From contig WTGO01000113.1 in assembly GCA_011523515.1 (NCBI GenBank), forward strand, positions 1 to 64,000: 64,000 bases of DNA, in the 5' to 3' direction. Below are positions 1-64,000 of the stretch, piece by piece. How positions within the stretch are numbered: position 1 is the first letter of the stretch; each line of letters opens with the position of its first letter. The stretch is from Chloroflexota bacterium (GTDB lineage Bacteria; Chloroflexota; Anaerolineae; Aggregatilineales; Phototrophicaceae). A program made the position numbers and the translations under genes. A model generated the notes under the pieces. That model was not told where the DNA came from and did not search any database. It worked only from the letters and a program-made list of their open reading frames with translations.

Positions 1-155
1 CGCAACTCTCACCTTTGGAATGCTCAGCTTAGCAGCCGACAACACGAATGTCAAGGACAAATCAACAAATTGATCAGGCAAAATCAGCATGCTAGAATGA
101 GACCGTAGTCGGACGTCTCCGCCGGCTTTTCCGCGCCGAATACCGGCTGGCTAAA

Positions 156-2192
156 CTAGTAATGCACCCGGACCAAGCGGAGCGATTCGCCCGAATACAC
201 CAGTTCAAAGCGCTGTTTGTCCGTCTGATACAGCGCATCGACCATCCAGGCGTAGCCTTTGGGGAAAAGCAGGTAATCTATGCCGTGGCGGTCGATTATG
301 GCCAACTTCTCCTCAACGGGCAAATCCGCCTGGAAGAGCGATTCATTATCGCTGCTCTGCAATTCCGCCTGTTCAATAGGCAAATTTGAATAATACGACA
401 TCCGCTGCGGCGAGAAGCGGGAAAGGCCAATGATCTTCCAGTGTAATGCAATCGCGAGGTTGCGCGACTCCATACTCGCGGCGATCCAAACGCGCTCATC
501 ATGTTGAGCATCAATGTAATCAGCGATCTCTAGCAACTCGACCTCGAAATCAGTTGCCGTCGCGACTCGCCTGGCAAAGTCCACCCGCTCATTGGATTGA
601 AGAAAATGCGCCGTAATTGGCAACGCCAAAATGACCAGCGACACGAGTACACGATCAAAACCCAGCCGGCGCGTCAACTGATGGGCCTCCGGAAACAGCC
701 GGCCGAGCGCCATATACCCGGTTGCGAGTACATATCCCAACAGATAACCGTAGGGGATCAACCAGAGCACACGGCTAACATGGGCAATTGAGACCAATCG
801 ACCGTAAATCCAGGCAGTATAGGGTAGCAAGCCGATACATACAGCCAGCGCGTAGGCCAGCATGAGCTTGCTCCTGGAATCCAGACGCTGCGCCGCGGCA
901 GCAAGCAATGTGAGCGCTACCAAAATATAGGTCAGGTCACCCGCCGTGCGCGAGTGAATCGCGAAAAACCTGTTGCCCTCAAAGAACGGGTTGACGGCGT
1001 CGAAAACAAATATTCGCGCGTCAGGCTCGTCCGAAACCTCCGCGAAGTTATAAATTGTACGCTCAGCCGTCGACAGACGCAGCAGCAAAGCCGGAGACAT
1101 GACCAGGAGCGTAAGCAAGCCAATCTGAATGGCGTTTCCACGCGCGTCCGCTTCGGTGGCCACACGCAGCAAACACCAGATCCCGATGATGACTGCCGAA
1201 AATCCTCCGAGAATCGAATGCGCAAATGCCGCCGCCATCAAGGTCAGCGCGAATGCGAAGAGAGCTTGTTTCTGTCGTGAGACTGCATAAAGATAGGCGC
1301 TTGAAATTGCAATCGGCGCCAGAGTAAAGGCGGCCAAAACCTTATCCAGCAAGGCGCGAACGAAGAATTGCGATCCAGCTTGCGGTCCTATGTCCGTTAC
1401 CAGACTGTATGCCAGCAGACCCAGCAGCATATAGACCAGCGCCATCTTGCGCCCGTGCTGGAGGTTGCGCGCGAATATGTACATCCCGAGAACGGTCATG
1501 AGCATCGCGAACGGATTGATGAAATAACGCGCCAGAATGATAGCTTCCCCGCTGATTTCCACAATCAGCGCTTGCGCCAGCACCCAGTAGGTCAGGATCA
1601 TGCGGTCGGCGATGGGATTGCCGGTTTCGTAATAGGGTTCAGACCAGCCCAAGGGTTCATCGCGCAAGAAGCCGTTGACCGCCGCGTGATGGCGATTCTG
1701 ATCATCGGTTGTCGACACGGCGAAGTAGCTGGAATAGGCATAAAGCGCGACTAGCGCGATGACAACAGCCGCAATGACCGCAACCGGGATCGAAATCTTC
1801 AGGGCCAGCGGCGGCGCTGATTGAGTTCTGCCAATAAGAGCGGCAAGACCCAGCAATGCCAGCAAATACCAGATGAACTCCACAGCGTCGATAGAAAGGG
1901 CCAGCGTTCGTGTGATAAGACCTAGCAGCGTGATCAGCGCGACCGAGAAGGCAAAGCCGTAGCCCAGGACGTCGATGACATCCCATGAATCACGAGCTGA
2001 CATCAGCACAAAGAGATAGCCGCCGGGCAGCAGGAAGACCAGCAAACCCAACAATATCCGCGCCCAAGGCGAGACAAATGCGAGACCGCCAAGCGAAAGG
2101 GCAATGCCGGCAAGCAAAATCAAACCGCTGATGTAGACATAAAGTTGAGGCAGCCGTATGGCGCGATTGAACGCTCCGACCGCTGCTGGCAT
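156..2192 (-). CDS. Polytopic membrane protein, GT-C-like, downstream of recR
   Basis: A 678-aa protein with many hydrophobic segments along roughly the first 500 residues and a soluble C-terminal part ending in a predicted small alpha/beta region (DYLLFPKGYAWMVDAL). The layout, with a long N-terminal membrane bundle, an acidic loop near residue 165 (TTDDQNRHHAAVNGF) and a terminal extracytoplasmic domain, resembles GT-C glycosyltransferase-type proteins, but no diagnostic family motif was recognised, so the function is open. The ATG at 2192 overlaps the recR stop codon (TGATG), and a GTG three bases upstream is an alternative, so it is probably translated with recR. It has the same general architecture as the two membrane proteins at 3321-5267 and 5554-7497. 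Confidence 0.75.
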   Translation of the reverse strand: MPAAVGAFNRAIRLPQLYVYISGLILLAGIALSLGGLAFVSPWARILLGLLVFLLPGGYLFVLMSARDSWDVIDVLGYGFAFSVALITLLGLITRTLALSIDAVEFIWYLLALLGLAALIGRTQSAPPLALKISIPVAVIAAVVIALVALYAYSSYFAVSTTDDQNRHHAAVNGFLRDEPLGWSEPYYETGNPIADRMILTYWVLAQALIVEISGEAIILARYFINPFAMLMTVLGMYIFARNLQHGRKMALVYMLLGLLAYSLVTDIGPQAGSQFFVRALLDKVLAAFTLAPIAISSAYLYAVSRQKQALFAFALTLMAAAFAHSILGGFSAVIIGIWCLLRVATEADARGNAIQIGLLTLLVMSPALLLRLSTAERTIYNFAEVSDEPDARIFVFDAVNPFFEGNRFFAIHSRTAGDLTYILVALTLLAAAAQRLDSRSKLMLAYALAVCIGLLPYTAWIYGRLVSIAHVSRVLWLIPYGYLLGYVLATGYMALGRLFPEAHQLTRRLGFDRVLVSLVILALPITAHFLQSNERVDFARRVATATDFEVELLEIADYIDAQHDERVWIAASMESRNLAIALHWKIIGLSRFSPQRMSYYSNLPIEQAELQSSDNESLFQADLPVEEKLAIIDRHGIDYLLFPKGYAWMVDALYQTDKQRFELVYSGESLRLVRVHY

Positions 2193-2794
2193 CACAGCTC
2201 GCTGCGTCCTTCCAGGGCGCGCATCAGTGTTATCGAATCGACGTATTCGAGGTCGCCGCCGGTAGGCAAACCGCGCGCCAAACGCGTCACCTTCACATTG
2301 CTACCGGCCAATTCGCGCTGCAGATACATCGCGGTCGCGTCGCCTTCCATGCCCGGGTTGGTGGCGATAATCACCTCACGCGCTTGGCCCTGCTCCACGC
2401 GGGCGACCAGTTCGCGAATCTTCAAGTCGTCCGGCCCGATGCCCTCAACCGGCGATATGGCGCCGTGCAGCACATGGTAGCGCCCCCGGTACACACCGGT
2501 ACGCTCAATCGCCATCAAGTCCAGCGGCTCTTCGACCACGGCCAAAGTGACCACATCGCGTTCGCGCGAGCTACAAATTGGGCAGGGATCCGCGACGGTG
2601 ATATTGAAACAGACGCTGCAAAAACGTGTTTGCGCTTTGAGATCGGCCAAGGCTGTGGCCAGCCCCAGTGAATACTCATCAGGCGCGCGCAGCAGATAGT
2701 AAGTCAAGCGGGAGGCCGTCTTGGGGCCGACGCCGGGCAAGCGCGAGAAGGCCTCCACCAGTTTCGTGACGGGTTCGGGGATAGCGCTGCTCAT
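2192..2794 (-). CDS. recR: Recombination mediator RecR
   Basis: A 200-aa protein of the usual RecR length. It has the N-terminal helix-hairpin-helix (FSRLPGVGPKTASRLTYYLL), a four-cysteine zinc finger (CSVC and CPIC, about residues 57-72) and a Toprim domain starting at VVEEPLDLMAIERTG and containing HVLHGAISPVEGIGPDDL. RecR works with RecO and RecF to load RecA on gapped DNA. It lies downstream of ybaB and dnaX on the same strand, the classical dnaX-ybaB-recR order, although membrane-protein genes are inserted upstream of ybaB. Its stop overlaps the start of the next membrane-protein gene. Confidence 0.97.
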   Translation of the reverse strand: MSSAIPEPVTKLVEAFSRLPGVGPKTASRLTYYLLRAPDEYSLGLATALADLKAQTRFCSVCFNITVADPCPICSSRERDVVTLAVVEEPLDLMAIERTGVYRGRYHVLHGAISPVEGIGPDDLKIRELVARVEQGQAREVIIATNPGMEGDATAMYLQRELAGSNVKVTRLARGLPTGGDLEYVDSITLMRALEGRSEL

Positions 2795-2860
2795 CGGTGA
2801 CGGCCTGTGCTTGGCAACGGGCTTGACGACATGAATAATGCGACAATTTGGTCGCGCGGG

Positions 2861-3235
2861 CTAGCCCAGCAAGCCGCCCAGACCGGGAATATCACCCAGG
2901 CCGCCGGTGATAGATTCCATCCGTTCAGCCGCCATCGCCTGGCTCTGCTCAATCGCCTGATTGACCGCCGCTACCAGCAGATCCTGCAAGTCGGTCAGCC
3001 ACTCTTCATCATCCATGTCTATGATATCGGCGTCTATTTCGACGGACTGTACGCGTTGATGCCCGCTTATGACGATCTTGACGGCGCCGCCGCCAACCGA
3101 GACCTCGGTCGTTTCATGCTCCAGGTTTTCTTGCGCCTCGGCCATGTCCTGCTGCATCTTCTGCAGCATCGCCATGGGATTGGCGCCGCCCGGTAATCCG
3201 CTGGAGCCACGTCTGCCGCCGCGTCGCTTGCTCAT
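2861..3235 (-). CDS. ybaB: YbaB/EbfC family nucleoid-associated protein
   Basis: A 124-aa protein with the family core: an N-terminal amphipathic helix (MAMLQKMQQDMAEAQENLE), a beta region (VSVGGGAVKIVISGHQRVQS) and the VEIDADIID stretch followed by a C-terminal helix. The ends are Gly-rich (GGLGDIPGLGGLLG). YbaB forms a DNA-binding dimer and is normally encoded between dnaX and recR, as here. The recR start lies 66 bp downstream. A decayed copy of the 3' part of this gene lies at 5317-5520, evidence of a tandem duplication. Confidence 0.95.
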   Translation of the reverse strand: MSKRRGGRRGSSGLPGGANPMAMLQKMQQDMAEAQENLEHETTEVSVGGGAVKIVISGHQRVQSVEIDADIIDMDDEEWLTDLQDLLVAAVNQAIEQSQAMAAERMESITGGLGDIPGLGGLLG

Positions 3236-3320
3236 TGCTGGTCTCCTGTCTTATCCACCAGTTACCGCATTCCCAATATATTCAATTCCAGCCAGATGCA
3301 CAACGACAGATTCAAGCCAC

Positions 3321-5267
3321 TTATGGCGGGTTCAACAAGTATACGGCCACGCGATCATCCGGGTGATCGAAAACTTGCAGAGCGCCTCGCTCCGCCATCT
3401 TCGCCGGCTCTATGTCTGTATATTTCGCAACTGCATAAAATGGGCGGCCCGGCAATTCTGATTCCATGGCTTGCACAAGGATCTCAAATTCACGGAGTGT
3501 GGTAGACGGATCATACAGAACATGCAACTGTGTAATGCGTTTATCGTATGCGGGAATGTTGTCGACAAAGTAATATTGCCTTTGTTTCACGTAATTGAGA
3601 CGCTGGTGAAAGAGCGTAGATGTAGTCGTATATGCATGAGCCACGACGACGATGGCATCCGGCGGCGTATTGTCTCTGATCCAGTAGAATGCCGACAATC
3701 GCCCGCCAAAGTCGTCCTTTGAATGGATGTGGATGCCTTCGTAACTGACTTCAATGAGCCGGCGAACTCTTTGCCCTCCAAAGAATTGAAAGTTGTACGC
3801 CGAGTTTAGCAGAGCCAACACGATTAGAGCGGCAGTATAGACGCGCGCCGCGGCTGTCCACTTGCTAATCCCGCGCCCCATCCGCGCCTTAGCGAACCTA
3901 AGGCTGGAAAGCGCCAAAAGCATCGCCACCAGGTACTGCAATTTGTACTGGTTTTGATCCGGCGCTGTAAGACTTAGCGCGAGCAGCAGTCCAAGCACGC
4001 CGCTGAAAGCGAGAAACTGATCTATTCTGGTCGGCTGCCGCAATGTTTGCGCGAAGTGCAACACAGCCAAGGGGAGAAGCAGGATGTTGGCCGCAAGCGT
4101 CATTGAGACGTTAATCGGGTCAACAAAGCTGACGGCAATACTGGACTGGATGTTGCGGGTGAATTCGTCAACGTAACGCAGCAAAGGCAACGACAGCAAC
4201 AGGCTGGCCAACAGCCAAGCCAGCAGCGCAATCGGATTGAGCCTCGCCCCAGTCAGCCGAATATACTCCGCGGCGACTTCAACTCGTCCCGGTGACCTTA
4301 GCCATTGGGCTAATGATGATAATGCGAGGCCGCCAATCAACGCGATGACGATGAATGGGACCAGGATCGGCATGACTCCCAAAGCGGCAATGCCGCTGGC
4401 CGAGAGGAGTACAAGCGATGACATTTCCAGCCGCTGGCAAAGCGTGCGTACGCAGACAAACAGGGCGGCCAGGACGGCCGCGCCGCCGGGCATCCAACCG
4501 CTGGAATTGTAGACATTGATAAAAATGCCATACAGTCTCCTGTCAGCCCCCTCAAGCAGGAATACACTTGGATCTTTCGGCGCGTATGAGCCGTCCAGAA
4601 GACTCGACAAAAGGGATAGCACGCCCGTAGCATTGAGGGCGCCAAACACGAACATGAACAAAATGCCCAACTGGATCGTGCTGGGCTTTGCCAGGCGCAG
4701 CTCAACAATTGTTCGCGCAAGCCAGAGCAAGCCGCTAAACAGATAGGCCAGATTCACAAGATTAAACACGGAATACACGTCGGCGGATGTGAGCTTGACG
4801 ATGGCGGCGTTCAAGGCGTAGTACAGCCAATAGTGGGTCGGCGGATATCCGGGTACGAATATGCTCTGAAGAGGCGTGCTGCCATGGAAGGACTGTATGA
4901 TATAGTCGAAATAAATATCCACGTGCGCGATTGTATTCAGCGCAGGAATGGAATGCTGCACATGAAAGACCATGATCAAAATTGGCAGCGGCAAAAGTGG
5001 CAGCAGAACGCGCCACGAAGCACGATCCGAACTCGTCGATTCGTTTCGCCGAATCCTGCCTGCCCGCAGCGAAAGTGGAATCACCGGCACAACCAGGCTG
5101 AAGACAAGCACGCCCGCCCAAATGTCAACGTTCACCGGCAGCATAAGCGTCAGTATGTAGCCGACGCTCACAAAGAGCGCGAGCGATATCAGCAGTAGCG
5201 GATTCAAGATTTCGACGACTACGATGACGCAGAGCCGCCAAACATCGTCGACGCGATTCCTACTCAT
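3321..5267 (-). CDS. Polytopic membrane protein, paralogue A (GT-C-like)
   Basis: A 648-aa multi-spanning protein. I take the ATG at 5267 (MSRNRVDDVW) rather than the upstream in-frame ATG at 5306, because the paralogue at 5554-7497 starts at the same codon. It has an N-terminal membrane bundle, a periplasm-facing loop with HVDIYFDYIIQSFHGSTPL and YPPTHYWLYYALNAAIVKL, further membrane segments, and a C-terminal soluble domain (AFYWIRDNTPPDAIVVVAHA) ending YLLNPP. This layout is common in glycosyltransferase-like Chloroflexota proteins, but the substrate is unknown. Its first roughly 150 bases are nearly identical to paralogue B while the rest is clearly diverged. Confidence 0.8.
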   Translation of the reverse strand: MSRNRVDDVWRLCVIVVVEILNPLLLISLALFVSVGYILTLMLPVNVDIWAGVLVFSLVVPVIPLSLRAGRIRRNESTSSDRASWRVLLPLLPLPILIMVFHVQHSIPALNTIAHVDIYFDYIIQSFHGSTPLQSIFVPGYPPTHYWLYYALNAAIVKLTSADVYSVFNLVNLAYLFSGLLWLARTIVELRLAKPSTIQLGILFMFVFGALNATGVLSLLSSLLDGSYAPKDPSVFLLEGADRRLYGIFINVYNSSGWMPGGAAVLAALFVCVRTLCQRLEMSSLVLLSASGIAALGVMPILVPFIVIALIGGLALSSLAQWLRSPGRVEVAAEYIRLTGARLNPIALLAWLLASLLLSLPLLRYVDEFTRNIQSSIAVSFVDPINVSMTLAANILLLPLAVLHFAQTLRQPTRIDQFLAFSGVLGLLLALSLTAPDQNQYKLQYLVAMLLALSSLRFAKARMGRGISKWTAAARVYTAALIVLALLNSAYNFQFFGGQRVRRLIEVSYEGIHIHSKDDFGGRLSAFYWIRDNTPPDAIVVVAHAYTTTSTLFHQRLNYVKQRQYYFVDNIPAYDKRITQLHVLYDPSTTLREFEILVQAMESELPGRPFYAVAKYTDIEPAKMAERGALQVFDHPDDRVAVYLLNPP

Positions 5268-5553
5268 TAATAACCCCGCCCAGTTCCTTGCCAGCGTCCT
5301 GTGCACGGCGATATGCTTGACGATATGAATAATGTGACATTTTGCTGTCGTCCGCTAACCCAGCAAGCCGCCAAGACCTGGAATATCGCCGAAGCCGCCG
5401 GTGATCTTTTCCTTGCATTCAGCCGCCATCCTCTGGCTCTGATCCATCCCCTAATTGACCACCGCCACCAGCGGGTCCTGGCGGTCGGCCACCCATTCTT
5501 CATCATCCGTATATGCAAGTCTAGCCAGATGCGCCACGACCGATTCCAGCCAC
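5268..5553 (-). pseudogene. Duplication scar: relics of dnaX 3' end and ybaB 3' end
   Basis: Between the two membrane-protein paralogues lies sequence matching three different places. Positions 5268-5295 resemble the dnaX 3' end (7498-7526; shared CCCGCCCAG and TTGCC). Positions 5296-5335 resemble the recR-ybaB spacer (2810-2850; shared GCTTGACGA and ATGAATAATG). Positions 5336-5520 resemble the last about 180 bases of ybaB (2858-3037; shared CCCAGCAAGCCGCC and GCCGCCGGTGAT). The copy then jumps to sequence matching 3286-3360, so the 5' two thirds of the ybaB copy is deleted. It is non-functional and marks an old tandem duplication of [dnaX 3' end - membrane protein - ybaB]. Confidence 0.8.
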
Positions 5554-7497
5554 CTAGGGCGGGTTGAGCAAGTAAACGGCCACCTGATTCTCCGGATGAT
5601 TGAAAACCTGCTGCGCGCCGCGCTCCCGCATCTGCTCTGGATCTAGTTCTGAGTATTCGACCACCGCATAAAATGGGCGGCCAGGCAACTCAACTTGCAT
5701 GGATTGGATAAGGCTGTCATAAGTTTCGCCGCGTGCAGCTGGATCGTAAAGCATGTACAGCTCATTGATCCGTTTGTCGAACGCAGGAACGTCCGTGAAA
5801 TTGTAATACTTATTTGATACGTAGTTCAAGCGCTCGTGAAAGAGCAAGGATCTGGTGGTATATTTATGGGGCACAATGATAACTGCATCCATTGGCGTAT
5901 TGTCCCGGATCCAGTTAAACGCCTGCTTGCGCCCGTCGAATATGTCGTGCGTCCTGATGTGAATGCCTTCGAAATTGGCAGTCCCTCCCCTGCGAACAGC
6001 GGCGTCTACGACCACGAACAAACCGTATGCCGAGTTTACTATAGCCAATGCGATTAGACCGGCAACATATATTCGCAAAGCGACGAACCGCGCGCCGCGT
6101 CTCTGCAAACTCCATTGCTCGACCAACAAGAGCGCGGCCAGCGCAAATATCATGCACAAGAGATAATGCAACTTGTATTGATTCTGATCCGGCCCTTGCA
6201 CCCCAAGCACAACAATCAGCCCCAACAGACTGCAACTGGCAATGTATGTCCGCAGGCGATTGGCATTTACAAATGCGAACCCGATCTGCATGCCAACTAG
6301 CGGGAGGAGCAGAGCGCTTGCCGCGAATGTCATGGACAGGTTAGTCGGCTCAAGAAAAGCGAATGACATGCCCGACTGAAAATTTCCAGTGAATTGGTCA
6401 AAGTACCGCAACAAGGGTATGGACAGCAATAGGCTGAGGACCAGCCAGGCCGACACGGCATGCGGCTTGAGTCTCTCAACCGTAAGCCGAATGTAAACAA
6501 CAGCAGTAGCCAGGTGAGCCGACGAGCTGCGCCAGGCGAGAATTGCAGTCAGGGCGAGGCCGGCCAACAGTACGCAAACAATGAATAGTGTCGCAACCGG
6601 CATTACTCCCAGCCCGGCGATCCCGCTTGCAGATAACATAACCAGCAGCATTATTTCCAGACGTTCGCGAAGAATACTCACGCAGACGAATAACGCGGCC
6701 GTGAATGCCGTGATTCCAAGCGTCATGGCGCTGGCGTGAAAGACTTTGACAAAGATGCCATGTAATCGCCGGTCTGCCCCGCTCAGGAGCGTATCCTGCA
6801 AGTTACCCCACTCAAACGAGTCCGCAAGCAAATGAGACAAATTTGAGAGCGGGCCAGTCGCATTTAGCGCGCCAAAGACGAATATCACGACGATGCCAAC
6901 GTATATCGTCCGTGGTTTCGCCAGATTCAGCGCCAGTATCGTGCGGGCAAGCCAAAGCAAAGCACTGGTCAGATACACGAAATTCAGCACAAGAAAAACC
7001 GAAAACGTGTCCAGGGAAGTAAGCCTAATGATGGCGGCGATCAAGGCGTGGAAGAGCCAGTAGTGATTCGCGGGATAACCGGGAACAAATATGTTTTCCA
7101 GCGGCGTGGATGAGTGATAAACCTGCATCACATATGAGAAATAAAGGTCGATGTGCGCGATTGCCGTTAGCGACGGTTGGCTCAACATAACGATGAAGAC
7201 CAGCAACAGCGGCAGCAATGGGACTATCGGCAACAGAATGCGCCAGGAATACAGCTTGAGCGGTCGAGGATCACTGCGCCAAATCCGCCGAGCGCGCAAC
7301 GACAATGGAATCAGTGCCAAAAGAATGCAGGCGACCGCCAGGCCCGCCCAAATGTCAACGTTCACCGGCAGCATAAGCGTCAGTATGTAGCCGACGCTCA
7401 CAAAGAGCGCGAGCGATATCAGCAGTAGCGGATTCAAGATTTCGACGACTACGATGACGCAGAGTCGCCAAACATCGTCGACCCGACTCCTACTCAT
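5554..7497 (-). CDS. Polytopic membrane protein, paralogue B (GT-C-like)
   Basis: A 647-aa paralogue of the protein at 3321-5267 with the same order of parts: N-terminal membrane bundle, loop with HIDLYFSYVMQVYHSSTPL and YPANHYWLFHALIAAIIRL, C-terminal soluble part with AFNWIRDNTPMDAVIIVPHK and the same YLLNPP end. The ATG at 7497 overlaps the dnaX 3' end by 8 bases, so it is probably co-translated with dnaX. The N-terminal 50 codons are almost base-for-base identical to paralogue A, whereas the remainder differs at many positions. Possibly an envelope glycosyltransferase; the substrate cannot be read from sequence. Confidence 0.8.
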   Translation of the reverse strand: MSRSRVDDVWRLCVIVVVEILNPLLLISLALFVSVGYILTLMLPVNVDIWAGLAVACILLALIPLSLRARRIWRSDPRPLKLYSWRILLPIVPLLPLLLVFIVMLSQPSLTAIAHIDLYFSYVMQVYHSSTPLENIFVPGYPANHYWLFHALIAAIIRLTSLDTFSVFLVLNFVYLTSALLWLARTILALNLAKPRTIYVGIVVIFVFGALNATGPLSNLSHLLADSFEWGNLQDTLLSGADRRLHGIFVKVFHASAMTLGITAFTAALFVCVSILRERLEIMLLVMLSASGIAGLGVMPVATLFIVCVLLAGLALTAILAWRSSSAHLATAVVYIRLTVERLKPHAVSAWLVLSLLLSIPLLRYFDQFTGNFQSGMSFAFLEPTNLSMTFAASALLLPLVGMQIGFAFVNANRLRTYIASCSLLGLIVVLGVQGPDQNQYKLHYLLCMIFALAALLLVEQWSLQRRGARFVALRIYVAGLIALAIVNSAYGLFVVVDAAVRRGGTANFEGIHIRTHDIFDGRKQAFNWIRDNTPMDAVIIVPHKYTTRSLLFHERLNYVSNKYYNFTDVPAFDKRINELYMLYDPAARGETYDSLIQSMQVELPGRPFYAVVEYSELDPEQMRERGAQQVFNHPENQVAVYLLNPP

Positions 7498-9076
7498 CAA
7501 CGATCCCGCCCAGCGCTTTGCCGGCCGCGATCAGGGGATCGTCAGGGTCGCCAGCATCGGCCGTGACCGCCTCTGCCCCAGCCTCCACCACCCGCACTTC
7601 AAGCCGCAGCTTGATCTGATGCAAGTCAAATACGGCTTGCTCGATGACTTTTGATCGTTTGGGGTCCGCGATCTTCTGCTGAAACAACTCCTTCTGCACA
7701 CCGAGGATCAAGCGATTGCCCTCGATCGATCTCACGTGCGCGTGTTCCAGCAGCGGCGGAATGCTGCGATTGTAGCGATGCACTTGCGTCAGAATCTCGA
7801 TCCAGCCCGTTTGAATCTTCACCACCGGATAGACGGGCGCTTCCCCGGGCGCGCTCGCCGCGACTCGCTCGTAGGCGTCCGCGGGCTGGGCAGCAGTCGC
7901 CGCGCTGGTCGGCGCAGTCTCCAGTTGGGAACGCGGACGCGGCCGCCTTGATGCCGTTGGCCCCGAATCGGACGGCGGCGACGGCGACGCCGGCGCTTCC
8001 TGCACAATCTCGATTAGAGCCAGCTCCAGCGCAAGCTGCGGCTGCCAACCGCCCGTGTATTGATTGACCGCTGCATTAAAGGCGCGGATCGACTTCAGCA
8101 AACGAGACCGGTCGATCCGCTGCGCCATCTCCCTGTAAAGCGTTTGTTCCTCTTGCGATGCTTCAATCAACTCAGCGGATGCGGTTTGCGCCAGCATCAC
8201 ATTGCGCAGAAAGTTGACAATCTGCTGACCAAATTGGCGCGGATCGCTGCCGCCGTCAATCGCCGCATTGATGAGGTGGATACCGCGCCCGACCTCTTCC
8301 TCGGCCAGCGCGTCGACCAGGTCACGCACCTGCAGTGAACTCGCTGTTCCGAGCAAATTCCGCGCCAGCTCCAGGCTGATGGTCTCGCCGGGATCAGTCA
8401 CGATTTGATCGAGCAAGCTGATGCTATCGCGGACGCTGCCGGTGCCTTGCCGCGCGATCAGTTCAAGTGCCGCCGGCTCTATCGACAGGCCTTCTTCCTC
8501 GGCGATGGTCCGCAGGCGATCCGTGAGTTCCTTTAGCGGAACGCGACGAAATTCAAACTGCAGGCAGCGGCTCTTGATGGTCGCCGGCACCTTGTCGATT
8601 TCCGTCGTGGCCAGCACAAATATTGCGTGATCGGGAGGTTCCTCCAGCGTTTTCAGCAGCGCGTCAAAGGCGTTGCCGCTGAAGCGATGCACCTCGTCGA
8701 TAATGTAGACTTTGTAGGCGCCCTCACCGGGGGCGAAGGCGATCTTGTCGCGAAGCTCGCGCACGTCGTCCACGCCGGTGTGCGAGGCGGCGTCGATTTC
8801 GATAAGGTCCAAAAAACGCGCCTCATTGATAGCGACGCAATTGGCGCATGAATTGCAGGGACGAGCCGCTGGGTCCTCATGCGTACAATTCACCGCTTTG
8901 GCAAGCAAACGCGCGGTAGTGGTCTTGCCCGTGCCCCGCGGACCGCTGAATAAATAAGCATGCCGCACCCGCCCGCGGATCAAAGAATTGCGCAGTGTAC
9001 GGGTGATATGCTGCTGCCCGACGACATCGTCATACGACAGCGGACGCCACTTCAAATACAGGGCTTGCTCAGGCAC
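7490..9076 (-). CDS. dnaX: DNA polymerase III subunit gamma/tau
   Basis: A 528-aa AAA+ clamp-loader ATPase. I see Walker A (GPRGTGKTTTARLLAK), a zinc module with four cysteines (from NCTHEDPAARPCNSCANC), Walker B (VYIIDEVHRFS), sensor 1 (LATTEIDKVPATIKSRC) and the lid region (GSVRDSISLLDQ). A low-complexity Pro/Ser/Ala linker near residues 375-425 leads to a tau-like C-terminal domain. I place the start at the GTG at 9076 (VPEQALYLKW), which has a GGAGG Shine-Dalgarno seven bases upstream; upstream in-frame codons precede the conserved start of the family. No A-rich slippery site for a gamma frameshift was seen. Confidence 0.96.
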   Translation of the reverse strand: MPEQALYLKWRPLSYDDVVGQQHITRTLRNSLIRGRVRHAYLFSGPRGTGKTTTARLLAKAVNCTHEDPAARPCNSCANCVAINEARFLDLIEIDAASHTGVDDVRELRDKIAFAPGEGAYKVYIIDEVHRFSGNAFDALLKTLEEPPDHAIFVLATTEIDKVPATIKSRCLQFEFRRVPLKELTDRLRTIAEEEGLSIEPAALELIARQGTGSVRDSISLLDQIVTDPGETISLELARNLLGTASSLQVRDLVDALAEEEVGRGIHLINAAIDGGSDPRQFGQQIVNFLRNVMLAQTASAELIEASQEEQTLYREMAQRIDRSRLLKSIRAFNAAVNQYTGGWQPQLALELALIEIVQEAPASPSPPSDSGPTASRRPRPRSQLETAPTSAATAAQPADAYERVAASAPGEAPVYPVVKIQTGWIEILTQVHRYNRSIPPLLEHAHVRSIEGNRLILGVQKELFQQKIADPKRSKVIEQAVFDLHQIKLRLEVRVVEAGAEAVTADAGDPDDPLIAAGKALGGIVDE

Positions 9077-9264
9077 TAGGACGCCTCCGGGGTTCTGCCG
9101 AGAGTCTAGCACTTGCGCGCATGGCAATCAAGCGGCTGCTATCGCGGCGAAAGACTTGCCGACTCGTAAGAACCTCTGTTGTTCACTCATCAGTATTACA
9201 GGCGGCAATCGCCCCTGCCAACTGAATAAGATGACCGATTATGCAAATTACCGAGGTGCCGAAT

Positions 9265-11007
9265 ATGGTAATGCAAAGAGAAGATTATGTGTCGGTGGCG
9301 CGCTTCGAGGACCTGCAGGGCAAGGGCTGCATCACCGTCCATCCAAATGGCAAAACATTGGTACTATTTCTCTACGGCGAACGTGTATACGCTCTTGACA
9401 ATCGCTGCCCGCACATGGGATTCCCGCTCGACAAAGGCTCGGTAGAAGAAGGCATACTCAGTTGCCACTGGCACCATGCTCGCTTCGACCTGGCCAGCGG
9501 CGGCGCCTTTGATCTCTGGGCCGACGACATCGACAGCTATCCGGCTGAAGTCCGCAACGGCGAAGTTTACGTTGACATGCGTCCGCGTCCCAATACTTTT
9601 GAGCACCAGTCCAATCGACTGCGCGACGGCTTGCAGCACAACCTCAGCCTGGTGGTCGCCAAAGCCGTCATCAACATGCTCAGCCAGGGCGTGGCGCCGG
9701 CCGAGCCCTTCCGCATAGGGCTGGAATTCGGCACACTATATCGAGGCATGGATTGGGGTCGCGGTTTGACGACCCACGGCTGCGCGATGAATCTGGTTCC
9801 CTGGCTGAATGAGGCCGATCGCCCGCTGGCGCTTTTCCACGGATTGGCCGATGTCGCCAGCGATACCGCCGGAATGTCGCCGCGCTTCAACCCGCGCCCT
9901 CTGCCCAATGACGAGACGGATATCCCCACGCTGAAATCATGGTTCCGGCAATTCGTCGAAGTTCGGGACGCGCAAGCGGGCGAGCGGGCGATTGTCTCGG
10001 CCTTGCGCGCCGGCGCCGATGACAAGCAGATCGCCGATATGCTCTTCACTGCAGCGACCGACCACCGCTATCTCGCCGCTGGCCACACGCTGGACTTCAT
10101 CAACAAGGCACTGGAATCGGTGGATTTGACCGGCTGGGAAAACGCCGAGCTGGCCTTTACCAGCGTCGTACCCAATCTAACGGAATCACGCCGCATGGAA
10201 GAGTCCAACGCCTGGCGCAAACCCATCGACCTGATCCCAATCCTGGAAGCCGCCTTCGACGAGCTAGAAGAAGCGCTGCGCGCCGGCGCCGGTCTAGACC
10301 CCTTAATTGACGTCGAGGCGATGACGGGCGAGCTTCTGAGCGATGACCCGCAGGCTATTGTGGATCTGCTGCTCGATTCGCTGCGCCGCGGCATCGGTCC
10401 TGTGCAACTCGCGGGTATCGTCGCCTACGCGGCCGCGCGCCGCATCGCGCACTTTCACACCAGCAATGAATTTGGCGATTGGGACACGGCCCTGCACACC
10501 TTCACCTTCGCCAATGCCGTGCATCAAGGCTTGCAACGGGTCGAGTCGCTCGGCCTGGTTCGCGGTATTTTCGACGCGGCCATGAGCATCTACCTGGATC
10601 GCTTCTTGAACCTGCCCTCTGTCAAATTGCCGCAACCGGCGCCGGTCGCCAATCCTGATGCCTTGCTGGACGAATACGAGGATATGCTCAACTTGCAGCA
10701 GCAGGTCAACCCGGCCGGCAGCCTGGTGGCGCAATATCTGGTCAGCGGCGGCTCACCGCAGAAGCTGATGGCGAAAATGGGACACCTGCTGCTGCGGGAA
10801 GACCGTGATTTTCACACCATTCAGTGCGTCGAAGCGGCATTCAACCAGTACCGCCTGATCAAGCCGGAATCTGAAGCGCGCGCCAACCATGTGCTGATCG
10901 CGGCCGCTCGCTACCTGGCGGCTCACGCGCCGACCATGCGCTCTCAACTGCAAACATTCACCATCGCCAGGCGGCTGTCCCAAGGCGAGAATCTTTTTGA
11001 AGAATAG
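9265..11007 (+). CDS. Rieske [2Fe-2S] protein with a large uncharacterised C-terminal domain
   Basis: A 580-aa protein. Residues 1 to about 110 form a Rieske-type ferredoxin domain with the two ligand pairs in NRCPHMGFPLD and LSCHWHHARFDLASG. The remaining roughly 470 residues are mostly helical, begin at about FEHQSNRLRDGL, and contain conspicuous histidines (AAGHTLDFINKAL; HFHTSNEFGDWDTALHTFTF). I do not recognise this domain. The ATG at 9265 is preferred over that at 9241 because GAGGTG sits just upstream. The gene diverges from dnaX and ends 9 bases from the convergent rsgA. An electron-transfer or oxygenase-linked role is inferred only from the Rieske part. Confidence 0.85.
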   Translation: MVMQREDYVSVARFEDLQGKGCITVHPNGKTLVLFLYGERVYALDNRCPHMGFPLDKGSVEEGILSCHWHHARFDLASGGAFDLWADDIDSYPAEVRNGEVYVDMRPRPNTFEHQSNRLRDGLQHNLSLVVAKAVINMLSQGVAPAEPFRIGLEFGTLYRGMDWGRGLTTHGCAMNLVPWLNEADRPLALFHGLADVASDTAGMSPRFNPRPLPNDETDIPTLKSWFRQFVEVRDAQAGERAIVSALRAGADDKQIADMLFTAATDHRYLAAGHTLDFINKALESVDLTGWENAELAFTSVVPNLTESRRMEESNAWRKPIDLIPILEAAFDELEEALRAGAGLDPLIDVEAMTGELLSDDPQAIVDLLLDSLRRGIGPVQLAGIVAYAAARRIAHFHTSNEFGDWDTALHTFTFANAVHQGLQRVESLGLVRGIFDAAMSIYLDRFLNLPSVKLPQPAPVANPDALLDEYEDMLNLQQQVNPAGSLVAQYLVSGGSPQKLMAKMGHLLLREDRDFHTIQCVEAAFNQYRLIKPESEARANHVLIAAARYLAAHAPTMRSQLQTFTIARRLSQGENLFEE

Positions 11008-11016
11008 AGCGACGGC

Positions 11017-11988
11017 TCAGCGATTGTAGACGATGTAGGTATCTCGCAGTTCTTCGCGTAATTCGAGGTAGTGGCGGTGGCGCGTGCGGGCAATAGCGCC
11101 TTGCTCCACAGCGCGGCGGACTGCGCACTCGGGTTCGTCGATATGGGTGCAATTGCTGAACTTGCAATCCAGCACATAAGGTTCAATGTCGACGAAATAG
11201 GCATCTAGCTCGTCAGGTTCTATATCCCAGACGATCAGTGATCGTATGCCGGGCGTATCGGCAATGTAGCCGCCGCTTTCAAGCCGCACCAAGGCGCTGT
11301 CGCGCGTCGTATGCACGCCTTCTTCGGATTGCCGCCCGACATCTTTGACCTGGCGCCCCAAGCCGGGCTGCATGCAATTCAGGAGGCTGGTCTTGCCCAC
11401 GCCCGAGGGACCGGTGAAGACCGAGACGCCGTCGGCTAAACGCGACTTCAGCCCCTCGATGCCATCGCCGCGCAACGCGCTGGTACGCAGAATTGGGTAG
11501 CCGATGTCTTCATAACTGCGCAAGATCTCATCCAAACCGGCCGCGTAGCCCAAGTCGATTTTGTTTAGCACAATGAGTAATTCCGGTATATTCGACCGCT
11601 CGCCCGCGACCAGGAGACGATCGAGCATTTTCAGGTCCGGCGCCGGCTGCGCCGCGGAAAATATAAAAAGCGCGCGATCAGCATTGGCTATGACCACTTG
11701 CTCGCGCTCGGCTTGCCCGGCGCCTCGTTTGCCGGTGGTGCGGACTGCGCGCGATAAAACGCTCTTGCGCGGCGCCAGCGCTTCAATGACGCCCATCAAT
11801 ACATCGGCGCCGGCCTCCCGCCGCAGGCTGATGCGCGCGCGATCACCGATGGCGGCGATCTCCGAGGACTTGGCTTCTTCCTTCAGTCGGCCGCGCAACT
11901 CGCACATATACGTAGCGCGGTCTTCGGCTTCGACCCAATAAAAGCCGCTCTGCTCCTTGACAATCAATCCGGACAATAGCTCCGTCAA
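11017..11988 (-). CDS. rsgA: Ribosome small subunit-dependent GTPase RsgA
   Basis: A 323-aa circularly permuted GTPase. After an N-terminal OB-fold (from VKEQSGFYWVEAEDRATYMC), the G motifs come in the permuted order G4 (LIVLNKIDLG), G1 (GPSGVGKTSLLN), G3 (DTPGIRS). The C-terminal zinc knuckle is present (CKFSNCTHIDEPEC). RsgA helps late maturation of the 30S subunit. The gene converges on the Rieske gene with a 9-bp gap and is divergent from the DsbA-like gene. All functional elements appear intact. Confidence 0.96.
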   Translation of the reverse strand: MTELLSGLIVKEQSGFYWVEAEDRATYMCELRGRLKEEAKSSEIAAIGDRARISLRREAGADVLMGVIEALAPRKSVLSRAVRTTGKRGAGQAEREQVVIANADRALFIFSAAQPAPDLKMLDRLLVAGERSNIPELLIVLNKIDLGYAAGLDEILRSYEDIGYPILRTSALRGDGIEGLKSRLADGVSVFTGPSGVGKTSLLNCMQPGLGRQVKDVGRQSEEGVHTTRDSALVRLESGGYIADTPGIRSLIVWDIEPDELDAYFVDIEPYVLDCKFSNCTHIDEPECAVRRAVEQGAIARTRHRHYLELREELRDTYIVYNR

Positions 11989-12160
11989 ATAGACCTCCCT
12001 GAAGTTCAGTCAATATGATTATAGCGGGTGATGGCGCGAAAACTCCACAAGCTGCCGCTGGAAGGGCAAGCCACGATCGCGCGCCGCCAAGATGTTCATG
12101 GGCAAGCGTGAGTATCTAGAGTACACTGAACTCGTGACGGGCGACGACAAGGAAACTAAC

Positions 12161-12949
12161 GTGGACACACAAATGGACAGCGCCAAGAGCGAGCCACAGA
12201 ATCGCATAACCGCTACGCCGCGCAAAATATTGAGCTATGTGGTGGTGGCGGTGGCATGTTATCTGCTTGGGCTCGTCATCGGCGGAGGGGCGCTGAATCC
12301 GCCGGAGGAGGCTGCCGCTGTCAAGATCGATGAAGCGCAGCTGCGCGCGGTCATCCGCAATGTGCTGGAAGAGCGCGATCTGGCAGCAGCGGAAGACGCG
12401 GCGCCTGACCGCTTCGCCCTGGTTGATGATGATCCCTATCTTGGCGCGGAAGACGCGCCGGTTGTCATCGTCGAGTTCAGCGACTTCTTTTGCAGCTACT
12501 GCAAGCGACATTTCGACCAGACTTTTGCGCCGTTGCTGGAAAACTACGGCGAGTATATCCGCTACGTTTATCGGGATTTCGCTCGCCTGACGCCGGAATC
12601 CGGGCCGGCATCGGAAGCGGCGCAGTGCGCCTTCGAGCAAGGCAAATTCTGGGAATTCCGCGCCGATTTCTTCTCGAACCAGGAATCGCTGGGACGGGAT
12701 TTTTACCTCGAGACCGCTGCCAAGCACGAACTTGATATCGACGAGTACACAGCCTGCATTGATGAACGGCGCTACCTCGACGAAGTCGAGATCGACGGTC
12801 TGGACGGGCAACTAGCCGGCATACGCGGAACGCCGGGCTTTTTCATCAACGGCCAAATCCTAAGTGGCGCTCAGCCTTACAACATCTTCGAGCGCATGAC
12901 ACAGCGCGAACTCGACATGGCCGGCATCGACTACAGCGTCAGCGGATAG
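12161..12949 (+). CDS. Membrane-anchored DsbA-like thiol-disulfide oxidoreductase
   Basis: A 262-aa protein if it starts at the GTG at 12161, which has AAGGA seven bases upstream; the open frame extends to 12092. A single N-terminal membrane segment (LSYVVVAVACYLLGLVIGG) is followed by a helical linker and a thioredoxin-fold domain with the catalytic CSYC (EFSDFFCSYCKRHFDQ) and a cis-proline loop (GTPGFFING). This is the pattern of the DsbA/BdbD group that forms disulfides outside the membrane. No VKOR or DsbB partner is adjacent. Two further cysteines (AQCAF, TACID) may form a structural disulfide. Confidence 0.92.
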   Translation: MDTQMDSAKSEPQNRITATPRKILSYVVVAVACYLLGLVIGGGALNPPEEAAAVKIDEAQLRAVIRNVLEERDLAAAEDAAPDRFALVDDDPYLGAEDAPVVIVEFSDFFCSYCKRHFDQTFAPLLENYGEYIRYVYRDFARLTPESGPASEAAQCAFEQGKFWEFRADFFSNQESLGRDFYLETAAKHELDIDEYTACIDERRYLDEVEIDGLDGQLAGIRGTPGFFINGQILSGAQPYNIFERMTQRELDMAGIDYSVSG

Positions 12950-13067
12950 TCTGCGCAGCCAAGGACGCAGGGAATTCGAATTGGTCCCACCCGTCGGCGG
13001 GATCATCGCTTTCAATTGGCAAGTCTCGGCTATACTGGCCGAAGACAGTCTGAGCGTTCATTAACTC

Positions 13068-14372
13068 ATGCCTAAACGCAAGCGGGCGCAAAAAATACGA
13101 AGCCAGCCCCGTCCTGACGCCGATTACGGTCGACCTGTAGAACTGGAAATCAGCGATATGGCGCAGGGCGGCCGCGGCTTGGCCAGGCTGGACGGCAAAA
13201 CCGTATTTGTGCCTTACACTATCCCGGGCGAGTTGGTCGCTGCCGAGATTACTGGCCGGCGTGGTTCAGCGCACTTCGCGCGCGGAATCCGTCTGCGAGC
13301 CGCTTCGGCTGACCGAGTAGCGCCGCGCTGCCGGCATTTTGGGCCGGGGCGCTGCTGGGAATGTCAGTGGCAGCATATCAATTACAGCGCGCAACTGCTA
13401 CTCAAACAGGATGTGTTGGCCGATCAGCTGTCGCGCCAGGGCAAGCTGCCTGATGTGCTTATTGACGCGGCGCTGCGCCCGATGCTGCCGGCGCCGGAGC
13501 AATGGGCGTATAACCACGCGCTTCGTCTAAACCGCAACAAGCGCGGCAGCTGGGGCTTGCGACGTGATGGCGGCGGCTTCAAACCGATTGACGAATGCCC
13601 CATCACACATCCCGATTTACTGGAGCTGCTGCAGCAACTGGATCTGGATTATGCGCTCGCCCGCCGCATGACCTTGCGGCGCGGCAGCGACGGACGTCTG
13701 ATGCTGATATTCGATGTCACCGCCGAACAAGAGCCGGATCTGCGCACCGACCTGCCCCTGAGCGTCAACTTGATCTTGCCCGATCGCGAGCCGATCAACC
13801 TCATTGGCGACGCGCACAGCCAATACACCATCGCCGGCCACGACTTTCGTGTGACAGCCGGCGCGTCCATCCGCGGCAATGTCGCAGGCGTCGACCTGCT
13901 GGTTGACCAGGTGATTCAGGCGCTGCGCCTGCAGGGCGGTGAGCGCGCGCTCGACCTTTACGCGGGCGTAGGCATTTTCAGCGCATTTCTGGCGTGGCGG
14001 ACGGCACTGGTTACACTGGTCGAGAGCTATCCGCCGGCCGTCAGCGACGCCGATGTCAACCTGCGCGGCATAGACAATGTCGATATCGTCGAAGGCCAGG
14101 TGGAGGCGGTCCTGGACGATATGGCCAGCGCAGGCGCACACTATGATGTGGCGGTCGTCGATCCGCCCAGTTCCGGGCTGGGCGCGGCAGTGATCCAGAA
14201 TCTGTCGCGCCTGGGAATCGCGCGGCTGGTCTACGTCAGCGGCGACCCGGCTTCACTGGCGCGCGACAGCCGGCAGCTTATTGACGCCGGCTACCAGCTG
14301 CGCGCCATGCAGCCGATCGACTTGGCGCCGCAAACTTACTACATCAGCGCCGTGGCGACTTTTGAGCGCTAG
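13068..14372 (+). CDS. RlmD/TrmA-family RNA methyltransferase homologue lacking catalytic Cys and Glu
   Basis: A 434-aa protein with an N-terminal TRAM domain (VELEISDMAQGGRGLARLDG), a [4Fe-4S]-type cysteine cluster (CRHFGPGRCWECQW plus the later DECPITH) and a C-terminal SAM-binding Rossmann domain (LDLYAGVGIFSAFLA, VVDPPSSGLG). In RlmD and TrmA the motif after the DPP loop is SCNP, with the nucleophilic Cys. Here it reads VYVSGDPASLARD, so residue 392 is Gly. The general-base Glu near the C-terminus (family motif around P-H-T-x-H-x-E) is also absent: PQTYYISAV. It is likely a paralogue that binds RNA/SAM without m5U catalysis, or uses other chemistry. Its stop overlaps that of the convergent gene at CTAG. 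Confidence 0.88.
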   Translation: MPKRKRAQKIRSQPRPDADYGRPVELEISDMAQGGRGLARLDGKTVFVPYTIPGELVAAEITGRRGSAHFARGIRLRAASADRVAPRCRHFGPGRCWECQWQHINYSAQLLLKQDVLADQLSRQGKLPDVLIDAALRPMLPAPEQWAYNHALRLNRNKRGSWGLRRDGGGFKPIDECPITHPDLLELLQQLDLDYALARRMTLRRGSDGRLMLIFDVTAEQEPDLRTDLPLSVNLILPDREPINLIGDAHSQYTIAGHDFRVTAGASIRGNVAGVDLLVDQVIQALRLQGGERALDLYAGVGIFSAFLAWRTALVTLVESYPPAVSDADVNLRGIDNVDIVEGQVEAVLDDMASAGAHYDVAVVDPPSSGLGAAVIQNLSRLGIARLVYVSGDPASLARDSRQLIDAGYQLRAMQPIDLAPQTYYISAVATFER

Positions 14373-15490
14373 CCGATGATCGACTCCAGGGCCGCCAGCA
14401 GCTGCGCCAGGTCTTCCGCCGTTGTGTAAGCCTGCACCGAGACGCGAATCCCGCATTGACCGGCAAATTCGCCGAGCGGCGCCTCTATGCGATGCTCCTC
14501 ATAGAGTCGCTCCTGGACGGCGGCAGGTTCACAGCGCGGCAGCGGGATCGTGACCATCTGCGCGAATTGATCGCGCGACAGCGGTTGCAGACCAAAATGG
14601 CCGCAGAGCTCATGCTGCGCCCTCGCCGCCAATTCGTGACATTGGCCACGAACGCGTCCCCAATCATGCGCGCGCTGATACTCGATGGCGGCGGGCACGG
14701 TCAAGAAGGGCGCGATATCGCGCGTGCCGCTCCATTCGTTGCGTTCCACGAAGCTGCTGCCGGCGGTCCAGCCGTGCGAAACCACCAGCGGTTCGATCCA
14801 ATCATGATGCTCGGCGCGCGCATGCAGGAAGGCCGAGCCCTTGGGCGCGCACAGCCACTTGTGGAAGTTGCCGCTGTACATATCGGCGCCAATCGCGGCC
14901 AGGTCGATAGGCAGCTGGCCCGGCGCGTGGGCGCCGTCGACGATTGTCAGAATGCCCATTTCACGCGCCCGCCGGCAGATCAACTCAACCGGGAAAATCA
15001 GCGCAGTCGGCGAGGTGATATGGCTGATGACGATGGCTTTGGTCTTGGCCGATGTCCCCGCGAGCAAGGCGTCAGCAAAGGCTTCATCAGATTCATAGGG
15101 CAGACGAACACGATGTCGTCTGACGCGCGCGCCGGTTTTGGCCGCGACGAACTCCAGCAAGCGGTTGACCGCGCCGTACTCGTGATCGGTCGTCAAAATC
15201 TCGTCAGCGCTACGAAGCCGCAGCGAGCGCAAAGCGATGTTCAGCCCCGCGGTTGCGTTGGCGACAAAGACGATCTCGCCGGCAGGCACATTGAAATAAT
15301 CAGCGATCACCTCGCGCGCATACGCCATCAATTCAACCCGGCGGCGCAGCAAAAACTCGATCGGCTGCCTTTCCAGCTCCCGCTGCCATTCTTGATAAGT
15401 TACAAAGACCACCCGCGGACAAGCCCCGAAGGAGCCGTGGTTTAAGAAGATGATGTCATCGCGAATGAGAAAGTCGGCTTTGGTTGGCAT
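14369..15490 (-). CDS. Class V aminotransferase (isopenicillin N epimerase-like)
   Basis: A 373-aa PLP-dependent enzyme starting at MPTKADFLIRDDIIFLNHGS; the longer open frame upstream runs into a repeat and is not used. The N-terminal FLNHGSFGACP, the cofactor region (ANATAGLNIALRSL), the aspartate strand (ILTIVDGAHAPGQ) and the PLP lysine (YSGNFHKWLCAPKGS) fit the isopenicillin N epimerase/cysteine desulfurase-like subgroup of class V. The substrate is not determined. The gene is convergent with the RlmD-like gene and shares a 4-base CTAG stop overlap with it. Confidence 0.92.
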   Translation of the reverse strand: MPTKADFLIRDDIIFLNHGSFGACPRVVFVTYQEWQRELERQPIEFLLRRRVELMAYAREVIADYFNVPAGEIVFVANATAGLNIALRSLRLRSADEILTTDHEYGAVNRLLEFVAAKTGARVRRHRVRLPYESDEAFADALLAGTSAKTKAIVISHITSPTALIFPVELICRRAREMGILTIVDGAHAPGQLPIDLAAIGADMYSGNFHKWLCAPKGSAFLHARAEHHDWIEPLVVSHGWTAGSSFVERNEWSGTRDIAPFLTVPAAIEYQRAHDWGRVRGQCHELAARAQHELCGHFGLQPLSRDQFAQMVTIPLPRCEPAAVQERLYEEHRIEAPLGEFAGQCGIRVSVQAYTTAEDLAQLLAALESIIG

Positions 15491-15518
15491 CAGGCTAACG
15501 CGCTCGGCATCGATTTTG

Positions 15519-15612
15519 ACCACAAAGACACAAAGACACGAAGGACACAAAGTTTAGTTTGGTCTTTTTCAAAGCGAGTCATTTTCTTTGTGATCTCTGT
15601 GTTCTCTGTGGT
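15519..15612. repeat. Short interspersed inverted repeat, copy 1
   Basis: A 94-bp AT-richer element whose left end (ACCACAAAGACACAAAGAC) and right end, read as reverse complement (ACCACAGAGAACACAGAG), are imperfect terminal inverted repeats. It sits between prmC and the aminotransferase gene. The same end motif (CCACMGAG...ACACMGAG) recurs at 41366, 46710 and 51405. Confidence 0.7.
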
Positions 15613-15618
15613 TAGTTT

Positions 15619-16494
15619 TTAGTTTGACTCGGATCGTCTTAGTTGAAAGCGGACAATGCGGTCCAGATTAGCGTAATCTTTGAGGACGCTGCATTCCAAG
15701 TCAAGGACATCGCGCCCCAGCCGCGAGACCGCAGCGCCTTGATCAGCGCCGATCTCCAGCAGGATCTGCGCTCCGCTATGGCAGACGGAGGGCGTCTGCG
15801 TCAGCAGCTCACGGATATACGCCAGGCCATCGGGCCCGCCATCAAGCGCCGTCCGCGGCTCCCACCTGCTTACTTCCAAGGTATCCAACTCATCGCTGGC
15901 GATGTAGGGCAGATTCGCCATCAGCAGATCGACTTTGATGCCGCGCTTGATGAGCGGCTGCGCCAGATGACCGTGAAAGCACCTAACTTGCGCATCATGG
16001 ACGCGCGCATTCGCTCGGGCAACGTCAAGCGCGTCCGCGCTGATTTCAGTAGCGTATACCGTACATTGCGGGCGCTGCCGCGCAAAGGTCACAGCCAGCG
16101 CGCCGCTGCCGGTACCGATATCGGCGACCGCTAAGCCGGGCGTGTCTGCCGTCAGCCGCAGCGCTGCTTCCAGCAGCAGCTCGGTCTCCGGGCGCGGCAC
16201 GAGCACGCTCGGCGTCACCGCCAACTCGAGGTCATAGAAACCTTGTTTGCCCAGGACATAGGCAATCGGCTCGCCCGCGGCGCGGCGCTGCAAGAGCTCC
16301 CGATATTGACGCCACTGCTCGGCCCTGAGCGGGGTTTCGCCGTGCGTGAAGAGGAAGGCGCGTTCGACGCCCAGGACCTTCGCCAGCAGCACTTGCGCAT
16401 CCAGGTCGGCTGAATCAGACGTGAGCAACCCGGCTCTCGCCCGGCGCAGCGCAGCGCGGATGGTCGTCACAGCAATGTCCGCAGACGCAACCAT
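15619..16494 (-). CDS. prmC: Release factor glutamine methyltransferase PrmC
   Basis: A 291-aa protein with the helical N-terminal domain (about residues 1-90), SAM motif I (VADIGTGSGALAVTFAR) and the substrate-binding loop, here ANLPYIASDEL in place of the more usual NPPY. PrmC methylates the Gln of the GGQ motif in release factors. It follows prfA with only three bases between the prfA TGA and its ATG, the standard prfA-prmC pairing. Confidence 0.95.
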   Translation of the reverse strand: MVASADIAVTTIRAALRRARAGLLTSDSADLDAQVLLAKVLGVERAFLFTHGETPLRAEQWRQYRELLQRRAAGEPIAYVLGKQGFYDLELAVTPSVLVPRPETELLLEAALRLTADTPGLAVADIGTGSGALAVTFARQRPQCTVYATEISADALDVARANARVHDAQVRCFHGHLAQPLIKRGIKVDLLMANLPYIASDELDTLEVSRWEPRTALDGGPDGLAYIRELLTQTPSVCHSGAQILLEIGADQGAAVSRLGRDVLDLECSVLKDYANLDRIVRFQLRRSESN

Positions 16495-16497
16495 CGC

Positions 16498-17568
16498 TCA
16501 GCCGCCGCCGGCCGCCAGCGCTTCCGCCTGCTGCTGCATCGCCAGTTGATCAATAAACACGCCCAAATCGCCGTCCATCACGCCGGGCAAGTTAAAGTTG
16601 CTGTAGCCGATGCGGTGGTCGGTGACCCGCCCCTGCGGATAATTGTAAGTGCGGATCTTCTCGCTGCGATCGCCGCTGCCGACCTGGCCGCGGCGCTCGG
16701 CTTCCCGCTCGCTGCGCTGCCGCTCTACCTCAGCTTCGTAGAGCCGCGCGATCAGGACTTGCTTGGCGCGCAGCTTATTCTGCAGCTGACTGCGTTCATC
16801 CTGCATCTCGACCACCACGCCCGTCGGCTTGTGAATCAAGCGCACGGCCGAGTCGGTCGTATTAACCGATTGCCCGCCGGCGCCGCGGGCGCGGAAGACC
16901 TGCGTCTCGACATCGCTCATGTTGAGCTGGACATCAACCTCGTCCATTTCCGCCAGCACAGCCACCGTGGACGTGCTGGTGTGGATGCGCCCCTGGCTTT
17001 CGGTGGTGGGCACGCGCTGCACCCGGTGCACGCCGCTTTCGTATTTCAGCCGGCTAAACGCGCCTTCGCCTACGATCTGAAAGGTGATGTTTTTGAACAC
17101 GCCGTTGCCCTGCTCATTGATATCGAGCAGCTCCACCTTCCAGCGATTGGATTCGGCGTAGCGCGTATACATACGCATCAGGTCGCCCGCGAAAATGCCA
17201 GCTTCATCGCCGCCGGCGCCGGCGCGGATTTCAACAATGACATTCTTGCTGTCGCGCGGGTCTTTGGGCAAAAGCATCACGCGCAGCTCGTCAAGCAGCT
17301 GTGTGCTGCTCGATTCCAGTTCGGCGACTTCTTCTTGCGCCATTTCGCGCATTTCCGGGTCATCCGCCAATTGCAGCAATTCTTTGGCGCCGTCAAGATC
17401 TTGCGTCTGCTTCTGATACAGGCGATAGGCGTCAACGACCGATTGCAGGCTGGAACGCTCTTTCGCCAACTCAGCGACCTTTTCGAAATCGACGGCGATG
17501 GCGGGATCACCCATCAGCGCCTCTAATTCGTCATAGCGGCTTTCAACTTCGGCCAGTTTTTCCAGCAT
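16498..17568 (-). CDS. prfA: Peptide chain release factor 1
   Basis: A 356-aa class I release factor. The anticodon-like recognition loop reads VPTTESQGRIHTSTSTVAV, a PxT-type loop that marks RF1 (UAA/UAG) rather than RF2 (SPF). The hydrolysis motif GAGGQSVNTTDSAVR carries the GGQ glutamine that prmC modifies. The C-terminus (GRVTDHRIGYSNFNLPGVMDG) also fits RF1. It forms an operon with prmC downstream. The 250 bp upstream show no gene; the usual neighbour rpmE is not here. Confidence 0.97.
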   Translation of the reverse strand: MLEKLAEVESRYDELEALMGDPAIAVDFEKVAELAKERSSLQSVVDAYRLYQKQTQDLDGAKELLQLADDPEMREMAQEEVAELESSSTQLLDELRVMLLPKDPRDSKNVIVEIRAGAGGDEAGIFAGDLMRMYTRYAESNRWKVELLDINEQGNGVFKNITFQIVGEGAFSRLKYESGVHRVQRVPTTESQGRIHTSTSTVAVLAEMDEVDVQLNMSDVETQVFRARGAGGQSVNTTDSAVRLIHKPTGVVVEMQDERSQLQNKLRAKQVLIARLYEAEVERQRSEREAERRGQVGSGDRSEKIRTYNYPQGRVTDHRIGYSNFNLPGVMDGDLGVFIDQLAMQQQAEALAAGGG

Positions 17569-17821
17569 AAGTCGGTCTCAATTCGTGTGTATTTTGCTTC
17601 GGTTGGTCTAGTGGTGGGTCCACCGCAAACCCTCGCGGCGGCCGGCGGAATCTGTGCAAGCTTCTGCAAGCTTGTTAGAATTCGTCCAATCGCAGGCAGC
17701 TGCGAACGCGTGGCTTGGTATACATGCCCTGCATTATACTGGCGGATCGGCTGCTGCACAGTCGCAGGTAAAGACCGACGAATGCTGGTACGCTGATCCG
17801 GTCGCTACAGGGAGTTGACAG

Positions 17822-18718
17822 ATGCCCGTCCTTCGTACGCCCGATGAGCGTTTTCAGCATCTGCCCGACTTTGACTTTGCGCCGCGCTACGTCCAGATCG
17901 GCGATACGCGCATGCATTATCTGGATGAAGGCGCCGGCGCTGAAACCATCCTTTGCTTGCATGGCGAGCCAACCTGGTGCTATCTATACCGCAGTATGAT
18001 CCCGCTGTTGGCGCAGCGCTTCCGCGTTGTCGCGCCCGATATGGTCGGCTTCGGCAAGTCCGACAAATACGCGGCGCAAGAAGATTACAGCTTCCACATG
18101 CACTACGACAAGCTGCTCGCTCTGATTCAAGCGCTGGACTTGCGCAATCTGACGCTGGTTTGCCAAGATTGGGGCGGTCTGCTGGGGTTGACCATCGCCG
18201 CCAATCACAGCGAACGCTTCGCGCGCTTGGTCGTGCTCAATACCTTCCTGCCGACCGGAGAAGACAAAATCAGCGACGCCTTCTTGCAATGGCGGGCTTT
18301 CAGCCAGAAGGTCGGCACGCGCATGCAGGTCGGGCGGCTGATCGCGCAGACCGTCACACATTACGCGCTGCCGGACGACATCATCGCCGCTTACGACGCG
18401 CCCTACCCTGACGACAGCTACAAAGCGGGCGCCGCTGTTTTCCCGTCGCTGGCGCCGATATCTCCGGATATGCCGGGCGCGTTGGAGATGAAAGCGGCCC
18501 GGCGCAAATTGTCGCAGTGGCGCAAGCCGGTGCAAGTCATGTTCAGCGATGGCGACCCCATCCTGGGCGGCGCTGCCAAGTTCTTTCGCCATCTCTTCCC
18601 AACCGCCGCCGATCAGCCGGAAATCACAATCCGTGGCGCCGGGCACTTCCTGCAAGAAGAAAAAGGCGCTGAAATCGCTGCCGAAGTCATCGCCTTTATA
18701 GAGCGCACGCCAGGGTAA
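17822..18718 (+). CDS. Haloalkane dehalogenase-like alpha/beta hydrolase
   Basis: A 298-aa alpha/beta hydrolase. The oxyanion region is LCLHGEPTWCYLYRSM, as in haloalkane dehalogenases of subfamily I. The nucleophile is Asp116 in LVCQDWGGLLG, followed by the Trp that helps bind halide in this family; a second candidate halide Trp is in FLQWRAFSQKV of the cap. The acid is probably Asp245 (FSDGDPILGG) and the base His275 (GAGHFLQEE). The substrate is unknown, and some family members are not dehalogenases. A GGGAG Shine-Dalgarno lies just before the ATG. deoC begins 6 bp downstream, so the two are likely co-transcribed. Confidence 0.87.
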   Translation: MPVLRTPDERFQHLPDFDFAPRYVQIGDTRMHYLDEGAGAETILCLHGEPTWCYLYRSMIPLLAQRFRVVAPDMVGFGKSDKYAAQEDYSFHMHYDKLLALIQALDLRNLTLVCQDWGGLLGLTIAANHSERFARLVVLNTFLPTGEDKISDAFLQWRAFSQKVGTRMQVGRLIAQTVTHYALPDDIIAAYDAPYPDDSYKAGAAVFPSLAPISPDMPGALEMKAARRKLSQWRKPVQVMFSDGDPILGGAAKFFRHLFPTAADQPEITIRGAGHFLQEEKGAEIAAEVIAFIERTPG

Positions 18719-18724
18719 CAGCCT

Positions 18725-19687
18725 ATGTCTACAGTTAATCACAAACGCAATCCTGGCATGCCGCTGGACTTGGGCTGGGTGCGAGCGACCACGGTCAACT
18801 TGAGCGCGACGCAGCGCCGTACGCAGACCCTGGGGTCACGCCGCAGCGTCAAGCGAGACTGGCAAGCGGCCTGGCTGCTGCGGGCGATTACCATGATTGA
18901 CCTGACCACGCTGGCCGGCGACGATACGCCCGGCAAAGTGAAGCGCATGTGCGCCAAGGCGCGCCAGCCCCTGCGCCAAGACTTAATCGATACCCTCGAC
19001 ATCGGCAGCCTGCGCCTGACCGTCGGCGCGGTCTGCGTTTACCATCAGCGCGTCGGGGACGCCCTGGCAGCGTTGAGCGGCAGCGGCATCCCCGTGGCCG
19101 CTGTCTCCACCGGATTCCCGGCCGGGCTCAGCCCCTTTGCGCAGCGAATCGAGGAAATCCATCAGTCGGTTGAGGCGGGCGCGCAAGAGATCGACATCGT
19201 GATCTCGCGCGAGCACGTGCTGCGTGGCAATTGGCGCGCTCTCTATGACGAAGTCTGCGAGATGCGCCGTGCTTGCGGCGACGCTCATATCAAGACGATT
19301 CTGGCGACCGGCGAGCTGGGCACGCTATGGAATGTGGCGAGGGCCAGCAAGGTTTGCATGATGGCGGGCGCCGATTTCATCAAGACGAGCACCGGCAAGG
19401 AGCCAGTGAATGCCACGCTGGATGTCGGGCTCACGATGGCGCGGGAGATCCGCGCCTATGAAGCGCTGACCGGCTACCGCATCGGTTTCAAGCCGGCCGG
19501 CGGTATCCGCAGCGCCAAAGACGCGCTCAATTGGCTCATCCTCATCAAAGAAGAGTTGGGCGACGCCTGGCTCAACAATCATTTATTCAGATTCGGAGCC
19601 TCCGGACTTCTGACCGATATCGAGCGGCAGCTTTCTCACCACATAACCGGTCGCTACGCCGCCGTTCATCATATGCCGATGGCTTGA
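18725..19687 (+). CDS. deoC: Deoxyribose-phosphate aldolase, long eukaryote-like form
   Basis: A 320-aa class I aldolase that cleaves 2-deoxyribose 5-phosphate to acetaldehyde and glyceraldehyde 3-phosphate. The Schiff-base lysine is Lys220 in ADFIKTSTGKEPVNAT, and FKPAGGIRSAKDAL carries the second lysine. It has a roughly 60-residue N-terminal extension (with RRSVKRDWQAAWLLRAI) and a C-terminal tail (HHITGRYAAVHHMPM) that short bacterial DeoC lack. Both resemble, from memory, the animal DERA form. It lies directly downstream of the dehalogenase-like gene. Confidence 0.95.
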   Translation: MSTVNHKRNPGMPLDLGWVRATTVNLSATQRRTQTLGSRRSVKRDWQAAWLLRAITMIDLTTLAGDDTPGKVKRMCAKARQPLRQDLIDTLDIGSLRLTVGAVCVYHQRVGDALAALSGSGIPVAAVSTGFPAGLSPFAQRIEEIHQSVEAGAQEIDIVISREHVLRGNWRALYDEVCEMRRACGDAHIKTILATGELGTLWNVARASKVCMMAGADFIKTSTGKEPVNATLDVGLTMAREIRAYEALTGYRIGFKPAGGIRSAKDALNWLILIKEELGDAWLNNHLFRFGASGLLTDIERQLSHHITGRYAAVHHMPMA

Positions 19688-19700
19688 GCGCGTCCCGCTT

Positions 19701-19729
19701 TTGCGCAATTGCATCTGCAAAACTATACT
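19701..19729 (+). promoter_or_regulatory. Candidate sigma-70 promoter of the PucR gene
   Basis: TTGCGC (19701-19706) and TATACT (19724-19729) are separated by 17 bases, 40 bases upstream of the ATG at 19769. The -35 matches the consensus moderately and the -10 well. Confidence 0.45.
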
Positions 19730-19768
19730 TTTGAGCAGTATCCGGCTCAGGCTACCGAGCGGTCGCCT

Positions 19769-21394
19769 ATGTTGACGCTGAATGAAGCGCTTCAACTCCC
19801 AATCTTGGAGAATGCCCGTATCGTCGCCGGCGGCGGCGGCGCCGAGCGTCCCATTCGCTGGGTGTATACCGTCAGCGTGCCAAACGCGGCCGAGTGGCTG
19901 CATGGCGGCGAACTCGTATTGACCACCGTCTACAACATGCCGGACGAGCCCGCCGCGCAATGCGAGTTTCTACGTCAGCTGGCGGCCAAGGGCATCGTCG
20001 CCGTGGTGATCACCATCGGCATGCTGGTTGACGAGATTCCCGATTATCTGCGCGCAATCGGCGATGAGCTGGACCTTCCGCTGGTTGAGCTGCCCTATCA
20101 GACGCGCTTTGTCGACATCGCCAAGGTAATCAACGAGCGCATCGCCGAAGAGAGCCTGGACACCATCAGTCGCGCGCTCTCGATACAGCAGCGTCTGTCG
20201 CGCCTGGTGCTGGAAGGCGGCGGATTTGCCGAGCTCGCCAATATGCTCGCCGATCAAGTCGGGCACTCGATCAGCATCGAAAACGACCGCTTTGAAGCCA
20301 TCGCCAACAAGAATATCGCCGCGGTGGATTCAGCCAGGCGCTATACGATCGAACACGGGCGGACCAATCCCAAACTGATTGAAGCGCTCGAAGTGGAGTA
20401 TCTGCCGCGAATCCGCGATACGCTCCGGCCAGCGCAGCTGCCGGTGATGCCGGCGCTGGGGCTGGAGATGGAGCGGCTGCTGGCGCCGATTGTCGTCCAC
20501 GGCGAGATCTACGGCTATATGTGGATTATCGCTGATGTGCACGCGCTATCCCCCCTCGACATGATGGCCATCGAGATCGGCGCTACCGTGGCCGCCCTGC
20601 TGATGCTCTACCAGAAATCCCTGCAGGCCGCCGAAGCATCTGTCAAGGGCAGCATGATGGCGCAGCTCATCGAAGGCAGCGGCGGCGGGCAAACGATCTT
20701 GCGGGATCAATCGCTGCGCTACGGCGTCGATCTGCGCCAGCCCTGGCGCATGCTGCTGGTCAATATCAGCCGAGGCCAAGCGCCGGCATCGAACCGCGCC
20801 TATCGGACCATCAACGCGGTGTTGACCCAGCGCGAATCGCAGGCCGTTGCGGCGCAATTTGCCGGTCAGGTCGTCATTCTGGCGCAATCGGACGAGGCGA
20901 TTCAGCCGATGGTCCAAGCACTGCAGGATCAGCTGGAGAATGGCGATGCCCGCCTCAAGATCGCGGTTGGCAGCGTATTCACTGGCATGGATCAAGTGGG
21001 CGCGGCGCATCAGCAGTGCAACGAAGTCCTTGACATCGCCCAACGCACCGCCAGCGAGCGCTCCGTGCTCGAATTTGATGAGCTGGGTTATATTCATACA
21101 CTGTATCATGCGGGCCCGGGCAGCTTGGCGCAGAATGCCCAAGCACCGGTCTTGCGCAAGCTGCTGGACGAGCGCCATGCGGACCTGTTTATCACCCTGG
21201 AAACTTATCTGGATGCCGGCGGCAACAGCGTTCAGACGGCCGAGTCCCTGCATATTCACCGCAGCACGCTAAACTACCGTCTGGCGCGCATCAAGGAGAT
21301 TTGCGATGTCGACTTGTCAGCGCCGGCCACGCGCCTTAACCTGCAGATTGCCTTAAAGTTGATGCGCCTTTTCGATGACGTGGAAGCCGATTAG
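19769..21394 (+). CDS. PucR family transcriptional regulator
   Basis: A 541-aa protein starting at MLTLNEALQLPILENARIVA. Residues 1-125 are the PucR N-terminal domain, which in this family senses purine-type or other small ligands. The middle part is a GAF-like/GGDEF-like region, and the C-terminus carries the CdaR/PucR helix-turn-helix (QTAESLHIHRSTLNYRLARI). The ORF is open to 19709 but that start lies inside the predicted promoter. It sits behind deoC and could regulate deoxynucleoside or purine use, but this is inference from position. Its stop overlaps that of acpS by 4 bases. Confidence 0.92.
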   Translation: MLTLNEALQLPILENARIVAGGGGAERPIRWVYTVSVPNAAEWLHGGELVLTTVYNMPDEPAAQCEFLRQLAAKGIVAVVITIGMLVDEIPDYLRAIGDELDLPLVELPYQTRFVDIAKVINERIAEESLDTISRALSIQQRLSRLVLEGGGFAELANMLADQVGHSISIENDRFEAIANKNIAAVDSARRYTIEHGRTNPKLIEALEVEYLPRIRDTLRPAQLPVMPALGLEMERLLAPIVVHGEIYGYMWIIADVHALSPLDMMAIEIGATVAALLMLYQKSLQAAEASVKGSMMAQLIEGSGGGQTILRDQSLRYGVDLRQPWRMLLVNISRGQAPASNRAYRTINAVLTQRESQAVAAQFAGQVVILAQSDEAIQPMVQALQDQLENGDARLKIAVGSVFTGMDQVGAAHQQCNEVLDIAQRTASERSVLEFDELGYIHTLYHAGPGSLAQNAQAPVLRKLLDERHADLFITLETYLDAGGNSVQTAESLHIHRSTLNYRLARIKEICDVDLSAPATRLNLQIALKLMRLFDDVEAD

Positions 21395-21789
21395 GAGCCG
21401 TGAAGCGCGACGGCGACGGCGATTGCCAGCGATTTCGTATGCGACAAGCTGACGTCCCATTCGGTCAGCTGCAAACTCGCCGCGAGCGCAGCGGCCTTGC
21501 CGTGTAATGTCAGCGTCGGTCGGCGGCGTTCGCCGTCCGTGCGAATCTCAATTTCAACCCAGCTGATGTCGCCGATGCCGGTGCCCAAGGCTTTGGCGAC
21601 GGCTTCTTTGGCGGCGAAACGGGCTGCCAGCCGAACCGGATTGTCCGCGCAGTCTTTGCGTTCGCCGGCGGTGAAGAAGCGCTCGAGAAAGCGTTCGCCG
21701 AAGCGCTCTACTCCCGCGGCGATGCGCTCGCATTCGATCATATCTGTTCCACAGCGAATCAAGAGCCGCCCCTCGACTGACATGCCCAT
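21391..21789 (-). CDS. acpS: Holo-[acyl-carrier-protein] synthase
   Basis: A 132-aa phosphopantetheinyl transferase. It has the metal-binding N-terminal motif (GTDMIECERI, with the family Asp) and the central RFAAKEAVAKALGTGIG with the catalytic Glu and Lys, and the C-terminal SLSHTKSLAIAVAVA. It attaches the 4'-phosphopantetheine arm of CoA to acyl carrier protein. Two starts are possible, at 21789 and 21783. Convergent with the PucR gene. Confidence 0.95.
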   Translation of the reverse strand: MGMSVEGRLLIRCGTDMIECERIAAGVERFGERFLERFFTAGERKDCADNPVRLAARFAAKEAVAKALGTGIGDISWVEIEIRTDGERRRPTLTLHGKAAALAASLQLTEWDVSLSHTKSLAIAVAVALHGS

Positions 21790-21935
21790 CCGGTCGGCGT
21801 GATAGCGATACTACCCCCGCGCGCCCATTGATTCAATAGCAGCGCCGCGTCAAGCGAGCGTAGGCGAATCGCAGCCCGGCGTCAGGTGAAACTCCAATAT
21901 CATGCAGGGTAGCAAGATGCGCTTGGAGGACGGTG

Positions 21936-23357
21936 ATGTTCCGGAAAATAACCTTTCGCTTTGCGCTTTTCAGCACGCTGCTGAATTTCATGCTTCTCGC
22001 GCCGCCCGCCGCGCTGGCCCGAGAAATCCGCGTCGACGCAGAGTGCAGCCTGCATGACGCCATCACGTTGACGGAGCCGTTGCCGGCCGTCACGACTGAC
22101 TTGACCATCGACGGCCGCGGCCATCAAATCAGTGGAGACAAGCTGCATCAGGTGTTCTTGGTCTACAATCATGAACTGGCAATCAGCAACTTGCATATCA
22201 TCGACGGCTTCAGCGAAGAGCACGGCGGCGCGCTCTACTCCGAGGCTAGAGAAGGGACATTTACCCGCGTAACATTCATGCAAAACCAAGCGCTTAATGG
22301 TGGCGGCATCTTTACTCGGAAACCAGATGCGATTTCGCTGCGCAACAGTATTATCGCCGGCAGCAGCGGCGGCGAGAAAGCCTCGCCATCAATCGCGCCG
22401 ACCCGGATTACTGCCTGGAAACAGACCAGCAGGGTACGCCGCGTCCGCAAGGCGAGGACTGTGACATCGGCGCCTTTGAAGCGGCCGACTGGGTGGACGG
22501 CGGATATGACTTTCGCAGGCGCGGGGCCGTCATCAGCGCGGACATGAGACGTGCAGCCTGGCCGATGCGATTACCTCAACCGCGACGAGGCCACCGGTGG
22601 CTGCAGCGCCGGCGATGGGCAGGACACCATTCGCCTCAGCGCTGACCTCACGCTTGCGGACATCGTGCCCGACGTCACTAGCCTACACACGCTTCCCAAT
22701 CCCTTGCCCAACATCACTAGCGACATTGTGATTGAAGGTGAGAATCGCCGTTCGGATGCAGATGGGAATATTGCCTTTACCGTCAAGTTTGGGGATCTAA
22801 CGATCAATAATCTTAGGCTGACAAACGCAGCCTCAAACGCATTCAGAGACTTCGACGGCGGTGCAATAATTCTCCGCTATGGCAGACTGGAAATAAACAG
22901 CTCCAGTTTCACGAACAACTGGGCGATGAATGGAGCGGTAATTTACAATTATGACAGCGACATTGAGATCCGCAACAGCGTTATCGCTGACAACCTGGCC
23001 GGGGAGCGTGGCGCTGCGCTCTAAATGTATGGCGGCAGCACCTCCATTTCCGATAGCATCATCTCACAAAACGAAGCGTTGGGCGGCGGCGGCGCAAGCT
23101 ATGGTCTCGACTCGGCGGTGAGCATAATCAGCAGCGTTATAAACGAAAATCGCACTGAGGGAGAAGGTGGCGCAATATTGGTCAACGGGCACGTCGATCT
23201 AAAAGACACGTCCCTGCAACGCAACGTGGGCGCGAAAGGCGGGGCGCTGGCGGGACGGGGCTATTCCAGCTTCGATCTGGATAACGTCGACTTCGTAAAC
23301 AACATGGCCGAAGAATGCCCGAAGGAATACGACGAAATCGAAATGCGCTGCCGGTGA
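21936..23357 (+). pseudogene. Broken CSLREA-type right-handed beta-helix secreted protein
   Basis: The ATG at 21936 follows GGAGG by six bases and opens a signal peptide (FALFSTLLNFMLLAPPAALA) and a CSLREA-like motif (VDAECSLHDAITLT) with beta-helix repeats. Near 22378 the frame shifts: another frame carries the typical closing segment CLETDQQGTPRPQGEDCDIG. A second CSLADAI motif (about 22557) is shifted against the following NRDEATGGCSAGDGQDTI at about 22575. The first frame resumes and is cut by an in-frame TAA at 23022-23024 followed immediately by ATG. With these lesions it is most likely a decaying gene; sequencing error is the alternative. Confidence 0.8.
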
Positions 23358-23505
23358 CGCGCCTGCCGGCAGACCAGTCCAATCTTGGTGGTCGCCCGCG
23401 CAAAGTTTCTGTTCGGTTCACAAGGTTTCGCAATGTCTGCTAGCGCAATATTACGTTGTCGGCGATAATTGTTGCGTATATCCATAAAAACTTGCCGAGG
23501 CATCA

Positions 23506-24102
23506 ATGGTCACGCGCTTGACATTGCTATTATGCATCGTTCTTCTCGCGACCTTCGCCAGCGCCTGCCAAAGCGCTGAAACAGTCGCGCCTGAGCCGAC
23601 GCCGACGCAGTGGCAGCGAGTCACGTTTTTCGCCACATTGCTCCAGCCCGGCTTCGCCATCAACGTGCCGGCCGACTGGCGCTACGAGGTGAGCGACACC
23701 GGCATTATCATGTTTAATTATCCGCGCTTGCTCAATCTGCAGGATGACGGCACGGAAATGCTCCAGGGCTCGGTCGTCGCCAATTTGACGATGCTTTCGG
23801 CTGCCGATGCGCAGCGTTTGGGCGCGCGCAACGCGGCCAGCATCATCGACGCCTTCATCGGCGCTGCGGCCGATGACGCCTTGGGCCCGCAATACCGCGA
23901 CGTCGAAACGATTGAGATCAATGGCGGCGACAGCGCGCAGTCCTACGTCAGCGTCGGCGGCAGCGACAGCGTGCTGCTGGCGGTCGAGCTGTCCGGCAAT
24001 TATGTCCTGGCCATCATCGTCGCGCCGGAAGGCGAGTTGCAGCGCAAATCTGAACTGCTCGATCAGATTTTCGACTCGATTGAATTGCGCGTCTCGAACT
24101 GA
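23506..24102 (+). CDS. Small lipoprotein of unknown function
   Basis: A 198-aa protein with a lipoprotein signal (LLLCIVLLATFASAC, lipobox Cys at residue 21), a short Pro/Thr stretch and a compact domain starting VTFFATLLQPGFAINVPADW. This domain, of a kind seen on other Chloroflexota lipoproteins, has no function I can name. A similar NVPADW/FDYPSSW-type start of the mature domain is found in the lipoprotein at 28394-28810, so the two may be distant relatives. GAGG lies seven bases before the ATG. Confidence 0.8.
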   Translation: MVTRLTLLLCIVLLATFASACQSAETVAPEPTPTQWQRVTFFATLLQPGFAINVPADWRYEVSDTGIIMFNYPRLLNLQDDGTEMLQGSVVANLTMLSAADAQRLGARNAASIIDAFIGAAADDALGPQYRDVETIEINGGDSAQSYVSVGGSDSVLLAVELSGNYVLAIIVAPEGELQRKSELLDQIFDSIELRVSN

Positions 24103-24204
24103 CTCCGCGCGGCGGAACTCACTGGGTTCACTGATGAAAATGCGCTGCCCCGCCCGCAACCAGCGCCGCGTCGCAACTTTATCGCCTGTCGAAATGGGGA
24201 ATAA

Positions 24205-24879
24205 GTGGCGAGCCTGAAGTTTCGTCTGCGACAGCGCTACTGGCGCTGGACCGCGCCGCGCAAGATCGGGCATTATTTGGCGGCGGCCAGTGCGGCCAAG
24301 CTGCAAATCGGCAGCGGTCACAATCTGTTGCCTGGCTGGCTGAATACCACCCTTTATCCCTTTGAACCCGGGTCCGTGTATCTTGACGCCAGCCATCCCT
24401 TTCCTATTCCTGCCGAGTCGCTGGACTATATTTTCAGCGAGCACGTCATCGAGCACCTCGAGTTCGACCAGGCGGCGCTGATGCTCGGCGAGTGCTTCCG
24501 GACGCTCAGCGCCGGCGGGCGCATCCGGCTGGCCACACCCGACCTGCAGCAAATCATCGCCCTGTATACCCAGCCCGAGGCAGACGCTCAGCAAGCATAC
24601 ATCCGCTGGGTCATGGACCGATTTCGTCCGCAAATCGGCGAATACAATCCCGCGCACGTCATCAATCATTCCTTCCACGGCTGGCGCCATAAATTCATCT
24701 ACGATCAGGCCACGCTGTCAGCCGCAATGGAAAGGGCCGGCTTCTGTGATATCGAGCGCCTGGAACCCGGCGTCAGCGCGGACGAGCAGCTGCGCGGCAT
24801 TGAGCAGCATGGCGATTATGTCGGCAGTGACGCCGCTATGCGCTACGAAACCATGGTCTTCGAAGCAACTAAACCGTGA
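24205..24879 (+). CDS. Class I SAM-dependent methyltransferase
   Basis: A 224-aa protein starting at a GTG preceded by GGGGA. It has a SAM-binding glycine loop (LQIGSGHNLLPGWLNTTL), the acidic residue of the second strand (VYLDASHPFPI) and the methyltransferase-11-type motif (SLDYIFSEHVIEHLEF; LSAGGRIRLATPDLQ). The substrate is unknown; similar proteins often act near sugar or lipid glycosylation genes, but no such gene is next to it. Confidence 0.87.
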   Translation: MASLKFRLRQRYWRWTAPRKIGHYLAAASAAKLQIGSGHNLLPGWLNTTLYPFEPGSVYLDASHPFPIPAESLDYIFSEHVIEHLEFDQAALMLGECFRTLSAGGRIRLATPDLQQIIALYTQPEADAQQAYIRWVMDRFRPQIGEYNPAHVINHSFHGWRHKFIYDQATLSAAMERAGFCDIERLEPGVSADEQLRGIEQHGDYVGSDAAMRYETMVFEATKP

Positions 24880-24970
24880 CCCGGTCGCGGCGCCAGAATT
24901 AGCTGTGCAAATTCGACGGTTTTTCGGCTAAACTACTGCTCTTGACGCAGGTTAATGAGGGTGCGCGCTT

Positions 24971-25276
24971 ATGCCAGTATATACCTATCGTCGTGAGGAC
25001 GGCACAACCTTCGACATGCGACAGAAGTTCGGCGACCGACCGCTGCAAGCATGTCCCACAACCGGTCAAATCGTCAATCGGGTCATCCAGCCGGCCGGCA
25101 TCATATTTAAAGGCAGCGGCTTCTACGTCAATGACAACAACAAAGCCAAGAATCCCGCCAAACCAGCCGCCAATAACGAAAATGGCAAGAGCGCTGAGAC
25201 GAAAACAGAAACCAAGCCAGAAGGCAAGGCCGAGACCAAGAGCGAAAAACGAGAATCGGCGCCGGCCGCCAACTGA
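24971..25276 (+). CDS. FmdB-type zinc-ribbon protein with degraded cysteine motifs
   Basis: A 101-aa protein. The first 55 residues follow the FmdB zinc-ribbon pattern (MPVYTYRREDGTTFDMRQKF; IQPAGIIFKGSGFYVND), but where the family has two CxxC knuckles this one has RREDG and CPTTG, leaving a single Cys. The tail (about residues 58-101) is a charged, Lys/Glu/Thr-rich low-complexity stretch. The zinc site has therefore probably been lost. Function unknown. It is preceded by GAGGGTG and followed, 24 bp later, by the SixA-nitroreductase gene. Confidence 0.8.
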   Translation: MPVYTYRREDGTTFDMRQKFGDRPLQACPTTGQIVNRVIQPAGIIFKGSGFYVNDNNKAKNPAKPAANNENGKSAETKTETKPEGKAETKSEKRESAPAAN

Positions 25277-25300
25277 GCGAAACCTGATCGGATCCTGACC

Positions 25301-26416
25301 ATGAAACTGTACTTCGTACGCCATGGCATCGCCGAAGACATGGCGGATAGCGATTTCACCCGCGAATTGACGCCGCGCGGACGGCGACGGGTGGCGCAAT
25401 CCGCGCAGGTCATGCGGCGGCTCGGGCTACGGCCCCAGCGAATTTATAGCAGTCCGCGCCTGCGCTCCCGACAGACCGCGGAAGTCATCGCCGCGGCCCT
25501 GGATCGTCCGGCGACCTTGGCGGACGAAGTCAACTTCGGCTTTGATCTTGATGATATCAGCAGCCTAACCAGGGGCCTGGGCCACGACGCCGAAGTCATG
25601 TTTGTCGGTCACAATCCCGATATGAGCCGGGTCGTCCATCAGCTGACCGGCGTAAACGTATCGATGAAGAAGGGCGGCCTGGCGCGCGTGGACGTATACG
25701 ACGGCATAGCCGCGCAGGGTGAACTCGTCTGGCTGATCGCGCCCAAGGTGTTTGACGCGCTGGCTGAATATGACGCGCCTGTACTGGCCGTGTCCGCGCT
25801 ACCTACGCCGCCGCAGAAACTGCCGGAGACGCCGCACACGCTCCAGCGTCTGATCCAGAATCGCTGGAGTCCGGTGGGATTTGACCGCGAACGAAGCATC
25901 GACAGCGCCACGCTGCTCAGCATTCTGGAAGCGGGACGCTGGGCGGCCTCATCCAGCAATTTGCAGCCCTGGCGTTTCATCGTCGCGCCCAAAGAAAACC
26001 AGGCGGAGTTTCAGAAGCTGCTGTCGGTCATCAGAGAGGGCAACCAGCCCTGGGCGCAGCACGCCGCTGTGCTGATGATCGCCGTCGCGCATAAGTTTCG
26101 GGGGCCGGGTGTGGCCAACCGACATGCCGGTTACGACTTGGGGCAAGCAATCGCGCAAATGGCGCTGCAGGCGCTCGACCATGGCGTCTATGTACATCAG
26201 ATGGGTGGTTTCTACCCCGACAAAGCTCGCGAAGTTTATAAAATCCCCGACGAATTTGAACCTTACACGGCTGTCGCCATGGCTTATCGCACGTCCGACC
26301 TCGACCATCTAAGCGATGGTCACCGCCAGCGTGAGACCTCGCAGCGCGAGCGTCACAGCCTGGCCGATCTGGTCTTCAGCGGCGCATGGGCGCGGCCGGC
26401 CGATTTTCTCCCCTAG
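25301..26416 (+). CDS. SixA phosphohistidine phosphatase fused to a nitroreductase
   Basis: A 371-aa two-domain protein in one uninterrupted frame. Residues 1 to about 160 are SixA-like: the RHG catalytic motif (LYFVRHGIAEDMADSD), SSPRLRSRQTAEVI and FVGHNPDMSRVVHQL. Residues about 175-350 are nitroreductase-like: the FMN-binding SILEAGRWAASSSNLQPWRF, AHKFRGPGVANRHAGYDLGQ and AVAMAYR. SixA acts on phosphohistidine and nitroreductases use FMN and NAD(P)H, so the pair is unusual. No stop or frame change separates them. Confidence 0.88.
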   Translation: MKLYFVRHGIAEDMADSDFTRELTPRGRRRVAQSAQVMRRLGLRPQRIYSSPRLRSRQTAEVIAAALDRPATLADEVNFGFDLDDISSLTRGLGHDAEVMFVGHNPDMSRVVHQLTGVNVSMKKGGLARVDVYDGIAAQGELVWLIAPKVFDALAEYDAPVLAVSALPTPPQKLPETPHTLQRLIQNRWSPVGFDRERSIDSATLLSILEAGRWAASSSNLQPWRFIVAPKENQAEFQKLLSVIREGNQPWAQHAAVLMIAVAHKFRGPGVANRHAGYDLGQAIAQMALQALDHGVYVHQMGGFYPDKAREVYKIPDEFEPYTAVAMAYRTSDLDHLSDGHRQRETSQRERHSLADLVFSGAWARPADFLP

Positions 26417-26529
26417 GGCCTTGGGCTTGGCTCGGCAGGCACAGTTATGACTTCAGAGCCTTCAATCAGAATTTGATACATAGATGCGCAGGCGGCAATG
26501 ACGCAGGTACACGCCCTTGAGTGCAAACC

Positions 26530-28083
26530 ATGACCGACGATCTGAAGCGAGGCGGCATTGCGGTCATCGACTACGGCTCGCAATATACGCAGCTGATCGC
26601 CCGCCGTATTCGCGAACTGGGCGTTTACTCAGAAGTTTATGGCCATGACGGCAGCGCCGATCACATTGATCGCCACGAACCGGCGGGCTACATTTTGTCG
26701 GGCGGTCCAAACAGCGTCTACGAGCCCGACGCGCCGCAACTGCCGCCTTTCATTCTGCAAGCGAATCGCCCCATTCTGGGAATTTGCTACGGCATGCAAC
26801 TGCTGACCGCCGCCCTTGGCGGTCGCGTCGCAGCGGCTCGCGAGCGCGAATATGGCCCGGCGCCAATCACGCACGAAACGCAGAGCCCCTTGCTGGACGG
26901 GCTGCAGCCGGAATTGCGAGTTTGGATGTCACACGGCGATCGCATTGAAGCGCTGCCGCCCGGCTTCAAGTCTCTGGCGCGCACCGCCAATTCGCCGCAC
27001 GCAGCCATAGGGGATATACGACGCAAGACATACGGCGTACAGTTTCATCCGGAAGTGCGGCACAGTCCGCAAGGCAACGCCATCCTGAGCAATTTCCTCT
27101 TCGCGATCTGCCGCTGCCGAGCAGCTTGGACCGCCGAAGCCTTCATCGATGACGCCGTTTACAGCGTTCGCGCGCAAGTCAAACACGAGCGCGTCTTACT
27201 GGCGCTGAGCGGCGGCGTAGACTCCGCAGTGACCGGCGCCCTGATTCACCGCGCCATTGGCGATCAGCTGACTTGCGTCTTCGTCGATCATGGCATGCTG
27301 CGTAAAGGCGAAGCCGAGCAAGTCGTTCGCGTCTTCCGTCAAGAACAAGGGATGAATGTCATCGCCGTGAATGCCGTTGAGACTTTCATGAGCGAGCTGG
27401 TTGGCGTGACGAAACCGGAAGCCAAGCGCAAGACGATCGGTAAACTCTTCATCGACACGTTTAGCCAAGAAGCGCGCCGCCTGCAGGGAATTCGTTATCT
27501 TGCACAAGGCACGATTTACCCCGATGTCATCGAGAGCGCCGCTGACAGCAATAGCGCCAAGACGATCAAATCGCATCATAATGTCGGCGGCCTGCCCGAT
27601 GATCTGCAATTTGATCTCATCGAACCCTTGCGTGACCTGTTTAAAGACGAAGTGCGCAAGATCGGCCTGGCGCTGGGACTATCGGAAGCGATTGTCTGGC
27701 GGCAACCGTTCCCCGGGCCCGGCTTGGCGATTCGCTGCCTGGGCGAGATTACCTGGTCGCGGCTGGAGAAACTGCGCGCGGCCGATGCGATCTATGTAGA
27801 CGCGCTGCGCGAAGCCGGCTTGCTGCGAGACGGCACCGCACAAAGTTTCGCTGTGCTGCTGCCGGTCAAAAGCGTCGGCGTGATGGGAGACAATCGCAGC
27901 TATGAGGAAGTGCTGGTGCTGCGCTCGGTCACTACCGACGACTTCATGACCGCCGATTGGGCGCGGCTGCCTTATGAATTGCTGGCGGAGGTGAGCGCGC
28001 GGATCGTAAACGAAGTCGCCGGCATCAACCGCGTCACCTACGACATCACCAGCAAGCCGCCCGGCACAATTGAGTGGGAATAG
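26530..28083 (+). CDS. guaA: GMP synthase (glutamine-hydrolysing)
   Basis: A 517-aa enzyme converting XMP to GMP. The class I amidotransferase domain has the Cys nucleophile in [10 protein letters not shown], the SGGPNSVY loop and the catalytic FHPEV. The synthetase domain carries the PP-loop [16 protein letters not shown] and the C-terminal dimerisation domain ending [15 protein letters not shown]. The ATG at 26530 is used rather than the GTG-type start at 26521. I saw no purine riboswitch upstream. The downstream RAM-domain gene follows after 72 bp. Confidence 0.97.
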
Positions 28084-28155
28084 CGCGCGCAAATTGCTTT
28101 GACGCTCGCGCTCGACTATAAATGGAGTAGAATCTGCCGCCCTCAAGGAGGAAAA

Positions 28156-28389
28156 ATGCCCGCCGCGTACGTATTAATCCATCTGAATATGTCTGTCGAT
28201 TTTGCGGATTCCCTGCGCGATATCCGGGCCATTGACGGGGTCCAGCGCGCCGACCTGGTTGTTGGGCCCGATGATTGCGTCGCCTATGTCGAGTCTGAAG
28301 ACATTACACAAATGATGAATACCATTCGCGCTATTCGCTCGGTCAATGGCGTCGGCAAAACTGATACCCGTTCAATCGCCGAGATGTAA
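28156..28389 (+). CDS. Stand-alone Lrp/AsnC ligand-binding (RAM) domain protein
   Basis: A 77-aa protein made only of the RAM/AsnC C-terminal ligand-binding fold (AAYVLIHLNMSVDFADSL, GVQRADLVVGPDDCVAYVES, TDTRSIAEM). The DNA-binding helix-turn-helix of full Lrp-family regulators is absent. The ATG at 28156 follows AAGGAGG with good spacing. Such stand-alone domains form oligomers and may sense amino acids; the role here is not known. Confidence 0.88.
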   Translation: MPAAYVLIHLNMSVDFADSLRDIRAIDGVQRADLVVGPDDCVAYVESEDITQMMNTIRAIRSVNGVGKTDTRSIAEM

Positions 28390-28393
28390 GCGC

Positions 28394-28810
28394 GTGGTCT
28401 TCGCGCGGCCCATCTCAAAACGATTCGCGGCCTTCTGCTGCGTAATCTTGACCGCTTGCGCGCCCTTGGCGCCTGCCTCCGTCCCGCCCCAGCTTTCGCA
28501 TACGCCTGGGGCGTATGTCGCAATCACGGAGGGCCATTTCAATGCCGGCAGCTTTCAATTCGATTACCCATCCTCGTGGCGACTGATTAAACACGGCGCC
28601 GCAAGCGACGAGGGCATGCACCTAATTCTTAAGGCGCCATCCGGTGGCGAAGTGTCAATCCGGGTGGTCGAGACGGAATCCGACGTAGACGGTGAATTCA
28701 TAAGGCTTGCCAAGGGTGTCTTGCTGCTGGCTACCGTCAGCGCCGCCGACGACTCCGCTTCAGATCTGGCCGCGATGTCTGACCGGATTATCCGCTCCAT
28801 CCGCAGTTGA
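28394..28810 (+). CDS. Small lipoprotein of unknown function
   Basis: A 138-aa protein from the GTG at 28394, with a lipoprotein signal (RFAAFCCVILTACAPLAP, lipobox ILTAC). The mature part starts FDYPSSWRLIKHG and is similar in layout to the lipoprotein at 23506-24102. It begins 4 bp after the RAM-domain gene and is probably co-transcribed with it. Function unknown. Confidence 0.75.
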   Translation: MVFARPISKRFAAFCCVILTACAPLAPASVPPQLSHTPGAYVAITEGHFNAGSFQFDYPSSWRLIKHGAASDEGMHLILKAPSGGEVSIRVVETESDVDGEFIRLAKGVLLLATVSAADDSASDLAAMSDRIIRSIRS

Positions 28811-29362
28811 AATATCAAGACCAACCCTAAACCTGCCAGACCTTCAGAGCGAAACAGCGTATTTTCGCCGACAAGCAATTGGCGCTCTGTGAAACAGTAC
28901 GGTCTCGAAGCTCGCGCTAATGCCTTCAACCTGCGCAAGCGAGACGCAGGCCTCGACAGCAGTGAAGCTGCCGTTAAGTTAGATTGAAGCTTGCAATGTA
29001 TGAACAAACATGACAGAATCGGAGTTCGTTTCGGACTCTGTCCTTAAGATGAGCTCAACAGATTTGCAAAATGGTTTCAAACTTTTGCTTAACAATCCTA
29101 AACTAGATTGCCCAAAACTGAGACTCTGCATAGATTTCTTCACAATCTTGAGTGCGCCGCAGGGCGTTGCAAATAGAAATCCTGCCCCAATTGCAAAGAA
29201 TCTAGTCGCTTGGTTATTGCAATATTGGTAATTCTTGTTATAAAGTGTGTTGCAGATAGAATTATAAAGTGGCGTCGTCATATCATTCTTTTCATAATTC
29301 AATCGGTCGCCCCTCGTCTCAAATGTTATATGATTATCTAATGATCTCGGGAGCAAGTCGCA
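28811..29362. other. Gene-poor AT-rich island upstream of a response regulator
   Basis: A 552-bp gap. From about 28980 the GC content drops (about one third in 29041-29100) against about 60% elsewhere. Open frames on both strands (28979-29356 minus, 29010-29231 plus) overlap each other and look like chance. A direct repeat of TTATAAAGTG lies at 29238-29247 and 29262-29271, 24 bases apart. Read as regulatory sequence or imported DNA. Confidence 0.6.
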
Positions 29363-30049
29363 ATGTCTGAGAAAATTCTTGTCATAGATGACGACAAACC
29401 GACCGTAGAATATGTTTCCGGTGTACTCAAAAGGCGCGGTTTCGAAGTTGTCGAGGCCTACTGCGCGCAGGGCGGTTTGCGTCAGGCATACAGCAATCAG
29501 CCCGACCTGGTCCTGCTTGATGTAGATTTGCCGGACAAAGACGGCTGGGAAATGTGCCGGCAGCTGCGCGAAATGTCAGACATGCCGATCATCTTCTTGA
29601 GCGCCAGACGCGACAAAGGCGATATCATCAAAGGCTTGGACATCGGCGCCGATGACTACGTCACTAAACCCTGGGATGACGACGAACTAATTGCGCGCAT
29701 ACATGCTCGTCTTAGGCGCTCCCCGCGCACAAATCTCAGCGAGGAGCTGGTATTCAATCAGGGCGATTTTCGCATTAACTTTATGAATCGCGAGGTATGG
29801 ATCCGCAAGAGTCTCAAACACTTGACGCCAAAGGAGTTCAACTTGCTGGCCGTCCTCGTACGCAACGCCGGCCGTGTAGTGACGCGAACGGAACTGGTTA
29901 CGGAAGCCTGGGGCGATGAATACAGCGATGCCATTGACAGCCTAAAACTCTACATTCATTACTTGCGCCAAAAGATCGAGACGAATCCACAGCAGCCGGA
30001 ATACATTCTGACTTCGCGCGGCGTGGGCTACCGATTTATTAAGCGGTGA
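29363..30049 (+). CDS. OmpR/PhoB-family response regulator, orphan
   Basis: A 228-aa regulator with an N-terminal receiver domain (ILVIDDDKPTVEYV; phospho-acceptor Asp in LVLLDVDLPDKDGWEM; Lys in DYVTKPWDDDELIARI) and a C-terminal winged helix (LTPKEFNLLAVLVRNAGRV, ILTSRGVGYRFIKR). No histidine kinase gene lies nearby, so its partner is elsewhere. The AT-rich island directly upstream, with a TTATAAAGTG direct repeat, could hold its own promoter or binding sites; this is inference. Confidence 0.96.
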   Translation: MSEKILVIDDDKPTVEYVSGVLKRRGFEVVEAYCAQGGLRQAYSNQPDLVLLDVDLPDKDGWEMCRQLREMSDMPIIFLSARRDKGDIIKGLDIGADDYVTKPWDDDELIARIHARLRRSPRTNLSEELVFNQGDFRINFMNREVWIRKSLKHLTPKEFNLLAVLVRNAGRVVTRTELVTEAWGDEYSDAIDSLKLYIHYLRQKIETNPQQPEYILTSRGVGYRFIKR

Positions 30050-30058
30050 CGCCACCTG

Positions 30059-31174
30059 TCACAGCAATGACTTCAAGAGCGCGTCGGTTTCTCCTGCCAT
30101 TCTGCGAAAGCTGAATCGCGCCAGCCCGTGGTGGCAATTCGCCGCATATTCATCACGCCGCTCCATCAGCTGCTGGATTCCCCGGCGCAGCGCCGCTAGA
30201 TCGACATGGGGGACCAGCACCCCGTTCACGCCATGGCTGACGATCTCGCTATTGCCGCCCGCCTCGCTCGCCAGGACGGGCGTTCCCAAGTGCAGGCTCT
30301 CCAAAAGCGTATGGGACAAACCCTCGTATCCGCTATACAGCGCCAGTCCGTCGGCGGCGACCATCAAACGGTGCACCGCGTTCGCAGTCAGCTGACCAGT
30401 GAATATCACCCGATCGCGCAGCGGCTGCGCCAATTCCTCCAGCCTGCAGCGATCGGACCCGTCACCCGCCACAATCAATCGTATATCAGGCATGGCGCTG
30501 ATCGCCGCGATGAGATGGTCGATGCCTTTCCACGACTGCAGACGCGCCACGCTGATCAAGGTCGGCTGATCCGGCCATCCCAGCTCGGCGCGGATATCCG
30601 CCCGCCTCTGGCTCGGCAAGGTTGGAGGCGACAACGCATTATAAATCACGTGTATTTTGGCCGGGTCGATACCCCAAGAATTCACCAGTTGCTTCAAATA
30701 CTTGCTCGGCACGATCACAGCGTCCATGGCGCGGATCTGCCGTGTGCGCGCCTGCCGCTGCCAGCGAACTCGCGCATCGCCCGGGAAGTGTTGAAACGCG
30801 TCGATGCCGATCTCGGGCGGAATCCAGCCCTTGCGTACGCAGCGCTCCCAGGCCTGGTCGCCAACGATCTTGATGACGCGCGGCAGTCTCCTCTGGCCCC
30901 GCAGCGGCAGATCAATCGTCTGAGCGAAAACCAGATCGGCCCAATGGATATGACGCCGGGCTGCAAGCGCGTAGCGAGCGTAGCGTAGCAGGAAACGTTG
31001 ACGTTTTATTCGTGTTACCGGGTAGGAATACACGTGGGAGTTATCGCTGCCATAGGTTAGAATGCGCAGGTCCCAGCCGAATGCCTGCAGAGCCGGCAGA
31101 ATCGACTTGAGGTAAGTCGCCGGTCCGCCCGGCTCGGGGTGGAAGATCCCGCTCGCCACGAATAATTTGGGCAC
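30059..31174 (-). CDS. Glycosyltransferase family 4
   Basis: A 371-aa GT-B fold enzyme. The N-terminal domain begins PKLFVASGIFHPEPGGPATY, and the C-terminal nucleotide-sugar domain has VARLQSWKGIDHL, VAGDGSDRCRLEEL and the EX7E motif in YSGYEGLSHTLLESL. It retains the glycine-rich GGPATY acceptor loop. The sugar and acceptor are unknown. It follows the methyltransferase gene by 12 bp on the same strand, suggesting glycan modification by the pair, and converges on the response regulator with a 9-bp gap. Confidence 0.92.
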   Translation of the reverse strand: MPKLFVASGIFHPEPGGPATYLKSILPALQAFGWDLRILTYGSDNSHVYSYPVTRIKRQRFLLRYARYALAARRHIHWADLVFAQTIDLPLRGQRRLPRVIKIVGDQAWERCVRKGWIPPEIGIDAFQHFPGDARVRWQRQARTRQIRAMDAVIVPSKYLKQLVNSWGIDPAKIHVIYNALSPPTLPSQRRADIRAELGWPDQPTLISVARLQSWKGIDHLIAAISAMPDIRLIVAGDGSDRCRLEELAQPLRDRVIFTGQLTANAVHRLMVAADGLALYSGYEGLSHTLLESLHLGTPVLASEAGGNSEIVSHGVNGVLVPHVDLAALRRGIQQLMERRDEYAANCHHGLARFSFRRMAGETDALLKSLL

Positions 31175-31186
31175 AGCATGCTCCCG

Positions 31187-31972
31187 CTATTTTGCGCGCC
31201 CGCGAATGATGATATGCCGATTGACAAAGGTGGCGGATTCCGCGCCCCAATTGTTTGGATCCATCCAGCCCCGCCCTGCCGCCGGCGCCCCGCGCATCAA
31301 CTGAATCAGCCTCGCAATCGTGGCGTCGTCATTGCCTTGACGCCGCGCCCAGGGCAGGAACTGATGTCGCTTGATGTATTGCTCGCAATGTTCAACCTCG
31401 ATGCCGGCCGTGGCGCACATGGCCCTCCATTCGGCCTCATTAAAGGCGCGATTGTGGCTGGGATCACGCAGGCGCTCAAAAGCATCCACGAAGCGCGCCG
31501 ACTTGTCATCGTCGGGCAGCAATTGATCTTGCAGCATCAGGACAGCGCCCGGCTTAAGCACTCGGGCGCATTCGCGCAAGAAACGCTTTGCATCCGGAAA
31601 ATGGTGCGGCGCAATGCGACAGGTCACCAGATCGAAGCGCTCGGTTTCAAAGGGCAAGTCTTCCGCATCCGCTACCTGGAAGGACACGTTGGCTGCGCCT
31701 TTGTCGTCTACGATATGGCGGCGCGCGCTTTCCAGCATACGCGGGGTGAGATCGCTGGCGATGACATGCGCTACATAGGGCGCAAACTTAAGCGCGGTGT
31801 GCCCGCCGCCAGTGGCAATATCCAGCGCATGCCAGTGCGCCTTTGGCTGTGCGATGGCTATCAGACGGTCCAGATCGCTGCCTTTGGCGTGGGTCTCGCT
31901 TGTGACATAGCCATCGGCAAATTGTGTATAGCGGGCCTGCGAAAGCGCTTTCGAGTCATGCGCACCGCTCAT
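31187..31972 (-). CDS. Class I SAM-dependent methyltransferase
   Basis: A 261-aa methyltransferase. The SAM motif reads ALDIATGGGHTALKFAPYV, followed by VIASDLTPRML and VADAEDLPFETERFDLVTCR, with motif III RVLKPGAVLMLQDQLL. It resembles UbiE/Methyltransf_11 enzymes. The substrate is unknown. It is probably co-transcribed with the GT4 gene downstream. Confidence 0.9.
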   Translation of the reverse strand: MSGAHDSKALSQARYTQFADGYVTSETHAKGSDLDRLIAIAQPKAHWHALDIATGGGHTALKFAPYVAHVIASDLTPRMLESARRHIVDDKGAANVSFQVADAEDLPFETERFDLVTCRIAPHHFPDAKRFLRECARVLKPGAVLMLQDQLLPDDDKSARFVDAFERLRDPSHNRAFNEAEWRAMCATAGIEVEHCEQYIKRHQFLPWARRQGNDDATIARLIQLMRGAPAAGRGWMDPNNWGAESATFVNRHIIIRGRAK

Positions 31973-32191
31973 TCAATATCCTCCAACTTTGTACCCATCG
32001 CCGACATCTTTCCGCGGAAAAATAATGCGGCTCTGTAACTGAGCATGGTCTTAATCTTACCCGACTCTCGCTGAATCAACAGCCTGTCCTCGCCAGTCAG
32101 ATTAGGCGGTTTCCCTGATTTTCGCGCGCTAAGCTGTTAGAATGGCTGCCGTAGATAACGCCAATAACTGATTTTCAAGGATCCGATCCCC

Positions 32192-34147
32192 ATGACTAGA
32201 ACCATTCAGCCAGATGATCTGCTTCGGCTGCATTTCCTTAACGGCGCCGCGCTGTCGCCGGATGCTTCCAAAGTCATTTACACCGTCAACAAGATCAATG
32301 CGGATGATGAGAAGGAATACAGCACCATGGTACTGCTGGACCTGACCACGAGCGATTCGCGGCAAATGACTAGCGGTCGCTCCGTCGATGCCGGCGCGCG
32401 TTGGTCGCCGGATGGCGGATCAATCGCCTTTGTGTCGGATCGCGAGGGCAAGCCGCAGCTGCATCTCCTGCCGGTGGACGGCGGCGAAGCGCGGCGGCTG
32501 ACCTGCTTCCGACGCGGCATCGGCGGGAATCTGGCTTGGTCGCCTGACGGGAGCAAAATCGCGTTCTGCGCCAAACCCGATACCGAAACGCCAGACCTGT
32601 CCACCGAACCTTACCGCGTTAATCGCACGGTCTACCGCTTTGATGCCATCGGCTACCTCGATGATGAGGTCAAAGATATCTACGTCCTCGATCTGGCCTC
32701 GGGTGATACCACGCGGCTGACAGACGATCGCAACCATAACAGCAACTTGCGCTGGTCGCCCGATGGGCGCAGCCTGCTCTACGACGCCAACATGGGAACC
32801 GATGCCGCGCGCGCCATGATTCCCGATCTAATGTCGGTCGATCTTGACGGCAAGCAATCCACCGTGCTTACAGGTTGGGCCAATATAGAGAGCGCCAGCT
32901 TCATGCCCGACGGGACGCGAATCGTCTTCGTTGGCCGCCCCGACGACGGCAAACCGATCGGCACGAAATCGGATTTGCATGTGCTCGATCTGTCTTCCGG
33001 CGACATCGTTTGTCGCACGGGCGGGCTCGATGTCGGCGTCGGCGGGCGCATCATGCTGGATATGCCGGTTGCCGCGCTCAGTATGACCAACGTCATGATT
33101 TCCGCCGACGGCAGCACGGCCTGCGCCACCGTACAGCGCGGCGGAACCGACCATGTATATCGCGTCGCGCTAAGCGGTGAGGAAGCATTCGAGCCGGTGA
33201 CCACTGGTGACGGGGTCGATTTCCCGCTGGGCATGCGCGGCGACCAATTGCTATATGCGCGCACCACGCTTAACTCTCCGCCTGATTTGCACCTGGCCGA
33301 CCTCGCCAGCGGCGCCTCCCGACAGCTGACGCAGCTCAACGCCGACCTTTTAGGCGCAATTGACATGCCGCGGACGCAGCACCTAAATTGGCGCAGCGTC
33401 GACGGCGTCAAGGTCGAAGGCTGGTACATGACACCGTTCACGGGCGAAGCACCCTACCCTACGATCTTGTACATCCACGGTGGTCCGCATCTGGCCTACG
33501 GCTTCGGCTTTCATTTCGATTTTCAAATGCTGGCCGGAGCCGGCTACGGCGTGCTATTCCTCAACCATCGCGCATCCACCGGATATGGTGACGGCTTTTC
33601 GACCGCCATCAAGGGCGATTGGGGCAATCTGGACTACAACGATCTCATGAGCGGCGTCGATCACGCTATCGAACTGGGCTTGGCCGATGCCGATCGGCTG
33701 GGCGTCTGCGGCTTATCGGGCGGCGGCAACTTGTCGTGCTGGATCATCGGCCAGACCACGCGCTTCAAAGCGGCGATTCCGCAAAATCCCGTGACCAATT
33801 GGCGCAGCTTCTACGGCACCAGCGACATCGGCATCTATTTCGGCGTTGAACAAATGGGCGGCCATCCGCACGAGATTCCCGAAATCTACGAAAAATGCTC
33901 TCCGATTACTTATGCGCACCGCTGCACCACGCCCACTCTCATGGTGCAGAGCGAATGGGATTGGCGCTGCCCGGCCGAGCAGGGAGAGCAATTCTATACC
34001 GTGCTCAAAGCCAACGACTGCATCGTAGAAATGCTGCGGCAGCCCGGCGGTTATCATGGCGCTTCGATCAGCGGCGCGGTCAATTTGCGGCGCGCGCACA
34101 ACGAGGCCATGCTCGATTGGTTCGGCCGCTACGTGCTGGATGCTTGA
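32192..34147 (+). CDS. S9 family peptidase (prolyl oligopeptidase/acylaminoacyl peptidase type)
   Basis: A 651-aa serine peptidase. The N-terminal about 380 residues contain WD40-like/TolB-type beta-propeller repeats (LAWSPDGSKIAFC, LRWSPDGRSLLYD). The C-terminal alpha/beta-hydrolase domain (ILYIHGGPHLAYGFGFHFD, NHRASTGYGDGFSTAI) carries the likely triad Ser509 (GLSGGGNLS), Asp590 (SEWDWRCP) and His622 (GGYHGASIS). No signal peptide was seen, so it is probably cytosolic. It converges on the DUF309 gene with a 19-bp overlap. Confidence 0.93.
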   Translation: MTRTIQPDDLLRLHFLNGAALSPDASKVIYTVNKINADDEKEYSTMVLLDLTTSDSRQMTSGRSVDAGARWSPDGGSIAFVSDREGKPQLHLLPVDGGEARRLTCFRRGIGGNLAWSPDGSKIAFCAKPDTETPDLSTEPYRVNRTVYRFDAIGYLDDEVKDIYVLDLASGDTTRLTDDRNHNSNLRWSPDGRSLLYDANMGTDAARAMIPDLMSVDLDGKQSTVLTGWANIESASFMPDGTRIVFVGRPDDGKPIGTKSDLHVLDLSSGDIVCRTGGLDVGVGGRIMLDMPVAALSMTNVMISADGSTACATVQRGGTDHVYRVALSGEEAFEPVTTGDGVDFPLGMRGDQLLYARTTLNSPPDLHLADLASGASRQLTQLNADLLGAIDMPRTQHLNWRSVDGVKVEGWYMTPFTGEAPYPTILYIHGGPHLAYGFGFHFDFQMLAGAGYGVLFLNHRASTGYGDGFSTAIKGDWGNLDYNDLMSGVDHAIELGLADADRLGVCGLSGGGNLSCWIIGQTTRFKAAIPQNPVTNWRSFYGTSDIGIYFGVEQMGGHPHEIPEIYEKCSPITYAHRCTTPTLMVQSEWDWRCPAEQGEQFYTVLKANDCIVEMLRQPGGYHGASISGAVNLRRAHNEAMLDWFGRYVLDA

Positions 34148-34944
34148 GGCGGCCGCCGGCGCAGGCCTTTGAGCAAGCCGCGGTCCAGCTCGGCCAGACC
34201 ATCCGGTCCCAGTCGCTGCAATTCAGCCCGCACGCGGTAGGAATCACGGCGCAGCTGCGCCACATCAATGCCTTGGCAGACATCCGGCAGCAGATAGAGC
34301 CACTGTACACTTCGCTGCAGCATTTTCAGCGCGCCACGATAATTGCCGCGCTCAATCTGATAATAGGCCACCCCGACCTGCAGGATGGCGCGATATAGAT
34401 CCCGCACCGGCCCGGCAGTCTCGTTCCACTGCGCCTCGAAGAGGTCATGCTGACGGTAGAATTCGCCCCGGTTAAATGCCAGCAAACCCTGCGCTGCCAG
34501 CGCCGGCAGCTCGTCGCGGCACTCGCATGACAGCCGCGCCAAGGTATCGGCATCGGGCACGCGCGCGAAATCAGCCACGATATCGGTTATCTGCGCGTCG
34601 AGATCACTCCAACTCAGCGCCAAGTCGGCGCCGTGGATGAGTGCTTCCGCCCGCGTTTGGCCCTCGTCACTCACGACACACAAGGGAATGCGCCGCGTCG
34701 CCGCATTGTTTTTGCAGGCCAGCGTAAGCGACCGCCAGGACTCGGCGCCGCCATCAATGAATGCCATGGCCGCACGTCGGTTGATCAAACTGTCCACAAC
34801 TTTTTGCGCAATTGTATGCAATACTGTATCGTATCCAGAGATTGTGATAGGCTGCTGTCGCGCAAAGGCATCGCCGTTTCCGATGAAGAATATCGCTGCT
34901 TGATTTTCGGGCATGTACGTCGAAGCGTCAGACAACGGTGTCAT
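34129..34944 (-). CDS. Receiver-like domain fused to a DUF309 domain
   Basis: A 271-aa protein. Residues about 12-130 resemble a response-regulator receiver fold (AAIFFIGNGDAFARQ, AAMAFIDGGAESWRSLTLA, HGADLALSWSDLDAQI). The strand that would carry the phospho-acceptor reads AAMAFIDGGAE, so phosphorylation is uncertain. Residues about 150-245 form a DUF309 helical domain with the family motif HDLFEAQWNETAG and YRAILQVGVAYYQIERG. Its function is unknown. It overlaps the convergent S9 peptidase gene by 19 bp. Confidence 0.8.
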   Translation of the reverse strand: MTPLSDASTYMPENQAAIFFIGNGDAFARQQPITISGYDTVLHTIAQKVVDSLINRRAAMAFIDGGAESWRSLTLACKNNAATRRIPLCVVSDEGQTRAEALIHGADLALSWSDLDAQITDIVADFARVPDADTLARLSCECRDELPALAAQGLLAFNRGEFYRQHDLFEAQWNETAGPVRDLYRAILQVGVAYYQIERGNYRGALKMLQRSVQWLYLLPDVCQGIDVAQLRRDSYRVRAELQRLGPDGLAELDRGLLKGLRRRPPQASST

Positions 34945-35055
34945 GAGAAGGCCTAGTAGCGCCGATTTATCGAACGCTCATCGTCAGTCAAGTTCACTTT
35001 CGCGTTCAATTCCGGATGTTTGCTCATTTTTCTACGGGTTCACAGTCTAATTCGC

Positions 35056-35085
35056 TTGACAGCCGCCACGATAGACTTATATAAT
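35056..35085 (+). promoter_or_regulatory. Consensus sigma-70 promoter
   Basis: A perfect TTGACA (35056-35061) and a perfect TATAAT (35080-35085) are separated by an 18-base spacer, upstream of the DUF177 gene and the sigma factor gene. It is the strongest promoter match seen in the window. Confidence 0.85.
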
Positions 35086-35158
35086 CCTAAGGATATAGAT
35101 TATCTATACATCATACATGTTGCTGAACCGCCTAACAACTAAGAGGAGCGGCGATAGT

Positions 35159-35698
35159 ATGCTGGCTTGCGGCTACCTCAAAAAGCGACTCCTCCGCATT
35201 CAAGCGGGCTACCTGCTGTCGGAAGGTCCCGGCAACTCTAGAGACGTCCCTATTACTTTTTCGCAGCGGGTTCAAGTCGATGATGATTTGTACTTGGATG
35301 CCTTGCAGGGCAAGCTCGTCTTGACCCGTACCAAAGAGGGCATCCTGGCGCAGGGTAAATTATATGTCGCCCACTCCCGTCAATGCGACCGCTGCCTGGA
35401 CGCGTTCATCCACCGCTTTGAGCTGGATGTCGCGGAGCTTTACACCGTAGGTTTGGACGTCAATAGAAGCGTATTCTACATAGATAGCGACGGCGAAATC
35501 GACCTTGCCCCGCTGCTGCGGGAGGAGGTGCTCATTGAAGAGAGCTATCGGGCGGTATGTAAGGAGGGCTGTCGCGGTTTGAGCGCGAACAGCGGAAACA
35601 ATCTAAATGAAACGGGTGAATCAGCGGAACTGCCCGAAGCGGAAGAGGGCCCCGCGATTGATCCACGATTGGTAGTATTGAAGCAATTACTATCGTAG
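35159..35698 (+). CDS. DUF177 (YceD-like) family protein with a changed cysteine motif
   Basis: A 179-aa protein. The family core is present: VTFSQRV-like start, the first CxxC (HSRQCDRCLDAFIHRFEL) and IDLAPLLREEVLIEESY. In DUF177 proteins the second pair sits in a CxxxCxGLCxxCGxNLN region; here CKEGCRGLSANSGNNLN has Ser at both positions of the LCxxCG part. The ATG at 35159 is preferred; the frame opens at 35117. DUF177 genes normally precede rpmF, but here a sigma factor gene follows after 66 bp. Confidence 0.85.
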   Translation: MLACGYLKKRLLRIQAGYLLSEGPGNSRDVPITFSQRVQVDDDLYLDALQGKLVLTRTKEGILAQGKLYVAHSRQCDRCLDAFIHRFELDVAELYTVGLDVNRSVFYIDSDGEIDLAPLLREEVLIEESYRAVCKEGCRGLSANSGNNLNETGESAELPEAEEGPAIDPRLVVLKQLLS

Positions 35699-35764
35699 CC
35701 ATATGCCAATGGATGCGCGCTATACATGGGGTGTTGGCGCATCTTGCATGCAAGGAGTGTTGCA

Positions 35765-36853
35765 GTGAACGAGTATGATGGAAGGTTTGAGTCGGACGTC
35801 GGCCTGATGACTTACCTGGAAGACGAAAAGAGCGACAAGGCCGGTTTCGAGTTTTTCCTCGAAGACGCAGACTTGGACTTGTTGGACGAAAACTTCGAGG
35901 ATGACGTTGGGCTCGAAGACGAAGAAGAAGATCACGACCTGGGCGAAATAGCTTCCAGCGACACGGTGGGCTTATATCTCAAGGAGATGGCGCGCGTCCC
36001 TCTGCTGACCACAGAGGAGGAAGTGCAGTTGGCGATGCGCCAGGAAACGGGAGAGCACGCCGCCAGCCAATTGGCCGAAGCGCCCGACCACGAGCGTCGG
36101 GCCGAGTGGCAGTTCCTGATTCAAGACGGCCTGAACGCCCGCGATCATCTGATCAAAGCCAATACGCGGCTGGTCGTCTCTATTGCCAAGAAATACATGT
36201 CTCGCGGTGTACCCTTCCTCGACCTGATTCAGGAAGGCAACCTGGGATTAATGAAAGCGGTGGAAAAGTTTGATTACCACCGTGGCTACCGATTCAGCAC
36301 TTATGCCACCTGGTGGATCCGCCAGACTATCACCCGCGCCATCGCCGATCAGGGGCGCACCATTCGCGTACCGGTGCACATGACCGACCGTATCCGGCAG
36401 CTTTACCGCGTCGCCCGCGACCTGGAGCAAGAATCCGGCTGCAAACCCTCCGTGGAAGAAATCGCCGAGGTGATGGAGTGCGAGCCGCGCAAGGTGCAAT
36501 GGATGCTCAAAGTATCATGGCGCCCGCTCAGCCTCGAGCATCCGGTGGGCAAAGACGACGACAGCGAATTAGGCAGCTTCATCGAAAACGACCGCGAGCC
36601 CAATCCATCTGACAGCGCCTTCAGCAAGCTGCTTAAGGAGAAAATTGAAGAGCTGCTGAACACACTGACCCCGCGTGAAGCCCGTATTCTACGTCTGCGC
36701 TTCGGCCTGCAGAATGGGCATTGTTACACCTTGGAAGAGGTCGGGCAGAAATTCGGCTTGACGCGCGAGCGCATTCGGCAGATTGAAGGACGCGCCCTGC
36801 GACGCTTGCGTCATCCGCGCCGCAGTCGCAAATTGCGCGACTATCTCGACTAG
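35765..36853 (+). CDS. RNA polymerase sigma-70 factor, primary-type
   Basis: A 362-aa sigma factor from the GTG at 35765, which follows AAGGAG at good spacing. An acidic N-terminal segment (residues about 15-65) replaces region 1.1. Region 1.2 is [20 protein letters not shown], region 2 [17 protein letters not shown] and [17 protein letters not shown], then regions 3 and 4 ([34 protein letters not shown]) ending [10 protein letters not shown]. The complete region set suggests a group 1 or 2 factor of the RpoD/SigA type. It is probably transcribed from the consensus promoter at 35056. Confidence 0.93.
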
Positions 36854-36973
36854 CCGGGACTTGGCGGTCATGGCATGAGCCGCCAATATCAGAAGCCCTT
36901 CAGCGCTCCATTCATCGGCTGACGCGTTCACGCCCCGCCTGTGAGCCGCCTGGCTTGAATCGAACCGGCAACT

Positions 36974-37555
36974 ATGCCCCAGCTTGTCTTGGCGAGACAC
37001 AGCAACAGCGATCACAATCCTGCACAGCCGGCCGCGGATTGGCCGCTAACCGCAGAGGGCCTGCGCCGCTGTCAGCCCTTGGCGCAGCATCTTGCGCCTT
37101 ACAAAGCGAAGCGCCTGTATAGCAGTCCTATGCCCAAGGCGCTGCAAACGGCAAAAAGCGTTGCCCAGAAACTTGGCAATTTGCCCGTCCGCGAATGCCC
37201 TTTTCTGGCCGAACACAGCCGACAATCCAACGCGCCCTACGGAACGCTGGCTGACTTTAACGCGCGGATGAAACGACTGTTCGCCGCCCAGAATGAACTG
37301 ATCTTCGGCGACGAAACGGCAAACCAAGCCAGCAATCGTTTTCAGCGGGGCATCAATACCGTCCTGGAAAGCGCGAACCAAGCGGAAAACATCGTGGTAT
37401 TCAGTCACGGGACCGTGCTGGCATTGTTCGTCTCACGGCACAATCCGATTGATTGCTATAGCTTTTGGAAACGGCTCAAAATGCCAGCCGTGATTGTGCT
37501 GGATTTGCCCGACTTTCGCATCCTGAGTGTGATTGAAGACGCGGGAATCGTTTAG
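36974..37555 (+). CDS. Histidine phosphatase family protein
   Basis: A 193-aa phosphoglycerate-mutase-fold protein. The catalytic RHG is present as LARHSNSDHN (RHS rather than RHG), followed by LYSSPMPKALQTAKSVAQK and VVFSHGTVLALFVSRH. The substrate is unknown. Its stop overlaps that of the convergent SDR gene by 4 bases (TTAG). Confidence 0.87.
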   Translation: MPQLVLARHSNSDHNPAQPAADWPLTAEGLRRCQPLAQHLAPYKAKRLYSSPMPKALQTAKSVAQKLGNLPVRECPFLAEHSRQSNAPYGTLADFNARMKRLFAAQNELIFGDETANQASNRFQRGINTVLESANQAENIVVFSHGTVLALFVSRHNPIDCYSFWKRLKMPAVIVLDLPDFRILSVIEDAGIV

Positions 37556-38535
37556 GCGCTGATTGCGGCAAGCAGCTCGGCCTCCTTTTCTAGCGGAAGG
37601 CCCGCGGGCTTGGGCCAATCCCCCGGCAGCGTCGCGGCCCAATCATAGGTATCGCGGACCGTCTCAGCTATCGGCCTGAATGTCAAACCAGCGCCTATCG
37701 CCTTGTCGATGCTGAAGGTCATGAAACTCTCCGCCAGCGTGCCGCTGAGCCAGAGCGGCAATTCCATAAACTCGCCCACTTCGTTAGCGCGCAGGAAGTC
37801 GTCACTGACCTGGCGCCACTGGACATCGCTCGCCAGCGCCTGTTTGACCCATGCCAGCAGATGGCCGAAGTTCAATCGCCCGGCCGGGCCGGTCACGTTG
37901 TAAATCCCGGTCGCGCGCGCCTCGATTCGCCGCAGCGTGAATCCCGCCAGGTCGCGAACGTCGACGAATTGGACCGGCTGTTGCGCGGGTGGCGCGATTG
38001 CCGTACCGCCCCTGGCCGCCCGCGTCACCCAATAGGTGAAGCGATTGGTCGGGTCGCGCGGGCCTACGATCAGGCCCGGGCGGATGATCAAGCTGCTGTC
38101 GGGGAAAGCGGCTTGCGCCTGCGCTTCGCATAAGACCTTTAGCGGACCGTAGGTCGCGTCAGTGACGTCTGCAACCGACGGGTCAGCCAGGGTCAGGAGC
38201 TCGGCCGTTTCCGCGCGATTGGCCGCCCCCTGCGGCGGATAAACGGACAGGGTCGAAATGAAGGTGTAGTGTCCTGCAGACTCGCTTAGCGCTTGGGCGG
38301 ACAGTTTGACCAGGCGGGGCAGATAGCCGCAAGTATCGATTACCGCGTCCCAACTGCGCCCGGCCAGCCGCTGCAGGTCCGTCTCGCGGTCGCCCGTGAT
38401 CTGCTCAACGCCGGCGATAGGCGCCGGGCTGCTCAGGCCGCGGTTGAACAAGGTCACAAGGTGGCCGCGCGTCAAGGCCTCAGCAACTAACGCCGGTCCC
38501 AAAAATGTCGTGCCGCCAATGATCAGCAGGTTCAT
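37552..38535 (-). CDS. NAD-dependent epimerase/dehydratase (SDR superfamily)
   Basis: A 327-aa extended-type SDR protein. The nucleotide-binding motif is LLIIGGTTFLGPALVAEAL (TxxFxGP, as in CSP41-like members). WDAVIDTCGYLP and YTFISTLSVYPPQGAAN follow. The usual YxxxK is present only loosely as TYGPLKVLCEAQ. The substrate is unknown. The gene is divergent from the M28 peptidase gene. Confidence 0.88.
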   Translation of the reverse strand: MNLLIIGGTTFLGPALVAEALTRGHLVTLFNRGLSSPAPIAGVEQITGDRETDLQRLAGRSWDAVIDTCGYLPRLVKLSAQALSESAGHYTFISTLSVYPPQGAANRAETAELLTLADPSVADVTDATYGPLKVLCEAQAQAAFPDSSLIIRPGLIVGPRDPTNRFTYWVTRAARGGTAIAPPAQQPVQFVDVRDLAGFTLRRIEARATGIYNVTGPAGRLNFGHLLAWVKQALASDVQWRQVSDDFLRANEVGEFMELPLWLSGTLAESFMTFSIDKAIGAGLTFRPIAETVRDTYDWAATLPGDWPKPAGLPLEKEAELLAAISA

Positions 38536-38693
38536 GGCGCTACCTCCGCTTCCCGTTTCAATTTTACCGTTCCCCGCGCACCAAAGGCATCTCCCGCCCT
38601 ACGGCCTTCCATTGTCCTGCGTCTGCTCTACGGCGGTCGCTTCTGGCGCCCGCAAGCGATATACGCCGCCCAATCTATGCTAAAATCGCCACA

Positions 38694-40067
38694 ATGGACC
38701 GCAAATTCATCCATCTGCGCAGCGCGGCGCTCTTGTCAGGCTTCATGCTGCTTTTGCTGGCCTGCAACCTCGGCACAAGCGACAATGCGCCGCCGACGCT
38801 CGCGCCCTTGCCCACTTTCACACCGCAGGCAACTTTGGGCTATGCCGCTGTGCGACCGGTCGTGATCAACGAAATCGAAGTCACCGCCATCGCGCCCGGC
38901 GATGAGTTCTTGCAGGCTCTGTTGCAACAAGTCGAGTCGGACCGGCTGCTGGCGCATATCCGCAGCCTGCAGGATTTCCGCACGCGCCACATAGGCTCAA
39001 CCCAGACCTCAACCACCGAAGGCATCGGCGCTGCCCGCAAGTATATCAAGGATCAGTTGGAAATCTTCGGCTCAGCCTCCGGCGGCAATCTGTATACTTT
39101 CGAGCAGAGTTTTGAGGCGATAGTCACCGATGTCATTCAGACGCGGCAGTATAATATCGTCGGCGCCATCAGCGGCAGCGAAGTCAACGCTGGCACCATA
39201 ATCATCGGCGCTCATTACGATAGCATCGGCGAACCGCGCGGCGACGGCCGGGCTTTTGCGCCGGGTGCAAACGACAATGCCTCTGGCGTGGCGGCGCTGC
39301 TGGAAATCGCGCGCATATTAAGCCCGGCGCAGTATCGCGCGACCATCATGTTTGTCCTGTTCTCCGCCGAAGAATTCAATCGCCAGGGCAGCAAACCCTT
39401 CGCCGTCTGGGTGCGCGACAAGAACATTGATGTGATCGGCATGATCAACGTGGACACCATCGGCAATGTGCATGACTTCAACGGCAATCGCAACGACCGC
39501 CAGTTGCGCGTCTTCTCCGCCGGGCCCAACGACACATCGGTTTCGCGCAAGATGGCCCGCGAAGCCAACTTTCTGGGTTACAACTACAATCTGGATCTGG
39601 ATTTGCGTGTGCAAGACGAAATCGATCGCGAGAACCGCTATGGCGATCACTTTTCCTTCAGCGAACTGGGCTACCCCGCCATTCGGCTGATCAACGCCTA
39701 CGAGGAGAAGCGCAATGCTGATCCAACCGATACGATCGAATTCATCGAGCCCGAGTATATGCGGCGCGCCACCCAATCCATCCTGGCGATCGTCATGTCG
39801 CTGGCGGATGGTCCGCGCCCGCCGACCAATATCGTCTTGCGCGCCCGCGATGACGGCAAGCAAGAGCTGGTTTGGGAGCCGGTGGAGGATGCAGCAAGTT
39901 ATATAGTCGCGCTCCGACCGCGCGATTCATTGATTTATCAGCAATTCTCATTCGATGAATCCAAGCTGGCATGGGACGGCTTCACCGATTACGCCGCCAT
40001 CGCGATCGCCGCCAAAGACGCGCGCGGCCTGATCGGTCCCTTGTCGCATGAAATCATTCCGCGTTAG
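38694..40067 (+). CDS. M28 family metallopeptidase, lipoprotein
   Basis: A 457-aa exported peptidase. A lipoprotein signal (LSGFMLLLLACNLG, lipobox LLAC) and a Pro/Thr-rich linker precede an M28 zinc-peptidase domain whose ligands are visible: GAHYDSIG (His), GANDNASGVAALLE (bridging Asp), SAEEFNRQG (Glu), MINVDTIGN (Asp) and YGDHFSFSE (His). The last about 85 residues look like a beta-sandwich (ELVWEPVEDAASYIV). It is expected to act on the outer side of the membrane as an aminopeptidase. Confidence 0.92.
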   Translation: MDRKFIHLRSAALLSGFMLLLLACNLGTSDNAPPTLAPLPTFTPQATLGYAAVRPVVINEIEVTAIAPGDEFLQALLQQVESDRLLAHIRSLQDFRTRHIGSTQTSTTEGIGAARKYIKDQLEIFGSASGGNLYTFEQSFEAIVTDVIQTRQYNIVGAISGSEVNAGTIIIGAHYDSIGEPRGDGRAFAPGANDNASGVAALLEIARILSPAQYRATIMFVLFSAEEFNRQGSKPFAVWVRDKNIDVIGMINVDTIGNVHDFNGNRNDRQLRVFSAGPNDTSVSRKMAREANFLGYNYNLDLDLRVQDEIDRENRYGDHFSFSELGYPAIRLINAYEEKRNADPTDTIEFIEPEYMRRATQSILAIVMSLADGPRPPTNIVLRARDDGKQELVWEPVEDAASYIVALRPRDSLIYQQFSFDESKLAWDGFTDYAAIAIAAKDARGLIGPLSHEIIPR

Positions 40068-40147
40068 CCGCGGGTGCAGCGCGCGGCTTGCGCGCGCGAC
40101 TGGCAAGCAAGTCGAAAACCGTACCGACCGCCAACCACCGAGGGACA

Positions 40148-41272
40148 ATGCGCGTCGTCCATATCATCAAAGTCACCCGCATCAGCGGCGCAGAGCGTCA
40201 TCTGCTCGTGCTATTGGCGGGTCTGATTCAGCGCGGTATCGACGCCCGTCTGGTCATCCTGGTCGAGCGCGACAAACCCATGGACGACATGCTGGCCGAG
40301 GCGACCAAGCGCGGCATCCCGATTACGCGCCTAAGCATCCGCCGTGATTACGACCTGGCGCTGCTGTGGCGGCTGCGCGCTCTGCTGCGAGACCAGAATC
40401 CTGATGTAGTGCATACGCACCTGGTGCACGCCGACCTCTACGGTTGCTGCGCCGCCCGAATCGCTGGCGTCCGCACTTTGATCAGCAGCCGCCATAATGA
40501 CGATCAGTTTCGCTACCGGCCGCGCTGGCGCAATTTGCATCGCCGACTCTGGCGCTGGACCAGCGGCGGCATCGCCATATCGGAATCGATCAGACGATTC
40601 GCCATCGAGGTAGAAGGCGCGCCGGCAGATAAGATCACAGTGGTGCATTACGGCATCGACTTCGCCTGGCTCAATGATGACGATATCGCGTCGGCCCGTC
40701 AGCAATTGCGAGCCGACCTGGGGCTGGGAGCGGATGCCCTGCTCCTGGGCATGGTCTGTCGCCTGGTGGAGCAAAAGGGCATACCCTACGCGCTCGAAGC
40801 CATACGCCGGATAAAGACGCAACACGCAAGCGCCCAATTCGTCGTCGCCGGCGACGGCGAAAAAGCGGGCGAGCTCCGCCGACTGGCCTCGGCGCTGGGC
40901 ATCGCCGACCGCGTGCACTGGCTCGGCTGGCGCGGCGACGCCGCCGATCTGATGGCCGCTTTTGACGTACTGCTGGTCCCCAGCCTGTGGGAAGGCTTCG
41001 GCTTGGTGCTGCTCGAAGCCATGGCGCGCCGCGTCCCCGTGATCGCCAGCCGCGTCAGCGCGATTCCCGAAGTGATCGTACATGGCGAGACCGGCATTCT
41101 CATCGAGCCGCGCGATGTCGATGGTTTGGCGCAAGCTATGACGCGCCTGCTGAATGACCGCGCGCTGCGCAAATACATGGGGCTGCTGGGCGCCGCCCGT
41201 CTGGAGGAACGCTTCAGCGTCGAGCGTATGGTCGCGGGAACGATCGCCGTCTACCAAGGTGTCCTCGAGTAA
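40148..41272 (+). CDS. Glycosyltransferase family 4
   Basis: A 374-aa GT-B enzyme from the ATG at 40148 (MRVVHIIKVTRISGAERHLL), which follows GAGGG. The C-terminal domain has VCRLVEQKGIPYALEAI, VVAGDGEKAGELRR and the EX7E motif in PSLWEGFGLVLLEAMARR. It retains the GAER acceptor-loop motif typical of lipopolysaccharide or exopolysaccharide enzymes of this type. The acceptor is unknown. The ORF extends to 40088 but lacks a plausible ribosome site there. Confidence 0.93.
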   Translation: MRVVHIIKVTRISGAERHLLVLLAGLIQRGIDARLVILVERDKPMDDMLAEATKRGIPITRLSIRRDYDLALLWRLRALLRDQNPDVVHTHLVHADLYGCCAARIAGVRTLISSRHNDDQFRYRPRWRNLHRRLWRWTSGGIAISESIRRFAIEVEGAPADKITVVHYGIDFAWLNDDDIASARQQLRADLGLGADALLLGMVCRLVEQKGIPYALEAIRRIKTQHASAQFVVAGDGEKAGELRRLASALGIADRVHWLGWRGDAADLMAAFDVLLVPSLWEGFGLVLLEAMARRVPVIASRVSAIPEVIVHGETGILIEPRDVDGLAQAMTRLLNDRALRKYMGLLGAARLEERFSVERMVAGTIAVYQGVLE

Positions 41273-41683
41273 GATGTCGCCCGAAACATGTGGAACCGCC
41301 CTGCGAACCAGCACTTAAAGTCTTACTGGACTCAGTAACACTCAGAAAATCATGAAAAATAATTTACCACCGAGTACACCGAGGAAAAAGAGGGCGCCGG
41401 GTAAATCAATATAGATATTCTGGCAGCGACCGACAGTTAGAAGCGCGGCGGCATCCGCTGCTTGTGCGTCGAGGCGAATCAATTCCTCTGTGCTGCAAAA
41501 ATCGCGCTATGACCGCGGTGGCAATAGGATTTGATGGCATCGCCCTGCGCCGCTCACGAACGCGAGACCAATTTGCCATAAGTCTCACTCGGCAGCATAA
41601 TCGACTGATATGTCCATCAAGACGAAATCACCTGAGCGCCGGCGAGCGGCCGCTCAAGCGCGCGAGATGACCCAGAGCAGTTG
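41273..41683. repeat. Intergenic gap with short interspersed repeat, copy 2 (about 41366-41500)
   Basis: A 411-bp gap without a convincing gene. Its repeat begins with CCACCGAGTACACCGAGG at 41368 and contains GATATTCTGGCAGCGA at about 41414-41429. The same pair of motifs, in the same order, appears at 51407 and 51466, so the two are homologous copies of about 110 bp. Confidence 0.65.
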
Positions 41684-42445
41684 ATGATCGACGTCTATCT
41701 CTCGTACACGCCGCAAGACCGCGAACGCGCTGAGGAAGTGCGGCGCATCCTCTTGGCGCAGGGCCACCGTCCCTGGGTCGATCCCCAGCCCGCGGACGGC
41801 TTGAGCTGGCATGCCGGCAAGGAGGCGGCCATTCAAGCGGCTGACGCGTTGGTTCTGCTGCTGACGGCCGCCGCGACGGATTCGGTTGCCGTCACTTACG
41901 AATGGTCGCTTGCCATTGGCAGCGGCGTTCCCGTGTTCGCCCTCGTCGACGGCGCCGAGAACGAGCATCCGCGCCTGCAGCTGGCGCATCGCTACGAGCG
42001 GGCGTACTTTGCAGACGAAAACCACTTCTGGGATCACTTTGTCGCCGACTTTAAACAGCTCGCCGCGGCCTCGCGTCAGGCCGCGCCGCCGGTCGCGTCG
42101 ACAGCGACCGACATCGACAGAAGCGTTATGCCGGAGGAGCCGGGCTATTGGCTGGTCATGCGGCGTGGCCCGCTGCTTAACCAGCTCTTCCGCCTGGAAC
42201 GCGAGGTTGTCAACATCGGGCGCGACCTGGCCAACGATATTGTCATCCGCGATGCTCAAGTCAGCCGCTATCACTTACGCCTGACGCTGCAGGGCCAGGA
42301 ATACACTGTCGAAGACCTCGACAGCAGCAACGGCACGCGCGTCAACGGCGCTCAAATCAGCGGCCGCGTCGCGCTGAAGGACGGCGATCTTATCGCTCTG
42401 GGCGATGCGATTGTCTTGACCTACGACCTGGTATATCTGGATTGA
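41684..42445 (+). CDS. TIR domain fused to an FHA domain
   Basis: A 253-aa protein. Residues 1 to about 125 are a TIR domain: DVYLSYTPQDRERAEEVRRI, HRPWVDPQPADGLSW and a helix with TDSVAVTYEWSLAIG that offers the catalytic Glu of NAD-cleaving TIR domains. Residues about 160-250 are a forkhead-associated domain with the typical GRDLANDIVIRDAQVSRYH (GRxxxNDI and SRxH) and LDSSNGTRVNG. FHA domains bind phosphothreonine. The TIR-FHA pairing suggests phospho-regulated NAD signalling or defence. The ATG at 41684 is used. The gene overlaps the convergent acetyltransferase gene by 25 bp. Confidence 0.87.
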   Translation: MIDVYLSYTPQDRERAEEVRRILLAQGHRPWVDPQPADGLSWHAGKEAAIQAADALVLLLTAAATDSVAVTYEWSLAIGSGVPVFALVDGAENEHPRLQLAHRYERAYFADENHFWDHFVADFKQLAAASRQAAPPVASTATDIDRSVMPEEPGYWLVMRRGPLLNQLFRLEREVVNIGRDLANDIVIRDAQVSRYHLRLTLQGQEYTVEDLDSSNGTRVNGAQISGRVALKDGDLIALGDAIVLTYDLVYLD

Positions 42446-43104
42446 AGCGGCAGCTCGCCGACGACCACGGCCGGATTGCCGGCTACGATCGCGCCAGCCG
42501 GCACATCGCGCCGCACGATGCTGCCCGCGCCGACCACCGCGCCCTCCCCAATAGTTACGCCCTTGAGAATCAGCGTATTCATGCCGATGAAGACGTCATC
42601 GGCGATGTGAATTGGCGCGGTCTTGGCGTCTAATGGCGCTGCCTTCCGCCGTTGCGGATCCAGAGGATGAAAGTCGGTATCGGCAATCACGGTGTTGGCG
42701 CCCACCCAGACGCGATCGCCGATGCAGATGCGTTCGTCGCAGACAAGCGAGCCGCCGGTCATGCCGAAGTCGTCGCCGATGGTCAGACGGGCGCCGACGC
42801 GGCGCGTGCTGATGATGACCGGGTGGTTGGGGCCCAACGGATTGCTGCGCGCGCTCGAGCGCAAGCTCATGCGCCAGCCAATGCGGATCTCGCTCTGCCG
42901 ATGCCGCTGAATGATGGGCAGGCCGTAACAACGCCAACCACCGCCGACCTGAACACCGCGAAGCGCCCACCTGGCACAGGGCAGCAGCAGCAGCCGGCGC
43001 AATTCGTTGCCGGCTTTCCAGGGCATTAAACGCGCCTGCCGCAGCGACTCCCGCGACAGCAGCGTGGCGGGATCCTCGGCGGTCTTCTCAAGTTTTCCGG
43101 CCAT
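42421..43104 (-). CDS. Left-handed beta-helix acyltransferase (hexapeptide family)
   Basis: A 227-aa protein. The first about 90 residues are basic and helical, and the rest contains hexapeptide repeats (IGDDFGMTGGSLVCDERI, IGDRVWVGANTVIADTDF, GVTIGEGAVVGAGSIV) ending in VPAGAIVAGNPAVV, as in maltose/nodulation-type O-acetyltransferases. The His in TDFHPLD is at the usual catalytic place. It likely acetylates a sugar; the neighbouring GT4 gene is consistent with glycan modification. Confidence 0.9.
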   Translation of the reverse strand: MAGKLEKTAEDPATLLSRESLRQARLMPWKAGNELRRLLLLPCARWALRGVQVGGGWRCYGLPIIQRHRQSEIRIGWRMSLRSSARSNPLGPNHPVIISTRRVGARLTIGDDFGMTGGSLVCDERICIGDRVWVGANTVIADTDFHPLDPQRRKAAPLDAKTAPIHIADDVFIGMNTLILKGVTIGEGAVVGAGSIVRRDVPAGAIVAGNPAVVVGELPLQSRYTRS

Positions 43105-43294
43105 CTAAGGGTCTCGTCTGGCGCTGGGCCTCACTTACACTGTTATGATATACGCGTTCAAAGCCGTTCGACTCAAGGTGAGGAATCATGTCGACGTCTG
43201 CAGGAGCGACGTATCAAGTCGCCCGAGTACGCACCCTACAATTCCGACGGTCGACACACAGAGTTGACCCTGCATCGACTCAAAGTCACGGCGC

Positions 43295-46200
43295 TTAAGG
43301 CACGCTGAAAACGACATCAGCGGCCTGCACGATGTCGCTGCCACGAATCAAGGCAAGTCTCAGTACATAATTCCCCGAATGCAACGCGTCGGCGTGCAGC
43401 ATTTCCAGTTGGCCGTTGACAACCGTGCGGTGCTGCGCGTTGCCCAGCGGCGTCCAGTCGGCGAATTGTCCGCCACGGATGTACATATGATAGAACTCGG
43501 CCTGTCCGGAGTCGTACTGCGCCGTACCCACAATGGGAATTACGTGGCTGACGGACTGGCCGCTGGCCGGCTGCTGAATCTGCAGGATAGCGCCAACGCT
43601 GCCGATCGTATGCATGCCGTATACGCCCGGCCAGCAATCCACCGTCGGCAAGAAAGCCAGGCCATTCTCACGCGCGTAACGCTCGGCTTCAACAGAGTCC
43701 GTCTGCGATGTGCTGGGCCCGCCGATGAACCACAGATGCTGCGCGCCCGCGCCTACCGCCTCTTGCGTATGCTCGATCGGCACGCGGCAATAATTGGGCG
43801 GGATTGGCTGCTGCTCTCCCGGCGCCACGCGGAACTGAATGCCGGCGCCGACTTCCGGCGGCAGCGGATACGCCAGCGTTTGATAAACGCCAGGCGCTAC
43901 CTCCTGCACCACCGAACCAACGACCGGTATCGGCGTCGGATAGCGCGCCGCCACCTGTGGATAATCCAAATTGCCATTGGCATCGGGGATGCCGGCGGGT
44001 CCGTCCAGGGTCCACTCGTTGATACTGGCCGGGCAGCGGATCGACAGCTCAATCAGACGGCGCACATCGCATACCTGACGCAAGGTCACGCCCGCCGGCG
44101 GTATCGGCTGATCGTTGAGCAGCCGGCCCTCGGTGGCGAATGTTCCCAGCAAGTCGCGATTGCCGTAGATGCCGGTCAGCACGGTATTCCAGATCGGCGC
44201 CGCGCCGGTCAGCCCGGATGAGTTGATCATCGGGTCGCCGTCGTTATTGCCCACCCAGACGCCGACAGCGACATTTCGCGTATAGCCGATGGTCCAATTG
44301 TCCTTGATGTCGTCGGTGGTGCCGGTCTTCACGGAGGCGAAGACGTTGTCAGCGCGCAAGGGACTGTGGTAACCCATCGCCGCTGAGCGCGCTTGATTGT
44401 CGGACAGCATATCGGTGATGACGAAGGCCACGCGCGGATCAAGCACGCGAAGGCTCTCCGCCCCGCGCGCCACCGTTTTGGCCGTTACCGTGCCTGACGG
44501 GCAGCCGTTCTCGTATTGATAGATGATTTGATTGTCGCTGCCGATAACGCAGCGGATGGAGGTCACGGGCGCATACAGGCCCTGATTGGCGAAGACGGCG
44601 AAGGCGTTAGTCAATTCGATTAGGCTGATCTCCCCGCCGCCAAGCGTCAGCGACAGGCCATATTGCGAGGCGTCGTCACTCAAGGTGGTGATGCCCAAAC
44701 GCCGCAGAAATTCCAGGAGATAGCCGACACCCGCCTGGCGCAGCGTCTGCACCGCCGGAATATTGTAGCTGTTGGCCAGCGCCGCGCGCATCGTCATGGG
44801 CCCGTGAAACTCATTGTCGAAATTCCGCGGCGTATACACCGGCAGCCCGGGCAGCGCAATCTGCGTGCGCGTATCCCAGAGCACGTCAATTGTGGACATG
44901 CCCCGCTCCATGGCCGCGGCGTAAGTAAAGGGCTTCATGGTGCTGCCAGGCTGACGAAAGGCCGTTGTCACATTGACGCTGCCGTCGATCGCTTCGTTGT
45001 CATAGTCGATGCTGCCGATCATGGCGATGATCTCGCCGTTGTCCGGCTTGGTGACGACGACCGCGGCATTGCTGACATTTTTCGACCGCAGCTGCGCCAC
45101 CTGGTTGGCAGCGGCTCGCTGCGCCAGCCGATTGACGCTTTGATCCAGCGTGGTATAGACGCGCAGTCCGCCGCCAGTGATCTCCTCGGGGCTGTAGCCC
45201 AGGCTGAGCATCAGTCGCTCCAGCTCGCCTTGCGCGTATACCGTGAAATGCGGCGCGGTCAGTGACACCTTGGCCGGTACGAAGGTCAAACCTTCTTGCA
45301 ACGCGGCCCGCACTTGCTCTCGCGTGATAAAGCCCTCTTCCAGCATCTCGCCCAGCACCTGCCGCCAGCGCACATCAACCGCGGCCTGCACCACCGGGTC
45401 GGGGTTGAGCGGATCCAGGCTGGCCGGCGCTTGCGGCAAACCAGCTAACATCGCCGCCTCGCCCAGGCTCAACCGGTCGACATCCTTGCCAAAAAAGGTC
45501 TGAGACGCGGTTTGCACGCCGTAGGCCAGATTGCCGTAATAGATCTCGTTGAAATACATCTCGAGGATTTCTTCTTTGCTCTTGGACTGCGTCAGCACAA
45601 TCGCCAGCAAAATCTCTTCGGCTTTGCGGGCGACGCTGCGTTGCGCGCGCTTCTCGAAGTCAAAAAAGATATTCCTAACCAATTGCTGCGTGATGGTGCT
45701 GCCGCCCGGGGTAATTTCGCCGGCGGAGGCGCCCAGATAATTCAGCGCCGCCAGCGCCGTGTGGCCGACATCAATGCCGAAATTCTTAAAGAAGGAGTCA
45801 TCTTCAATGGCGACGGTAGCATCAATCAGCGCTTGCGGGATGCGGTCGAAGCTGACGTTTACGCGCCGCCCCTCGCCAAAGGCTTCGTAGAGCTCATTGC
45901 CAAAGCGGTCGTAAATGAAGGTGCTTTCAAAGCCGCGATAATTGTCCACCTCGAGGATGCGGGCCGTCCATTCGGCCTCAACTTGCGGCAGGAAGACCAA
46001 AGCCGCGCCCATCGTCAGGGCAGTCAAGCCGCCGCAAAATGTGACGAAGAGCCCAGCCATCATCCAGAAACAACCCAAAGGCAATCCCAGCAGGCGGCGC
46101 TTGCGCCTGCGCCTGCCCGGCAGCCTCGAACGATCTGGCGCCGGTGCGCGTCGTGGCGCGCCCGGTGGTGGCGGCGCCGGCGCGTAGGATTCGGGAAACT

Positions 46201-46585
46201 CCGTCGGCGATAAGGTCGGGTCAGAAGGTGAGCGCGACGCCAGGTAGGGGCCCTTGGCCGGGCCCTGCTCCAAGGCAGAGGGAATCGAACTATTGATCTC
46301 GGTTGGCGCCGGCGCCGGCTCGATAGCGATCTGATTATACGCGGGCAAGGTCACCAGCTTGCCGGTATCTCGGCGGGCGTCTCGCGGCGTAACCTCATCC
46401 AGCTCGGAGACATGCGGCAAGGGAAAAGGCGCATCCGGATTCGGCTCAACTTTGACCTGCTCGGTGGTCGCCGTATCGTCCCGTCTCCGCGACTGGGGCG
46501 CCATCCGCTCGGTCTCATCAAAATCCTCGGGCTCAAGGTCGCGGGATTTGTCGCCGGCGGCCATCGCGTTTCCTGACTCATTCAT
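43295..46585 (-). CDS. Class A penicillin-binding protein (transglycosylase/transpeptidase) with a long cytoplasmic tail
   Basis: A 1096-aa bifunctional peptidoglycan synthase. Residues 1 to about 165 are a disordered acidic/proline-rich cytoplasmic segment ending in LPGRRRRKRRLLG, then one membrane segment (CFWMMAGLFVTFCGGLTALT). The GT51 domain has VAIEDDSFFKNFG and GGSTITQQLVRN. The transpeptidase domain has SxxK (RQPGSTMKPFTYA, active Ser), SYN (LANSYNIPAV) and KTG (VKTGTTDDIKDN). The C-terminal about 200 residues form an extra, apparently beta-rich domain (LQIQQPASGQSVSHVIPIVG). The unusually long cytoplasmic tail may be a regulatory platform. Confidence 0.94.
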   Translation of the reverse strand: MNESGNAMAAGDKSRDLEPEDFDETERMAPQSRRRDDTATTEQVKVEPNPDAPFPLPHVSELDEVTPRDARRDTGKLVTLPAYNQIAIEPAPAPTEINSSIPSALEQGPAKGPYLASRSPSDPTLSPTEFPESYAPAPPPPGAPRRAPAPDRSRLPGRRRRKRRLLGLPLGCFWMMAGLFVTFCGGLTALTMGAALVFLPQVEAEWTARILEVDNYRGFESTFIYDRFGNELYEAFGEGRRVNVSFDRIPQALIDATVAIEDDSFFKNFGIDVGHTALAALNYLGASAGEITPGGSTITQQLVRNIFFDFEKRAQRSVARKAEEILLAIVLTQSKSKEEILEMYFNEIYYGNLAYGVQTASQTFFGKDVDRLSLGEAAMLAGLPQAPASLDPLNPDPVVQAAVDVRWRQVLGEMLEEGFITREQVRAALQEGLTFVPAKVSLTAPHFTVYAQGELERLMLSLGYSPEEITGGGLRVYTTLDQSVNRLAQRAAANQVAQLRSKNVSNAAVVVTKPDNGEIIAMIGSIDYDNEAIDGSVNVTTAFRQPGSTMKPFTYAAAMERGMSTIDVLWDTRTQIALPGLPVYTPRNFDNEFHGPMTMRAALANSYNIPAVQTLRQAGVGYLLEFLRRLGITTLSDDASQYGLSLTLGGGEISLIELTNAFAVFANQGLYAPVTSIRCVIGSDNQIIYQYENGCPSGTVTAKTVARGAESLRVLDPRVAFVITDMLSDNQARSAAMGYHSPLRADNVFASVKTGTTDDIKDNWTIGYTRNVAVGVWVGNNDGDPMINSSGLTGAAPIWNTVLTGIYGNRDLLGTFATEGRLLNDQPIPPAGVTLRQVCDVRRLIELSIRCPASINEWTLDGPAGIPDANGNLDYPQVAARYPTPIPVVGSVVQEVAPGVYQTLAYPLPPEVGAGIQFRVAPGEQQPIPPNYCRVPIEHTQEAVGAGAQHLWFIGGPSTSQTDSVEAERYARENGLAFLPTVDCWPGVYGMHTIGSVGAILQIQQPASGQSVSHVIPIVGTAQYDSGQAEFYHMYIRGGQFADWTPLGNAQHRTVVNGQLEMLHADALHSGNYVLRLALIRGSDIVQAADVVFSVP

Positions 46586-47005
46586 GCCGTTATTCTAACA
46601 GAGTAAACCAGGTCACTTCTACGCGCTGGACGCGACACCCACGACTAACCTACGCCATTCAATACGCTTTCGCCTGCGGGCGCCCTCGTACGTCGCGTCT
46701 CTCATTTTTGCCACAGAGTACACGGAGGAAAAATGAGGACACAGAGTTTAGGCTGTTCTATGCTTGTGTTTTTTCTGTCTGCCGCCTTCAATGACAAATT
46801 TGTCGCTAAGGGCTGGATGAAGATATGTCGCAATATTTGTGTACTCTTTAGAACTCGGTGTACTCGGTGGCTAACTCTGTCTTGAGCCCATCTGCAGTGA
46901 AGTTCGCTTGATCGGATGTGGCGGCGCCGTCGTCGTGACTGCCTCATCTGGAATCGGCGCGCTTTGAATGATAAAATTCGCGCTTGAGCCCGGCGGAGAA
47001 CGTTG
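46586..47005. repeat. Intergenic gap with short interspersed repeat, copy 3 (46710-46873)
   Basis: A 420-bp gap between the two divergent genes. The repeat begins GCCACAGAGTACACGGAGG at 46710 and ends with a reversed copy of the same motif (GTGTACTCGGTGGC, about 46860-46873), so it has imperfect terminal inverted repeats around about 130 bp of unique sequence. No gene is seen. Confidence 0.65.
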
Positions 47006-48019
47006 ATGAGCAACAGTCCGGAAAACATCCTGCACCCGCAACTGGAACTCTCCATCGTCGTCCCTATCTATAACGAAGAAGGCAATATCGACCGGCTGCA
47101 CAGCGAGCTGACCGAGGCGCTGGCCGCAACCGGGCGCGACTACGAGGTCATCGCCATCAATGACGGCAGCCAGGACGGCAGCTACGACCTGCTGAACGCC
47201 GTGCAGGCGCGCGATCCGCGCTGGCACGTCATCCACTTTCGCCGCAACTTCGGGCAAACAGCGGCCATCGCGGCCGGCTTCGATGCGGCTCGCGGCGAGA
47301 TCGTGGTCACCATCGATGCCGACTTGCAAAACGATCCGCGCGACATTCAGCGGCTGCTCGACAAATTTGCCGAAGGCTATGACATCGTAAGCGGCTGGCG
47401 GCAGGATCGCAAAGAGTCGCTTTTCCTCCGGCGCATTCCCTCCGCGCTGGCCAACCGCCTGATCTCCCGCAGCACCGGTGTCAAGCTGCACGATTACGGC
47501 TGTACGCTAAAAGCCTACCACTTTGATGTGGTCAAGGGCATCCAGCTCTACGGCGAGTTGCACCGCTTCATTCCGGCGCTGGCCCGCCAGATGGGCGTCC
47601 GCGTGGCCGAGATACCGGTCAAAGACCGCGCGCGCCAATGGGGCAGCAGCAAGTACGGCTTCAGCCGCACCTTCAAAGTCGTACTCGACCTCATCGTGGT
47701 GGTATTCATACTGAGCTACTTCAACCGCCCGCTCTACGTCTTTGGCGCGGCCGGCTTCCTGGTCGGCGGCATCGGCACTCTGCTCGGCGCTTACTTGACG
47801 GTCTTCAAGCTGCTGACGGAGAACAAAATCGGCGATCGCCCGCTGCTGCAGCTGGCCGCCCTGTTGATGGTGCTGGGCGTGCAATTCGTCAGCACCGGCA
47901 TCGTCGCCGATATGATCATGCGCACCTACCACGAGTCACAGCGCAAGCCGATCTACTTCGTTCGCGAACGACGGCGCAGCCAGCCGGAGCAGGCGGGCAG
48001 CGAAAGAGAGACGGCTTAA
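47006..48019 (+). CDS. Glycosyltransferase family 2, DPM1/GtrB-like
   Basis: A 337-aa membrane-associated GT-A enzyme. It has LSIVVPIYNEEGNIDRLHSE, the DxD-type metal site in ITIDADLQNDPRDI and the second conserved segment (DIVSGWRQDRKESLF). The C-terminal 100 residues carry two membrane segments (VVLDLIVVVFILSYF; AALLMVLGVQFVSTGIVAD). Such enzymes transfer sugars to polyprenyl phosphate. The ATG at 47006 follows GGAG. Its stop overlaps that of the convergent gene by 4 bases (TTAA). Confidence 0.92.
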   Translation: MSNSPENILHPQLELSIVVPIYNEEGNIDRLHSELTEALAATGRDYEVIAINDGSQDGSYDLLNAVQARDPRWHVIHFRRNFGQTAAIAAGFDAARGEIVVTIDADLQNDPRDIQRLLDKFAEGYDIVSGWRQDRKESLFLRRIPSALANRLISRSTGVKLHDYGCTLKAYHFDVVKGIQLYGELHRFIPALARQMGVRVAEIPVKDRARQWGSSKYGFSRTFKVVLDLIVVVFILSYFNRPLYVFGAAGFLVGGIGTLLGAYLTVFKLLTENKIGDRPLLQLAALLMVLGVQFVSTGIVADMIMRTYHESQRKPIYFVRERRRSQPEQAGSERETA

Positions 48020-48786
48020 TTCTCCGGCGCTGCAAAATCAGGCGGCGCGTCGTAATCAAAGAAACGGATATGCCAGACCGACGGCGCCGTTTCCGGGTCG
48101 CCAGCCGTCTCCAGCATGGTGATTTCCAGCCGATCAAAACGCCCGTCCTCAGGCGTGATGAAGGCGCGGATCTCGACATCGTCCTGTGGCTCAATGAAAC
48201 CGAAGAGTAAGCCCGAAACGCCCGCGCCGGCCGCCCGACCCTGGACTTGCCACAGCGCGCCTTCGTCCAGCGGCGCCTCACTCTCGGCCAAGTACGGATC
48301 CTGCAGGTTCTCCATCACGTATTCGATGCCATCGCCCGCCGCCAACAGCCGGTTGGTATCGAAATCCTCGAAGGCCGGAAGCAAGATCCAGGGCGCGCCA
48401 CTGGGGAAGCTGAGCCACTGGCGGTCGTCGAGCGAATAGATATCGAGCGCCAGGGGAATGAAAAATTGCAGCAGCGCGCTGATATGCAATTCGTTGGGGC
48501 TGACGTACTGCGCCTTGGCGTTGGTCAAGGTCGCGGGCAGCATATTGACGCCATCGAGAGACAGCGCCAGCGGATAAGGCGCGCCCGTCTGCTCAATAGA
48601 CAATTTGACGCTGTCGGCCGCTTGCAGCTGATCAACCGCCGCATTGACCAATTCTTGAGCCGTCATGCTCGGCTCTTCCTGCGCCCGGGCCAAGCTGGCG
48701 CTCGGAAACAGCCAAAGCAAGGTAACAGAAAGCGCAAGCAGCCAGCGTGAGATGACCGCTTTGGGATACACGAAGTGAAATATCAT
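48016..48786 (-). CDS. Exported LppX/LprAFG-like protein
   Basis: A 256-aa protein with a signal peptide (SRWLLALSVTLLWLFPSASLARA) and a mature part starting EEPSMTAQELVNAAVDQL. The pattern of a helix followed by beta strands (SVKLSIEQTG; DIYSLDDRQWLSFPSG; VSGLLFGFIEP) fits the LppX/LprAFG lipid-carrier fold, but there is no lipobox. The likely role is carrying or sensing a lipid at the envelope. Confidence in the fold is moderate, in function low. Confidence 0.75.
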   Translation of the reverse strand: MIFHFVYPKAVISRWLLALSVTLLWLFPSASLARAQEEPSMTAQELVNAAVDQLQAADSVKLSIEQTGAPYPLALSLDGVNMLPATLTNAKAQYVSPNELHISALLQFFIPLALDIYSLDDRQWLSFPSGAPWILLPAFEDFDTNRLLAAGDGIEYVMENLQDPYLAESEAPLDEGALWQVQGRAAGAGVSGLLFGFIEPQDDVEIRAFITPEDGRFDRLEITMLETAGDPETAPSVWHIRFFDYDAPPDFAAPEN

Positions 48787-48834
48787 TAACAAACTCTACG
48801 CATTGAGCAGGTAAACGTCGCGACCTGCCGTAGC

Positions 48835-51339
48835 CTAGCTTCCTCGATCATAAGCCGGCTGCGCCCGCTTCTCAACCACCTTAAACTCTATGGATTGGCT
48901 CTGCCGCTGCCCCCCATCCGAAAGTGTTGCCCGCGCTACCAAGCTAAACTGGCCCGTTTCCAGCGTCCACCAGGTCTGCCAGGGCGCTTGCCGCGCGCCA
49001 CCCACAACCCCGCCATTCAGCAGAAAATTCACCGAGCGCGCGCCCGCCGGCGCCAGCGCCTCAAAACGCAATCTCTGCGCCTCAGCCGGCAGCTGCTCAG
49101 ATATTTCGTACACGGAGTACGGATCGGGGGCGCTTATCCGCAGGCCGCCGATCTCAGCATCGACGACGTCATGGGCGGCGAATGGAGGCTGCGGGATGCC
49201 CTGCTCGAGCGCCCAGCGGCGCGCTTCGTCGGGCAATACCAGGTAGACCTGCGCGACGCGATCGGCCGCGGTCGTGCTCGCCGTCGCCAGAGCGCCGGTC
49301 CGGCGATCAACGACCAATCGCCGGTAGAAGTTGTCATACGCCTGCGGTTCAGTACCGTGGATGAATAACTCCTCAATATGCTGGGGACAATGCTCGCCGG
49401 GCAGCAAGCCGCTGATCCGGCAGACTTCCAGACGGCTGAGGCCGGGCGGTTCGACGAATTCGCTTTGCGGCTGGCCACGCATGACCGTCCGCAAGAAGAG
49501 ATTGTATATCGGGCCCGCGCCGCTGACTCCGCTGACATCGAGCATGGGCGCGTTATCGGCATTGCCCACCCAGACGCCCACTACCAAATCCGGCGTATAG
49601 CCCAGTACCCAGTTGTCGCGGTAGTCGGTGGTTGTGCCCGTTTTTGCGGCCGCGGGAAAGCCGACGTTTAGGGGGCTATTTTCGCCGAATGCAGGCAGGC
49701 GCGCGCGACTGTCGCTGAGGATGTCGCTGATGATAAAGGCCACCCGTTCGTCCAGCAAGCGGCGCGTCAATGGCGGCGCGTCGAAACGATAAATCTGCTC
49801 CCCGCGCGCATCCGTGATGCTCAAGATCAGCTGAGGTTCCACATCAAAGGCGCCGTTGGCCAAGGCAGCGTAGGCCTCCGCCAGATCAAGCAGACGCGCC
49901 TCCCCGCCGCCCAGGGTGATCGACAGATCGACGTGCGCGTTGTCGCGCAAATTCTCCAAACCCAACTCGCTGACGAAGCCCACAAAGCGCTCGACGCCGA
50001 TGTGCTCCAGCGCCGCCACCGCCGGAATATTGTAGGACGATGCCAGCGCCTCGCGCAGCAGTACGGGACCATGTTCGACATGCCCGTAATTGGCCGGCAC
50101 GAAGCTCTCATGCTTGTTGGTGACGAAGGGACGGCGAATATCGAGGATCATCGTAGCGGCGGTGTAGGCATCGCTGTAGGCTGGATTCATCGCTTCGGCA
50201 TAAGTAAAGGGCTTGAGCGTGCTGCCCGGCTGCCGATATGCCAGCGCCGCGTTGACCGCGCCATCGATGGTTTCGTCGAAATAATCGGGACTGCCCAGCA
50301 GGGTCAGGACTTCGCCAGTTCGCGGATCCAGCGCCACCAGCGCCGCGTTGTTGGCGTTGGCCCGGCGCGCGCCATTGGCCGGATGGTTGAGCGCCCGCAG
50401 TTGCGACCGGGCGATATCGCGCGCCTGTCGCGTCCAGTCGCGGTCGACGGTGGTGATCACCTCCAAACCGCCCTTGTGCAGCTCGGCGCCGAAATCGCGC
50501 TCCAGAATCCGCCAGACTTCCATGACAAAGTGCGGCGCTTCAATGGGAAAAGGCACGGCAGCGAATTGCAGCTCATCGGCCTGCGCCGCCCGCGATTCGG
50601 CGTCGCTGATGTAACCCTGCTGCGCCATCAGCCGCAGGGCGACCGCCTGCCGAGATTTGGCGCGTTTGCGATGCGCCAGCGGATCATTATGGATGGCGTT
50701 CTGCACAATCCCGGCCAGCAGGGCGCACTCCGCCAATGAAAGATCGCGCGCGCCCTTCTGAAAGTAAGCGCGGGCGGCGGCGTCTATGCCGTAAGCCAGG
50801 TTGCCGAAGTAAACCTGATTGAGATAGAGCGCGAGGATTTCGTCTTTGCTGAAGCGCCGCTGCAATTGCAGCGCCAGGGTCATCTCGCGCAATTTGCGGC
50901 GCAAGCTGCGTTCGCTTTGACGCTGCGGATCAAGCAGCAGCAAGCGCGCCGTCTGCTGCGTGATGGTGCTGCCGCCGGCGACGATTTCTCTCCCTCGCAG
51001 ATTCAGCCACAGCGCGCGCGCAATGCCCACGGGGTCGACACCCGGATGCCGATAAAAATTGGCGTCTTCAGTGGCGATGATTGCGTTCTGGCAGTGCTGC
51101 GGTATTTCCGACAAGGGCAGTACGCGATTGCGCCCATGCCGCGCCGGCAGAATCTCATACAGCAGGCGTCCGTGACGATCATATATGCGCGTAGACGGCA
51201 GCGCCATTCCGGCATGCAAATCGTCCAGAGACGGCAAGTCGCAGAGCGCCCACGCGCCTGCGCCGACCGTCGCAGCCAGCAGCAAGAGCGCTACGATCCG
51301 GGCCGCTCTGCGCAGCCGGCGGCGCCTCGCATTTAACAT
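48835..51339 (-). CDS. Class A penicillin-binding protein, PBP1C-like
   Basis: An 834-aa bifunctional peptidoglycan synthase starting at MLNARRRRLRRAARI (ATG 51339 after AAGG; an alternative ATG is at 51345). The GT51 domain has AIIATEDANFYRHPGVDP and GGSTITQQTARLL. The transpeptidase domain has RQPGSTLKPFTYAEA, ASSYNIPAVAAL and AAKTGTTTDYRDN. The C-terminal part (APAGARSVNFLLNGGV; FSLVARATLSDGG) matches the extra beta-domain of PBP1C. It lies 2.2 kb from the other class A PBP on the same strand. Confidence 0.94.
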   Translation of the reverse strand: MLNARRRRLRRAARIVALLLLAATVGAGAWALCDLPSLDDLHAGMALPSTRIYDRHGRLLYEILPARHGRNRVLPLSEIPQHCQNAIIATEDANFYRHPGVDPVGIARALWLNLRGREIVAGGSTITQQTARLLLLDPQRQSERSLRRKLREMTLALQLQRRFSKDEILALYLNQVYFGNLAYGIDAAARAYFQKGARDLSLAECALLAGIVQNAIHNDPLAHRKRAKSRQAVALRLMAQQGYISDAESRAAQADELQFAAVPFPIEAPHFVMEVWRILERDFGAELHKGGLEVITTVDRDWTRQARDIARSQLRALNHPANGARRANANNAALVALDPRTGEVLTLLGSPDYFDETIDGAVNAALAYRQPGSTLKPFTYAEAMNPAYSDAYTAATMILDIRRPFVTNKHESFVPANYGHVEHGPVLLREALASSYNIPAVAALEHIGVERFVGFVSELGLENLRDNAHVDLSITLGGGEARLLDLAEAYAALANGAFDVEPQLILSITDARGEQIYRFDAPPLTRRLLDERVAFIISDILSDSRARLPAFGENSPLNVGFPAAAKTGTTTDYRDNWVLGYTPDLVVGVWVGNADNAPMLDVSGVSGAGPIYNLFLRTVMRGQPQSEFVEPPGLSRLEVCRISGLLPGEHCPQHIEELFIHGTEPQAYDNFYRRLVVDRRTGALATASTTAADRVAQVYLVLPDEARRWALEQGIPQPPFAAHDVVDAEIGGLRISAPDPYSVYEISEQLPAEAQRLRFEALAPAGARSVNFLLNGGVVGGARQAPWQTWWTLETGQFSLVARATLSDGGQRQSQSIEFKVVEKRAQPAYDRGS

Positions 51340-51404
51340 GGGCATACCTTCACGGGAATACTCTCGCGATCCAGGTTGCACCAACTAAGTCACAAAAAAG
51401 ATTC

Positions 51405-51566
51405 GCCACCGAGGGCACAGAGGAAAAAAGAGAACTCAGAGTAAAGCCTTTTGGAGATATTCTGGCAGCGAAGATTAGAAACTTCGGCAGCGGCATCGGT
51501 TGCGAGAGCATCGAAGCCATTATTTTTCCTTGGTGAACTCAATATCACTCGGCGAACTCGGTGGTA
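51405..51566. repeat. Short interspersed inverted repeat, copy 4
   Basis: A 162-bp element with left end GCCACCGAGGGCACAGAGG and right end, read as reverse complement, ACCACCGAGTTCGCCGAGTG. It contains GATATTCTGGCAGCGA at about 51466. It lies between the PBP1C-like gene and the polyprenyl synthase gene and is the best-preserved relative of the copy at 41366. Confidence 0.72.
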
Positions 51567-51594
51567 AGCTTTCTCATGTCTTACCTGGCGCCAT

Positions 51595-52698
51595 TTAGAA
51601 TTGGCGCTGAATCAAATAATGCGCCCATTGCTCCAGCAGGTCGCGATTGGCGTTCCGCGGCAGCGCCGCCAATTGGCCCAGCGCTTCCTCGACCGTGCGG
51701 CGCGCCCGCTCTTGCGCATAGCGCACGGTGTTCAGCTCGCGCAGCACCTGGATCACCGCCTGCACTGCGGCCGGGCTCGCCTCGCCAGCGCCAAGCGTGC
51801 GCAGGATCAATCTACGCTGCTGAGCATCGGCCCGCTCAAGCGCCTTGAGCGTCAACAAGGTGGTCTTGCCCTCGCGAATATCGGAGCCCACTGGCTTGCC
51901 CAGCTGCCGCTCATCGCCGACGATGCCCAGTATATCGTCTTGAATCTGGAAGGCCGTGCCACAGAGGCTGCAGAATTCGGCGAGCGCCCGCGCAGCCGGC
52001 AATTTGGCATCAGCGTCATTTAGCGCGATTGCCGCGCCCGCCCGACCGGCAAATTCGTAGAGTACGCCGGTCTTCTTCCACAGCATGTCGATGATGGCGG
52101 GCTCGCTCAGCGTCAGCGCCTCGCCCGAAAATTGAACATCAAGCGTTTCGCCCTCCACCAGCAGCGGCGTAACCTGGCTCGCCAAATCCTGCCCTAGCTG
52201 CAAAACGATCTCGGCAGGCACACCGTGCTCAAGATGCGCCTCGAAGAGCAGCGACCAGGACCAGGATTGCTGCACATCGCCGGCCAGCATGGCGATCGTC
52301 CGGCCGTAATGCTCGGCATCATCCGGCGCCCAGCCGAATTCTTGCGCCGCCCGCCGAGCAAATTCACGGTGCACTGTGGGCAAGCCCCGGCGCGTATCAT
52401 CGCGGTCGATAACGTCATCGTGCACCAGCGTCCAGGTATGGTATATCTCGATAGCCGCCGCCACAGGCAGCGCTCGCGACTCATCCCCGCCCAGCGCGCC
52501 GCAAGCCAGCATCGCCACCGCCGGCCGCAATGATTTGCCCCCGCCCCGCACGTAGCTGAAGACGGCCTCGCGGATATGCGCCGGCTGGAAACGCCGCACA
52601 AAGCGCTCCTGCATGACGTACTCCAACAGTAGCCGCTTACGGCTCTCCACGGCCTCTAGCAAGGCGCCGAAGTTCGCGTCATCCGCGTTATCTGACAT
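51595..52698 (-). CDS. Polyprenyl diphosphate synthase
   Basis: A 367-aa trans-isoprenyl synthase. The first aspartate-rich motif is LVHDDVIDRDDTRRGLP and the second FQIQDDILGIVGDE. It also has GGGKSLRPAVAMLACGAL and the usual helix-rich fold. I start at 52698 (MSDNADDANFG) after an AGGA ribosome site. It makes a C15-C50-type chain for carriers, quinones or carotenoids; the chain length is not readable here. Confidence 0.93.
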   Translation of the reverse strand: MSDNADDANFGALLEAVESRKRLLLEYVMQERFVRRFQPAHIREAVFSYVRGGGKSLRPAVAMLACGALGGDESRALPVAAAIEIYHTWTLVHDDVIDRDDTRRGLPTVHREFARRAAQEFGWAPDDAEHYGRTIAMLAGDVQQSWSWSLLFEAHLEHGVPAEIVLQLGQDLASQVTPLLVEGETLDVQFSGEALTLSEPAIIDMLWKKTGVLYEFAGRAGAAIALNDADAKLPAARALAEFCSLCGTAFQIQDDILGIVGDERQLGKPVGSDIREGKTTLLTLKALERADAQQRRLILRTLGAGEASPAAVQAVIQVLRELNTVRYAQERARRTVEEALGQLAALPRNANRDLLEQWAHYLIQRQF

Positions 52699-52862
52699 CG
52701 CCGGTCCTAGCCCGTTTCGCAGTCCTGCCTCAATTGTATCATCTTGGCCCGCGCGATAATCTGTTTCCGCGAACTCCAAGCCATCGCCAAGCAATTATGA
52801 CGTCTGAGTATCGTCGGTGTATTGCGAGTCCACTGCGGTGAAATTGATCTGGGTGATCTTCG

Positions 52863-53609
52863 CTAAAGCGGACTGATTTGAATGTCGCTTACTTTCAGCG
52901 ACTGCGCACCCGCCGCCGCCAGCAATCCCCACCTAAACCTGCCTTGCGGCGTGACCACCGCGTACTGATTATCGATCCAGGCGATAAAGCCCAAAGGGCC
53001 CTTCGCTACCCCATCGGCGCGATGAACGACTTCGCCGTCAACCGCGAATTCTGCGCGCCCTTCCAGCCAGTCGATGCGGTAACTATGACATTCGCGCAAC
53101 AGCTCCCCATCGAGCGACGCCTCGCTGACGCCGATGGCGCGTTGCCCGATGGGCCAGAGCGCATTGTACAGACGTCTACTGCGCATGAGCAGGAAACCCA
53201 GCGGCGCGCCTGGCAGCAGCGCCAGAAATCGCCAGTCGCGCGCGTTGATCGCCGCCGCCTTCAAGCCATGGCCGGCGACGCCTTGGGCAAGCGCGATATC
53301 GCTGTCCGGGCTCGTGAAGAAAAACCAGATCGCCTGTGGCAAGCGAAACGCGCGCTGACCGGGCATGAAAGCATGATTCCAGAAGCCGAAACCGGCCGTT
53401 CCTCTCAGCTCGCCCTGTGCTCGCGCGCGCAGGCTCAGGCGCAGCGGCGGCCGATTGCGGAAGTCGGTTCGCGTAGCGTAATCGCTGATTTGCGCATCGC
53501 TATAGGCGTCGCTGCCGGCGCTCGTCAACACGAGGCGGAATCCGGATTGGTATGCGCTTGCGCTGCCGCCGCCCAGCTCGGTCACGCGCCAGGGGTCCGC
53601 GGATTGCAC
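52863..53609 (-). CDS. Conserved protein, possibly concanavalin-like beta-sandwich
   Basis: A 248-aa protein that starts with a GTG after a GAGG-type site and follows the SH3b lipoprotein by six bases, so the two are probably translated together. The sequence is rich in beta strands and aromatic residues (SYRIDWLEGRAEFAVDGEVV; IDNQYAVVTPQGRFRWG), reminiscent of the GH16/laminarinase-like fold, but no catalytic motif was seen. No signal peptide is present. Function unknown. Confidence 0.65.
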   Translation of the reverse strand: MQSADPWRVTELGGGSASAYQSGFRLVLTSAGSDAYSDAQISDYATRTDFRNRPPLRLSLRARAQGELRGTAGFGFWNHAFMPGQRAFRLPQAIWFFFTSPDSDIALAQGVAGHGLKAAAINARDWRFLALLPGAPLGFLLMRSRRLYNALWPIGQRAIGVSEASLDGELLRECHSYRIDWLEGRAEFAVDGEVVHRADGVAKGPLGFIAWIDNQYAVVTPQGRFRWGLLAAAGAQSLKVSDIQISPL

Positions 53610-53615
53610 CTGGCC

Positions 53616-54764
53616 TCACCTCACGACAAAGTTGCAGCTTTCTTCCTCAAATTCAGTGCTTGTGCCGGGACCATAGGACCCATAGCCGTCTTGAATGGCG
53701 CTGCGCCAGGTGACCCGATAGGTGATGCTATACTCGCCCGCGCTTAGCGGACCATAGGGCACGTACCAATAGACCACGTGCTGGCTGCCGCTGCGATTGG
53801 GATTGCCGCGGTATTGATTGACGCTGCCGATCGCTTCGCCGTTGACGCGCAATTCGTGCGTCGCGTTGGCCATATGGTCGCGTACGTAGGCTTCGGTACT
53901 GGCGAACCAGGCCCAGTAAATCTTGATCGTTGAGCCGGGCGTGAGATCCGATGGCGCGCGGATTCCAAATGCGGGATCGTTGCAAAAGGCGAAGACGTTG
54001 ACATCCAGCCGCGGCGCCGCGGTTGGGCCAGATAGAGCGGTCGCGCTGGGCGTGGCGCTGGCGACGGGCGCAGCATCCGTTGGCGCGGCCGCTGCTGTAC
54101 TGGTCTGCGCGGCGTTGACCACGGCGGTGGCGGTCATTCTCATCGCATCGACATCCGCAATCTCCACGTTGAATACCAGCACGCCGTCGTCCGCCGATTC
54201 ATCCTCCGCGCTGTCGCCGTCCGCCAATTCCACCACCACCCGCGTCTCGCCGCTAAGCGTGATGGTTTCGCCGTCTGACGTTGGCCCAGCGTCGATTTCC
54301 AGCAAAGACTGGCTGACCCAGCCCACGGCGTCGTCCGCAAGCTGCACGCGATACCAGTCGTCTGCTTCGTTCGTCCCCAGCACTTGCACGCCACTGTCCG
54401 GCACCAAACTGGTGATGATGCCGAAGTTGGTGCCCGGTCCCCGCCGCACATTGGCGCGCCGCTGAGAACGTACGAATGCGAAAACAGTCGGCGTGGCTGT
54501 CGGTGTCGCGCTAGCCGTGGCTGTGGGAGTCGTTGTCGGCGAAGCCGTGACCGTGGCAGTCTCGGTTGGCAGGTCAGTGGCTGTCGCCGTATTGGTCACT
54601 GTCGGCGGCCGAGGCGTGTCGCTGGGCAGCGGCGTCGCGGTCGGCACCAGAAGCGAGTCGAGGCTGCAGGCGCTGACTAGCGCGCAAAGCAACATAGCCG
54701 CTAAGGAAACGCCAACGATGCGGAAACGGCGAGACAGAATTATTGTGTTCGTCAAAGCGAACAA
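53616..54764 (-). CDS. SH3b-domain lipoprotein with Thr/Pro linker
   Basis: A 382-aa lipoprotein (SLAAMLLCALVSACSLD, lipobox VSAC). A Pro/Thr-rich linker follows, then a bacterial SH3 domain (ANVRRGPGTNFGIITSLVPD; DDAVGWVSQSLLEID), a second Ala/Thr-rich region and a C-terminal Ig-like domain (SITYRVTWRSAI) with conserved cysteines. SH3b domains bind peptidoglycan or glycans. The long Thr/Pro linker is a common feature of Chloroflexota lipoproteins. Likely envelope-anchored. Confidence 0.82.
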   Translation of the reverse strand: MFALTNTIILSRRFRIVGVSLAAMLLCALVSACSLDSLLVPTATPLPSDTPRPPTVTNTATATDLPTETATVTASPTTTPTATASATPTATPTVFAFVRSQRRANVRRGPGTNFGIITSLVPDSGVQVLGTNEADDWYRVQLADDAVGWVSQSLLEIDAGPTSDGETITLSGETRVVVELADGDSAEDESADDGVLVFNVEIADVDAMRMTATAVVNAAQTSTAAAAPTDAAPVASATPSATALSGPTAAPRLDVNVFAFCNDPAFGIRAPSDLTPGSTIKIYWAWFASTEAYVRDHMANATHELRVNGEAIGSVNQYRGNPNRSGSQHVVYWYVPYGPLSAGEYSITYRVTWRSAIQDGYGSYGPGTSTEFEEESCNFVVR

Positions 54765-54877
54765 TGCTGGGTCTCCGCTAATTTGCTACACGATCGCGTA
54801 AGTCGAACTCAATTATAAGGCTGTGCCGATATGCGCGCAAAAGCGACAGGGTCTGCTTGTCCACAAGCGATTGGCTC

Positions 54878-54906
54878 TTGATTTTCCGCCGCCCAAGGGC
54901 TAAACT
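54878..54906 (+). promoter_or_regulatory. Promoter of tRNA-Arg
   Basis: TTGATT (54878-54883) and TAAACT (54901-54906) are 17 bases apart, and the -10 ends 13 bases before the tRNA 5' end, leaving a short leader. Confidence 0.6.
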
Positions 54907-54919
54907 GGTTGGCGTAGAA

Positions 54920-54992
54920 GTGCCTGTAGCTCAGTGGATAGAGCACTGGTCTACGGAACCAGGTGTCGGGAGTTCGAATCTCTCCAGGCACG
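54920..54992 (+). tRNA. tRNA-Arg (ACG)
   Basis: A 73-base cloverleaf. The acceptor stem GTGCCTG pairs with CAGGCAC, with D stem GCTC/GAGC, anticodon stem CTGGT/ACCAG, loop CTACGGA (anticodon ACG, 54953-54955) and T stem GGGAG/CTCTC with one G-T pair around TTCGAAT. The discriminator base is G and no CCA is encoded. ACG decodes CGN arginine codons. A terminator follows. Confidence 0.96.
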
Positions 54993-55000
54993 AAACCATG

Positions 55001-55027
55001 AACCAGCCGCCGGGCTGGTTTTTTCTT
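55001..55027 (+). terminator. Rho-independent terminator of tRNA-Arg
   Basis: The stem AACCAGCC (55001-55008) pairs exactly with GGCTGGTT (55013-55020) around a GCCG loop, followed by TTTTCTT. It lies 8 bases after the tRNA. Confidence 0.9.
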
Positions 55028-55098
55028 GCTTGCTTTGCGCTAGGCAGGTCCCGTGGCATGCCGGCCCTGGTCGAGTCTGTTCCCGCTGCGTCAGCCGA

Positions 55099-56773
55099 TC
55101 AATCGGCCGATTGCAGCGCCTGGAAGCAAGGCGTTTCGCCCGGCGCCGGCGAGTTGACAAAAGCGCCCCGCTCAATCACCGCCTTCCGCCCGCCCAGCGA
55201 CTCGATTTTGCGCAGCTGATCCGCTTTCGCCCGCCGATCAACCGCTTCCGGATCCAGAATTTCGCGCAGCTTGGCCTCGTAATCCTTGAGCAGCTGCAGC
55301 GTCCCTTGGTCCGGATTCAACGCCAGGTCATCAGCTTCAACTGGATCAGCCGTCAAGTCGAAGAGCTGCGCCGGTCCAGAGACATGGTAGATGAACTTGT
55401 AGCGTCGGTCGCGCAGCATGAAATAAGCGCTGGGCGATCCGATCGCGTGGTATTCCGAAAACACCGTCCGGTCATGAGGATCTTCCGCTGCTATCTGCCA
55501 CAGCAACTCGCCCGGCAGCGAGCGGTCCGCTTCGTCGCGCGCGCAGCCGATCGCGTCCAGCACCGTGGGATGGCAATCCACCAGCGATATCGGCGTGTCC
55601 ACGACGCGGCCCGCCGGCACATCCGGCCCCGACATGATAAAGGGGATGGCGCAGGCTTCTTCGTACATGGTGAATTTGCCGTAGATGCCGCGCGCGCCCA
55701 GGTGCTCGCCATGATCCGAGGTATAGATCACGCGTGTCTTCTGCCGCAGATTCAGCCCGTCCAGCGCCGATAGTACGCGCCCGACTTGATCGTCAAGAAA
55801 ACTGCAAATGCCGTAATAAGTGGCGTGCAAACGGCGGATGGTCGCCTCGTCAAATGATTGCTCGCAGCTGAAAGGCTTGTCCGCTACTGGACTATTTTGA
55901 GGCGCTTATCTCTACCTCACCCCCCGACCCCCTCTCCGAATCATCGGAGAGGGGGAGCAAACCTGGCCAAATCCGGTAATTTCAGGTTGCATTGCCTTGC
56001 GAACGCGCTACCTTATGTATTGTTTTCGCATTATCCTAGTTTACTTTGTGTAAGATTTGCAGTACCGGACAAGCCTTGAAGAAGCGCCGCATATAGTCGT
56101 AAGTCGGGTGGCGCGGCCAATCGGCATCCCGCCATTGGGGCGGCAGCTGAATATCCTGGTGAGGGTAAAGCGAATAGGTTTCCGGAGGAGACAACCAAGG
56201 CGGATGCGGGGTCACGAATGACAAGAATAGCGCCCATGGCTGGGTATCATTCTGATGCGCGCGCAGCCAGCGGATAGCATTATCCCGATTGCGAATGTCA
56301 TACTGCTGATAGGTGGAATCGCCCGGTCCCGCTTCGTTTATGCCCGGCCGCCAATCACGCTGCACCGATCCGTCGCGGATGCCGCTGACCGGATCGCCAA
56401 TGCCGTCAACCACATGCAGCGGTTCAATTTCCTCGGTAAAGCCGTTGTCGTCATCCGCGCTGCGAAAATGCAGCTTGCCGATGGAATCGACGCGATGACC
56501 GGCCGCCTTCAAGCGATGCCCCCAGCCGGCGACACCGCCGTCGTAGGGAAAACCGTTGTCCCAATTGCCGATTTCGTGCACATACTGCCCCGTGGCCAGC
56601 GACGCCCGCGCCGGCACGCAGATGGGGCAGTTGGTGTATGCATTGCTGAAGCGCGTCCCGCCCGCCGCCAGCCGGTCCAGGTTGGGCGTCTGAACCAGCG
56701 GGTGCCCGGCACAGCCCATAGCGGCCGCCTGATGCTGATCGGAAATGATGAAGAGCAGGTTAGATGGACTCAT
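55099..56773 (-). pseudogene. Sulfatase gene interrupted by a MITE
   Basis: Two pieces of one sulfatase lie on either side of a 204-bp element. The N-terminal piece (56773-56077) has LLFIISDQHQAAAMGCAGHP and the formylglycine motif in CPICVPARASLATG (CxPxR). The C-terminal piece (55868-55099) has DDQVGRVLSALDGL and YTSDHGEHLGARGIYGK. After removing the element and one copy of the TGAA target duplication, the two join in frame (YDYMRRFFSCEQSFDEATIR) and give a 488-aa protein, of normal size for the family. The substrate is unknown, but nearby fucosidase and sugar transport genes suggest a sulfated glycan. Confidence 0.9.
55873..56076. mobile_element. 204-bp MITE with 17-bp terminal inverted repeats and TGAA target duplication
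   Basis: The left end AGGCTTGTCCGCTACTG (55873-55889) and the right end, read as reverse complement, AGGCTTGTCCGGTACTG (56076-56060) differ at one base. TGAA flanks both sides (55869-55872 and 56077-56080). Inside is a 12-bp hairpin (CCCCCTCTCCGA, 55928-55939, with TCGGAGAGGGGG, 55944-55955). No protein is encoded, so it must be moved by a transposase elsewhere. Confidence 0.88.
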
Positions 56774-57116
56774 GAGCTTCCTTCACGCAAATAAACGGCG
56801 ACGCCCAAAGCATAGCCCATCGCCGCGCCAGGACACAAATGCAGGGCGCGACTGAAGCGCAATGTCTTCGCGCGGCTGCGAGTCGCCCATCGCACCAATC
56901 GCGCATTTTCGGGCGACATACAATGTCGCCCCTACGACGGATCTGATACCGGATTCGCATTCCAAAGTTGGCCTTGCTTCTGTGACTGCGCGGCAACTAA
57001 TTCATTACGGCGCTCGACAATAATCAACAAAAGCGCAATTCGTTGGCGCAGCTTGCCTGGCGGAACGCGCGGGGCTACACTTCTGCAGATTGACTGCCCT
57101 ACGGAATCATACGCGC
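56774..57116. repeat. Intergenic gap with a GGGCGACAT palindrome
   Basis: A 343-bp gap between divergent genes. A perfect 9-bp inverted repeat GGGCGACAT/ATGTCGCCC with a 3-base loop (56911-56931), followed by CCTAC, is similar in character to the GGGCGAGCC hairpin at 59497. Small open frames there are not convincing genes. The remaining sequence shows nothing I can name. Confidence 0.6.
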
Positions 57117-58169
57117 ATGCCATACACGATACACGCGAAACCCCTCCAACAGTTGACGCGCGACATCTTCGCCGCCGCCGGCGCGCCAGCGGACATCGCC
57201 GCGGTCGTGGCCGAGTCGCTGGTGACGACCAACCTCTTCGGGCATGACTCGCACGGCGTGCTGCGCGTGAAACAATACGTCAATATGATTCGTGACGACT
57301 TGATCAAACCGGCCGAGCGTCCCCGCATTCGCAAGCGCTCCGGCGCCACCGCCATGGTGACGAATGGTTATGGTTTTGGGCAAACCGGCGCGCGTTTCGC
57401 CGCCAAGTTGGCGATTGAGCTGGGGCGCAAGCATGGTATTGCAGCGGTATCGCTGGGTCAGACGACGCACATCGGGCGCCTGGGTGAATATACCCAGCTA
57501 ATCGCCGCGGCCGGGCTGATCGGCATCGGCTTCACCAGCGGCAGCATGTTCAGCGGCTGGGTCGCGCCTTATGGCGGACGCGAGAAAGTCTTCAGCACCA
57601 ATCCCATGTCATTCGCCGTGCCCTGCGGCGGCGAGGGCACGCTGCTGCTCGATTTCGCCACCGCCGGCATGGCGCATGGCAAGGTGCTGTTGGCCCGCGC
57701 CAAGGGCGAAAGCGTGCCGCAAGGCATGATGCTCGACAAAAACGGCCGGCCCAGTACAGACGCCAGCATCGTCGACGATGGCGCCGTGCTGCTGGCGATG
57801 GGCGCTTACAAAGGCTCGGGCTTGTCCATGATGATGGAGATCATTCCCACCCTATTGGCGGGCAAACGTCCCATCGTCTCGCCCGACTTTCACTACGGCA
57901 ATCCTACCCTGCTGATGGCGCTGTCTCTTGACGCCTTTGATGACGAGACGGATTTCGTCCAACAGGTCGAGGCGCTGAAGCGGCATGTCAAATCGGTGAA
58001 GCCGGCCGAGGGCTTTGATGAGGTGCTGCTGCCCGGCGAGCCGGAGTCGCGCTCATACGCGCAGCGAGTACGCGCGGGCATCCCGCTGCCCGACAGCGTC
58101 TGGGCCGATCTGCAAGCGCTGGCGGAAGAGCTGAGCGTGGCGCTGCCGACGCTTGATGCGGCAACCTGA
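57117..58169 (+). CDS. Ldh_2 family malate/L-lactate/sulfolactate-type dehydrogenase
   Basis: A 350-aa NAD(P)-dependent dehydrogenase of the Ldh_2/YlbC fold. I see the N-terminal GHDSHGVLRVKQYV, GAVLLAMGAYKGSGLSMMME, the active-site region VSLGQTTHIGRLGEYT with the catalytic His, and FSTNPMSFAVPCGGEG. The start is the ATG at 57117 (MPYTIHAK). Members act on malate, lactate, sulfolactate, ureidoglycolate and others, so the substrate is open; a role in the catabolism of a sugar breakdown product fits the context. Confidence 0.9.
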   Translation: MPYTIHAKPLQQLTRDIFAAAGAPADIAAVVAESLVTTNLFGHDSHGVLRVKQYVNMIRDDLIKPAERPRIRKRSGATAMVTNGYGFGQTGARFAAKLAIELGRKHGIAAVSLGQTTHIGRLGEYTQLIAAAGLIGIGFTSGSMFSGWVAPYGGREKVFSTNPMSFAVPCGGEGTLLLDFATAGMAHGKVLLARAKGESVPQGMMLDKNGRPSTDASIVDDGAVLLAMGAYKGSGLSMMMEIIPTLLAGKRPIVSPDFHYGNPTLLMALSLDAFDDETDFVQQVEALKRHVKSVKPAEGFDEVLLPGEPESRSYAQRVRAGIPLPDSVWADLQALAEELSVALPTLDAAT

Positions 58170-58227
58170 ATGAGCCGATACAATTGCGGTGGATCATCCG
58201 CGCAGAATGGAAAAGGAGAACCATACG

Positions 58228-59469
58228 ATGCATCAGCCCAAAGCGACCAAAGGCAACACCGACTGGTTTGTGAACGACCGCTTCGGCATGTTCATTCATT
58301 GGGGACTCTACGCCCTGCCGGCGCGCCACGAATGGGTGAAGAACCGCGAAGAACTGACAGACGAGCAGTACGCGCCCTTCTTCAAGTACTTCAATCCCAA
58401 ACGCTTTGATCCCGATCGTTGGGCGGAGCTGGCGCAGGCGGCCGGCATGAAATACATGGTCATCACCTCGAAACATCACGAGGGCTTCTGCCTCTGGGAT
58501 TCACAATTCACCGATTACAAGGCGACCAACACGCCCTGGGGCAAGGACCTGCTGCAAGAGGTCGTGCGCGCCTTCCGCAGCCGCGGTTTGAAGATCGGCT
58601 TCTACTATTCGCTGATCGACTGGCATCATCCCGATTTCACCGTCGACATGCGGCACTCGCAGCGCAACCACCCCGACCGCGCTGCTCTGAACCAAGGACG
58701 CGACATGAGCAAGTACCGCGCCTACATGAAGAATCAGGTGCGCGAACTGCTCACCAACTTCGGCAAGATCGACGTGATCTGGTACGACTTTTCTTACCCG
58801 GGCCCGGACGGTAAGGGACGCGACGACTGGGACAGCGCAGGCTTGGAGGAACTAAGCCGCTCGCTGCAACCGGAAATCATCATCAACAACCGGCTCGACC
58901 TGCCCTCATCGGCCGATATCTACACGCCCGAGCAATTTCAGCCGCGCGGGTGGGTGCGCGTGGACGGCCAGCCGGTCGTCTGGGAGACTTGCCAGACCTT
59001 CAGCGGCTCCTGGGGTTACCATCGCGATGAAGCCACCTGGAAGAGCCCGGGCCAGTTGATTCGGATGCTTGTCAACACAGTCGCGACCGGCGGCAACCTG
59101 TTGATGAACGTGGGGCCAACCGCCCTGGGCGAATTGGACAGCCGGGCCGAGGATGCCTTGCGCGTTTATGGCGACTGGATGCGCCAGCACAGCGAGTCGA
59201 TCTACGGCTGCACCGCCAGCGCGCTAAAGGCGCCGCGAGACTGCCGCCTGACGCAGAATGGCGACCGGCTCTACGCGCACATTTTCGCCTATCCCTTCCG
59301 CCATCTGCACATCGACGATATCGGCGACCGCATCGAATACGTCGAGTTTCTGCATGATGGCAGCGAGATTCACTTCAGCGTGGACGCGGCCAATTCCGCG
59401 ATCCTGCAACTGCCGGTCGTCCAGCCGCGGGCCGAGGTGCCGGTGGTTAAACTTTACTTGAAGTCCTAG
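58228..59469 (+). CDS. Alpha-L-fucosidase (GH29)
   Basis: A 413-aa glycoside hydrolase. FGMFIHWGLYALPARHEWVK, GMKYMVITSKHHEGFCLWDS, WGKDLLQEVVRAFRSRG and FYYSLIDWHHPDF are classic GH29 signatures; the nucleophile is probably the Asp in KIDVIWYDFSYPGPDG. The C-terminal region (VEFLHDGSEIHFSVDAANS) is the usual beta-domain. No signal peptide is seen, so it is probably cytoplasmic, acting on sugars brought in by the transporter. AAGGAG precedes the ATG at 58228. Ldh_2 is directly upstream. Confidence 0.92.
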   Translation: MHQPKATKGNTDWFVNDRFGMFIHWGLYALPARHEWVKNREELTDEQYAPFFKYFNPKRFDPDRWAELAQAAGMKYMVITSKHHEGFCLWDSQFTDYKATNTPWGKDLLQEVVRAFRSRGLKIGFYYSLIDWHHPDFTVDMRHSQRNHPDRAALNQGRDMSKYRAYMKNQVRELLTNFGKIDVIWYDFSYPGPDGKGRDDWDSAGLEELSRSLQPEIIINNRLDLPSSADIYTPEQFQPRGWVRVDGQPVVWETCQTFSGSWGYHRDEATWKSPGQLIRMLVNTVATGGNLLMNVGPTALGELDSRAEDALRVYGDWMRQHSESIYGCTASALKAPRDCRLTQNGDRLYAHIFAYPFRHLHIDDIGDRIEYVEFLHDGSEIHFSVDAANSAILQLPVVQPRAEVPVVKLYLKS

Positions 59470-59489
59470 GAACTCACTCAAATCAGCCT

Positions 59490-59565
59490 GCTGTAGGGGC
59501 GAGCCTTGGCTCGCCCACTTGACGTAACAGCAACGTATTGATGCGGCGGGCGACCTGCCTACAAA
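59490..59565. repeat. REP-like palindromic element
   Basis: A 76-bp element bounded by TGTAGGGGCGA and a reversed GGGCGACCTGCCTACA. It contains a hairpin GGGCGAGCC-TT-GGCTCGCCC (59497-59516). It lies downstream of the fucosidase gene and shares its GTAGGGGCGA core with the palindrome at 56911-56935. Confidence 0.6.
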
Positions 59566-59585
59566 CCGCATATTGACCGCGCTCG

Positions 59586-61301
59586 TTAGCCGGCGTAGGC
59601 GACTTCCAAAAGCTGGTTGGTCGCGACATCGGTCAGTGTCTCTTCCGCGCCATTGGGCCAGCGGATTCGTAACTCGCGGATAGTCGCCGCGCCCAAGCCG
59701 AAGTGCAGCGCCGTGTCATTGCCTGCCCCAAGGCTCGAGCCGCACTTGACCTCTTGTAGCAGCTGTCGCCCGTCATCGGTCGTGATCGTTACTCGCGCGC
59801 CGATGGCATCGCGATTGATGTCGCCGCCGCCGACCAGACGAATGTTGAGCCAGTTGTTCGACTTGCCGATGGCGCCGGTATTGCGGTACAAGCGGTAGCC
59901 CTCGTTCCAGTTGCCCAGCACAAAATCGAGCAAGCCGTCCTGGTCATAGTCGGCGTAGGCCAAACCCATGCTTGGTTTCAGATTGTCGAGCCAGTCTTGC
60001 GGCGTGGCGTCAGCGAAAGCGCCGTCGCCCTGATTTCGGAAAAGAAAATCGCGGTACTCAAACATCATGCCTTCGGGCCCTGATTCGATATCGAATTGGA
60101 TAAATTCAGTGGCCGTGAGATAGAGATCCAGCCAACTGTCGTTGTCGTAGTCGAAGAAGACAGTGCCCCAGCCGACCGCGCTGCTGGGCCCCACCACCAC
60201 GCCGGCTTCTTCCGCGACATCGTCGAAGGTGCCGTCGCCCTGGTTCTGCAACAGCACCATGCCATTGACCATATCGGAGAAATAGAAATCCAGATCGAGG
60301 TCGTTGTCGTAGTCGCCAACCGCCAGCCCCATGCCGTGGATGAAGGTGCGGGCGCCCGCTTCAATGGAGACTTCGCTGAAACACCAAAGGCCGCAGCCGG
60401 GGCCGTCGTTGCGCCAGAGGATATTGCCCAGCATATTCTTGAATTGGTCGTTGACGACGTAGATATCGGCGTCGCCGTCATTGTCATAGTCGGTGAAGCT
60501 GGCGCTGAATCCCGCGCCCAGCAGCAAATCATAATCCAGCAAATGCGTGACATCCTCAAAGCTACCATCGCCGCGATTATGATAGAGCGTGTCGCGCGCT
60601 TCGTCGTGTTCGCGCGTGATATTGGGGTCGCCGCACTCCGGGAAGCAGGACCAGTTGACCACGTAAAGATCCAGATAGCTGTCGCCGTCGAAGTCGCCCC
60701 AGGTGGCGGTTGTGCCCTTGCCGGCATCGCCGACGCCCGCCTGGTCGGTCACATCGCTGAAGCCGCGGCCGCGGTCGTTGTGGAAGAGCGTGTTGGCGCC
60801 GTGATTCAGCACATAGAGATCCGGCCAGCCGTCATTGTCATAATCGGCCCAGACCGCGCCGCCGGTTTCGGCCTGTTCCAGCGCGACCTGCGGCGAAAGC
60901 TCGGAGACAGAAAATGTGCCATCGCCATTATTGCGGTACAAGACGCTGGGATCGCGATTGCCGGTGACGTAGAGGTCGAGCCAGCCATCGCGGTCATAGT
61001 CGCCCCAGGCTTGGCCGATGCCCAGATAGCCGTTGGCGAATTCGTCCTCAAACAGCTCCCAGTAGCCGCTGTGCGTGGCGGTGATTCCGGCGGCTTCGCT
61101 GACGTCAACGAAGGGCTCGGGTTTGCCGATGGCGGTCAGAAAAACGACGCTACAAATCAGCAAGGCATTGCGGGCAAAAGAGGCAATGGGACGCTTTACG
61201 CTTTCAGGTCGGGCAGACCGGCGTCGCGTGAAAAAAGTCTCCCCCCATCGCGGTGGGGGGAGATTTAGATGGGCGTTAATCTTGGCGCGCCGCCTGTTCA
61301 T
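59586..61301 (-). CDS. CRTAC1-family secreted protein (FG-GAP/VCBS repeats, ASPIC/UnbV domain)
   Basis: A roughly 570-aa protein. A hydrophobic signal-like stretch (SFARNALLICSVVFLTAIG) precedes Asp-rich FG-GAP/VCBS repeats (WGDYDRDGWLDLYVTGNRD, WADYDNDGWPDLYVLN), which are calcium-binding beta-propeller blades, and a C-terminal ASPIC/UnbV domain (NWLNIRLVGGGDINRDAIGA). Start uncertain: the only upstream ATG in frame is at 61301, but a terminator hairpin lies inside that stretch (61238-61263), so a start nearer 61180 may be the real one. It is next to the ABC transporter genes. Confidence 0.75.
   Translation of the reverse strand: MNRRRAKINAHLNLPPPRWGETFFTRRRSARPESVKRPIASFARNALLICSVVFLTAIGKPEPFVDVSEAAGITATHSGYWELFEDEFANGYLGIGQAWGDYDRDGWLDLYVTGNRDPSVLYRNNGDGTFSVSELSPQVALEQAETGGAVWADYDNDGWPDLYVLNHGANTLFHNDRGRGFSDVTDQAGVGDAGKGTTATWGDFDGDSYLDLYVVNWSCFPECGDPNITREHDEARDTLYHNRGDGSFEDVTHLLDYDLLLGAGFSASFTDYDNDGDADIYVVNDQFKNMLGNILWRNDGPGCGLWCFSEVSIEAGARTFIHGMGLAVGDYDNDLDLDFYFSDMVNGMVLLQNQGDGTFDDVAEEAGVVVGPSSAVGWGTVFFDYDNDSWLDLYLTATEFIQFDIESGPEGMMFEYRDFLFRNQGDGAFADATPQDWLDNLKPSMGLAYADYDQDGLLDFVLGNWNEGYRLYRNTGAIGKSNNWLNIRLVGGGDINRDAIGARVTITTDDGRQLLQEVKCGSSLGAGNDTALHFGLGAATIRELRIRWPNGAEETLTDVATNQLLEVAYAG
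61231..61263 (-). terminator. Rho-independent terminator downstream of the sugar permease operon
   Basis: On the minus strand TCTCCCCCCA pairs with TGGGGGGAGA (10-bp stem, 6-base loop, 61263-61238) and is followed by CTTTTTT. It lies 86 bp after the second permease gene. It overlaps the 5' part of the long CRTAC1 open frame, a reason to doubt that start. Confidence 0.8.
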
Positions 61302-61348
61302 TATTGGCTGAGAATCAAGTCTCTGATTGCACAGGTTGGTCGTGAGCC

Positions 61349-62236
61349 TTAGCCCTTGACGCCGGACGTCGCGATTCCCTCGACGAAGTAACGCTGCCCG
61401 AAAATGAAGACGAGCAGAACCGGGATCACCGCGATGGTCGCCACCGCCATCATCAAGTGCCACTCGGTATTGCCGTAGGCGCCTTGATACTGAACCAGGC
61501 AAACCGGCAGCGTCTGCACATCGGGTGTGCGCAGATAGAGCAGCGGACCGAAGAAATTGTTCCAGTTGCCGATGAAGGCGAATATCGCCAGGGTCGCCAG
61601 CGCCGGTTTGGACAGGGGGATGAAAATCTGCAGCAGGATGCGGGCGTGGCCGGCGCCGTCGATTTTGGCGGCGTCGATCAGCTCTTCCGGAATAGTCAAG
61701 AAGAATTGCCGCAGCAGGAAGATGAAGAATGGCCAGCCGAACCAGGGCGGCACCATCAGCGGCAAATGCGTATCCAGCCAGCCGAAGCGATTGAAGAGCA
61801 CGTACTGCGGCACCACCAGCGCTTCGTTGGGCAGCAGCATGGTCGCCAGAACGATGGCGAAGAAGAAATTCTTGCCGCGGGCCTTCAAGCGCGCGAAGGC
61901 ATAAGCCGCCAAAGTGCAAGAGACCAAATTACCGATGATATTGTTGACGGTGATTTTCAGCGAATTCCAGGTGCAGGTAGTGAAATTGACGTAGCCGTAG
62001 CCGTACCAACCATCGGCGAAATTCTCCCATTGCAAAGTTTCCGGGATCAGGCGCGGTGGAAAAGCGAAGACCTGATTCAGCGGCTTCAGCGCGGTCGATA
62101 CCATGACGATGAAGGGCAAGATAAAGGCGATACCGAGCGGGATCAGCAGGCAAAAGGTGACGATGATGCCGATGGCGCGACGACCCTTGACAGACTTGGC
62201 CCAGTCGACCTGTTCTTTCCGTTTTTGCGGCGCCAC
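61349..62236 (-). CDS. Sugar ABC transporter permease, MalG-like
   Basis: A 295-aa permease starting with a GTG that overlaps the stop of the upstream permease (TAGTG). It has six predicted membrane segments. The cytoplasmic EAA loop is recognisable (EELIDAAKIDGAGHARIL; IFIPLSKPALATLAIFAF), the contact site for the ATPase. The second transmembrane subunit of a carbohydrate-uptake (CUT1-type) transporter; the ATPase gene is not in the window. A strong terminator follows. Confidence 0.94.
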   Translation of the reverse strand: MAPQKRKEQVDWAKSVKGRRAIGIIVTFCLLIPLGIAFILPFIVMVSTALKPLNQVFAFPPRLIPETLQWENFADGWYGYGYVNFTTCTWNSLKITVNNIIGNLVSCTLAAYAFARLKARGKNFFFAIVLATMLLPNEALVVPQYVLFNRFGWLDTHLPLMVPPWFGWPFFIFLLRQFFLTIPEELIDAAKIDGAGHARILLQIFIPLSKPALATLAIFAFIGNWNNFFGPLLYLRTPDVQTLPVCLVQYQGAYGNTEWHLMMAVATIAVIPVLLVFIFGQRYFVEGIATSGVKG

Positions 62237-63147
62237 TACGATTCACCCTCGTAGTAGACCCAGCGCCTGCCCACGCGGAATTGGATGCCGGTCAGCACCA
62301 TTAGAATGACAAACATGATCCAGGCGACCGCCGCGGCCACGCCCAGCTGCAAGAAAATGAAAGCGTTCTCCCATAAGTACCAGATCAAGACGTTGCTTGA
62401 TTCGCCGGGACCTCCTTCCGTCATGACGCGAATCTCGGTGAAGTTCTGGAAAGAGCTGACGACTGAAATGATGATGACGAAGAAGAGCACCGGCGAGAGC
62501 ATGGGCAGCGTGACGTTGCTGAATTTCGCCCATTGGCCAGCGCCGTCTATTTCAGCTGACTCGTAAAGTTCTTTGGGCACGCCCTGCAAACCGGCCAGTA
62601 GAATAATCATAATCGGGCCGACGGAGAACAGGCTCATGATAATCAGCGACGGTTTGACCCAGGTTTTGCTGAATATCCAGGGCGGACCTATGATGCCGAT
62701 CTGCTTTAGCGTGTAATTCAGGATGCCGAGGCGCGGATTAAAGATCCAGATCCACACCAGCGCCACCGCCACACCCGCGGTCACCGTAGGCAGGTAGTAG
62801 ACGGCGCGAAAGAAGGCGATGCCGGGCACCTTTTGGTTGAGCAAAATCGCCAGCAGCAAGGCAAATGATACGCCGAAGACGACCCTGCCGACGACAATGT
62901 AAAGGGTATTGCCGACTGACGTCCAAAAGATCGGATCGTCAAAGAGCTTGGCATAATTGTCCAGCCCGATGAATTGCAGATCGTCCAGCGAGATGCGCCA
63001 GTCGGTGAAGCTCAAACCCAGCATGCCGAATACGGGTCCTATGCTGAAGACGACCAAGCCGATCAGCCAGGGCAGGATGAATAAATAGAATATGCGCTCT
63101 TCACGCCGGGCGGCGGCCGATATTCGCGGGAAGTACTTTCGTAACAT
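62236..63147 (-). CDS. Sugar ABC transporter permease, MalF-like
   Basis: A 303-aa permease with the usual six membrane segments, beginning RREERIFYLFILPWLIGLVV, and an EAA loop (ELYESAEIDGAGQWAKFSNV). It pairs with the MalG-like subunit by direct overlap. It sits downstream of the binding-protein gene, separated by 87 bp that hold a hairpin. Confidence 0.94.
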   Translation of the reverse strand: MLRKYFPRISAAARREERIFYLFILPWLIGLVVFSIGPVFGMLGLSFTDWRISLDDLQFIGLDNYAKLFDDPIFWTSVGNTLYIVVGRVVFGVSFALLLAILLNQKVPGIAFFRAVYYLPTVTAGVAVALVWIWIFNPRLGILNYTLKQIGIIGPPWIFSKTWVKPSLIIMSLFSVGPIMIILLAGLQGVPKELYESAEIDGAGQWAKFSNVTLPMLSPVLFFVIIISVVSSFQNFTEIRVMTEGGPGESSNVLIWYLWENAFIFLQLGVAAAVAWIMFVILMVLTGIQFRVGRRWVYYEGES

Positions 63148-63183
63148 AAGTTCAGCGCTCGCAGTTACGGAATTCAGAATTGA

Positions 63184-63206
63184 GGGAGAACGCTTGGCGC
63201 TCTCCC
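63184..63206 (-). promoter_or_regulatory. Intercistronic stem-loop between binding protein and permease genes
   Basis: GGGAGAACGC (63184-63193) pairs with GCGCTCTCCC (63197-63206) with one mismatch around a TTG loop. There is no T-run after it, so it is more likely an RNA-stability or attenuation element than a full terminator. Confidence 0.6.
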
Positions 63207-63234
63207 CCGTTATTTTGCAGCTTACAACTGCAAA

Positions 63235-64000
63235 CTACATATCAGCGACTTCGTCGAGCGCAGCATTGCCCTCTTCCGTGATGGTGGCGATGGCTTCGTC
63301 GACGGTGGTCTCGCCCAGACGCAGCAAGTCGGCTTCACGGCCAAGGATCTGGCTGACCTGCGCAGCCGCCAGCGACTGGAAGGGAGGCCCAGTCACCGCG
63401 TAGTCAAACATGGCTTCCAGGAAGTAACGCCCGCTCGGCGGCGCCGGATCAGAGTTTAGCCAGACTTCCAAGCCCTCCGGACGCGCCGGCGAGCCGCGGC
63501 CCGAGAGGCTCCACATGAAGATCATGCCGTCCAGTGAGAGGTATTCACGCAAGTAACGCCAAGCGACGTCCGGCTTGTCGCTGGTCGGCGTGATGCCGTA
63601 GCCACTGCCGAAGGCGCCCGTATAGCGCGAACCGTCGGCGCCCATGGGCGTGGGCGCGACATCCCATTCAAAGTTCGCCAACGCGCGCATGCTGGGCGTG
63701 CTCCAGGTGGCGATATGACCCATCGCGGCCACACCCGCGCGGAAGGGCTGCGAGTTGGGGAATGCTTCCATCTCGGTGCCGCTGGCGCCGGCGTTTTCCA
63801 CATGCGTCAGGTTATACCAGTGGTTGAGCGCTGCGCGGACTTCGGGCGTGTCCATCGTCATCGCGGTTTCGTCTTCGTTCATATGGACGCCGCCCCAGGC
63901 GCCGGTGAAGAAACCGCCACCGCCATTGCCCAGGTCGAGACGTCCGTCCCAGCCCCAGACGCCGGCATCAGGATCGGTCAGCTCAATGGCAGCGGCCGCC
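63235..64000 (-). CDS. Sugar ABC transporter solute-binding protein, partial (5' end outside the window)
   Basis: The C-terminal 255 or so residues of a family 1 extracellular binding protein, open to the edge of the window. Features: ALNHWYNLTHVENAGASG, GVAAMGHIATWSTPSMRALA, VAPTPMGADGSRYTGAFGSG (the hinge and glycine-rich ligand-pocket pattern of MalE/UgpB-like proteins) and DVAWRYLREYLSL. It lies upstream of the two permeases, so the three form one transport operon. Confidence 0.9.
   Translation of the reverse strand, partial: AAAAIELTDPDAGVWGWDGRLDLGNGGGGFFTGAWGGVHMNEDETAMTMDTPEVRAALNHWYNLTHVENAGASGTEMEAFPNSQPFRAGVAAMGHIATWSTPSMRALANFEWDVAPTPMGADGSRYTGAFGSGYGITPTSDKPDVAWRYLREYLSLDGMIFMWSLSGRGSPARPEGLEVWLNSDPAPPSGRYFLEAMFDYAVTGPPFQSLAAAQVSQILGREADLLRLGETTVDEAIATITEEGNAALDEVADM

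What the first reader, a model, noticed from the sequence alone, without database searches (positions are those of the whole stretch)
55099..56773. A 204-bp MITE splits a sulfatase gene, with a clean excision frame
Seen: 17-bp terminal inverted repeats differing at one base, TGAA direct repeats exactly at both ends, no coding capacity, and sulfatase halves on either side. Removing the element and one TGAA gives 1467 bases in frame with an uninterrupted sulfatase (junction residues MRRFFSCEQSFDEATIR). The sharp ends and intact flanks suggest a recent insertion. It is also a clear definition of a non-autonomous element whose transposase is unknown.
Basis: partly seen in the sequence, partly recalled or inferred. 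Interest (0 to 1): 0.8.

Follow-up and report, generated by a model that had tools for sequence, protein, structure and literature searches.

The report
REP-targeting miniature transposon splits sulfatase gene
A short, gene-less jumping piece of DNA has landed in and broken a sulfatase gene in an uncultured bacterium, probably a Chloroflexota; sister copies, unbroken genes in relatives and a likely enzyme that moves it, often into small palindromic repeats, were found.

Summary
In detail: a 204-bp element (55873-56076) with 17-bp inverted ends (one mismatch) and TGAA duplications splits a sulfatase gene; without it and one TGAA, 1467 bases are in frame. It is a MITE. The same genome holds two more complete, nearly identical copies and partial ones. 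Of 33 congeners, 30 have a match to the sulfatase's C-terminal half, each in one long open frame; 29 of 29 fetched align without a gap at the insertion point. Thirty-seven versions of 202-207 bp from eight congeners show 4-bp duplications, identical in 29. A likely partner is found: IS elements of 1121 and 1124 bp in congeners with the same ends and an IS982-like DDE transposase; the window's own assembly shows only such IS ends at contig edges. New here: MITE and IS favour TGTA|GGGGCGA, the tag of a GTAG-type REP (16 of 32 distinct MITE sites exact, against about 0.8% of TGTA sites in the window's genome). The sulfatase hit is off that target. IS982-derived MITEs and REP-targeting IS are each known; my searches showed no report of both together.

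The parts
55873..56076 (+). MITE, 204 bp, non-autonomous transposable element
55873..55889 (+). left terminal inverted repeat, 17 bp
56060..56076 (-). right terminal inverted repeat, 17 bp, one mismatch to the left
55869..55872 (.). target site duplication TGAA (left copy)
   Evidence: empty site in orthologues
56077..56080 (.). target site duplication TGAA (right copy)
   Evidence: empty site in orthologues
55911..55958 (.). palindromic core module (stem arms 55928-55939 / 55944-55955), also found without the rest of the MITE and in other MITE types
56077..56773 (-). sulfatase gene, N-terminal part; carries CVPAR, fitting the sulfatase C-x-P-x-R signature (signature recalled). The ORF runs on to 56036 and stops inside the MITE
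55099..55868 (-). sulfatase gene, C-terminal part
59492..59516 (+). unoccupied GTAG-type REP palindrome with the favoured target TGTA|GGGGCGA
56911..56936 (-). second REP-like palindrome (CGTAGGGGCGA...), unoccupied, outside the sulfatase gene

Best explanation
The 204-bp segment is a MITE moved in trans by the DDE transposase of an IS982-like insertion sequence that shares its ends. SHOWN: matching ends; 4-bp duplications of the form TNNA; many copies; empty sites in relatives; the same favoured target (TGTA tag of a GTAG-type REP) for MITEs and for IS copies. INFERRED: the transposase binds the AGGCTTGTCCG ends of the MITE as it does its own, cuts it out or copies it, and joins it across a 4-bp stagger, often at TGTA next to GGGGCGA. 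In this lineage one copy went off that target into TGAA of the sulfatase gene, so translation now stops inside the MITE and the C-terminal part of the enzyme is lost. The IS that supplies the enzyme in this genome is inferred from IS-type ends at contig edges; its body is not in the assembly.
For: Copies in the own genome. Duplications identical in 29 of 37 full-length copies from eight related genomes and in 4 of 6 complete elements of the own genome (window, C142, the 258-bp type at C112:44227, C7). IS with the same ends: G011 1121 bp with TGTA/TGTA and a 336-aa transposase; G023 1124 bp with a 337-aa transposase; deletion forms G004 898 bp with TGTA/TGTA and G019 238 bp with TACA/TACA. Transposase: PF01609 33.7 bits and PF13612 27.9 bits, both over cut-off; best NCBIfam family IS982, 115.2 bits. 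Shared target: GGGGCGA beside the duplication in 16 of 32 distinct MITE sites, 24 of 32 with at most one mismatch, 0 of 37 at each of five shifted registers; exact in 4 of the 7 two-ended IS or IS-deletion elements seen, 6 of 7 within one mismatch (counted by eye). IS-type ends near contig edges of the window's genome: 10 of type A, 11 of type B and 3 of type D. Empty site in 29 of 29 fetched orthologues.
Against: tblastn with the transposase finds nothing in the window's own assembly. The NCBIfam IS982 cut-off of 130 bits is not reached. MITE and IS share only about the terminal 16-18 bases. Eight of 37 copies in relatives lack identical duplications, as do two of six complete elements in the own genome (C102 TACA/CGTA; 225-bp type TACA/TACG). 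Of the seven two-ended IS or deletion elements, four have imperfect duplications: G023 TGCA/TGTA, G008 TGTA/CGTA, G016 TACA/TGTA, G006 TACA/TATA. Seventeen of 33 congeners have no transposase hit at E 1e-5, yet 12 of these 17 have matches to the 204 bp, many to the core only. In G007, which has at least 11 near full-length copies, the only transposase relative is 32% identical over 184 residues and no exact AGGCTTGTCCG end was seen in its locus. IS copies collapsed in draft assemblies may explain these gaps, but that was not shown.
Confidence: 0.87

Rival explanations
1. The MITE is moved by a different transposase whose IS happens to share the GGCTTGTCCG ends; the IS982-like element is only a neighbour.
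For: Only about 16-18 terminal bases are shared; no such transposase is in the window's assembly; G007 has many MITE copies but no close transposase relative. A nested element with an IS1595-family transposase (PF12762) sits in one related MITE, so other transposases are present in the genome.
Against: Ends, 4-bp duplication and the TGTA|GGGGCGA target agree between the IS982-like elements and the MITEs. The IS1595 element has other ends (by eye).
Confidence: 0.08
2. The element is a domesticated structured repeat (RNA or DNA signal) kept for function, with mobility in the past.
For: Strong single-sequence folds (z -6.71 and -5.95). Length 202-207 bp although copies of congeners are only about 63-70% identical to the window copy.
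Against: The consensus fold is essentially the terminal repeats plus the C/G-rich palindrome; 3 of the 4 pairs with two-sided changes lie in that palindrome and follow its alternative types (window plus 28 of the 37 copies). No Rfam match to the element. Insertion inside a gene and near-identical copies show mobility.
Confidence: 0.04
3. Assembly chimera: repeat copies joined unrelated contigs.
For: Draft assembly of 144 contigs, many ending inside these repeats.
Against: The same gene continues on both sides in frame, with a target duplication, and matches the empty site of 29 of 29 fetched orthologues.
Confidence: 0.02

Closest known systems
MITECca01 and parental ISCca4 (IS982 family) of Cardinium cOegib (PMC9769881; search listing and passages)
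   Same: Non-coding MITE of about 240 bp with the ends of an IS982-family element, probably moved in trans; deletion intermediates described.
   Different: Reported as absent from the other sequenced Cardinium strains; here versions occur in many species of one genus, with a REP-directed target and a palindromic core of more than one type. The passages seen named no target preference.
REP-targeting insertion sequences (ISPsy8, ISPpu9, ISPpu10, ISRm22 and others; PMC1525189, abstract and passages)
   Same: Insertion at a fixed point of REP palindromes.
   Different: Families named there are IS3, IS110, IS4, IS256 and IS5; the words IS982 and MITE do not occur in that main text. Here the target is the GTA(G) tag beside the stem, and only about half of the sites fit exactly.
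GTAG-tagged REP superfamily (PMC3733652; search listing and passages)
   Same: The target repeat TGTAGGGGCGA...TCGCCC is a palindrome with a GTAG tag; the paper reports GTAG repeats in Chloroflexi.
   Different: No Y1_Tnp (RAYT-type) gene found in this assembly (the control rang in 5 of 14 genomes).

Membership tests
MITE | Short, non-coding, terminal inverted repeats | tested here: met
   204 bp, 17-bp ends, ORFs wholly inside it of 22 and 26 aa only
MITE | Multiple copies with target duplications and empty sites | tested here: met
   the empty site was tested for the window copy only
MITE | Autonomous partner with the same ends and duplication size | tested here: met
   Met in congeners; in the own genome only IS-type ends and no transposase
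MITE | Actual transposition in trans | not testable with these tools
   needs an assay
IS982 family (for the partner transposase) | DDE transposase matching IS982 models | tested here: inconclusive
   Best NCBIfam hit NF033520, 115.2 bits against a cut-off of 130; PF13612 27.9 against 27 and PF01609 33.7 against 23
IS982 family (for the partner transposase) | Length about 1 kb with one transposase ORF and short inverted ends (recalled) | tested here: met
   1124 bp with 337 aa (G023), 1121 bp with 336 aa (G011)
IS982 family (for the partner transposase) | Typical duplication size of the family (recalled as variable, often 6-9 bp) | tested here: inconclusive
   4 bp here; the family value is recalled, not from a call
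REP-targeting mobile element | Fixed insertion point in REP far above background | tested here: met
   16 of 32 distinct MITE sites in congeners exact, against 111 of about 14,257 TGTA sites in the window's genome, P about 1e-25; P about 4e-10 with a tenfold more generous background. The background was not measured in the congeners themselves
GTAG-type REP (target) | GTAG tag followed by an inverted repeat | tested here: met
   29 of 30 distinct TGTAGGGGCGA sites in loci L001-L114 (11 of them congener loci) are followed by TCGCCC (one mismatch allowed) within 34 nt, against 28% at random window positions

The most novel reading that the evidence does not exclude
These genomes hold a layered set of palindromes that spread into each other: an IS982-like transposase and its MITEs aim at GTAG-type REPs; the MITEs carry a C/G-rich palindrome module that also exists alone and differs in type between otherwise similar MITE copies; and a 20-bp palindrome (CCCGCCATCTCTATGGCGGG) sits mostly within such C-run/G-run modules. 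If the inner palindromes move by a hairpin-directed process of their own, this is a new kind of nested mobile repeat in bacteria.
Probability: 0.25. Interest if true: 0.65.

Novelty: new variant of a known kind. Interest (0 to 1): 0.42.

Why it matters
It turns an anonymous 204-bp insert into a defined pair (MITE plus likely IS982-like partner) with a measured target rule. REP-targeting by an IS982-like element and its MITEs would extend the list of IS families known to use REPs. It also shows how a repeat that often sits beside REPs can break a gene when it inserts elsewhere. Copies in eight other genomes of one genus make the birth and spread of a MITE family traceable.

Tried and rejected
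Looked for the autonomous partner first in the own genome: the 1961-bp C7 element with the same ends proved to be a 258-bp-type MITE carrying a nested element with an IS1595-family transposase, not the partner. A transposase tblastn in the own assembly gave no hit. Structured-RNA reading: strong single folds, but the alignment fold shows essentially the terminal repeats and the palindrome; Rfam gives only a tRNA in the window. RAYT search with PF01797 in the own genome: none. Paper search for the repeat letters: 35 papers, 20 listed, all unrelated by title. Nested 20-bp palindrome: my first test, the longest perfect stem around it, showed no excess (own sites 4-7; random mean 4.7, 95th percentile 7); the C-run/G-run test was devised after seeing the sequences. 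The pattern scan of the genome collection also returned two loci titled Acidobacteria and Euryarchaeota (L115, L124), which I did not examine. PMC7190074 is not held. That a REP-targeting IS982-like MITE is not in print rests on listings (no hit; 12 of 14 listed) and on passages of three papers only. A search on double-hairpin elements listed a sponge mitochondrial paper on repetitive hairpin elements (PMC2800124, listing only), a possible parallel for the nested palindromes that I did not pursue.

Full report
Observation. The finding is correct in detail. The element occupies 55873-56076 (204 bp). Its ends are 17-bp inverted repeats with one mismatch, and TGAA flanks it on both sides. It lies in a minus-strand sulfatase gene (55099-56773) whose two halves each match Pfam Sulfatase. 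Joining the flanks with one TGAA gives 1467 in-frame bases without an internal stop. The present N-terminal ORF ends inside the element after 245 codons.

Empty site. In the genus set of 34 genomes (the window's own included), 31 have a match to the 243-aa C-terminal ORF of the sulfatase at E 1e-40; three (G128, G021, G014) do not. All 30 non-self matches lie in one open frame of 490-694 codons without stops inside. Twenty-nine of those 30 loci were returned. All 29 align through the insertion point without a gap there; in the 44 bases shown around it, one row (L213) has a single-base gap about 19 bases away. Thirteen of 29 carry TTCA (TGAA on the other strand) at the point, counted by eye. 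No fetched relative contains the segment there.

Copies in the same genome. Complete copies lie at C102:3395-3598 (1 difference in 204) and C142:14638-14841 (3 differences); a partial copy at C33 is identical over 163 bases; contig-edge pieces lie at C69, C44 and C109. C109 and C33 look like the two sides of one copy split by another element (inference). The core AGGCTTGTCCG occurs 48 times against 2 in the reversed control. Two further MITE types share the ends: 258 bp (C112:44227-44484, TGTA/TGTA; also C7:10032-11992 with a nested IS1595-type element, TACA/TACA) and 225 bp (C112:10096-10320, TACA/TACG). Of six complete elements in this genome four have identical duplications; C102 (TACA/CGTA, another IS-type end follows 4 bp away) and the 225-bp type do not.

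Copies in relatives. A search of the 34 genus genomes finds matches at E 1e-6 in 25, the own genome included; at most 23 candidates per genome were scored in that search, so copy numbers are lower bounds, and many matches cover the palindromic core only. I fetched 40 of the listed matches, mostly chosen for near-complete cover. In 37 of the 40 both ends were found, from eight genomes; 29 of 37 have identical 4-bp duplications: 23 TACA/TGTA, 3 TAAA, and 1 each of TATA, TAGA and TCAA, each type counted with its reverse complement. Lengths are 202-207 bp. Identity to the window copy is about 63-70%, while copies within G007 average 96.5%, which suggests separate bursts per lineage.

The partner. 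Two pairs of further end types sit at contig edges of the window's genome. Types A and C carry a conserved AGAAGGTGCTAA stretch, types B and D carry ATGAGRGTT. A scan of 154 genomes of the order found the B/D pattern in 5, the own included, and a scan of the public genome collection found 13 stretches. G023 holds a 1124-bp IS with a 337-aa transposase; its outer four bases are TGCA and TGTA. G011 holds a 1121-bp IS with a 336-aa transposase and TGTA on both sides. The transposase matches PF01609 and PF13612 over cut-off and NCBIfam IS982 at 115 bits, below the 130-bit cut-off, so I call it IS982-like rather than a certified member. Deletion forms exist: 898 bp in G004, 489 bp in G016, 407 bp in G006 and 238 bp in G019; the last keeps both IS ends, a remnant of the transposase gene and TACA/TACA. 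That is the expected route from IS to MITE. In the own assembly the transposase is absent, although 10 type-A ends and 14 type-B/D ends lie within about 80 bases of contig edges; I infer that repeated IS bodies were lost at assembly. Against this, 17 of 33 congeners have no transposase hit, 12 of them with matches to the 204 bp, and G007, rich in MITE copies, has only a 32%-identical relative.

Target rule. Of 32 distinct full-length MITE sites in relatives, 16 have GGGGCGA directly beside the duplication and 24 have it with at most one mismatch; of all 37 copies, 20 and 29; at each of five shifted registers 0 of 37. In the own genome 13 of 48 distinct ends have it exactly and 17 of 48 within one mismatch (an insertion as a rule shows it on one side only). 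TGTAGGGGCGA occurs 111 times in the window's genome (1 in the reversed control) among about 14,257 TGTA/TACA sites, extrapolated from 220 in the window: about 0.8%, P about 1e-25; with a background about ten times more generous, to allow for intergenic bias, P is about 4e-10. The background is that of the window's genome, while the 32 sites lie in congeners. The target is a GTAG-tagged palindrome: 29 of 30 distinct sites in loci L001-L114 are followed by TCGCCC within 34 nt, against 28% by chance. Selection against insertions in genes could add to the bias. Four of seven two-ended IS or deletion elements have the same flank exactly (by eye). The window insertion, at TGAA without GGGGCGA, is off this target; two unused REPs lie nearby at 56911-56936 and 59492-59516.

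Palindromic core. Positions 55911-55958 form a C/G-rich palindrome that also occurs without the MITE in this genome and others. Among the copies of G016 (9 and 2), G021 (4 and 1) and G135 (4 and 2) two core types occur; G007 has one type in 11 of 11. The best pair with different cores is 93.5% identical outside the core and 66.7% inside. In G021 and G135 pairs with different cores are on average as similar outside the core as pairs with the same core (0.809 against 0.801; 0.846 against 0.829), but in G016 they are less so (0.778 against 0.843). This suggests, without proving, exchange of the core between repeats. Three of the four pairs with two-sided changes in the alignment fold lie in this core (window plus 28 of the 37 copies, nine further G007 copies left out).

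Comparison. IS982-derived MITEs are known (MITECca01, PMC9769881, passages). REP-targeting IS are known in five other families (PMC1525189, abstract and passages). The combination was not seen in my searches (listings). I therefore rate it a new variant of a known kind. What remains inferred is the act of transposition in trans and the presence of an active IS in this very genome.

Organism. Contig lengths tie G023, G133, G016 and G021 to public MAGs titled Anaerolineae bacterium jk18xAbins.45 and Chloroflexi bacterium COS3_bin_1, COS2_bin_19 and CO36386bin_4, so the window's genus probably belongs to Chloroflexota (inference).

Noticed in passing
L260-L279 (own genome) and L280-L307 (congeners): A 20-bp palindrome CCCGCCATCTCTATGGCGGG (20 copies with at most one mismatch in the own genome; present in 19 of 34 genus genomes; 0 in reversed controls) sits mostly between a C-run and a G-run: 15 of 20 own sites and 19 of 28 distinct congener sites for which loci were returned, against 4 of 5000 random window positions. 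A stem-length test showed no excess. A possible palindrome nested in palindromes.
   Followed up: partly
window 55911-55958; L235 and L237 (G135): The palindromic core of the MITE occurs in two main types among copies with otherwise similar sequence, and occurs without the MITE elsewhere.
   Followed up: partly
L067 1533-3493 (G000:C7:10032-11992): A 258-bp-type MITE carries a nested element with an IS1595-family transposase.
   Followed up: partly
G000:C33 start and C109 start (L079, L078): One MITE copy appears split by another element with ends TGTAGTGGTCC.
   Followed up: no
G000:C102:3598-3603 (L071): An IS-type end lies 4 bp from a MITE end: two elements side by side.
   Followed up: no
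window 54920-54992: tRNA-Arg (acg) just beyond the 3' end of the sulfatase gene, on the opposite strand.
   Followed up: no
L115, L124: The IS-end pattern also matched loci titled Acidobacteria bacterium and Euryarchaeota archaeon; chance or wider spread was not tested.
   Followed up: no
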